DNA of 28,244 nt from a virus: positions 1 through 28,244 of IMG/VR virus record IMGVR_UViG_3300007542_006931. One strand, written 5' to 3'. Shown here in pieces: positions 1 to 28,244 of this stretch. The notes under the pieces were generated by a model that was not told the origin of the DNA, did not search any database, and worked only from the letters and a program-made list of their open reading frames with translations. Position 1 is the stretch's first letter. Every line of letters begins with the position of its first letter. The translations under genes were made by a program, and so were the position numbers.

Positions 1-8
1 AGAAAAAT

Positions 9-350
9 TTATCTGCTAAATCTAGATGGGGGTGCTGATACTGCAACTGGAGCTGGAGCGTCTTCTTCTACTTCAGGCTCTTCTGCTACTGGATCTTCTG
101 GTTCAGAAATAATTTCTGGCGCTGGTTCTACGTCTTTAACTACAGGAGCTTCTTCAACAGCTTTATTTTCCATAGTTAATTTTTTAGCTGGATAGATAGG
201 CTCAGTGATAGGTCTGCCCTCCCACTTAGCAATCATTTCTTCTGCGTTAGCACCCATAATATCATTAACTCTAAGCGCACGTTTAACTTCACTTAAAGTT
301 TCCATATCTTTAATATGATTAAAGATGTTCTCTTTTTGTTCATCATTCAT
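9..350 (-). CDS. Acidic hypothetical protein with Pro/Glu-rich tail
   Basis: I do not recognise this 113-residue protein. Residues 1-60 look like a small helical domain. The second half is low-complexity, rich in Glu, Pro, Ala and Val (runs such as EEPEVEEDAPAPVAV), and is probably disordered. The last residues turn basic (PPSRFSR). Its ATG overlaps the TGA of the upstream HTH-like gene in an ATGA arrangement, so the two are probably translationally coupled. The acidic tail next to a DNA-binding-type protein could suggest a regulatory or scaffolding partner, but nothing in the sequence proves that. Confidence 0.75.
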   Translation of the reverse strand: MNDEQKENIFNHIKDMETLSEVKRALRVNDIMGANAEEMIAKWEGRPITEPIYPAKKLTMENKAVEEAPVVKDVEPAPEIISEPEDPVAEEPEVEEDAPAPVAVSAPPSRFSR

Positions 351-664
351 TTAATTCCATCCTTTTTTAGGAAGTCAATAAGACTACTCAGAGATTCTTT
401 AGTAGCTCCTAAAAAGCCTGATACATCTATTTCAATAATATCTTCTAAGTCTCTAAGAAGTTCTTTCTTACTTTTACCTGTTTTTCTTACATAGCTAGGC
501 TTACCAGGGATGTAAACTTTTTCTTTAACAAGTTTGCTTCGAACACTCTTTACAGGTTTGTTAAGTTCTTTTGCTATGTGTTCTATGTTAGCTGTGCCAT
601 AAGTCTCATAGAGACTTAATAGCTGCTTTGTTTCTTCTTCAGTATATGTAGACTTGGATTTCAT
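347..664 (-). CDS. Myb/SANT-like HTH protein, paralogue 1
   Basis: A 105-residue protein with a trihelical Myb/SANT or HTH-like domain at about residues 7-52: YTEEETKQLLSLY, then HIAKELNKPVKSVRSKLVKE. The pattern of an acidic first helix, an I/V-A-x-x-hydrophobic second helix and an SVxSKL recognition-type helix is shared with the genes at 27229-27543 and 27717-28244. The C-terminal half (KELLRDLEDIIEIDVSGF, then a Leu-rich helix) also aligns with the C-terminus of the 27229 protein, so those two are full-length paralogues. Likely a DNA-binding regulator or DNA-organising protein of the phage; target unknown. Overlaps the next gene by ATGA. Confidence 0.8.
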   Translation of the reverse strand: MKSKSTYTEEETKQLLSLYETYGTANIEHIAKELNKPVKSVRSKLVKEKVYIPGKPSYVRKTGKSKKELLRDLEDIIEIDVSGFLGATKESLSSLIDFLKKDGIK

Positions 665-696
665 AGCCTAACCCTATGCTAAATTAAGTAATAGAT

Positions 697-969
697 TTAA
701 TCGTTTAAATCTCTTTGTCTGCGTACATAATGTTTACTTCTAGTACCGTCTTCAAACTCTAGATAACCTTGTGCATTTTCATAGGCATCTAGAATATTAT
801 TACCATCATAATGATTTTCAAAAGTTAAGTCAAGTGATGATTCTCTGGATCTACGATTTAGTCTAAAGTCGGAAGAAGAAGCCCCTAAACTCTTTGAGAA
901 TTCATCGGCTTCTGCTCTGTCTTTAAATTCTACGTTTTCAAAGTGTACTATCAGTTTTGGCATTGTCAT
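697..969 (-). CDS. Hypothetical protein, 90 aa
   Basis: I do not recognise a family. The protein is charged, with a basic stretch (RLNRRSRESS) in the middle and a hydrophilic C-terminus (YVRRQRDLND). It has no signal peptide or membrane segment. Two ATGs, two codons apart, could start it (967-969 or 961-963); neither has a strong Shine-Dalgarno sequence. The start lies inside the end of the upstream gene (32-base overlap), which favours co-translation with it. Confidence 0.65.
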   Translation of the reverse strand: MTMPKLIVHFENVEFKDRAEADEFSKSLGASSSDFRLNRRSRESSLDLTFENHYDGNNILDAYENAQGYLEFEDGTRSKHYVRRQRDLND

Positions 970-1291
970 TATCTGCTACTATAGTTTCATACATTTTAGA
1001 AATAGTTGTTAATATTTCATAGGAGCAGTCTAACATTTCTTGCCCTGGATGAGGATTATTATGTGCTCTAAAAATTAAGGCTGAGCTTAAAAAACTAAGT
1101 GCTTCTAAATCTTTAAGCATTCCTGGATTTTCATTAACATCATATCCCATATCTTCTAAAAGCATCATGGTCTCAAAAAACACTTCTTTTGAAACTATTT
1201 TTGCGTTCATAAGATCATCGTCAGGGTCTACAAGTGATTCTGTGTTTTTAATTTTATTTACTCGTTCAAGAAAGTTAATTACTTCCGCCAT
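938..1291 (-). CDS. Hypothetical helical protein, 117 aa
   Basis: I choose the internal ATG at 1291, giving MAEVINFLERVNKI, because an AAGGAG sits about seven bases upstream of it. The longer frame reaching 1351 would add a hydrophobic leader encoded inside the ligase gene and has no such signal. The protein is mostly helical and acidic, with a VDPDDDLMNAKIV segment and a C-terminal half rich in Leu and Met. Function unknown. It overlaps the last 17 bases of the DNA ligase gene, so it belongs to the same transcript. Confidence 0.75.
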   Translation of the reverse strand: MAEVINFLERVNKIKNTESLVDPDDDLMNAKIVSKEVFFETMMLLEDMGYDVNENPGMLKDLEALSFLSSALIFRAHNNPHPGQEMLDCSYEILTTISKMYETIVADNDNAKTDSTL

Positions 1292-3020
1292 AAAATTCTC
1301 CTTTAAGGATAGAAAGCTTATTTTCCCAATAGTTAATAATAGGAATACCATACTTTCTGGCTTTTTCTACTTTAGAAGTTTCTTCACCTGAAGAAATTAA
1401 GTAGTCAGTAGTCTTAGTAACTGAATCTTTTACAATAACACCATGCTCTGCTAAGTGATCTGCAAAGTCTTGCTTTGTCATATCAATTTTACCAGAAACT
1501 ACTACGACTATACGTTCATCTTCTGAAGTAGCACTATTAATAACTGAACTAGTAGAAAGATCATAAGGAAGTTTACGTACCCAATCTTCATTAACGTCTA
1601 GCCATGCTAGAATACTTTCTACAGTTTTAGGGCCAATACCTCGAATAGGTTCATACTGAATCTCGCGAAGACGGTCAAAACTAGGAATATGGTTTACGAT
1701 AGTACGGGCTGTAGATTTACCAACTCCCGGAATACCAAGAGAGCCTAGAACTAGATCATAAGGCTTTGGGCGAGACAGCTCTTGAAGAACTTTCTCTCCG
1801 TTCTTACCCATATGTTCCCATTCTACATGGTCTTCGAATAGCTCTGAAGGATGATTAAGATTGAGTTTTTCAATCCAAGCAGGTCCAAGACCTTTAATAC
1901 CTAGTTGCTTAACGAAGTACTCTACCGACTTCCGCCCATCGCTTTCAGAAGCGAAAAGCTTAGGCCCTTCTCTCCGCAGAGCCATACCGAGTCGTTGCTC
2001 GGCGTCTACAACACTAAAACGAGAAAAAGAGGAACTCTTGATTACGCTCACAAACTGAGGAGTAATTTGACGTTCAATTAGAATTTCATCGCCTAGACCA
2101 AGATTATGCTCTTCAATAAACTCAATGTTGTGTAGAATAACACGAGAGATAGTTGCATCATCAATAGTAACAGGATCAACAATTGCTACAGGTGTAACAA
2201 CTCCAGTACGACCTAGACTCCAGACAATATCTTGAATAGTAGTTTTAGCCGTCATGGCCGCACGCACTTTCAGTGCGACTGCATAACGAGGATACTTGCT
2301 AGTAGCGCCTAAAACTTGTTCTCTACGATAAGACGGAGTTCTGAACACAAACCCATCTGAAGGATAACGACTACAGTCCCAGTTTAGAACTGAGACGAAT
2401 CCTTGATTGTGTAGATCGCCTACGCGATCAAGATAGTCACGCTCTACACCTAGAACATCATGAACTACAAAACGTAGTCCACGGTTTGAGATGTCTGCAG
2501 CATCTTTTACACCTAGAGATCCACTCACAAAGTTGCGAAAGTTTGTGACATCTTCTCGATCTGTAACAACTTCCCCTACAACTGTGATGATAGAACCTGT
2601 TCCGCGAATGCATTTTTCAATGCTCGCGATGTGCGGAACTAGGTGAGTTACATCTTCTCCACGCTCTCCATCACCACGAGTAAGAGCATGAAGTAGATTA
2701 CCACGTTCGTCATAGGTGACTGAAAGATTTGCACCATCAACCTTAACAGTTTTGATGCTAAACTCTTCATCAATCTCACTCTCATCATAAACTTTACGTA
2801 GAGAGTATAGTCGATGAGGATGAACAATTTTACCAGGAGCTGCACCTACACGAACTGTAGGAGAGCTAGAGTCTGCCCAACCTTGACGCTGTTCCATACG
2901 AAGCAGCTTATCATAAAGATCATCATACTCCTGATCTGAAATCGTAGGAGCAGATTCATCATAATACAGTCGAGCATGATGAGAAACAGTTTTTAGTAGA
3001 GATTTGTAATCTTGAATCAT
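1275..3020 (-). CDS. ligA: NAD-dependent DNA ligase lacking the zinc finger
   Basis: This 581-residue protein joins nicks in DNA using NAD+. The order is: domain Ia with YYDESAPTISDQEYDDLYDKL (about 19-39); the adenylation domain with the nucleotidyl-lysine motif KVDG (Lys93) and TRGDGERGEDVTH; an OB fold (about 255-335, GDEILIERQ); helix-hairpin-helix repeats with LGIPGVGKSTA and PIRGIGPKTVE; and a BRCT domain (about 505-580, VVVSGKIDMTKQDF). Cellular LigA enzymes are near 670 residues and carry a four-Cys zinc finger between OB and HhH; no such Cys cluster is present here. The gene is visibly less AT-rich at third codon positions than its neighbours. T4 itself uses an ATP-dependent ligase, so this is a different solution. 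Confidence 0.97.
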   Translation of the reverse strand: MIQDYKSLLKTVSHHARLYYDESAPTISDQEYDDLYDKLLRMEQRQGWADSSSPTVRVGAAPGKIVHPHRLYSLRKVYDESEIDEEFSIKTVKVDGANLSVTYDERGNLLHALTRGDGERGEDVTHLVPHIASIEKCIRGTGSIITVVGEVVTDREDVTNFRNFVSGSLGVKDAADISNRGLRFVVHDVLGVERDYLDRVGDLHNQGFVSVLNWDCSRYPSDGFVFRTPSYRREQVLGATSKYPRYAVALKVRAAMTAKTTIQDIVWSLGRTGVVTPVAIVDPVTIDDATISRVILHNIEFIEEHNLGLGDEILIERQITPQFVSVIKSSSFSRFSVVDAEQRLGMALRREGPKLFASESDGRKSVEYFVKQLGIKGLGPAWIEKLNLNHPSELFEDHVEWEHMGKNGEKVLQELSRPKPYDLVLGSLGIPGVGKSTARTIVNHIPSFDRLREIQYEPIRGIGPKTVESILAWLDVNEDWVRKLPYDLSTSSVINSATSEDERIVVVVSGKIDMTKQDFADHLAEHGVIVKDSVTKTTDYLISSGEETSKVEKARKYGIPIINYWENKLSILKGEFYGGSN

Positions 3021-3032
3021 ATTTTAACCTAA

Positions 3033-3040
3033 GATTTATA
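3033..3040 (-). promoter_or_regulatory. Possible T4-late-like TATAAAT element upstream of ligA
   Basis: On the minus strand TATAAATC lies 13 bases before the ligA ATG. T4 late promoters use TATAAATA. The element is very close to the start codon, which would leave a very short leader, so this is a weak candidate. Confidence 0.2.
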
Positions 3041-3062
3041 TTAGCACGTTTTTAGACTAGTG

Positions 3063-3203
3063 TCAATTGTTTAGATTTAGAGTGCTAGACGTATTTTGAA
3101 CAGTTTCAATTAAGCTCAGAGCTAGTTCCACCATAGAAAATGCTAAGAAAATACTTATAATGCCAAGGGGTACAATAGCTCCTAGCCACATAATAGTTTT
3201 CAT
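3063..3203 (-). CDS. Small single-pass membrane protein, 46 aa
   Basis: A short gene encoding MKTIMWLGAIVPLGIISIFL followed by a further hydrophobic stretch and a polar tail (NTSSTLNLNN). One transmembrane helix covers about residues 4-25. Its ATG overlaps the TGA of the membrane protein gene upstream (ATGA), which is strong support that it is real and co-translated. Two small membrane proteins in tandem recall phage inner-membrane or lysis accessory proteins, but the function is unknown. Confidence 0.7.
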   Translation of the reverse strand: MKTIMWLGAIVPLGIISIFLAFSMVELALSLIETVQNTSSTLNLNN

Positions 3204-3496
3204 AAATGCTGCCTCACATCATATGCTTGTTTGTCTAGCCAAGCACGATACTCTTCTGAATCTTCCCACTCAGGTTTATGACCTAAATATTGTTCTAGAG
3301 AAGTAGGTGCTTGACGCGTTTCAAATGTTTCTACTGTTTTAATTGTATTAATTTGAACATTAATCGGTTCAGGTGCATAGTGCTGGCGATCTGCCCAATG
3401 ATAAATACCAGAAAAGAGACGCGAGGTAAACGCAAAAACTGCAATCGCGGGAAATACAATAAACAGTAGAAATAGTATAGCAGAAATTACATTCAT
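3200..3496 (-). CDS. Small membrane protein, 98 aa
   Basis: The N-terminus (about residues 4-28, rich in Leu, Phe, Ile and Ala) is one hydrophobic membrane segment or signal anchor. A hydrophilic domain of about 70 residues follows, with LEQYLGHKPEWEDSEEYRAW near the end. I do not recognise a family. The downstream 46-residue membrane protein starts inside its stop codon, so the pair may act together. Confidence 0.75.
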   Translation of the reverse strand: MNVISAILFLLFIVFPAIAVFAFTSRLFSGIYHWADRQHYAPEPINVQINTIKTVETFETRQAPTSLEQYLGHKPEWEDSEEYRAWLDKQAYDVRQHL

Positions 3497-3535
3497 AGCT
3501 TAGATTACCATAAAGAAGGCAAGGTGTCAAATAGA

Positions 3536-3781
3536 TTATATCTGTAAATACGCCTTTAGCTCTGTTAAACCGCCAATCGCAACTCCATCAATTTTAATTT
3601 GTGGCATTGTGCGAGCGCCTGGAAAGCGGTTCAGTAGTTCTTCTCGTGTAACATACTGTTCTCCAGTTTCTCCGTGTTCTGCAAGAGCGATAACACTATA
3701 GGGCAGAGAGCGTGAGTCTAGTAGCGCTTTAGCTTGAGTGCAGTGAGGGCAGTTTGATTTAGTGTAGATTTCAATGTTCAT
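3536..3781 (-). CDS. Glutaredoxin (dithiol, CPHC)
   Basis: An 81-residue glutaredoxin. It has the strand-loop MNIEIYTKSNCPHC with the redox pair Cys11 and Cys14, the cis-proline segment GARTMPQIKIDG, and the GG motif (AIGGLTELKAYL) that binds glutathione. Phage glutaredoxins reduce ribonucleotide reductase and other disulfides during infection; no reductase gene lies in this window. It overlaps by 11 bases a second glutaredoxin-like gene just upstream, suggesting a tandem duplication followed by divergence. Confidence 0.93.
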   Translation of the reverse strand: MNIEIYTKSNCPHCTQAKALLDSRSLPYSVIALAEHGETGEQYVTREELLNRFPGARTMPQIKIDGVAIGGLTELKAYLQI

Positions 3782-4028
3782 TTATACGTTCCTTTGCATC
3801 TTGAATTGAAGAGTAGTACTCTCCATTAATATAGATAATTGGAAAACGATAGAAACGTCTATCATAAATACGTTCTAGGTCTTCTAGTGTGTAGTGATAA
3901 AACTGAGTAGGATGTTGAGGGTCATAGATCCGCCAACTAAAATACGCAATATGTGGTTGCTGAGAACACCACTCAATAAAATCTGTCGAAGCATTACAGC
4001 TCATAATAGAAAATATATTTACCTGCAA
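3771..4028 (-). CDS. Glutaredoxin-like protein with CNAS active site
   Basis: This 85-residue protein follows the glutaredoxin plan: MQVNIFSIMSCNAS aligns with the CPHC segment of its neighbour. Cys11 is kept but the second cysteine is replaced by Ser14. The cis-proline strand (YRFPIIYINGEYY) and final helix (SIQDAKERINEH) match. A CxxS centre resembles monothiol glutaredoxins, which handle Fe-S clusters or glutathionylated substrates, but the usual CGFS signature is absent. The start is probably the TTG at 4028, with GAGG eight bases upstream. Function is inferred from fold only. Confidence 0.75.
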   Translation of the reverse strand: MQVNIFSIMSCNASTDFIEWCSQQPHIAYFSWRIYDPQHPTQFYHYTLEDLERIYDRRFYRFPIIYINGEYYSSIQDAKERINEH

Positions 4029-4423
4029 TTTGTTCTACCTCTATATTTAATTGCCCCACTAAATACTTCCCATTCAGAAGAGCGAGCACGTAGCACTCCA
4101 GCTCTATCTCGCTCTTCACACTCTAAATGCCTAATGAGTTCGCCGTTTCCGTCTGGTAGTAGTCTAACTCGTTGTAGGCCTATATCTGCTGCCCACATAC
4201 TTAATACATAGGTATCGTGATAGGCACATAGCACTACTTCTTTATATCCAAAAGAGTTATGGTCATAGTAACGTGCTGACGCATCAGATAGCCAAGCGCC
4301 TCTTAGAAGTACTAGCAGCGTGCGAGTAGAAGGATCAAAGAACTTAGTAAGAGGTTCATGAATCCAGCTTCCGCCTCTACGATAGTGTGCTATGATAGGT
4401 GGGACAGAGTATGTAATTGTCAT
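4019..4423 (-). CDS. Hypothetical protein, 134 aa
   Basis: I do not recognise this protein. It contains a hydrophobic strand (TRTLLVLLRGAWL), several Tyr and His residues in the centre (ARYYDHNSFGYKEVVLCAYHDTY), and an Arg/Glu-rich C-terminal third. No signal peptide or membrane segment. Its ATG overlaps the stop codon of the 2OG oxygenase gene upstream by four bases (ATGA), so it is translated with that gene and may serve the same modification pathway. Confidence 0.7.
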   Translation of the reverse strand: MTITYSVPPIIAHYRRGGSWIHEPLTKFFDPSTRTLLVLLRGAWLSDASARYYDHNSFGYKEVVLCAYHDTYVLSMWAADIGLQRVRLLPDGNGELIRHLECEERDRAGVLRARSSEWEVFSGAIKYRGRTNCR

Positions 4424-4977
4424 TTAATATTAAAACTAATAGAGATGCGAGGACTCAGTGTTTTATTAGGCTCAACATAGTGTTCTAACCAAGAAGGAAA
4501 GATTATGCAAGCTCCTACTTCAGGAACAACTGGGTAGTTTGACGATTTAATTCTATGAGTACTCATACTAACTCGTTGACGAGGATCTATAAAAACTAGT
4601 CTACCTGAAGATGTAGAAGGTGTAGGAACTGATAAGTAGTACACTCCTGATAGCGAGTGATCGTGAATATGTGCCATATTACATGCCCCAGGAAAGTTTA
4701 CATTTATCCAGAGCGCATCTATTTCAAAAGGCGTGCCTGCATACTCAGATAGTATTTCAGAGTTAGATATTTTTAGTAGCTGTTGTACAAAAGGCGCAAA
4801 TAGCGGCTCTCGATGCATAAAGTCATGACTCTGCCAGCCGCCGAAGTTAGACTTTGAAACGCTTTTACTACTTTGAGATAAGTAGTTAGCATACTGACAT
4901 GCTTTTGCAATCCAGTCTTCTTGCTTCCAGTAAAATCCCCAAATAGGACTTTGAAATAGATTATGTCGTAAACTCAT
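4420..4977 (-). CDS. 2-oxoglutarate/Fe(II)-dependent oxygenase
   Basis: A 185-residue double-stranded beta-helix oxygenase of the short type common in marine phages. The iron ligands are seen in ACNMAHIHDHSLSGVYYLSV (His103, His105 or His107 region) and the distal His166 in IIFPSWLEHYVEP. The 2-oxoglutarate-binding Arg is in LSPRISISFNIK (Arg177). The enzyme would hydroxylate or demethylate a substrate using 2-oxoglutarate and O2; the substrate is unknown. Both ends overlap neighbours by ATGA, placing it in a tightly coupled run with a methyltransferase-like and a GT29-like gene. A modified sugar, protein or DNA base is possible. Confidence 0.88.
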   Translation of the reverse strand: MSLRHNLFQSPIWGFYWKQEDWIAKACQYANYLSQSSKSVSKSNFGGWQSHDFMHREPLFAPFVQQLLKISNSEILSEYAGTPFEIDALWINVNFPGACNMAHIHDHSLSGVYYLSVPTPSTSSGRLVFIDPRQRVSMSTHRIKSSNYPVVPEVGACIIFPSWLEHYVEPNKTLSPRISISFNIK

Positions 4978-5513
4978 ACAACCCTCATAACTGTAGTTTG
5001 AGTTAGTTTATCTTGCGTAGTAGAAACAGATTTAAAATGGTGAAACTCTAAAGCCTTAGAAAGCATTTGATTCATAGCGTCTAAGTGTTCTGGCACATCT
5101 GTTTCAGTCATTACAATAACACCGCCATACTTAATAGACTGCATAGCCAGCGGTAAACACTTTTCACGCTTATAACCATCTATAATAATCCAGTCAAAAG
5201 AACGAGTTGGAAACTGTTCAATTGCATAGCAGTATCTTTTAAAGCTAGTAGTAGAGCTGATAGAATAGCCTTCTTGAAAAGTAGAATCTTCTGGTGCAAG
5301 TAGAACTTTAACATTATCATACTCTCGCACAAAAAGCTCTTCCTTTAACCACGTAACTAAAGATGAAGAGTCGGTAACTGAGTACACTTGTTTAGCTCTG
5401 TCAGCATACCAAAAAGTAGAATCTCCTGAATTCCATTCAAATAAAGTTTCATCAGGCTCTAGATTTTCATTAATCCAAGCTAAGGCAGACACAGCCATTG
5501 TAGGAATTATCAT
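4974..5513 (-). CDS. Class I SAM-methyltransferase-like protein
   Basis: A 179-residue Rossmann-type protein. The N-terminal region has ETLFEWNSGDSTFWYADRAK, which matches the E/DxGxGxST motif I of small-molecule methyltransferases (first Gly replaced by Asn). VYSVTDSS would be the acidic ribose-binding strand. SFDWIIIDGYKREK and KYGGVIVMTETD are typical of motifs II and III. Methyl transfer to a sugar or small molecule is likely but the acceptor is unknown. Its start and stop overlap neighbours by four bases each. Confidence 0.7.
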   Translation of the reverse strand: MIIPTMAVSALAWINENLEPDETLFEWNSGDSTFWYADRAKQVYSVTDSSSLVTWLKEELFVREYDNVKVLLAPEDSTFQEGYSISSTTSFKRYCYAIEQFPTRSFDWIIIDGYKREKCLPLAMQSIKYGGVIVMTETDVPEHLDAMNQMLSKALEFHHFKSVSTTQDKLTQTTVMRVV

Positions 5514-6079
5514 AGTACAACTCTTTTTAAACTTATACGAGGTTGAGAAGATAAATATTCTTTATCTAACTCAGGATTGTGCTTATCATCTAGATAAATA
5601 ACTTTTCCAGTGGCATAGTCAGTATGCTTGTTAGAAAAATTATAGTTTAACAGTGTAATGTTAGAGCTAGTATTTTTTAAAAACCAGTAGGCTGCAACTG
5701 TTTCTGTTAGCGGGTACTCAATTTTAGTTTCTGAAAACATCTGTGCCCAAAAATCTACACCTAAAAATAAGGTTCTATTTTCTAGACCACTAGGATAGTT
5801 TTTTAGTATTAAAGAAGCATTTCCATCTTTAGGGCTTCTTATTATATACTTTTGAGGATATGTAGAATACTCTAAGTGTTCATCGTCAGAAAACCATATA
5901 TCACACTTTCCCCAAGTGTTATTACCATTAATACGAACTAAAACTGGTGCGTTAATGATTACATCGGATAGATCTAGCATATCTCCTAAAATGTAGATAT
6001 TCTTATCTCCAATATAATTAAGAATCTCTTTAACTAAATAACTATTTGTTTGTAAAACAGTACTTAAATGATCACTCAA
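5510..6079 (-). CDS. Possible GT29-like glycosyltransferase
   Basis: A 189-residue protein. IYILGDMLDLSDVIINAPVLVRIN, split as a ILGD strand, an NAPVLVRIN strand and KCDIWFSDD, resembles the sialyl-motif architecture of GT29-like proteins (GxGPS, then VIRxN, then TDIW). ETVAAYWFLKN could be the later T/S-G-A-A helix. The similarity is by eye and modest. It sits between a nucleotidyltransferase-cupin fusion and a methyltransferase-like gene, which suits a role in glycan building. It could instead be an unrelated Rossmann protein. Confidence 0.45.
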   Translation of the reverse strand: MSDHLSTVLQTNSYLVKEILNYIGDKNIYILGDMLDLSDVIINAPVLVRINGNNTWGKCDIWFSDDEHLEYSTYPQKYIIRSPKDGNASLILKNYPSGLENRTLFLGVDFWAQMFSETKIEYPLTETVAAYWFLKNTSSNITLLNYNFSNKHTDYATGKVIYLDDKHNPELDKEYLSSQPRISLKRVVL

Positions 6080-6081
6080 AA

Positions 6082-6861
6082 TCAGTCTCTACGCTCAATA
6101 TCTTCTTCCACACACTCGCTGCCCCATTGTATCTCAAGAATATGAGCGTTTACATTTTCAGGATTTGAGGCTTTGTGCCAAACTTGAACACCTATTTCAT
6201 ACGGTTTTAAGTGAGGAGTTAAATAAACAATGCCTGTATTCCAGTTAAACTCTGTTTGCATTTTAACTACCCCTTCGAGAACTATCCATTGTTCAGACCG
6301 TTTAAAGTGTCTTTGATCACTTAAACTCTTGCCAGGATAGATTACAAGCTCTTTTACTTTATAACCTTTTTCAGGTTTGTGGTCTAGTACGCGCCAGTAT
6401 CCCCAATCACGTTCTGTGCGTTGAGTTTTCCACTCGTCGAGTATCCAACTACTAGAGTTAGCTTTATTTTCTCCGCCAACGCCCCATGCAAACTCTAATC
6501 CATAAGTATTCTTATACATATCATACTCTGGAGTGGTGCCAAGATTTCTATCTCCCCCATTCGCAAAGATTATTGTATCTTGACTACCGTGAGTAGAAAG
6601 CATGTGAAAGATAGCATGGCATGCACTTCCATCATCGTCATTAAAAGCAATAACTTCGTCAACCATTTTAAGATTTTTTATGATAGCAGCTCGCTCTTCA
6701 AAAGGCATAAAAGGTCTACCTTTTTTACGAGTAAGCCAGGCATCAGAATTAAGCCCGACAACTAGTTTGTGTCCTAGCTGTCGTGCTGCTTTAAAATACT
6801 CAATGTGTCCAGAGTGTAGAGGATCGAATCCCCCAGTAACTAATACTACGCGTTTAGTCAT
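6082..6861 (-). CDS. Nucleotidyltransferase-cupin fusion protein
   Basis: I start at the ATG at 6861, which overlaps the upstream stop as TAATG; an upstream TTG would add five residues. Residues 1-130 are a cytidylyltransferase-like domain: VVLVTGGFDPLHSGHIEYF with the HxGH motif (His16, His19), then GLNSDAWLTRKKGRPFMPFE. Residues about 155-259 are a cupin like the C-terminal domain of mannose-6-phosphate isomerase/GDP-mannose pyrophosphorylase (GYWRVLDHKPEKGYKVKEL, HFKRSEQWIVLEGVVK). The first domain activates a sugar phosphate with NTP; the cupin may isomerise or epimerise the sugar. The two functions are otherwise seen as separate genes at 10055-10465 and 8946-9320. Confidence 0.88.
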   Translation of the reverse strand: MTKRVVLVTGGFDPLHSGHIEYFKAARQLGHKLVVGLNSDAWLTRKKGRPFMPFEERAAIIKNLKMVDEVIAFNDDDGSACHAIFHMLSTHGSQDTIIFANGGDRNLGTTPEYDMYKNTYGLEFAWGVGGENKANSSSWILDEWKTQRTERDWGYWRVLDHKPEKGYKVKELVIYPGKSLSDQRHFKRSEQWIVLEGVVKMQTEFNWNTGIVYLTPHLKPYEIGVQVWHKASNPENVNAHILEIQWGSECVEEDIERRD

Positions 6862-7118
6862 TATCTCTCGTTGCAAATATCTAAAATATTACGAATTTGG
6901 CTTTCTTTTTCACCAAGTTGTTCTTCGTTTTGTTTATACATCACTGTTGCCGCAGCTCGAACTGCGCTAGAAGCGAGACCATAGGTATCTTTTAAATGCT
7001 TTACTCTGCGGTTGATTTCCTCTCTAGAAGAGTCAATTGCTCCTAGAAAAGCTACAATATCTTGCATTTGTTCTGACACATCTTCTGGATCGATTGGTTT
7101 AATTTCTTTTTCAGCCAT
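6861..7118 (-). CDS. T4 DsbA-like dsDNA-binding protein
   Basis: An 85-residue helical, charged protein. The segment DSSREEINRRVKHLKDTYGL followed by AVRAAATVMYKQNEEQLGEK has the same spacing as T4 DsbA (KISGYNELIKDIRIRAKDEL, then a helix ending LYHKDN). In T4, DsbA is a small double-stranded DNA-binding protein that stimulates late transcription. The match is by eye over about 55 residues and no functional residues can be checked. It overlaps the upstream gene by eight bases and the downstream fusion gene by TAATG. Confidence 0.5.
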   Translation of the reverse strand: MAEKEIKPIDPEDVSEQMQDIVAFLGAIDSSREEINRRVKHLKDTYGLASSAVRAAATVMYKQNEEQLGEKESQIRNILDICNER

Positions 7119-7521
7119 TACTACTATCCTGCTTAGTTGGGTAAATTAGTTTTGCCAGCTTAAAAACTGCTAGACCTAGTTTCTTTCTAAGATAAGTAAT
7201 CTTAGTTTCGTTTATATTTTTATAATTCTTAATCAATTCACCTGTTAAAAGTCTAACATCCATAGGAGTAACGTTACTATCTATATACACATAAACAACG
7301 TTACCTCTAATTATTGGTCGTAGCTTTTTATCTTCTACTCTTTTAAATATTTTTACAAGCTTATCAGGTGCATGAATTTTTAAGTGTGTCCAGCTTTCAC
7401 CAGAAAGCTGTTCAATTTGAAACTTTGCAATTTTTTCTAAGTTTCTGACTAACTGACGAGCTATAACCTCTCGTTCTAAAGTACTCGGAGGTTCTGGATT
7501 GCTAAAAACACTTTTAACCAT
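7111..7521 (-). CDS. Hypothetical basic protein, 136 aa
   Basis: I do not recognise this protein. It is basic and mixed alpha/beta, with a central strand region (RPIIRGNVVYVYIDSNVT) and a C-terminal Lys-rich helix (ITYLRKKLGLAVFKLAKLIY). No membrane segment is clear. It overlaps the genes on both sides by eight bases and lies in a group with DsbA-like and DUF3310-like genes, so a role in phage DNA metabolism is plausible but unproven. Confidence 0.65.
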   Translation of the reverse strand: MVKSVFSNPEPPSTLEREVIARQLVRNLEKIAKFQIEQLSGESWTHLKIHAPDKLVKIFKRVEDKKLRPIIRGNVVYVYIDSNVTPMDVRLLTGELIKNYKNINETKITYLRKKLGLAVFKLAKLIYPTKQDSSNG

Positions 7522-7825
7522 TGGTAGTATCTTTCTTAGGTGCGTGCTCTAAATCATGTACATAAAGCTGAATTATTGCATAGTGAATAATTTTCATAAT
7601 ATCATTACGCCACTCTTCAGGAGTTTCACCTTTTTTTCCATATCTATTGCTGTACTTATCAATATTACCCATACAGAATCCAGTTCCGTGGCCTCTATCA
7701 ATAATTACTTCTGTAGATTGGAATTTGTTTTGAGAATAGTGTTGATTATATGTAGATCTGATATAATTAAATACCTCATCTAAATATACATTCTCTTTAA
7801 ACTTAAAATCTATTTTACCAGTCAT
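7514..7825 (-). CDS. DUF3310-like phage protein
   Basis: A 103-residue protein. TGFCMGNIDKYSNRYGKKGE, then WRNDIMKIIHYAIIQLY, matches the DUF3310 pattern of GN-x-x-KY-x-x-RxGKK followed by an acidic D-x-x-K-x-x-HYA helix. This family is widespread in phages and is thought to be related to nucleotide pyrophosphohydrolase folds, but its activity is not established. It overlaps the UvdE stop by 11 bases and the next gene by eight. Confidence 0.75.
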   Translation of the reverse strand: MTGKIDFKFKENVYLDEVFNYIRSTYNQHYSQNKFQSTEVIIDRGHGTGFCMGNIDKYSNRYGKKGETPEEWRNDIMKIIHYAIIQLYVHDLEHAPKKDTTNG

Positions 7826-8900
7826 TTGGAATCCTTTTTGCTACAAGAGCTTCTCCAGCATATTCTTGTTCTTCTTGAATATAAGCATAGAAGCCTTGTA
7901 CTGCTACTTCTTTATTTTTTGCTTCAATATCAAAATCTGCGTATTGCAACATTGGAATATGTCTTGACATATGCTCTTCATCTTCAAATACTTCTGAATG
8001 TGCATTTACTTTCATCCAGTAGTCTGGATTTTCTAAAGGAAAAGATTGAGAAGTATGAAATAGAGGTCTAAACCCTCTCCAAGATTTTACTGCCTCTTTA
8101 AACATATCATCATTTACAGTAATATTTTTTACGTCACGAATCTTGCGATTAACAGTTTTCCCATTAACTACTACTTTTTCAGATTCAGTCATACGGTGAC
8201 AAGCATAATGATGCGTGTCTAAAGTACATCTAATAGGAACTAGCTGTGCTAGTTCTAATGTATGTGCAATATCATACCCGTTAGGTTTATCTTCATTCTC
8301 TACTGCGAGGCAATCTTGTGCATAGTCAGATAGATAGTGAAAGTTTGTAGCAAAACGTTTAATGCCATCAAGATGCTTTCCACCGTACAGTCCTTGTAAG
8401 TGAATATTCATTACAAACTCTTTTGCAGGAATATTCATCAATTTGCCATAGAGAGCATGATACTCTAAGTCTTTAACAGAATTTTCTACAACCTCAGCTT
8501 TATTAGAAGCTAGTACGGTATATTGACCTGGGTGCACACTTAGTCGAACGTTATTTTGCTTAGCAAAGTTTCCTGCTCGTTCTAATAGAATAGAAATATC
8601 ATCCCAAATTTCTGCATACCAGTCTTTAGTAAAATCTAGAGTATAGCAAGGAAACAACTCTGAAGAAATACGAAAACTACGAAGATTGATAGGTTGAGTA
8701 TTAAAATAAGTACTAAGAATATCTACGAGTTTTGAACAGTTTTCAATAGCTTTAGCTTGTACTCTTTGTTTACCATCTGCTTTTAGAGCAAATGTTTTAG
8801 TGGTAGTTCCAAAATTATATCTTTTAGCCAAAGCTTTATCATGAAACTGGCAACATTGAGAAATGCGCCAGTCATAGCTAGAAGAATTGAAATATTCCAT
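7815..8900 (-). CDS. uvdE: UV damage endonuclease (UvdE family)
   Basis: A 361-residue TIM-barrel nuclease that nicks DNA 5' to UV photoproducts and starts light-independent repair. Metal-binding motifs are present in order: SFRISSELFPCY (75-86), RLSVHPGQYTVLAS with His123, VMNIHLQGLYGG with His167, CLAVENEDK with Glu201, and CTLDTHHYACH with Asp228, His230 and His231. All fit the three-metal centre of UVDE. AAGGAT lies upstream of the ATG. T4 uses the unrelated DenV for this purpose, so the gene is a functional analogue. It fits life in sunlit surface water. Confidence 0.95.
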   Translation of the reverse strand: MEYFNSSSYDWRISQCCQFHDKALAKRYNFGTTTKTFALKADGKQRVQAKAIENCSKLVDILSTYFNTQPINLRSFRISSELFPCYTLDFTKDWYAEIWDDISILLERAGNFAKQNNVRLSVHPGQYTVLASNKAEVVENSVKDLEYHALYGKLMNIPAKEFVMNIHLQGLYGGKHLDGIKRFATNFHYLSDYAQDCLAVENEDKPNGYDIAHTLELAQLVPIRCTLDTHHYACHRMTESEKVVVNGKTVNRKIRDVKNITVNDDMFKEAVKSWRGFRPLFHTSQSFPLENPDYWMKVNAHSEVFEDEEHMSRHIPMLQYADFDIEAKNKEVAVQGFYAYIQEEQEYAGEALVAKRIPNDW

Positions 8901-8945
8901 GTTATATCCTTATATTATTTTTTCAGTATATAAGTAAATACCCTA

Positions 8946-9320
8946 TTAGTCAACTTCAATCTTTAATTGCGAATCTCCCGGACTGACTCTATAATTATCT
9001 TCTACAGAGTCAGGAGTAGAAACTTCAATAATAGTTCCTGCTTTTATACATTCTAACTGATGAGGGGAACAAGGTTCATTATGCCAAGTATCTCCTTCTT
9101 TTAAACTTGTAGTTATTACGTCAGCATTAAAAGTATTAATCCAATGAACTAAAAATTCTCCACTAAGAACATACCAGCTTTCATCTTTTTCACGATGAAA
9201 GTGCATAGAGAATTTAGCACCTTCATTAAAAACCATTAACTTGCCACAATACTTATCAGTTGTAGCCCAAATAAGCTCGTGTCCCCAGCCTTTTTTAACA
9301 AATCCACTTAGCTTAGTCAT
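8946..9320 (-). CDS. Cupin, mannose-6-phosphate isomerase type II-like
   Basis: A 124-residue single-domain cupin. KKGWGHELIWATTDKYCGKL, then KFSMHFHREKDESWYVLSGE with the metal-binding His residues, and GDTWHNEPCSPHQLE with the second half motif, match the cupin of bacterial mannose-6-phosphate isomerases. It probably isomerises or epimerises a sugar phosphate. It lies eight bases downstream of the HldE-like kinase and completes a nucleotidyltransferase-kinase-cupin set, the three parts needed to supply an activated sugar. Confidence 0.85.
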   Translation of the reverse strand: MTKLSGFVKKGWGHELIWATTDKYCGKLMVFNEGAKFSMHFHREKDESWYVLSGEFLVHWINTFNADVITTSLKEGDTWHNEPCSPHQLECIKAGTIIEVSTPDSVEDNYRVSPGDSQLKIEVD

Positions 9321-9327
9321 TATTTTG

Positions 9328-10101
9328 TCAATATCCTATGTCTCTTAAATCTTCTTCTGTTATAGTATAAGTTCCAAAATGTTGTACGGATTTAGATGCG
9401 AGAGCTGTAGCAGCCTCAACTCCTTTATGAATATCAAATTTTGTAGTCAGTACTGCCAGTGCAGCTAGAAAAACATCTCCTGCCCCAGTTACATCGTGAA
9501 CTTGAACATTTTTTGCCCTATAAAATACACCTCTACAAACAGAACCTTTACTTCCTAATGTTACTATCTTAGTAGAAGTACTAGGTTTATTGTAACAAAG
9601 ATTATCTTCATACTCATTTACTTTTATATAAGCATGAGGAAAGCAACTTAAGTTTTCTTTTTTTGAATCTACGAACACTAAGCCTGGATAGCGATTACAA
9701 ATAAGTTCAGCGAGCTTAGGGGTGATAAAACCTTTACAGTAGTCTGAAATTACTACTAAATCATAGGGCTCTTTTAAGGCTGTTATTATAGAGGACTCTA
9801 AGGGAGAAACTTTATCTCCAATATCTTGTCGCAATAATTGTTGTTGAGATTTTTCATCAACAAATCTACGTTTAATAATAGAATTTTTATCGTTTGTTAA
9901 AAATTTAATTTTACAACCTAAAGCTTCTAAGTTGTTTTTAACATTTATAGCCATACCGTCTTTTCTAATAGTATGAGAATGTACCATAACTGGAACTGGG
10001 GCTTCTGGTGATATTCTAGTCACCGTACCCATTTTATACTCATCTATACAAGACTCACCTATTAGTAATGCTTTTAATTGTGTTTGTGGTAGAGTAGCCA
10101 T
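9328..10101 (-). CDS. PfkB-family sugar kinase, HldE/RfaE N-domain-like
   Basis: A 257-residue ribokinase-fold enzyme. LLIGESCIDEYKMGTVTRIS followed by PEAPVPV is the HldE/RfaE signature at the N-terminus. The anion-hole and catalytic base motif DVTGAGDVFLAAL (Asp209) is intact. It would phosphorylate a sugar phosphate such as heptose-7-phosphate. It is shorter than the usual ~320-residue kinase domain, and the N-terminal GGAANV motif is altered to DGMAINV, so the substrate could differ. AGG sits seven bases before the ATG. The gene begins 47 bases inside the nucleotidyltransferase gene. Confidence 0.88.
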   Translation of the reverse strand: MATLPQTQLKALLIGESCIDEYKMGTVTRISPEAPVPVMVHSHTIRKDGMAINVKNNLEALGCKIKFLTNDKNSIIKRRFVDEKSQQQLLRQDIGDKVSPLESSIITALKEPYDLVVISDYCKGFITPKLAELICNRYPGLVFVDSKKENLSCFPHAYIKVNEYEDNLCYNKPSTSTKIVTLGSKGSVCRGVFYRAKNVQVHDVTGAGDVFLAALAVLTTKFDIHKGVEAATALASKSVQHFGTYTITEEDLRDIGY

Positions 10102-10465
10102 CTATTCGCCTAAAAAATTTAACTTCCTTAACTAGGTCTTCACCTATAATATATTTATCTTTATATTCTTCTCCTATTACTAAATAGTCGGGCCTATAAA
10201 GTTTCATCAACACTCTTAGTTCTTTTTCTGAGTCAAAGCTTTCTACTGCATCAACACCTTTTATACTACTAATCATAAACATTCTATCGCTTAAACAGTT
10301 TATGGGTCTATCAAGAGATTTATTTGCCCTAACTCTTTCATCCGTATCTAAAGCAGCAACTAAAAAATTTCCCAGAGAGGCTGCATATTTTATAAGTTGA
10401 ATGTGCCCTGGGTGTAAAATATCATAACAGCCATTAATCATTACTATTTTAGGAAATGAGGTCAT
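10055..10465 (-). CDS. Nucleotidyltransferase, HldE/RfaE C-domain-like
   Basis: A 136-residue cytidylyltransferase-fold enzyme: KIVMINGCYDILHPGHIQLI with the HxGH motif (His18, His21), ALDTDERVRANKS, and the closing STTNTIKSI motif (usually ISTTxL). It activates a sugar-1-phosphate with a nucleotide. In most bacteria this domain is fused behind the kinase as HldE. Here the two are separate and in reverse order (nucleotidyltransferase first), overlapping by 47 bases. Confidence 0.9.
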   Translation of the reverse strand: MTSFPKIVMINGCYDILHPGHIQLIKYAASLGNFLVAALDTDERVRANKSLDRPINCLSDRMFMISSIKGVDAVESFDSEKELRVLMKLYRPDYLVIGEEYKDKYIIGEDLVKEVKFFRRIDGYSTTNTIKSITNR

Positions 10466-10856
10466 TAGCTAATACTCTATAATCAAAGGTAATTTCTTCG
10501 CCTATAAGGATTCTATTTTTTGAAACAATAAAATAATTTTCAATATCATATCTAGCATTTGGAGTAGTAGAGTGATTTACATAAAAGCTCATATCAATAC
10601 TAGAAAACCCATTAACAGGTATAAATATAAAATTGTCTGTTTGCTGTAATAAACTTTTATAAAGCTCTGCTACATTACTGTCTATTCTTTTTAAAAATTT
10701 AGAATCTACTTTTGCATACTCTGTAACACGTTTAAGTATAATCGTATTTGGGGGTATATCTTTAATTGCAAAAACACCTACACCGTGTATCGGTGAAGGT
10801 GCTATTTTACAGTAAATATCATTATATGCTTCTGCTATTAGTTTTGCAGCTAACAT
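10449..10856 (-). CDS. SET-domain protein (putative lysine methyltransferase)
   Basis: A 135-residue minimal SET domain. The motifs appear in order: SPIHGVGVFA (GxG at Gly25-Gly27), SFYVNHSTTPNARY with Asn94-His95, and GEEITFDYRV with Tyr126. These bind S-adenosylmethionine and shape the lysine channel. There is no post-SET cysteine cluster. The enzyme would methylate lysines in a host or phage protein; the target is unknown. It overlaps the nucleotidyltransferase gene by 17 bases, which places it in the sugar-nucleotide operon although no functional link is obvious. Confidence 0.85.
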   Translation of the reverse strand: MLAAKLIAEAYNDIYCKIAPSPIHGVGVFAIKDIPPNTIILKRVTEYAKVDSKFLKRIDSNVAELYKSLLQQTDNFIFIPVNGFSSIDMSFYVNHSTTPNARYDIENYFIVSKNRILIGEEITFDYRVLANDLIS

Positions 10857-10870
10857 TTTTTAGCTTTCTA

Positions 10871-11578
10871 TCAGTCAGGAACTTCGTATTCTTTTTCTTC
10901 CCATGCCAAACAACTTCTTAGGTTGTGACATATGAATTTAAATTTATGGCAGTAACCGCGACCACCACCATCTGCATCAAAACTATTAAAAGGTACTACG
11001 TCTGCAGCCATTAACGCTTTTGGAGTATTGTTGAAGTATTCACAATTAGCACAAACTTGACGTCTTGCAGTAGTTTCTGGAACCATCCATGCAGTAGCCA
11101 TAGAAGACCAGTATTCTTTATTAGCCTCTGGATCTTCACTAGCACGTTCAGGACCTAAGTTCCAGTACTTTTGTACTGTTGCCATATTAGTAGAGTTTAT
11201 TTCTTCATTTATGTATATAGGAATATATTCTTCTTCACTCTCTTCTTCGCCCATCATTTCTTTTTTTTTTAAGCTTTTATCAATGTTTGAAGAGATAGTG
11301 TAATCACTATATTTATAGAAATCGTATACCCCATCCATATATTCAGAAGCAAGAGTTACCTTTGATTGCATCCAAGCAGGAAATTGTTCATCGTCTCTAA
11401 TACTATTAACTAATTCTTCTGCTTGTGCTTTTACTCTACGAAGTTGAGTTTTTATCATATAACCTTCATAGTCATATTCCTCGCCTGGACCTGCTTTTTC
11501 AACTTCGTCCTCTGACATTAAATATAGTGTTGAAGCAATATCTTCTTCTGTTATTGTATCAATTTTTTTATTGTCCAT
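10871..11578 (-). CDS. Cys-rich marine-phage protein, likely virion-associated
   Basis: I take the ATG at 11578 (MDNKKID), which has GGGAG upstream, over a TTG eight codons earlier. The 235-residue protein has two parts. Residues about 45-95 contain MIKTQLRRVKAQAEELVNSI and WMQSKVTLASEYMDGVYDFY, a helical motif that recurs in marine T4-like phage proteins. The C-terminus has four well-spaced cysteines (CANCEYF, GYCHKFKFICHNLRSC), suggesting a metal or Fe-S site like high-potential iron proteins. The middle is acidic and low complexity (EEESEEEYIP). Role inferred, not proven. Confidence 0.7.
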   Translation of the reverse strand: MDNKKIDTITEEDIASTLYLMSEDEVEKAGPGEEYDYEGYMIKTQLRRVKAQAEELVNSIRDDEQFPAWMQSKVTLASEYMDGVYDFYKYSDYTISSNIDKSLKKKEMMGEEESEEEYIPIYINEEINSTNMATVQKYWNLGPERASEDPEANKEYWSSMATAWMVPETTARRQVCANCEYFNNTPKALMAADVVPFNSFDADGGGRGYCHKFKFICHNLRSCLAWEEKEYEVPD

Positions 11579-11768
11579 ATCTTTGCTCCCAAGCTTCTTC
11601 AAAACCAGTTAAATGAATATTTGCTTCGTGATTACCCCAAAGACGTTTAAAATAGCTATCCATCATTCTTTTAACTTGATCTTCATCATGACACCATTCT
11701 ACAGGAATAAGATGACCTTTTACCTGCCAGTGCAACTCATTAGCCCATTTAAACTCTTCTTTAGTCAT
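11568..11768 (-). CDS. Hypothetical protein, 66 aa
   Basis: A small protein rich in Trp, His and Glu (WANELHWQVKGHLIPVEWCH, WGNHEANIHL). I do not recognise a family. It starts with ATG at 11768 and overlaps the next gene by 11 bases, which supports it as real. No signal or membrane segment. Confidence 0.6.
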   Translation of the reverse strand: MTKEEFKWANELHWQVKGHLIPVEWCHDEDQVKRMMDSYFKRLWGNHEANIHLTGFEEAWEQRYGQ

Positions 11769-11789
11769 ACTAGTTTAAAGTTTTAGCCC

Positions 11790-11806
11790 GTAAAAATAAT
11801 TTTTAC
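11790..11806. repeat. AT-rich inverted repeat spanning a stop codon
   Basis: GTAAAAA and TTTTTAC, seven bases each, flank a three-base loop. The TAA stop of the DUF6321-like gene lies inside. On the minus strand the second arm is a short T run, so it could act as a weak terminator or an RNA-end stabiliser. Confidence 0.45.
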
Positions 11807-12162
11807 TTTCTAGGGCCTCCTTTACTAGGAGATTTCTTAGACCCGCCAGGCCCTGCCCATAGTTTTTTTCTAGCCCAATAGTTAGCAGAAAACTTATCAT
11901 CTTTAGTTAAATTACCAGATTTATCTCTAATTCCTGCACTGCGTTCTAAATAGTTCTTTCTAGCTTTGGTGGAATAGTTATGGCCATACTCTTTATGCCC
12001 AAACTTTACAACTTTTATTTCATCGCCTTTTTTAGCTAAAACAACTTGTTTGTGTTGAGAACTAGAAGTATTTCTTTTTGGTTTATTAAACCCTGGGTAA
12101 GTCTCACCTCTATATTCTACACGTCCACTTGGCAAGCGTTTTGCATCTTTTGCTTTTGCCAT
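11803..12162 (-). CDS. DUF6321-like basic phage protein
   Basis: A 119-residue, strongly basic protein. YPGFNKPKRNTSSSQHKQVV, then VVKFGHKEYGHNYSTKAR, and KFSANYWARKKLWAGPGG follow the layout of the marine-phage family with VxFGxxxM, a basic linker and KxxYWxxKxW near the end. AAGGAG precedes the ATG. Function of the family is not established; its charge suggests nucleic acid or virion core binding. Confidence 0.7.
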   Translation of the reverse strand: MAKAKDAKRLPSGRVEYRGETYPGFNKPKRNTSSSQHKQVVLAKKGDEIKVVKFGHKEYGHNYSTKARKNYLERSAGIRDKSGNLTKDDKFSANYWARKKLWAGPGGSKKSPSKGGPRK

Positions 12163-12193
12163 AATATTCTCCTTTGCTTAATTGCTATAAGCA

Positions 12194-12201
12194 AATTTAT
12201 A
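12194..12201 (-). promoter_or_regulatory. Possible T4-late-like TATAAAT promoter
   Basis: TATAAATT on the minus strand lies 32 bases before the ATG at 12162 with AAGGAG in between, in a 78-base noncoding gap. The spacing is good for a T4-type late promoter (consensus TATAAATA). A TATTATATAGTATA run just upstream could also act as a host -10 region. Confidence 0.35.
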
Positions 12202-12240
12202 TACTATATAATATCAAATTTAATAGCGATACGCAAGAGT

Positions 12241-12906
12241 TTATTTATATAAAAATCCTAATCTTGGGTCTGTTAAATTCTTTTCTGCATCCATATAACT
12301 CAAAACATAAGAATAGCCTTGAGCTTTTAATTTACTTATTTGTTCAACAGTAGTTGAATGCCACACAGGTATAATTTCTGAAGCACCTTCTGGAAAGTCT
12401 ATACCCCACCTAAGATGTATTTCAATAATTTTATTATTAATGAACTCAATATTTAAATAAGGAACATTTATATCGTGAACCCATGAAGGAATAGGAATAG
12501 ATTTATTCTCTACTAATTCCCATTTCTCAAACCTACTTAAATTATTATAGTTTGCAGTAGCTTTACTAGTTTGTACTTCTTTAAAAACTAGATTCTCTTT
12601 TATGTAGTTTATACTTAAGTGATCCCCTATAAAGCGTTCACACCAAAATAAACTAGGAGCAAAATCATATACTTTATCTTTTTCTAAAGTTAGTATTTTT
12701 GCTCCGACTCCCATTCCACTTAAATTATAAATAGGTCTAACAACATATTCATTAGTTATAGGTACTGGTTTAGGTACAGGGCCTGCAGAATGCCCTAGTT
12801 TAAGTGCTAGTTCTAATTTATTAAAAGTCCATCTGTACTCAGGAAACTTATCCCAAATATCCCACTCTTCTAAGTCTGATAAATTATAACTTTCCAATAT
12901 ACTCAA
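12241..12906 (-). CDS. Hypothetical protein paired with the GNAT-like gene
   Basis: A 221-residue protein. The part EYVVRPIYNLSGMGVGAKIL followed by FWCERFIGDHLSINYI recalls ATP-grasp enzymes (VRP strand, Gly-rich loop, fGxHxSxD) but the match is weak. The start appears to be TTG at 12906, with no good Shine-Dalgarno sequence, and it overlaps the GNAT-like gene by 23 bases. Translational coupling to that gene is likely, so the two products may act in the same reaction or complex. Function unknown. Confidence 0.65.
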   Translation of the reverse strand: MSILESYNLSDLEEWDIWDKFPEYRWTFNKLELALKLGHSAGPVPKPVPITNEYVVRPIYNLSGMGVGAKILTLEKDKVYDFAPSLFWCERFIGDHLSINYIKENLVFKEVQTSKATANYNNLSRFEKWELVENKSIPIPSWVHDINVPYLNIEFINNKIIEIHLRWGIDFPEGASEIIPVWHSTTVEQISKLKAQGYSYVLSYMDAEKNLTDPRLGFLYK

Positions 12907-13303
12907 AACCGTCTATCTGTTTTTTATATTCGTGGGCTTCTCCAAGATATAAGTAAGAATAACCTAATCTTTTATATCTTGCACACTCACTTTTTAGACT
13001 ATTTATTCCTAATCTAAGTTTAGGTTGTGAGTAGTCCCAAGCAAACTGAATTGCGCTTACTGCGTTTTTACTTCTATATAAAGTAATGAGACTAAAGGCT
13101 ACTAACTTCGAGTCGTTATAGTAGCCGATAGTCTCATTTATGATAAGATCTTCTAGGAAAAGAGGGGTTACACTATCAAAATTTTTATATTCGCAATAAG
13201 TTTTATAAATTGAATAAATTTCTGCATAGTGATTACTATCTAAAATTCTATATGAATCTAACTCTTCATAGTTAGTTTTAGATAGATCAATTCTGCAATA
13301 CAT
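12884..13303 (-). CDS. GNAT-fold protein like aminoacyl-tRNA-protein transferase
   Basis: A 139-residue protein resembling the C-terminal domain of arginyl/leucyl-tRNA-protein transferases (Ate/Bpt). The core runs from SKLVAFSLITLYR through SAIQFAWDYSQPKLRLGINS to ARYKRLGYSYLYLGEAHEYK, matching the family pattern YxxxDPxxxxxSLGxxxxxxxIxxAxxxGxxYLYLGYW and a following KxxYK-like stretch. Cellular enzymes add an amino acid to protein N-termini and mark them for ClpS/ClpAP degradation. The N-terminal Cys-rich domain is missing, so it is a reduced form, or a GNAT acyltransferase of other specificity. Confidence 0.6.
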   Translation of the reverse strand: MYCRIDLSKTNYEELDSYRILDSNHYAEIYSIYKTYCEYKNFDSVTPLFLEDLIINETIGYYNDSKLVAFSLITLYRSKNAVSAIQFAWDYSQPKLRLGINSLKSECARYKRLGYSYLYLGEAHEYKKQIDGFEYIGKL

Positions 13304-13554
13304 TATTTTCTATATGTTTTAACTTTCTTTGCAATTTTACTAGGCTGTTTTACAAATTGTTTACCAGACTTACTTCCTTTGCGTTTTGCAGCGTTAGTAG
13401 CTCTTTTTTCTCCGGGGCTCAAGGCATCCCATGCTTTTTTAGGCAAGTATCTACCTCTTTGACTCTTTGGCTTATCACTTTCTTTCTCAGAAGAGTATTG
13501 CCATTTTTGATTAGTCCACTCTTTTAGACTTCTTTGAGATTTTTTAAGAGCCAT
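13303..13554 (-). CDS. DUF5872-like basic protein
   Basis: An 83-residue, Lys/Ser-rich protein. SLKEWTNQKWQYSSEK, then GRYLPKKAWDALSPGEKRAT and AAKRKGSKSGKQF match the DUF5872 pattern (SLKxWTxxKW, GRYLPxxxW, KRxGxKxGKQ). Its function is unknown; basic charge and phage occurrence suggest DNA binding or packaging. It overlaps the next gene by one base (TAATG). Confidence 0.78.
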   Translation of the reverse strand: MALKKSQRSLKEWTNQKWQYSSEKESDKPKSQRGRYLPKKAWDALSPGEKRATNAAKRKGSKSGKQFVKQPSKIAKKVKTYRK

Positions 13555-13688
13555 TACTTTTTCTTCTTTTTATCTGTAGGTTTAGCTTTCTTTTTCTTCA
13601 GTATAGATTCTTGTAAAGCTTTTGGTAGCTTTTTTTGAGCGGCTGTTAGCTTATATGCTTCGCCTTTACCACCTTGTACTACTGCCAT
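13554..13688 (-). CDS. Lys-rich small protein, 44 aa
   Basis: A short gene encoding MAVVQGGKGEAYKLTAAQKK, a helix, and a tail of lysines (KKKKAKPTDKKKKK). The ATG has AAAAGGAG seven bases upstream, one of the best ribosome-binding sites on this strand, and the stop overlaps the start of the DUF5872-like gene by one base. Similar short YKLT..Q..LP proteins are frequent in marine phages. Probably binds DNA or RNA by charge. Confidence 0.7.
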   Translation of the reverse strand: MAVVQGGKGEAYKLTAAQKKLPKALQESILKKKKAKPTDKKKKK

Positions 13689-13689
13689 G

Positions 13690-13848
13690 TTATTCTCCTT
13701 TTAGAAGGGTCCAAATTCCATAGCCAATAGCACCCCATGCTGCAAGTTTTGCAAAAGGTCCTGCTAATAGAATTACACCCCCTACCGCAATAAGAATTGC
13801 CCCATCTAAAGAAGTTCTTTCGACTAGTCTATCTTTAATCCAATTCAT
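13690..13848 (-). CDS. Small membrane protein, 52 aa
   Basis: A short gene encoding MNWIKDRLVERTSLDGAILI followed by a Gly/Ala/Leu-rich region ending WTLLKGE. One long or two short transmembrane segments cover about residues 16-48. The MNWIKxRLxERTSxDGAxLI start is a recurrent small phage protein. ATG overlaps the upstream stop (TAATG). It sits in a block with another membrane protein and a lipase, so a membrane or lysis accessory role is a reasonable guess. Confidence 0.75.
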   Translation of the reverse strand: MNWIKDRLVERTSLDGAILIAVGGVILLAGPFAKLAAWGAIGYGIWTLLKGE

Positions 13849-14126
13849 TATTGTTTCTCCAATCTTTGTATACGAGCCTCTAACTCATCAATTTTTTTAG
13901 TCATTTTAGGATATTTTTTACGCCACGCGTCGGGGGGCTCTTGTAACCAAGCCCAACCCCAGCGATTTACTAAAAAATCTAGTGTCTGATCGAACTTAGC
14001 ATAGCCCCAAAGACCAGCTCTAGTCTCTTTAAACCAGGCAAGAAAAGCAGCCCCAATAAGTGCTCCTGCAATGGCTGTATAAATCCAGAGAGTATCTCCA
14101 AACATTCTATCGACCATTTCCCACAT
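13848..14126 (-). CDS. Membrane-anchored coiled-coil protein, 92 aa
   Basis: One transmembrane helix at about residues 13-32 (LWIYTAIAGALIGAAFLAWF), a Trp-rich loop (NRWGWAWLQEPPDAW) and a C-terminal coiled coil (MTKKIDELEARIQRLEKQ). I do not recognise a family. Adjacent lipase and small membrane protein genes overlap it by a base each, suggesting one functional block, perhaps lysis or membrane remodelling. Confidence 0.72.
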   Translation of the reverse strand: MWEMVDRMFGDTLWIYTAIAGALIGAAFLAWFKETRAGLWGYAKFDQTLDFLVNRWGWAWLQEPPDAWRKKYPKMTKKIDELEARIQRLEKQ

Positions 14127-14833
14127 TACATTTTCTCCGTGGCAGCAACATAATTGTCCATGCCGTGATCTTTAGCTCCGTCTAGTAATCCAGATTTCCA
14201 ACCGCGCCATTTATCTTTAACAACTTGCCATGTAGTTAGCTTACGAATATTCCCATAGAAGTTGATATATTGAAGAGTGCCATGATGTTTATAACCCATT
14301 AACGCTAAAGGCACCTTAGTCACAATATCATTATTATTAACAAATCTTAAGTGAGGAGTTTCAATGTGTTTTACAAACTTCCGTGTACCAACACGCGGGG
14401 ATCCAAAGGTAACTAGTAGTTCTACTTTTGTGAATTCCTCAAAGCGTGAAGTAGCAATAGTAGCCATTGCTCCACCTAGAGAGTGGCCTGTGATATAAAA
14501 TTTTTTATTTTTATGAGAAGATTGATGTTTTTTTATATCCTCCCAAACTTTATCAGTTTCTCCGCGAAATCCTGAATGTACTAACCCGTGAGTCATAGCA
14601 CCCCGTGGAATTGCATTTAAATCAGCAAGGATATCTGAAAGCTCTGTTGGCTCTGTTCCTCTAAAGGCAATCACATATTCTTTATCATTCCAAAGCGCAT
14701 GGCACTGAGCGCCATCGTTTTCAAAAAATTTATGTCCTGTATATCCTAAGTCTTTAATCTTAGTAGCAGCTTCAGGTCCGTCTAAGTAAGCTAATTGAGC
14801 TAATTTAGCCATCTTTGCGCATATTGCTGTCAT
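14126..14833 (-). CDS. Class 3 lipase (alpha/beta hydrolase)
   Basis: A 235-residue alpha/beta hydrolase of the fungal-lipase-like class 3 family. The nucleophile elbow GHSLGG is at 116-121 (Ser118). KEYVIAFRGTE supplies the oxyanion strand, FGSPRVGTRKFV follows, VNNNDIVTKVP gives Asp169, and KDHGMDNY gives His223: a complete triad. No signal peptide is visible. It probably hydrolyses phospholipids or other lipid esters at the host membrane. Context of small membrane proteins favours a role in lysis or envelope breakdown. Confidence 0.92.
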   Translation of the reverse strand: MTAICAKMAKLAQLAYLDGPEAATKIKDLGYTGHKFFENDGAQCHALWNDKEYVIAFRGTEPTELSDILADLNAIPRGAMTHGLVHSGFRGETDKVWEDIKKHQSSHKNKKFYITGHSLGGAMATIATSRFEEFTKVELLVTFGSPRVGTRKFVKHIETPHLRFVNNNDIVTKVPLALMGYKHHGTLQYINFYGNIRKLTTWQVVKDKWRGWKSGLLDGAKDHGMDNYVAATEKM

Positions 14834-15015
14834 TTTTTGTACCCTCCACCACGCGCTTTATACTCTTTTGCTAGCATCTGCGCTTTTCTAGCACTCCACT
14901 GCCCTGGAGCACCTCCTTTTGAACCAGCTTTGATTTGCTCAAAAAGTTGTTTTCTAAGAGTAGGCTTTGTATAATTACCAGCCTCGTTTACCTTACTTTT
15001 TGGTTTTTTTACCAT
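14830..15015 (-). CDS. Conserved basic marine-phage protein, 61 aa
   Basis: I start at the ATG at 15015 (MVKKPKSKVNEAGNYTKP); a longer frame to 15054 would add a stretch encoded inside the upstream gene. Residues continue with KQLFEQIKAGSKGGAPGQWS and KAQMLAKEYKARGGGYKK. This near-invariant 'K.KVN.AGNYTKP...GAPGQWSARKAQ..A..Y...GGGY' protein is widespread in marine phages, with no known function. It overlaps the lipase gene by four bases and the DUF6496-like gene by 23. Confidence 0.82.
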   Translation of the reverse strand: MVKKPKSKVNEAGNYTKPTLRKQLFEQIKAGSKGGAPGQWSARKAQMLAKEYKARGGGYKK

Positions 15016-15205
15016 CTTTTTTTGTTTTACCAGCAGCGCTAAGAGCAATTGCAATTGCCTGACTACGCTTAGCCTCTTCAGTGGTTAAACCACGTTTTTT
15101 AGCTAGAGTGCTGATTCCTTTTTTTCTAGTTTTACCTGCTTTTCCCATAAGCTCTTTTATGTTGGCAGATATAGTCTTTTGAGAGCTTCCTTTTTTAAGG
15201 GGCAT
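14993..15205 (-). CDS. DUF6496-like basic protein, 70 aa
   Basis: A small protein beginning MPLKKGSSQKTISANIKELM and containing KRSQAIAIALSAAGKTKK, the pattern of DUF6496 (MPLKKGxSxxxIxxNIxE, then QAIAIALSxA). The middle has an inserted Lys/Gly-rich segment (GKAGKTRKKGISTLAKKRGL). Function is unknown. Very basic, like its neighbours. Confidence 0.75.
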   Translation of the reverse strand: MPLKKGSSQKTISANIKELMGKAGKTRKKGISTLAKKRGLTTEEAKRSQAIAIALSAAGKTKKDGKKTKK

Positions 15206-15395
15206 CTTTATCTCCTTCTAACACAAAATACCTTTCATAAACAATCCAAAATGTTTTATACATTCTAGGAGTTATTTGAGGGTAGTCTTTTTGTGCTCTT
15301 ATTATACTATTAACTAGACCTCTTTCTTTAGGTTCCAGTTCTTTCGAGGAAAGATTTTTCAAATACTTTAGAGGGATGCGTCTTTTCTTCTGCAT
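15195..15395 (-). CDS. Small helical phage protein, 66 aa
   Basis: A small protein with LKNLSSKELEPKERGLVNSI, then PQITPRMYKTFWIVYERYF. This resembles short phage proteins with an 'L...ER.FV.S......LS.KQ...L..I..RY' pattern, often seen near helicases and replication genes. The first ATG at 15395 lies 68 bases inside phoH, a long overlap; no later ATG fits the motif, so the start may be a nonstandard codon downstream. Confidence 0.6.
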   Translation of the reverse strand: MQKKRRIPLKYLKNLSSKELEPKERGLVNSIIRAQKDYPQITPRMYKTFWIVYERYFVLEGDKDAP

Positions 15396-16002
15396 ATAAA
15401 TATTTCATCACTTCTTTAACTAGAGGGCTACGAACTACCTGAGAGTCATCAAAATGAATGTTTGTAACAAGTTTTGAAGGCTCTAATTTATCTTTTGCCC
15501 AGCGCAGCCCATGTTCTTTAGGATTAGGAAGATCAGACTGTTTTAAATCTCCTACTACACAAGCTTTAGTATTCATTCCAAAACGTGTCAGAAACATACT
15601 TATTTGTGTACGAGTAGTATTTTGCGCTTCATCTAAAATAACAAAAGAGTCTTTAAAAGTTTTACCTCTCATATAAGCTAGAGGGGCAGTTTCTATTCTA
15701 CCAGTACTAACTAATTTTTGTACTTCTTTTTTAGTATAGATTTCACTTAAAATACCTATAATTGGGTCCATGAAAGGATTTATTTTTTCATCTAGTGTAC
15801 CTGGTAAAATTCCTACTTCTTCTGTAGTAACTAAAGGTCTAGTAATTACTATCTTTTCAATTTTACCTCTTTCTAGAAACTCTAGGGCAGACCAACATGC
15901 TATATATGTCTTTCCTGTCCCTGCTGCTCCTGTTAAAAAGCATAAATCGTATTTTTCAATTAGTCTCAAGTATTCTTTTTGTTTATTAGTTAACTGATTC
16001 AT
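15328..16002 (-). CDS. phoH: PhoH-like ATPase
   Basis: A 224-residue P-loop NTPase. Walker A is GAAGTGKT (25-32), Walker B is FVILDEAQNTT (120-130), and KIVITRPLVTTEEVGILPGT and GMNTKACVVGDLKQSDLP are classic PhoH segments, the latter carrying the sensor. PhoH proteins act as RNA/DNA helicase-like ATPases; the gene is a well-known marker of marine phages, once thought tied to phosphate stress. Short compared with bacterial PhoH (~350) because only the ATPase core is present. Overlaps the exonuclease gene by 17 bases. Confidence 0.96.
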   Translation of the reverse strand: MNQLTNKQKEYLRLIEKYDLCFLTGAAGTGKTYIACWSALEFLERGKIEKIVITRPLVTTEEVGILPGTLDEKINPFMDPIIGILSEIYTKKEVQKLVSTGRIETAPLAYMRGKTFKDSFVILDEAQNTTRTQISMFLTRFGMNTKACVVGDLKQSDLPNPKEHGLRWAKDKLEPSKLVTNIHFDDSQVVRSPLVKEVMKYLYAEEKTHPSKVFEKSFLERTGT

Positions 16003-16693
16003 TCATTTCTTTCTGTTTATAAAACGACTTTACGCGAAATTTAAGCTCAGGTATATAGGGAGCTACCTGCCCAGTAAAACATTGAGGCTCATTATCATCT
16101 ACCCCAATAACAATAGCAAAATTATTGATTCTAGTATCAAATAAATAATTGTGTGCTACTGCGTAAGCCGTTGCTTGAATAAAATAATTTTTAATCTGAG
16201 ACGCATACTTTCTTTTTTTAGACGTTTTAAAGTCAATAATAGAAAGTGTATTATTCCATAGCCCAACCCCGTCTACTCGTCCTGCATATTTTAACTTAGG
16301 ATGCCATAAAGGAATTTCTTGTGCGTATGGAACAAAATTATTTTTTTCACATTCTCGAATAATATCACGAGCTGGTTGTTTTATTTTGACTGTTTCTTCT
16401 GATAAACCAGATTCAACAAAATACTTAGAAAAGTTTCTATTTTCGTCTTGTAAAAAATATTTTTCTATGTAGTCGTGGACAGCTGTTCCACGATCTGTAG
16501 CTTCTTTAGATATTCTATTTGCTTCTTCTTCCCCTATACTCTCTCGCCATTTTATCAAAAAAGTATTATTAGAAGTAGCACCTAAAATAGTAGTTATGCT
16601 AGGATACTCTCCATCGGGAGTTTTATAAACTCTTCCCGTAGGTTTATCAATATTATAAGCTGTTAAGCAGTTTTCGTAATTAAACAATTTCAA
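15986..16693 (-). CDS. PD-(D/E)XK exonuclease (Cas4/MGME1-like)
   Basis: A 235-residue nuclease. RGTAVHDYIEKYF carries His73, AQEIPLW the acidic Glu126, YAGRVDGVGLW Asp141, SIIDFKTSKK the DxK motif (Asp154, Lys156), and QATAYAVA the QxxxY motif (Gln173, Tyr177). All motifs are intact. No Cys cluster is present, so it is of the MGME1 rather than the Fe-S Cas4 type. It would degrade single- or double-stranded DNA ends in phage recombination or replication or in host DNA breakdown. Located beside phoH, an arrangement common in marine phages. Confidence 0.92.
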   Translation of the reverse strand: MKLFNYENCLTAYNIDKPTGRVYKTPDGEYPSITTILGATSNNTFLIKWRESIGEEEANRISKEATDRGTAVHDYIEKYFLQDENRNFSKYFVESGLSEETVKIKQPARDIIRECEKNNFVPYAQEIPLWHPKLKYAGRVDGVGLWNNTLSIIDFKTSKKRKYASQIKNYFIQATAYAVAHNYLFDTRINNFAIVIGVDDNEPQCFTGQVAPYIPELKFRVKSFYKQKEMNESVN

Positions 16694-17015
16694 ACCTTTG
16701 TCTTACTGAGGTTGGTTTTTCTCTGATGTAGTTTTCTTGTTTTAACTCATTTATCATTGAACGCCATAAATCAGCTAAGATCAAAAGATTAGATTTGTCT
16801 TTTGCAGGAATATCTATATCATTTATTGTAGCTAAAAAGGCAGAAGCTAAAAATAGATTGGCAGAGCCTATCTCTCTAGTAAACTCCCCATCGACTTCTC
16901 GTTCTTCTATTAATTCTACATTACTTTCTCTGATATTTGAGTCTTCTCTATAAATATCAGTAGGAGGAGAAGAAATAATAATTTTAAATGCTTGCTTTAT
17001 TTCTTCTTTTGTCAT
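16680..17015 (-). CDS. Hypothetical acidic protein, 111 aa
   Basis: I do not recognise this protein. It is acidic in the first half (SNVELIEEREVDGEFTREIG) and mainly helical in the second (ANLFLASAFLATIND, LADLWRSMINELKQ). It overlaps the exonuclease gene by 14 bases. Confidence 0.68.
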   Translation of the reverse strand: MTKEEIKQAFKIIISSPPTDIYREDSNIRESNVELIEEREVDGEFTREIGSANLFLASAFLATINDIDIPAKDKSNLLILADLWRSMINELKQENYIREKPTSVRQRFEIV

Positions 17016-17017
17016 TA

Positions 17018-17317
17018 TTATCCTTTATAAATACTCATTAGAGTATAAACAAATCCTGCTGTTGCTACTATTATACTACCTAAAAACATTGTAGTTTTAA
17101 ACCCCACTCTGCCTTCAGTGGCTATACGATGTAAATCTGCAATTTGTTTATTGTTTTCTTCTACCATACGGCTGAGTCTATCAAGTTTTTCATCAATACC
17201 TTGATACCTAATTGCACAAACAGCTTCATGAGTTTCTAACTCACTCTTTGTTTTTTGTGATCGCTCATGTAAAGTATAGATATTTTGTTGAATATCGTTA
17301 ATTCTTTCTTCTGACAT
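17018..17317 (-). CDS. Coiled-coil, C-terminal membrane anchor protein (holin/XhlA-like)
   Basis: A 99-residue protein: residues about 1-70 form a charged coiled coil (MSEERINDIQQNIYTLHERS, DEKLDRLSRMVEENNKQIAD) and residues about 73-95 a transmembrane helix (TTMFLGSIIVATAGFVYTLM). This layout is that of haemolysin XhlA-like proteins, which assist phage lysis. It sits immediately downstream of the SleB endolysin gene, three bases away. Role as holin or accessory is inferred from topology and position, not motif. Confidence 0.65.
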   Translation of the reverse strand: MSEERINDIQQNIYTLHERSQKTKSELETHEAVCAIRYQGIDEKLDRLSRMVEENNKQIADLHRIATEGRVGFKTTMFLGSIIVATAGFVYTLMSIYKG

Positions 17318-17320
17318 TTT

Positions 17321-17800
17321 TTAATTATTAGCAGTTTCCCATCTATAAAAAGTATGGTCTTCAATAGCTGCTATCCTTGTAAGAGATCTACTCCAATAAG
17401 GAGTTATATGATTAGCGTGGTAATGAGTAGCTCCATCAGTAATGTCTACAAATCTACCTTGTATAACTGCTTCTGCTATTGCAGAAGCTATTATGCGTTC
17501 GTCTTCCTCTACCATTCTATCTGGCTTTCCATCACAATACCAAGAAAATTGGCAGTCTCTACGTCCTTCTACGTATCCCTGCTTAACAACAGCACAAATA
17601 GTATCGGGATATCTAGAATCTATAACTCTATTTATAGTAACATGAGCTACTGCAATTTGTCCAATAATATCTTGATTTCTAGATTCAAAATATATATTCT
17701 TAGTTAAGCACATCATGTCTGCGTCACTTATAGAATCTAGAGGTAAGACGGGGCTAAAACTGGATAGTAGGAGAGAAAAAAGTAGTCCTTCCATCGTCAA
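17321..17800 (-). CDS. SleB-like cell wall hydrolase (endolysin)
   Basis: A 159-residue hydrolase of the SleB/Hydrolase_2 family, which cuts peptidoglycan. The N-terminus (MTMEGLLFSLLLSSFSPVLP) is a signal peptide or signal anchor. LTKNIYFESRNQ carries catalytic Glu39; AVAHVTINRV, YPDTICAVV, DCQFSWYCDG and ATHYHANHITPYWS follow in family order. I prefer the TTG at 17800 because AAGGA lies six bases upstream; the ATG two codons later has a spacing of 12. It overlaps the end of the Nei gene by 47 bases. A signal-bearing endolysin can reach the periplasm without a classic holin pore. Confidence 0.93.
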   Translation of the reverse strand: MTMEGLLFSLLLSSFSPVLPLDSISDADMMCLTKNIYFESRNQDIIGQIAVAHVTINRVIDSRYPDTICAVVKQGYVEGRRDCQFSWYCDGKPDRMVEEDERIIASAIAEAVIQGRFVDITDGATHYHANHITPYWSRSLTRIAAIEDHTFYRWETANN

Positions 17801-18599
17801 GAGTAATCCTTTCTACTGGATTGCCATACAAATCAGTTTTCTGATTGTATACCATTAGTTTAGATGCTTCTTTCGTGTAATTACCTGAATTTCCATACAC
17901 ATCTTTATAAGTTTGAATCGTAGAACCTCCAGTTCTATAAGACTCACTTAATACTTTAATTATACAGCCATGTAACCTTGTCAGATCGTCGTCTGAAAGG
18001 TCACTAACCAAGTTAAGCGGTGAAATACGAGCTAAAAATAAACTTTCACTTTTATAAATGTTGCCAACACCACTTATATATCGTTGCTCCATTAAAAACT
18101 TAACAATAGATTTATTATTATTTTTACGGGCAATTTTTAAAAATTCACAAACACTACAAGGATTATTTAACATATCTGGACCGATAGAGTCCAATTTTTT
18201 ATTTAAGATATTACGGTCATTAACTATCTTAATTGTTCCGAAATTTCTAATGTCTTCATAAAAAACAGGCAGCGATTCTGTGTATTTACTATATACTTTA
18301 GTTATATCAAACTGAATTCTGGAATGGGTGGTTTGAGATAGGGCATAACGCCCACTCATACCAAGGGTAGAAAAAATAAAGCGCTCACCTTCAAGTTCCC
18401 ACCAAATAAATTTTCCTTTATTGTGAACTTCTTTAATCAAAAGAGCGCCCCGCTGTAGGGCGCTCTCAAGATTGAAGTAACCATCAGGTGCTTTTTTAGT
18501 GTACCTACCTGACAAAATAGTAATAGAGTCTAGTAGTGCATTTTTAACAACAGAATTAAGTTGATTAGCTACGCGGGTTACTTCTGGACCTTCAGGCAT
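17754..18599 (-). CDS. Fpg/Nei DNA glycosylase with zincless finger
   Basis: A 281-residue base-excision enzyme that removes oxidised bases and cuts the strand. It begins MPEGPEVTRV: the N-terminal Pro2 is the nucleophile and Glu3 the acid. Lys63 in KGKFIWWE and the H2TH motif (YISGVGNIYKSESLFLARIS, about 172-191) are intact. The usual C-terminal finger (CxxC...CxxC) is lost: the region reads KTDLYGNPVERITLDDGRTT then FFSPTIQF, with no cysteine but with the key Arg271. This is the zincless finger pattern known from NEIL1 and mimivirus Nei1. It starts eight bases inside the previous gene. Confidence 0.93.
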   Translation of the reverse strand: MPEGPEVTRVANQLNSVVKNALLDSITILSGRYTKKAPDGYFNLESALQRGALLIKEVHNKGKFIWWELEGERFIFSTLGMSGRYALSQTTHSRIQFDITKVYSKYTESLPVFYEDIRNFGTIKIVNDRNILNKKLDSIGPDMLNNPCSVCEFLKIARKNNNKSIVKFLMEQRYISGVGNIYKSESLFLARISPLNLVSDLSDDDLTRLHGCIIKVLSESYRTGGSTIQTYKDVYGNSGNYTKEASKLMVYNQKTDLYGNPVERITLDDGRTTFFSPTIQF

Positions 18600-18927
18600 T
18601 TTTCATCCAATGATTGAGATTATTCACAATAGTCCAAGAATATTCTACTTGAAGCTTTTTAAGCATTTCAGATAGGTCTTGACTTTCGTTAATAATTTTG
18701 ATACACTCTGATGTGAATTTAACTAGAATATTGTTTGAGTAATCTTTAGAATCAGCAAATCCAAACTGTTCTGTAGGCTTAGAATATACATGTTTTTTAT
18801 AAAAAGTTGGATTGTTTAGTTTTAGGAAAATAGGTTTAATGCTCTTCTTAGCCTCATCAAGAGACTCATACTGATTAGTATTAAGAAGAAGTTTAATATC
18901 AAAAAGATCTTTTTGATAAAGGTTCAT
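18592..18927 (-). CDS. Hypothetical protein, 111 aa
   Basis: I do not recognise this protein. It is helical and basic overall, with MNLYQKDLFDIKLLLNTNQY at the start and a C-terminus VEYSWTIVNNLNHWMKNA. It lacks signal or membrane features. Its end overlaps the Nei start by eight bases, suggesting a shared transcript. Confidence 0.65.
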   Translation of the reverse strand: MNLYQKDLFDIKLLLNTNQYESLDEAKKSIKPIFLKLNNPTFYKKHVYSKPTEQFGFADSKDYSNNILVKFTSECIKIINESQDLSEMLKKLQVEYSWTIVNNLNHWMKNA

Positions 18928-18932
18928 TTAAA

Positions 18933-19169
18933 TTAAATCTCCAATCTGGTAGGTTCTTTGTTTTTCCAAAATTCTGTTTGATTATAGAATCTTGTCTTTT
19001 CTATTGCATTTAAAAAATTGTTTATTTCTTTTGCAGCTCTAATCCACATTTTTTCTTTTAAATTAGAACTGTTAGCTTCTTCTCTTAACACAAGCATGTC
19101 GTGAATAGCGGAAGAAGGATCCCACTTTACTAAAGAAACACATCTATTTAACTCATTTTGATATTCCAT
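18933..19169 (-). CDS. Hypothetical protein, 78 aa
   Basis: The first gene of the minus-strand block. It is helical (MEYQNELNRCVSLVKWDPSS, KEKMWIRAAKEINNFLNAIE) with no family I recognise. It lies five bases upstream of the 111-residue gene. No strong Shine-Dalgarno sequence is seen. Confidence 0.62.
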   Translation of the reverse strand: MEYQNELNRCVSLVKWDPSSAIHDMLVLREEANSSNLKEKMWIRAAKEINNFLNAIEKTRFYNQTEFWKNKEPTRLEI

Positions 19170-19289
19170 GTTTTACTCAATTTAATGTTTATAAACTCAT
19201 ATTAGCTGAGAAATATGGAATTAGCAAGAATAAAATTAAAGTAAATTGTGTCTAACTTAGAAAGATATAATTTAACTAGGAGATGTTAA
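19170..19289. promoter_or_regulatory. Divergent intergenic promoter region
   Basis: This 120-base AT-rich gap separates the minus block from the plus block, so it should hold promoters for both. On the plus strand a perfect TATAAT lies at 19266-19271, but no clear TTGACA is seen at the right distance, and the start codon is only 18 bases further on, so the leader would be about 12 bases. On the minus strand a TTTATAAAC lies about 20 bases before the ATG at 19169. Confidence 0.4.
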
Positions 19290-19532
19290 TTGAAAAACAT
19301 AAAAGCTTATTACACAGAAGCTAATAAGTTGTATGTATTAAAAGAAGCATACATGCTTAATCAAAACGGCATAGAAGTAGAACTTGTAGACGCTTCTAAA
19401 CTGCCTAAAACAATACTAACCCCCGCATTTGCTATATTTAAACAGGGAGGTGTGTTATCTAAGTTAGAAGGTAAACACACTCCAGGAATAGTATTAGAGT
19501 GGGTAAAAAAATATATGAAAGGTACTAAATGA
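19290..19532 (+). CDS. Thioredoxin-fold protein without active-site cysteines
   Basis: An 80-residue protein: KAYYTEANKLYVLKEAYMLN, IEVELVDASKLP, the cis-Pro strand LTPAFAIFKQGG, and a final helix (PGIVLEWVKKYMKGTK). The layout matches thioredoxin/glutaredoxin folds, but the CxxC positions are occupied by TEAN and there is no cysteine in the protein. It cannot do disulfide exchange and may be a binding or regulatory remnant. Start is TTG with AGGAG seven bases upstream. It overlaps rpsU by four bases (ATGA). Confidence 0.65.
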   Translation: MKNIKAYYTEANKLYVLKEAYMLNQNGIEVELVDASKLPKTILTPAFAIFKQGGVLSKLEGKHTPGIVLEWVKKYMKGTK

Positions 19533-19795
19533 AAATAAGTGTTAAAAGATATAATAATGATATATCTAAAGCATATAGAATTATGATGCGAAAACTAAAT
19601 GCTGAGGGATTCTATACCGATACAAAAAGAAAAAGTTTTTATGTATCAAAGAGTGAACAAGCTAGAGAAGACAAAAAAGCTGGGACAGCTAGATACAGAA
19701 AAGCAGAAGCAAAAAGACGCGCCCTAATTGATAAACTAGAACAAAAACAGGCTTTTAACAAAAAAGTAACAAAACCAGCAAAGAGTAAAAATTAA
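19529..19795 (+). CDS. rpsU: Ribosomal protein bS21
   Basis: An 88-residue basic protein matching bS21: VKRYNNDISKAYRIMMRKLN, FYTDTKRKSFYVSKSEQARE and KAGTARYRKAEAKRRALIDK, equivalent to the family's N-terminal strand, the RRxFY core (here KRKSFY) and the Arg/Lys-rich helix. bS21 lies at the 30S platform near the anti-Shine-Dalgarno sequence and influences mRNA selection. Viral bS21 is known in several marine phages, including SAR11 phages. The C-terminal KKVTKPAKSKN extension is viral-like. It is followed at once by the permuted tmRNA gene; both act on ribosomes. Confidence 0.92.
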   Translation: MKISVKRYNNDISKAYRIMMRKLNAEGFYTDTKRKSFYVSKSEQAREDKKAGTARYRKAEAKRRALIDKLEQKQAFNKKVTKPAKSKN

Positions 19796-19807
19796 ATTTA
19801 ATTTTTA
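19786..19807. repeat. Perfect 22-base AT palindrome over the rpsU stop codon
   Basis: The sequence from 19786 to 19807 equals its own reverse complement over all 22 bases (TAAAAATTAAA and its mirror). The rpsU TAA at 19793-19795 lies inside. Its 13-base core TTAAATTTAATTT recurs at 19831-19843. It may form a weak hairpin that separates rpsU from the tmRNA or protects an RNA end. Confidence 0.7.
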
Positions 19808-19849
19808 GTTGCTAAGTGGTATTTTTTATGTTAAATTTAATTTGTAAAC

Positions 19850-19905
19850 GTTGAAGCGACGTGGACACATTCTGGACTCGGGGGCGGTACCCGACGACTC
19901 CACCA
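19850..19905 (+). ncRNA. tmRNA acceptor piece
   Basis: This part supplies the 3' half of the tRNA-like domain: P2 strand (19866-19874), T-stem TCGGG (19878-19882), loop GGCGGTA, CCCGA (19890-19894), acceptor CGACTCC (19895-19901), discriminator A (19902) and encoded CCA (19903-19905). The GGGGGCGGTACCC-type T-arm is characteristic of alphaproteobacterial two-piece tmRNA. Its 5' boundary is a guess. Confidence 0.9.
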
Positions 19906-19976
19906 TAAACATACTCGTGTACCCAAACATATATCAGCAGGGTTGGAAGGGCTGATACTTGGAGTATGTTTTTGAT
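19906..19976 (+). other. tmRNA internal spacer with two nested hairpins
   Basis: This removed spacer joins the two pieces. AAACATACTC (19907-19916) pairs perfectly over 10 bp with GAGTATGTTT (19962-19971). CCAT (19903-19906) can also pair with ATGG (19975-19978), continuing the acceptor stem. Inside, TATCAGC (19932-19938) pairs with GCTGATA (19951-19957) around a 12-base loop. The precursor thus folds into a long rod that would bring both termini to host RNases for cutting. Confidence 0.88.
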
Positions 19977-20180
19977 GGGGTCGAAATAGGATCGACAGGT
20001 GTGAAGATAGAGTGGAGTTTACCGGATGACCTCGTATCGGTCGATTAAACTAAATGCAAACGATAATTTTGCACCATCTGAGTTCGCTCTAGCAGCGTAA
20101 CCGCAGTGGGTATGAGTTCCACCTAGAAACAGAACGGGCTCGCTCCTTAACAGTTTATCGGGGTCACTACCTAATAAGTG
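19977..20180 (+). ncRNA. tmRNA coding piece
   Basis: Starts at GGGGTCG, followed by AAATAGGATCGACAGG, which carries the conserved GGATCGAC D-loop-like motif of tmRNA. ACCG (near 20021) and CGGT can form part of the first pseudoknot. The tag frame lies at 20056-20100. After it, GTGGG/TCCAC closes a seven-base loop (20106-20122). The 3' limit is not visible. Confidence 0.9.
20056..20100 (+). other. tmRNA proteolysis tag reading frame (ANDNFAPSEFALAA)
   Basis: Reading from the resume codon GCA at 20056 gives A-N-D-N-F-A-P-S-E-F-A-L-A-A and TAA at 20098-20100. With the Ala carried by the tmRNA, the tag is (A)ANDNFAPSEFALAA. The AND-N-F core matches alphaproteobacterial tags (Caulobacter AANDNFAEEFAVAA). 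The closing ALAA is the ClpX-recognised end, and the NDNF start suits SspB-type adaptors. Confidence 0.95.
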
Positions 20181-20183
20181 CGC

Positions 20184-20213
20184 GCTGTGCCACGGTTAGC
20201 ACAGCATCTTTTT
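20184..20213 (+). terminator. Rho-independent terminator after the tmRNA
   Basis: GCTGTGC (20184-20190) and GCACAGC (20199-20205) form a perfect 7-bp stem around an eight-base loop, followed by ATCTTTTT. It would end the tmRNA transcript before the glycan operon. Confidence 0.85.
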
Positions 20214-20226
20214 ATATAGAGGCACA

Positions 20227-20811
20227 ATGAAAATAATAACAGCCAAAGAATTACAAGATATTGATAGTTCTAACTATATTCATGATAGTGTAGTATTTAT
20301 TATAGAAGATGATAGGTACGGGGTATCCATAGGTAAGAATAACACTATTTTAGCAGGTTGTGTAGTACATGCAGCTTCAGGATATAGAGAAAATACCTTA
20401 ATAGGCTCAAATAACTATATTGGTGCAGGTGTTACAATTCAAAGTGATGCTATTATAGGAAATAATAATATATTAGAAGGCTCTAATTTTGTAGGGCATC
20501 ATGCTTGTGTGTTAAGCAATTCTGTTTTAGAAGCTGGAGCAACTATTAGTCCTTATAGCACTGTGGGTAGTTGGGCTACTATTGGAACTCTTACCCCTTT
20601 AATAAAAGATGCAAAGCCTTTTTCAAAAGTATTTGGTAATCCTGCAGTTTCTAAAGGAATTACTTCTTCTAAAGAGTTTAAAGAGAGTTTTTCTGAAATA
20701 GAAATGTTAGAAATTAAACAGTATATTAAAGATGGCTCAGAACCTATTTCTACTTATATAATAAGTATTATAGATGAATTTTATAATCAGTCAAGAAAGA
20801 AAGCACTTTGA
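20227..20811 (+). CDS. LpxA-like left-handed beta-helix acyltransferase
   Basis: A 194-residue hexapeptide-repeat protein. Repeats such as VSIGKNNTI, TLIGSNNYIGAGVTI, AIIGNNNILEGSNFVG and VLEAGATISPYSTVG build a left-handed beta-helix, closing with KVFGNPAVSKGI as in acetyl- and acyltransferases. It probably transfers an acyl group to a sugar, for instance an amino-sugar of a surface glycan. GAGG lies five bases before the ATG. It is the first gene after the tmRNA terminator, so it must have its own promoter or depend on read-through. Confidence 0.88.
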   Translation: MKIITAKELQDIDSSNYIHDSVVFIIEDDRYGVSIGKNNTILAGCVVHAASGYRENTLIGSNNYIGAGVTIQSDAIIGNNNILEGSNFVGHHACVLSNSVLEAGATISPYSTVGSWATIGTLTPLIKDAKPFSKVFGNPAVSKGITSSKEFKESFSEIEMLEIKQYIKDGSEPISTYIISIIDEFYNQSRKKAL

Positions 20812-21581
20812 TAATCTTATATAGAGCTTCTGAAGCTAATAAATCTCCCGGCAGTATCTCTGATGGCTCACAAGATAGACCTCGCTGGAACGGTAGAAAA
20901 AAAGATGAAATCTTTCGTAAGTGTTGGTTGTCTTTACAACAAGATCTAGAAGGCTGGGCCGATAGAATCGTTGTTCTAGCAGATAAAGTTACTGAAGAAA
21001 CTAAAGAGTGGATGCAGGAAACTTGCGCCATTCCTACAAAACTTGAAATTGAAGACATCCCTCCTCGCACAGAGGTTCCTCCTTATGGTACACATCCTTA
21101 TCCGCAGTACCATCCTGTAACTATTAATACTTGTATCCCTCTTATGGAGCGACTTATACAACTTTGTGAGCAGTATCCTGAAGAGCTTATCTATATTTGT
21201 GAAGACGACTACCTTCATACTCCCGGAGCAATACGTATTATGAAAAACGTATTCTCTGCCGGATATGAAGGTTTTTATTTACCCTATGACTACCCAGATA
21301 GATACTTTGATAGAGATAGGCACGCAGAAGTGTTGATAGGACCAGATTGTCATCTTAAAACTGTGTGTAGCGCTACACTAACTCTAGCCGCAAAAGGTAA
21401 AAGCTTTTTACCTTTTAAGTTTTCTATCTTACAAGCAGGACTATTTTCAGACGATTCTTGGACCTGGAAAGCTTTTAGACAGTCTGTAGCGGTGTGCCCC
21501 CTACCAGGCACTAGTACTCACTTACAAGAGGGTTGTGTAACTCCTATAATTGATTGGAACGAAGTATGGAATCAGTGGTAA
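20808..21581 (+). CDS. Glycosyltransferase with EDD motif
   Basis: A 257-residue GT-A type protein. It has an N-terminal strand ending in ADRIVVLADK, and ELIYICEDDYLHTPGAIRIM holds the metal-binding EDD (132-134). KSFLPFKFSILQAGLFSDDSW is the likely acceptor loop. It should transfer a sugar from a nucleotide donor. The start is TTG at 20808, overlapping the previous stop as TTGA. It is compact and lacks membrane segments. Confidence 0.78.
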   Translation: MIILYRASEANKSPGSISDGSQDRPRWNGRKKDEIFRKCWLSLQQDLEGWADRIVVLADKVTEETKEWMQETCAIPTKLEIEDIPPRTEVPPYGTHPYPQYHPVTINTCIPLMERLIQLCEQYPEELIYICEDDYLHTPGAIRIMKNVFSAGYEGFYLPYDYPDRYFDRDRHAEVLIGPDCHLKTVCSATLTLAAKGKSFLPFKFSILQAGLFSDDSWTWKAFRQSVAVCPLPGTSTHLQEGCVTPIIDWNEVWNQW

Positions 21582-22597
21582 TTACTGGAAGCGCTGGGCT
21601 TATAGGTAGTCATCTTTGTGTTAAGTTTTTAGAGCTAGGCTGGGCAGTAGTAGGAATTGATAATCTTATTGGCGGTTATGCTTCAAATATGCCAGATCAT
21701 GTAGATTTTCACTATAGAAATGTAGACATTTTAGACAATGAAACTCTTTCTGCAATATTTAGAGAATTTGAGCCTAAACTAGTAATTCACTGTGCTGCGC
21801 TAGCACACGAAGGGTTAAGTGTATTCGCTCCTAAAACGATTGTAGAAAATATATATGCAGGCACAGCTTCAGTAGTCAGCGCCGCTATCGCAGCGGGTGT
21901 ACGTTACTTTATCAACACTACTTCAATGGCGCGCTATGGAGCTATTGAACCTCCTTTTGACGAAGCTATGACTCCTCAACCTGTAGATCCTTATGGATTA
22001 GCTAAACTACACGCTGAGCAGCATCTTAATCTTATGAGCGATATACACGGCATAAAAGTATTTCACATGGTTCCGCATAATGTTTGTGGCCCTCACCAGT
22101 GTTATAGTGATCCTTTTAGAAACGTAATGAGCATATTTGCCAACCTAATTTCTAAGGACAAGCCTATATATATTTATGGTGACGGATCACAAAAACGTTC
22201 ATTCTCACATGTTCGAGATTGTGTAGACGCTTTTATTACAATATACGAAAAACGTGAGCAAATTAACTCTAAAGAAGTATTTAATATTGGCCCGAGCCAC
22301 GGAACAGAGACTAGTGTTTTAGAACTAGCACATCGTGTTGCAGCTCATTTTAACAAAGCTGCTCAAATAAACTTTGTCCCTGAACGACCTCGTGAAGTTA
22401 AAAATGCTTGGGTTTCTACTACAAAGGCTGAAATACAGCTAAACTATCATGCAGATACTTCAATGGAAGAAACTATTAGAGACACAGTTTCTTGGATGAA
22501 AACGCAACCGGAACGTGACTTTAACTATCATCTTGAGCTAGAAATTGTTAATGAGCACACTCCTAAAACTTGGAAAGACAAGCTGTTTAACCAATGA
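21566..22597 (+). CDS. NAD-dependent sugar epimerase/dehydratase
   Basis: A 343-residue short-chain extended dehydrogenase. VVITGSAGLIGSHL carries the NAD GxxGxxG (Gly8, Gly11, Gly14); the catalytic Ser/Thr lie in FINTTSMARYG and Tyr143-Lys147 in VDPYGLAKLHAEQ. DNLIGGYASNM and the later DGSQKRSFSHVRDCVDAF match GalE/dTDP-glucose-type enzymes. It interconverts a nucleotide sugar. The ATG at 21566 is preferred; a TTG four codons earlier is possible. It begins within the previous gene and fits the glycan operon. Confidence 0.92.
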   Translation: MESVVITGSAGLIGSHLCVKFLELGWAVVGIDNLIGGYASNMPDHVDFHYRNVDILDNETLSAIFREFEPKLVIHCAALAHEGLSVFAPKTIVENIYAGTASVVSAAIAAGVRYFINTTSMARYGAIEPPFDEAMTPQPVDPYGLAKLHAEQHLNLMSDIHGIKVFHMVPHNVCGPHQCYSDPFRNVMSIFANLISKDKPIYIYGDGSQKRSFSHVRDCVDAFITIYEKREQINSKEVFNIGPSHGTETSVLELAHRVAAHFNKAAQINFVPERPREVKNAWVSTTKAEIQLNYHADTSMEETIRDTVSWMKTQPERDFNYHLELEIVNEHTPKTWKDKLFNQ

Positions 22598-23598
22598 CAC
22601 AAAAATATGCACTATTTTTTAACTCAATGGCTTTTGGAGATACGTTATTTGGTATCAACTCTGCTAGAAGATTTAAAGAAAATAACCCTGACTGGAAAAT
22701 AGCTTTTACTATTAGAGAAAATTTTAATCTTACAACTAACGATGGTAGAGCGGGAATGCAAGAAGCTTTAGAGGTATATTCTAAACAACCGTGGTTAGAT
22801 GCCGTAGGATACTTAGTTACAGATGGTCAAGGTAATGTAACTAATATAGTACTTTCAGACACTGAGCTTTCAAAAAGAAAGCCAGATCTTTTTGTGCCAC
22901 AAACTAAGTGGTGGACTGACTTTGGAAACAATAAAAGTAATAATTATCACATAAAAGACTATCTACCAGAAGATATTTTAGATGATGGCAACTTAGAGTT
23001 ATTTGTAGAGAGCGATAAGATAAAAGATGATATATTAAGAATTGGTATGTCTGGGCCTTTAGACTGGAATAGAAAATTACAAAGTGAAAAAACACGAATA
23101 GAAGTTATAAATGGTATTCAAGAAATACTTATAGCAAAAAATATAAGAGCTGAGATAAATTTTTTTGGAGTAGAGATAAATAACTATACTATGTATCAGG
23201 CTTTATGTGTATTAAATATACATAACCTATTTTTAGGGCCAATAGGATCTCTTCATCATGCTGCTGCTGCTTTAAATGTAGACACAATCTCAATTCCTTC
23301 TATATTTCCTACTACCTTAGATACGCCTAAGTACTATTCTACTAAAGGCACTCATTTAAACGTAGAACATAGACCTGAAAACCACTGTAAAGTAAAAGAG
23401 ACAAAATGTCTAGGTACAAAGTTTTATGCTAATAAAGATAAAGAATCTTTTTCTGGACAAGAAGGGCCTTTTGCAAAGTTAGGTTTTTGGCCTAGAAAAT
23501 GTCCTTATACCGAATCAGGATGGGCTTGTACTAAAACAGTAGTATCAAAAGATATTTTAGATGTATTTGAAAGTTGGTTAAATGAAAAATATAAATAA
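22594..23598 (+). CDS. GT9 heptosyltransferase-like glycosyltransferase
   Basis: A 334-residue protein with ALFFNSMAFGDTLFGINSAR at the start (GD-loop of GT9) and NLFLGPIGSLHHAAAALNVD in the C-terminal domain, matching the 'xxGxxHxAAALxxP' donor-binding motif of heptosyltransferases. It would add a heptose or similar sugar from an ADP-sugar, which matches the HldE-like kinase and nucleotidyltransferase on the minus strand. Several Cys (HCKVKETKCLG, KCPYTESGWACTK) near the C-terminus form an unusual insertion. Confidence 0.78.
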   Translation: MTQKYALFFNSMAFGDTLFGINSARRFKENNPDWKIAFTIRENFNLTTNDGRAGMQEALEVYSKQPWLDAVGYLVTDGQGNVTNIVLSDTELSKRKPDLFVPQTKWWTDFGNNKSNNYHIKDYLPEDILDDGNLELFVESDKIKDDILRIGMSGPLDWNRKLQSEKTRIEVINGIQEILIAKNIRAEINFFGVEINNYTMYQALCVLNIHNLFLGPIGSLHHAAAALNVDTISIPSIFPTTLDTPKYYSTKGTHLNVEHRPENHCKVKETKCLGTKFYANKDKESFSGQEGPFAKLGFWPRKCPYTESGWACTKTVVSKDILDVFESWLNEKYK

Positions 23599-25018
23599 CC
23601 CTATTATTATAACTCCCTATCTGTTTGAACAAGAAATACAAGAGTTAAAATCAGCTCTAGGATGGAAACTAGACTATGAGTTTTGGCAAGATGTAGGGCG
23701 TATAGGAAGTGATCTAGCTTACCAATATTTATGGAATAAGCACAAAGATAGAGATGTAATTATTCTTCATGCAGATATGCTTCCTCTGCCAGAAGACAAA
23801 GATAATAGCTGGTATGATGAATTACTAGCAATAGTAGATGCCCATCCAGAAGCTGGTATTTTTGGAATGAAGCTTCTCTATCCACAAAAAAATGATAAGA
23901 ACCAGTACATAATACAACATGCTGGCGGGAGATTTGAAAAGAATGGTGAAGCAGTACATTTCGGAGGAGGACTTAACCTCTTTGATGGAAGAACAAATAA
24001 AGAACTGGAAGTCGATGAAGGGCAGTACGACAAACTTAGAGAAGTTTCCTGGGTTACAATGGGCGGTATATATATTCGTTCTTCTGCTCGTGCTACTGTT
24101 GGCAATTTTGATCCCTCCTATTATTGGACTTACTATCGTGATGTGGATTGGTGTCTTACTGCCCGTCGCGCTGGTATCAAAATTTATCAAACAAGTATTC
24201 CGCTCCTTCACTTCGAGGGAAAAGACAACAAAAGACTAATTGCTCAGAACCCTTCTCTAAACGAAAAATGGTCTATTAATCGTTCTATCTTCATGGAAAA
24301 ATGGAACGGTTCAGAGGAAATGCAAACTTTAAATATTGAAGTTGAAACAGGCAATGAATTAATTGCTCCCGAGCCAAAAAAATTTATTGTAGATAAAAAG
24401 CTACTAGAAGATATATATGAATATGCTTGTAATACTGAATCAGATATTTATAAACACCTACCAGTCTTAAAAGACTATGCCAGTAAGTGCAAAAGCGTAA
24501 CAGAAATGGGTGCTAGAACTGGAAACAGTACTGTAGCATTTTTACTATCTGATACTGATAAGTTTATTTCTTATGACTATCAATATAGTAATCCAGAGCC
24601 TCATCTTGCAGAAGCAGTAGAAAGACTTAAATTTTTAATTGATGGGGCTAGAAAAAATATAGGAATTAATGCCAATTATATAGGTGCTGATGTACTAGAT
24701 ATAGAAATTGAAGAAACAGATTTATTATTTATTGATACCTGGCATGTGTATGAACAATTAAAAGAAGAATTAAGATTACACGCTCCTAAAGTTAACAAGT
24801 ATATAGCATTCCATGATATAGAAACTTTTGGAGCTGTAGGAGAGGGGTATCCTGACATGGATCCTAATCATCCTACTAGAGATAAACTAAGTAGTCAAGG
24901 TGGAATAAGGTTAGCAATTGATGAGTTTTTAGAGGCTAATAACAACTGGAAAATAGTTTACGAAACTAAAGATAATAACGGACTTATGATAATAGAAAAG
25001 GCAGGTGAAAATGCGTAA
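23582..25018 (+). CDS. GT2-methyltransferase fusion
   Basis: A 478-residue two-domain protein. Residues about 1-235 are a GT-A glycosyltransferase: DVIILHADMLPLPE, WVTMGGIYIRSSARATVGNF and YYRDVDWCLTARRAGIKIYQ (GT2-type C-motif). Residues about 270-478 are a class I SAM methyltransferase: KSVTEMGARTGNSTVAFLLS is motif I, TDLLFIDTWHVYEQLKEEL motif II, and NKYIAFHDIETFGAVGEG resembles the cephalosporin-hydroxylase/rhamnosyl-methyltransferase group (Methyltransf_24). One chain may add a sugar and then O-methylate it. Starts 17 bases inside the previous gene. Confidence 0.88.
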   Translation: MKNINNPIIITPYLFEQEIQELKSALGWKLDYEFWQDVGRIGSDLAYQYLWNKHKDRDVIILHADMLPLPEDKDNSWYDELLAIVDAHPEAGIFGMKLLYPQKNDKNQYIIQHAGGRFEKNGEAVHFGGGLNLFDGRTNKELEVDEGQYDKLREVSWVTMGGIYIRSSARATVGNFDPSYYWTYYRDVDWCLTARRAGIKIYQTSIPLLHFEGKDNKRLIAQNPSLNEKWSINRSIFMEKWNGSEEMQTLNIEVETGNELIAPEPKKFIVDKKLLEDIYEYACNTESDIYKHLPVLKDYASKCKSVTEMGARTGNSTVAFLLSDTDKFISYDYQYSNPEPHLAEAVERLKFLIDGARKNIGINANYIGADVLDIEIEETDLLFIDTWHVYEQLKEELRLHAPKVNKYIAFHDIETFGAVGEGYPDMDPNHPTRDKLSSQGGIRLAIDEFLEANNNWKIVYETKDNNGLMIIEKAGENA

Positions 25019-25829
25019 AAAAAGTGTTATTAGTTTAATTTCCTATGATGCCTCATATCTAGCGAATTCCATTCGCACCTATTATGAGTATGTGGATGAA
25101 ATCATACTTGGCTTAGATCAAGATAGAATTTCTTGGAGCGGAAACAAATTTTCTTTTGATGAAGAAGCTCTCTGGAAAGAGCTTTCTCAAATAGATGGAG
25201 ACGGCAAAATAGAAGTTGTAGAAGGCAATTTTCATCGTAGTGCAGTTCCAATTGAAAATGACAATCACGAACGTAATTACTTAAAAGAATATTGTTCTCA
25301 CGACTGGATATTTAGTTTTGATGCTGATGAAGAGCTTGTGAACGCTCATGACTATTTTACACGTTATTGCCCTCTAGTAGAGTCTTATGATTTAGACCAT
25401 ATGTTTTACTGGATTCTACCTTATAAACGACTATCCAATGGTGAAATTTTAGTTATCACTAAAAATGATGGAAACTTACAAAATAATGAAGTTCAAGGTT
25501 TTGTAACTGACAAACGTAATACTTATAACTATTGCCGTTGGACAAATAATCAACGACGCATTCAATCTCCTCTAGCTATTTTACATTGGAGTTTTTGTCG
25601 TCCTCCTGAAGAGCTTGATTTAAAAGTAAACAATTTTGGACATAGTATTGAGTCTAAAAAAGACCCATTCTATGATATTCAAGCACGAGTAGATGAAAAT
25701 AACTGGACACAGCTTAAAAATTTTAAAACTAGTAATATGGGGCCTCAATGGGAATCTCTTACTAAATTACGAGAAGACGAGCTGCTAAACTATTGTAAGA
25801 ATCAAGTCAAACTAATGTATGGAGGATAA
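25011..25829 (+). CDS. GT2-family glycosyltransferase
   Basis: A 272-residue protein. ISLISYDASYLANSIRTYYE begins the GT-A fold, and HDWIFSFDADEELVNAHDY holds the metal-binding DAD (Asp104, Asp106). QGFVTDKRNTYNYCRW and LAILHWSFCRPPEELDLKV follow. It should add a sugar. The ATG at 25011 has AAAGG at a good distance; the GTG two codons earlier does not. It overlaps the fusion gene by eight bases. Confidence 0.82.
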   Translation: MRKKSVISLISYDASYLANSIRTYYEYVDEIILGLDQDRISWSGNKFSFDEEALWKELSQIDGDGKIEVVEGNFHRSAVPIENDNHERNYLKEYCSHDWIFSFDADEELVNAHDYFTRYCPLVESYDLDHMFYWILPYKRLSNGEILVITKNDGNLQNNEVQGFVTDKRNTYNYCRWTNNQRRIQSPLAILHWSFCRPPEELDLKVNNFGHSIESKKDPFYDIQARVDENNWTQLKNFKTSNMGPQWESLTKLREDELLNYCKNQVKLMYGG

Positions 25830-25830
25830 T

Positions 25831-26952
25831 ATGTTAATTGAGTATGTAGGTAAATTTTACGATAATCATTCACTATCTATTGTTAATAGGTATCTAGTTT
25901 TAGAACTTTCAAAGTATGCAAAAGTTGTAATATCACCTTTAGATAGTTATAAACCAGAAGCTAAACTTGATAAAAAAACTCTAGCAAGCTTAGAGGCTTT
26001 AAAGCCTACTTCAAATGATACTACACACCCAGACATTCAAATTAGACATACCTACCCTCCAATTTGGCGGTGGCCTGCATCTAATGAAACTAAGGTAGTA
26101 TATATTCAACCGTGGGAATTTTCTAAAGTTCCCTTTGAATGGCAGTATAAGTTTGAAACTTTTGCTGATTCACTAATTACTTTTACTCGTTGGACTGCTG
26201 CAGTGTTTCATGAAGGTGGTATTAATCCTGAACGTCTTTTTGCACTTCCGATCGGTTATAACCCTGAAATCTTTTATATTGATCGTGCAGCTAAAAAACG
26301 TGATCGTTATACTTTCTTATTTGTAGGGTGTGATCAGTATAGAAAAGGTTTTGATATTTTACTTCAAGCCTGGGCTAACACATTCAAATCTACTGATAAT
26401 GTAGAGCTTATTGTAAAAGATACTCCTCAAATATACGGTAAAACAAATCTTCAAAATCAATTAATAGAGCTTCAGTATAAGAATGATATAGGTAAAATTA
26501 CTTATATTGACGATGCTTATACTGAACAAGAAATGGCAGATTTATATAGAAGTGTTCATGTATTAGTACATCCTTATCGTGGAGAAGGATTTGGTATGCC
26601 CATTCAAGAAGCAATTGCTTGTGGGACAATACCTCTTGTTACAGGTCGTGGTTGTACTGATGAATTTGTTGAAGATTACAAAATTAGATCTTCTCAAAAA
26701 TTAGTAGATATTAATAATATATTTGCAGGTAAACCAGGAGATAGCTTTAATTTAATGGGATCTCATACATGGGTTATTGAACCAGATACCCAAGATTTAA
26801 TGCAAAAAATGCGTATGCTCTATGATTCTCGTAAATCAGCTATTCCTAGAAATAATAAAATTAAAACATGGGAAACAGTTGGGAAACAATATTATGATGT
26901 ACTAAAAGCAGTGCATGAGTATCCAACTATAAAAAGAGTACATGGAAATTGA
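25831..26952 (+). CDS. GT4-family glycosyltransferase
   Basis: A 373-residue GT-B protein. The C-terminal half has FLFVGCDQYRKGFDILLQAW, then TYIDDAYTEQEMADLYRSVH and HPYRGEGFGMPIQEAIACGT, the GT4 EGFGxxxxEA donor-phosphate motif, followed by IPLVTGRGCTDEF. It transfers a sugar with retention from a nucleotide donor. The ATG at 25831 has a strong GGAGG five bases before it. The ATG at 25819 within the previous gene lacks one. It is the last enzyme of the glycan operon. Confidence 0.88.
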   Translation: MLIEYVGKFYDNHSLSIVNRYLVLELSKYAKVVISPLDSYKPEAKLDKKTLASLEALKPTSNDTTHPDIQIRHTYPPIWRWPASNETKVVYIQPWEFSKVPFEWQYKFETFADSLITFTRWTAAVFHEGGINPERLFALPIGYNPEIFYIDRAAKKRDRYTFLFVGCDQYRKGFDILLQAWANTFKSTDNVELIVKDTPQIYGKTNLQNQLIELQYKNDIGKITYIDDAYTEQEMADLYRSVHVLVHPYRGEGFGMPIQEAIACGTIPLVTGRGCTDEFVEDYKIRSSQKLVDINNIFAGKPGDSFNLMGSHTWVIEPDTQDLMQKMRMLYDSRKSAIPRNNKIKTWETVGKQYYDVLKAVHEYPTIKRVHGN

Positions 26953-27229
26953 TTTAGGATTTGTATGTTTTATCTCAGAAGATAAAGCTATCAAAATTAC
27001 TATAAATGAGTTTAGAGGTCAAGAATATGTTCACATACGTGAATATATGTGTGATGGAGATACTGGGCACTGGTTTCCTACTAAAAAAGGACTAGCGCTT
27101 AGACCAGACAGCGTAGACATGGCAGCTCACTTATTAAGTCAAGCAGGTGAAATACTTGCAAAAACATATTTAAAACGTACTGGAGTGTACGATAAACAGC
27201 TAGAGTTGTTTGAAGAAGGAGAAGAATAA
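26942..27229 (+). CDS. PC4-like ssDNA-binding transcription cofactor
   Basis: A 95-residue protein. ISEDKAIKITINEFRGQEYV, HIREYMCDGDTGHWFPTKKG and LALRPDSVDMAAHLLSQAGE match the PC4/p15 domain: a strand with EFxGxxxVxIREY, a TKKGxxL turn and a final helix. PC4-like proteins bind single-stranded DNA as dimers and aid transcription or replication restart. The cofactor lies beside two HTH-like genes, so a transcription role in the phage is likely. It overlaps the GT4 gene by 11 bases. Confidence 0.82.
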   Translation: MEIDLGFVCFISEDKAIKITINEFRGQEYVHIREYMCDGDTGHWFPTKKGLALRPDSVDMAAHLLSQAGEILAKTYLKRTGVYDKQLELFEEGEE

Positions 27230-27543
27230 TGGCTGCAAAGTCTAATAAGGCTTGGAGTGATGAAGAAGAAGAAGTTCTTCTTGAACTATACGTAAACCAA
27301 GGACTAGATGTTTATGATGTCGCTGAACACTTTAAAAAAGGTCATAGAAGCGTAATTAGTAAACTAGTTCAAATGAAAGTTTACAGAAAACCAACAGACG
27401 ATAAAGAAGATAAACGAAGTGTCAAAACAATGATTCGAGATATAGAGGAAATGTTAGAAATAGAAATTGATGGTCTAAACCTAACAAAAAAATCAAATTT
27501 AGAGTTGCTTGTTGATGCTTTAAAAGCTAAAATACAAGAATAA
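27229..27543 (+). CDS. Myb/SANT-like HTH protein, paralogue 2
   Basis: A 104-residue protein: AWSDEEEEVLLELYVNQGLD, DVAEHFKKGHRSVISKLVQM, then RSVKTMIRDIEEMLEIEIDG and a final Leu-rich helix. It aligns over its full length with the 105-residue protein at 347-664, including the C-terminal RDxEExLEI segment. It is translated with the PC4-like gene (TAATG overlap). Likely a DNA-binding protein; regulation targets unknown. Confidence 0.8.
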   Translation: MAAKSNKAWSDEEEEVLLELYVNQGLDVYDVAEHFKKGHRSVISKLVQMKVYRKPTDDKEDKRSVKTMIRDIEEMLEIEIDGLNLTKKSNLELLVDALKAKIQE

Positions 27544-27716
27544 GAAAGATAACATATTTTAGAGTCTGAGCACAGAATATAAATTAAAGAGTCAATGCTT
27601 AACTTAATTACATTTTGTTCTTGCTCATACTTAAAAGATTTGATAATATCATCTTACGAAACGAAAAGTTTCGATTTCAACACTTAAACATAACATTTTG
27701 TTCAGAGGGGATAAAA
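27544..27716 (+). promoter_or_regulatory. Leader and promoter region of the last HTH gene
   Basis: A 173-base AT-rich noncoding gap. TATAAATT (27578-27585) resembles a T4-late core. A hairpin CGAAAC-GAAAA-GTTTCG lies at 27657-27673 with no U-run long enough for a firm terminator. GATAATATC at 27641-27650 is a short palindrome. GAGGGG (27705-27710) is a strong ribosome-binding site six bases before the ATG. No open frame of note. Confidence 0.45.
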
Positions 27717-28244
27717 ATGGCAAAATTTGAATACACAGAAGACATGGTTGCTCGTATGGAGCAAGTATGCGCAGGCGGCATTAACGAAGATATCATCGTT
27801 TCTCTTTGCGAAGAGTTCGACTTTCCTCGCCGTTCTGTAACTGCAAAGCTTCGCAAGCTTGGTTACGACGTACCAACGAAGCCTAAAGCAGCTCCTGCTT
27901 TTGACGAAGCAGAAACTAATGCCCTAGTCAGCTTCTTGGAAGCTAACAGTGGCGTTCACACTGCAGAAGAAATCGCTGCTCACTTTACCAACGCATGGGG
28001 TCGTGAAGTTAATTCTCGCCAAGTAAATGGTAAAGCACTTTCTCTAGAAATGACTGGTCACATTAAGCCTGCTGAGAAGAAAGTTGCACCTCGCACTTAT
28101 TCTGAAGCAGAAGAAGCTCAGATTGCTGAGATGGCTGAAGGTGGCGCATTCCTTGAGGATATCGCAGAAGCTCTAGGTAAGAGTGTTAACTCTGTCCGCG
28201 GTAAGCTTCTTTCTATGCAGATTAAAGCTCCTCAGCGTGATAAG
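27717..28244 (+). CDS. Tandem HTH-repeat protein, paralogue 3 (3' end missing)
   Basis: The frame is open to the window edge (176 codons). It contains repeated HTH/Myb-like units: YTEDMVARMEQVCAGGINED with RRSVTAKLRKLGYDVP, then FDEAETNALVSFLEANSG with VNSRQVNGKALSLE, then YSEAEEAQIAEMAEGG with SVNSVRGKLLSMQIKAP. Each ends in a recognition-type helix like the SVxSKL of the other two paralogues. Codons often end in C or G (AAC, TTC, CGC), unlike the AT-biased neighbours, which suggests strong expression. GAGGGG precedes the ATG. Likely an abundant DNA-binding protein, perhaps nucleoid-like. Confidence 0.85.
   Translation, partial: MAKFEYTEDMVARMEQVCAGGINEDIIVSLCEEFDFPRRSVTAKLRKLGYDVPTKPKAAPAFDEAETNALVSFLEANSGVHTAEEIAAHFTNAWGREVNSRQVNGKALSLEMTGHIKPAEKKVAPRTYSEAEEAQIAEMAEGGAFLEDIAEALGKSVNSVRGKLLSMQIKAPQRDK

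What the first reader, a model, noticed from the sequence alone, without database searches (positions are those of the whole stretch)
12241..13303. Aminoacyl-transferase-like GNAT with an unknown coupled partner
The YLYLG core of Ate/Bpt enzymes is visible but the N-terminal Cys domain is absent. If active, the phage would have both N-end tagging and C-end tagging (tmRNA) in one genome, both feeding host Clp proteases. The partner has weak ATP-grasp features.
Basis: inference. Interest (0 to 1): 0.68.

Follow-up and report, generated by a model that had tools for sequence, protein, structure and literature searches.

The report
Phage one-domain aminoacyl-transferase with ATP-grasp partner
A phage carries a stripped-down relative of enzymes that move amino acids off transfer RNA, overlapping a small ATP-grasp ligase-like gene; together they look like a viral amide-bond-making module rather than a protein-degradation tagger.

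Summary
The 139-aa protein (12884-13303, -) is a stand-alone ATE_C domain (Pfam E 1e-7, above cut-off; 22 of 24 viral relatives match). Its predicted GNAT fold matches aminoacyl-tRNA-dependent enzymes best. The acetyl-CoA motif occurs in 0/85 viral homologues, against 15/20 acetyltransferases. The 221-aa partner (12241-12906, -; 23-nt overlap) has a confident model whose 50 best re-aligned PDB matches are all ATP-grasp enzymes; sequence alone barely shows it. The pairing recurs: 14 of 85 distinct viral ATE_C proteins lie beside this partner, 7 with it upstream and 7 downstream.

The N-degron reading is not supported. No viral homologue examined carries the Cys-cluster ATE_N domain. Neighbours in relatives are a DUF6875-like protein (72/85), DUF6614 (39/85) and an arginine:glycine-amidinotransferase homologue (33/85), which suggest small-molecule chemistry; the window itself shows only the pair.

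Best reading: an aa-tRNA-dependent amide-forming transferase plus an ATP-grasp ligase acting on a small acceptor (peptide, glycan or metabolite). The reaction is inferred, not shown. About 500 viral relatives were found, none convincingly among isolate phages. It is a new variant of a known kind.

The parts
12884..13303 (-). Stand-alone ATE_C / GNAT protein, 139 aa, ATG start; conserved core LVAFS...QFAWDY..PKLRLG..SLK.ECA.YK..GY.YLYLG...YK
   Evidence: Pfam PF04377 33.1 bits vs cut-off 25; AF2 pLDDT 92.9 GNAT model; Foldseek/VIA matches to MprF, Ate1, FemX, Sba18; about 500 viral relatives
12241..12906 (-). Partner, 221 aa, TTG start: minimal ATP-grasp-fold protein of phrog_3577
   Evidence: phrog_3577 E 4e-28; AF2 pLDDT 93.7; PylC and other ATP-grasp enzymes by fold; at least 545 viral relatives
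12884..12906 (-). 23-nt overlap of the end of the GNAT gene with the start of the partner gene (translational coupling likely)
   Evidence: ORF coordinates; overlaps of 3 to 34 nt in most of the other linked loci
12941..12955 (-). YLYLG motif (residues 117-121), followed by the invariant Y-K pair at residues 126-127, as in Bpt YLYLG...YK
   Evidence: Alignment of viral ATE_C with Acinetobacter Bpt and Bacteroidota ATE_C proteins

Best explanation
The pair is a two-enzyme amide-forming module. The small GNAT takes an amino acid from a host aminoacyl-tRNA and transfers it to an amine on an acceptor. The ATP-grasp partner makes (ATP-dependently) the acceptor or adds a further residue. The acceptor is most likely a small molecule, short peptide or glycan rather than a protein N-terminus, because the ATE_N acceptor domain is missing and the relatives' neighbours are small-molecule enzymes. 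Shown: homology, folds, lack of the acetyl-CoA motif, recurrent coupling, purifying selection. Inferred: use of aminoacyl-tRNA, which amino acid, ATP use by the partner, acceptor, and benefit to the phage.
For: ATE_C by Pfam, NCBIfam and PDB profile search. hhalign to ATE_C/Bpt 93.7%, E 1.9e-7, vs acetyl-GNAT 4.8%, E 8e-3; acetyl-CoA motif 0/85 vs 15/20. Best structural matches MprF Z 15.9, with Ate1, FemX and the aa-tRNA-dependent streptothricin enzyme Sba18 also listed. Partner is ATP-grasp by fold (PylC, peptide ligases, PurK) with R56-P57, N60, G63, E89, N151, E153, E161, H163 invariant in 49 sequences. ATE_C-partner adjacency in 14/85, in both gene orders, 4 changes on the tree. Neighbouring AGAT-like amidinotransferase (E 5e-28) in 33/85. 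Precedent: GNAT-fold aa-tRNA ligases and ATP-grasp ligases in peptide-metabolite pathways (PMC2922099, PMC12945691).
Against: No biochemical evidence. A single 139-aa GNAT is smaller than the characterised aa-tRNA-dependent relatives, which have a second GNAT or an added acceptor domain. VipF and N-myristoyltransferase score within 2 Z of MprF, so fold alone does not fix the donor. The partner lacks the canonical ATP-grasp Lys (Arg) and Asn (His) and is unrecognised by sequence. Most partner genes (55 of 69 distinct) occur without ATE_C. The window shows no amidinotransferase, DUF6875-like or DUF6614 gene.
Confidence: 0.45

Rival explanations
1. The GNAT is an N-end (Arg or Leu) protein transferase that marks host or phage proteins for ClpAP via ClpS; the partner or another protein supplies acceptor recognition.
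For: The nearest sequence family is Ate/Bpt; the YLYLG...YK core is kept.
Against: No ATE_N Cys domain in any of the 85 homologues. Neighbours are ligase-, amidinotransferase- and DUF6875-like. No ClpS or Clp protein was recognised by eye in the window ORF list.
Confidence: 0.12
2. The GNAT descends from ATE_C but uses another donor (acyl-CoA, acyl carrier protein or a free activated amino acid made by the ATP-grasp partner).
For: VipF and NMT-type acyl-CoA enzymes score within 2 Z of MprF. Coupling to an ATP-grasp could provide a non-tRNA activated donor.
Against: Acetyl-CoA motif absent in 0/85 having it. Profile similarity is to ATE_C, not to acetyl-GNATs.
Confidence: 0.2
3. The partner is a catalytically dead ATP-grasp fold that replaces ATE_N as the acceptor-binding subunit of the GNAT.
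For: Canonical Lys and Asn positions are Arg and His in all 49 (inferred register). Overlapping genes in both orders suggest a complex.
Against: Active-site-like residues E89, N151, E153, E161 and R165 are invariant or nearly so. The partner is common without the GNAT: 55 of 69 distinct partner proteins.
Confidence: 0.13

Closest known systems
Ate1/Bpt aminoacyl-tRNA-protein transferases (Pfam ATE_N + ATE_C)
   Same: ATE_C core, GNAT fold, YLYLG...YK motif; best sequence-level match in Pfam and PDB
   Different: No ATE_N Cys cluster or substrate domain; loop between YLYLG and YK is 6 residues shorter; linked to other genes
MprF/aPGS C-terminal domain, FemX and Sba18/Sbb17 (aa-tRNA-dependent GNAT-fold ligases)
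   Same: Best fold matches (MprF Z 15.9, FemX 14.2, Sba18 13.1)
   Different: Those chains are longer and, for FemX-type enzymes, hold two GNAT domains (PMC12945691); the phage protein is one domain, soluble, without sequence-level match to them
PylC, PurK and other ATP-grasp ligases
   Same: Predicted fold of the partner over nearly its whole length
   Different: 220 aa instead of 300-470; Arg and His where ATP-grasp enzymes have Lys and Asn; no significant sequence match
phrog_3577 (function unknown; cyanophage gene found upstream of gp25)
   Same: Partner belongs to it (E 4e-28)
   Different: In the cyanophages looked at it has no ATE_C neighbour
tRNA-dependent natural-product systems (VlmA, PacB, DhpH-C, Orf11) and ATP-grasp/GNAT peptide pathways surveyed in PMC2922099 and PMC12945691
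   Same: Same enzyme kinds, proposed to build peptide-like metabolites
   Different: Those described are cellular; here the genes are viral and the GNAT is of the ATE_C type

Membership tests
Ate1/Bpt aminoacyl-tRNA-protein transferases | ATE_C domain | tested here: met
   Pfam above cut-off, 22/24 relatives, hhalign 93.7% E 1.9e-7
Ate1/Bpt aminoacyl-tRNA-protein transferases | ATE_N domain with Cys cluster (putative substrate-binding domain) | tested here: not met
   139 aa, no ATE_N hit; distinct viral homologues are single-domain, 138-186 aa
Ate1/Bpt aminoacyl-tRNA-protein transferases | tRNA-contacting basic helix and surface on the GNAT domain | tested here: inconclusive
   K39 nearly invariant, K110 and K126 invariant (alignment numbering); no docking or electrostatics could be run
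Ate1/Bpt aminoacyl-tRNA-protein transferases | Transfer of Arg/Leu from tRNA to protein N-termini | not testable with these tools
   Needs an in vitro assay
Acetyl-CoA-dependent GNATs (PF00583) | Motif A [RQ]xxGx[GA] for the CoA pyrophosphate | tested here: not met
   0/85 viral homologues against 15/20 PF00583 controls
MprF/FemX GNAT ligases | Tandem GNAT domains (FemX type) or membrane domain (MprF) | tested here: not met
   Single 139-aa domain by model and length distribution
ATP-grasp superfamily | ATP-grasp fold | tested here: met
   AF2 pLDDT 93.7; PurK Z 12.6, 207 residues aligned at 3.9 A; PylC Foldseek E 1.5e-7; 50 of 50 listed VIA matches ATP-grasp
ATP-grasp superfamily | Conserved ATP and Mg2+ ligands (Lys of the glycine-rich loop, Glu, E-x-N) | tested here: inconclusive
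   Glu positions invariant, Lys to Arg56 and Asn to His163 in all 49; the register is from a weak profile alignment (E 0.03)
ATP-grasp superfamily | Recognisable by Pfam/PDB sequence profiles | tested here: not met
   ATP-grasp_3 in 2/49 at best E 0.07; no PDB sequence hit
phrog_3577 | Profile match | tested here: met
   E 4.1e-28 over residues 19-202

The most novel reading that the evidence does not exclude
Phages carry a dedicated aminoacyl-tRNA-dependent biosynthetic cassette (DUF6875-like protein, one-domain ATE_C transferase, DUF6614, AGAT-like amidinotransferase, sometimes an ATP-grasp ligase) that diverts charged host tRNA into a virus-specified, possibly arginine-derived, small molecule or glycan decoration. 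The window pair would be a reduced form of it.
Probability: 0.25. Interest if true: 0.8.

Novelty: new variant of a known kind. Interest (0 to 1): 0.55.

Why it matters
Aminoacyl-tRNA-dependent transferases outside translation are known from cell walls, lipids, N-degrons and some antibiotics. A large, unannotated viral family of the ATE_C type, reduced to one domain and recurrently coupled to ligase-like and amidinotransferase genes, would mean that phages draw on charged tRNA for something other than protein synthesis. It also gives a testable fold-based assignment (ATP-grasp) to phrog_3577, a widespread cyanophage gene of unknown function.

Tried and rejected
Ordinary acetyltransferase: rejected by profile scores and the missing motif A. 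Host-like Bpt acquired whole: rejected, no ATE_N and no close cellular relatives (one MAG contig in the genome scan). Isolate-phage homologues: none for the window GNAT in 50,697 records at E up to 1; another member gave 3 weak hits (E 0.3 or worse), two on a true Bpt in 'Acinetobacter phage MD-2021a', whose neighbours (ftsK, trxB, aat, rimI) look like host chromosome. ATP-grasp by sequence: PurK profile failed (E 0.5), ATP-grasp_3 weak (E 0.03). DUF6875 in Bacteroidota genomes: nothing rang, uninformative. Papers: nothing found on phage ATE_C or phage arginyltransferase in the held library. Ate1 is not among the 50 VIA rows shown, though Foldseek lists it. Promoter/terminator scan gave no more sites than shuffles.

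Full report
What is there. On the - strand, ORF 12884-13303 (139 aa, ATG) is followed with a 23-nt overlap by ORF 12241-12906 (221 aa, TTG). The record is a 28,244-base IMG/VR viral contig. It carries a permuted alphaproteobacterial tmRNA at about 19793-20191 on the + strand.

The GNAT. Pfam assigns ATE_C at 33.1 bits (cut-off 25, E 9.9e-8) over residues 49-121. NCBIfam arginyltransferase models match far below their cut-offs, as expected for a partial domain. Of 24 diverse viral relatives, 22 match ATE_C. A profile of the viral family hits only Ate1 enzymes among plausible PDB matches (E 1.3e-3). Profile-profile comparison with cellular Bpt/ATE_C proteins gives 93.7% probability (E 1.9e-7), against 4.8% (E 8e-3) for acetyl-GNATs from PF00583. 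The CoA motif [RQ]xxGx[GA] is in 0 of 85 viral homologues and 15 of 20 acetyl-GNAT controls. The alignment shares G(D/N)xLIAxS, an Asp after the central strand, LGxxSL, YxYLG and a Y-K pair with Bpt; the loop between YLYLG and YK is 6 residues shorter in the phage protein.

Fold. AlphaFold2 gives pLDDT 92.9. Foldseek's best PDB matches are MprF/aPGS C-terminal domains and Ate1, and the list includes Sba18, an aa-tRNA-dependent streptothricin enzyme. VIA-align gives MprF Z 15.9, VipF 14.5, FemX 14.2 and N-myristoyltransferase 14.0. The fold alone therefore does not decide the donor; sequence and the missing motif do the work. In ATE1 the GNAT domain binds the tRNA acceptor arm, and the Cys-cluster domain is the putative polypeptide-binding part (PMC10115844). 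The viral proteins have only the former.

The partner. It belongs to phrog_3577, function unknown, also found in cyanophages upstream of the gp25 baseplate gene. At least 545 relatives exist in viral contigs. The model (pLDDT 93.7) matches PylC (Foldseek E 1.5e-7) and other ATP-grasp ligases. All 50 VIA rows are ATP-grasp enzymes, PurK at Z 12.6 over 207 residues. Sequence searches barely see this: ATP-grasp_3 in 2 of 49 members at E 0.07; profile alignment to ATP-grasp_3 gives E 0.03 but pairs E89 with the Glu of the E-x-x-x-G segment and E161-I-H-L-R with E-I-N-x-R. In 49 members R56, P57, N60, G63, E89, N151, E153, E161 and H163 are invariant (alignment numbering, one less than protein numbering). 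Lys to Arg and Asn to His at two canonical positions leave activity open.

Is the coupling real? In 85 distinct viral ATE_C proteins, the partner lies within 600 bp in 14, always on the same strand, 7 upstream and 7 downstream, mostly with overlapping ends. On a maximum-likelihood tree the label needs 4 changes (at least 3 forced by supported branches) against 13.6 in shuffles; shuffles only show clustering. So the arrangement arose or was rearranged more than once. Conversely, 14 of 69 distinct partners have ATE_C beside them; the partner also works elsewhere. Both families show strong purifying selection (median dN/dS 0.08 and 0.10). The loci are the best 80 per search, so these frequencies are not unbiased.

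The wider neighbourhood. In 72 of 85 viral ATE_C loci a DUF6875/DUF1415-like protein is near, usually overlapping by a few bases; DUF6614 in 39; an amidinotransferase homologous to AGAT, SxtG and StrB-type enzymes (E 5e-28 to AGAT) in 33. The DUF6875 assignment is weak (15 of 22 members, best E 5e-4). DUF6875 proteins are reported as haem-binding L-Trp oxidising enzymes (PMC13307353). Four of the 14 partner-linked loci besides L018 and L037 were checked for these genes: L050, L051 and L052 also carry the DUF6875-like gene, L049 does not; L018 and L037 carry all of them. The window itself has none of these apart from the pair, but it is a fragment.

Interpretation. aa-tRNA-dependent GNAT ligases and ATP-grasp ligases both serve peptide-metabolite pathways (PMC2922099; PMC12945691). 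With the N-degron acceptor domain missing and small-molecule enzymes as neighbours in relatives, an amide-forming module on a small acceptor is the best-supported reading. About 0.6 for aminoacyl-tRNA use by the GNAT; about 0.45 for the whole statement. No step of the chemistry was shown here. N-end tagging is not excluded but loses its defining domain and any contextual support.

Novelty. The enzyme kinds are known. A one-domain viral ATE_C family of about 500 members, without a PHROG match for the window protein, essentially absent from isolate phages and from cellular genomes, and coupled to a minimal ATP-grasp protein, is a new variant.

Noticed in passing
window 19793-20191 (+): Permuted alphaproteobacterial tmRNA, tag ANDNFAPSEFALAA, suggesting an alphaproteobacterial host; found by ARAGORN and Rfam.
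   Followed up: partly
window 10449-10856 (-): Small SET-domain protein (Pfam SET E 1.5e-11), a possible protein lysine methyltransferase, unusual in a phage.
   Followed up: no
window 6082-6876, 9328-10465 (-): Cytidylyltransferase-like and PfkB-kinase genes with a cupin/mannose-6-phosphate-isomerase-like part, suggesting sugar-nucleotide (heptose-type) synthesis by the phage.
   Followed up: no
window 1275-3020, 7815-8900, 17754-18599 (-): DNA repair set: NAD-dependent DNA ligase, UvdE UV endonuclease, Fpg/Nei-type glycosylase.
   Followed up: no
L018:5459-8500, L007, L176, L205 and other viral loci: Recurrent viral cassette: DUF6875-like protein, one-domain ATE_C, DUF6614, AGAT-like amidinotransferase, sometimes radical SAM genes; possibly a phage biosynthetic pathway.
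   Followed up: partly
L019:1504-2364 and near-copies L020-L026: ORF that by eye resembles a class II aminoacyl-tRNA synthetase core, just upstream of the DUF6875-like and ATE_C genes in one group of closely related viral contigs; not tested against any library.
   Followed up: no
L046, L047 (Synechococcus phages ACG-2014f, S-T4): phrog_3577 (the ATP-grasp-fold partner) sits just upstream of gp25 and gp6 baseplate genes in these cyanophages, without ATE_C.
   Followed up: partly
L142 (CAKLQH020000030.1, 'Acinetobacter phage MD-2021a'): Record filed as a phage carries ftsK, trxB, aat, bpt and rimI in a row and looks like host chromosome at this end.
   Followed up: partly
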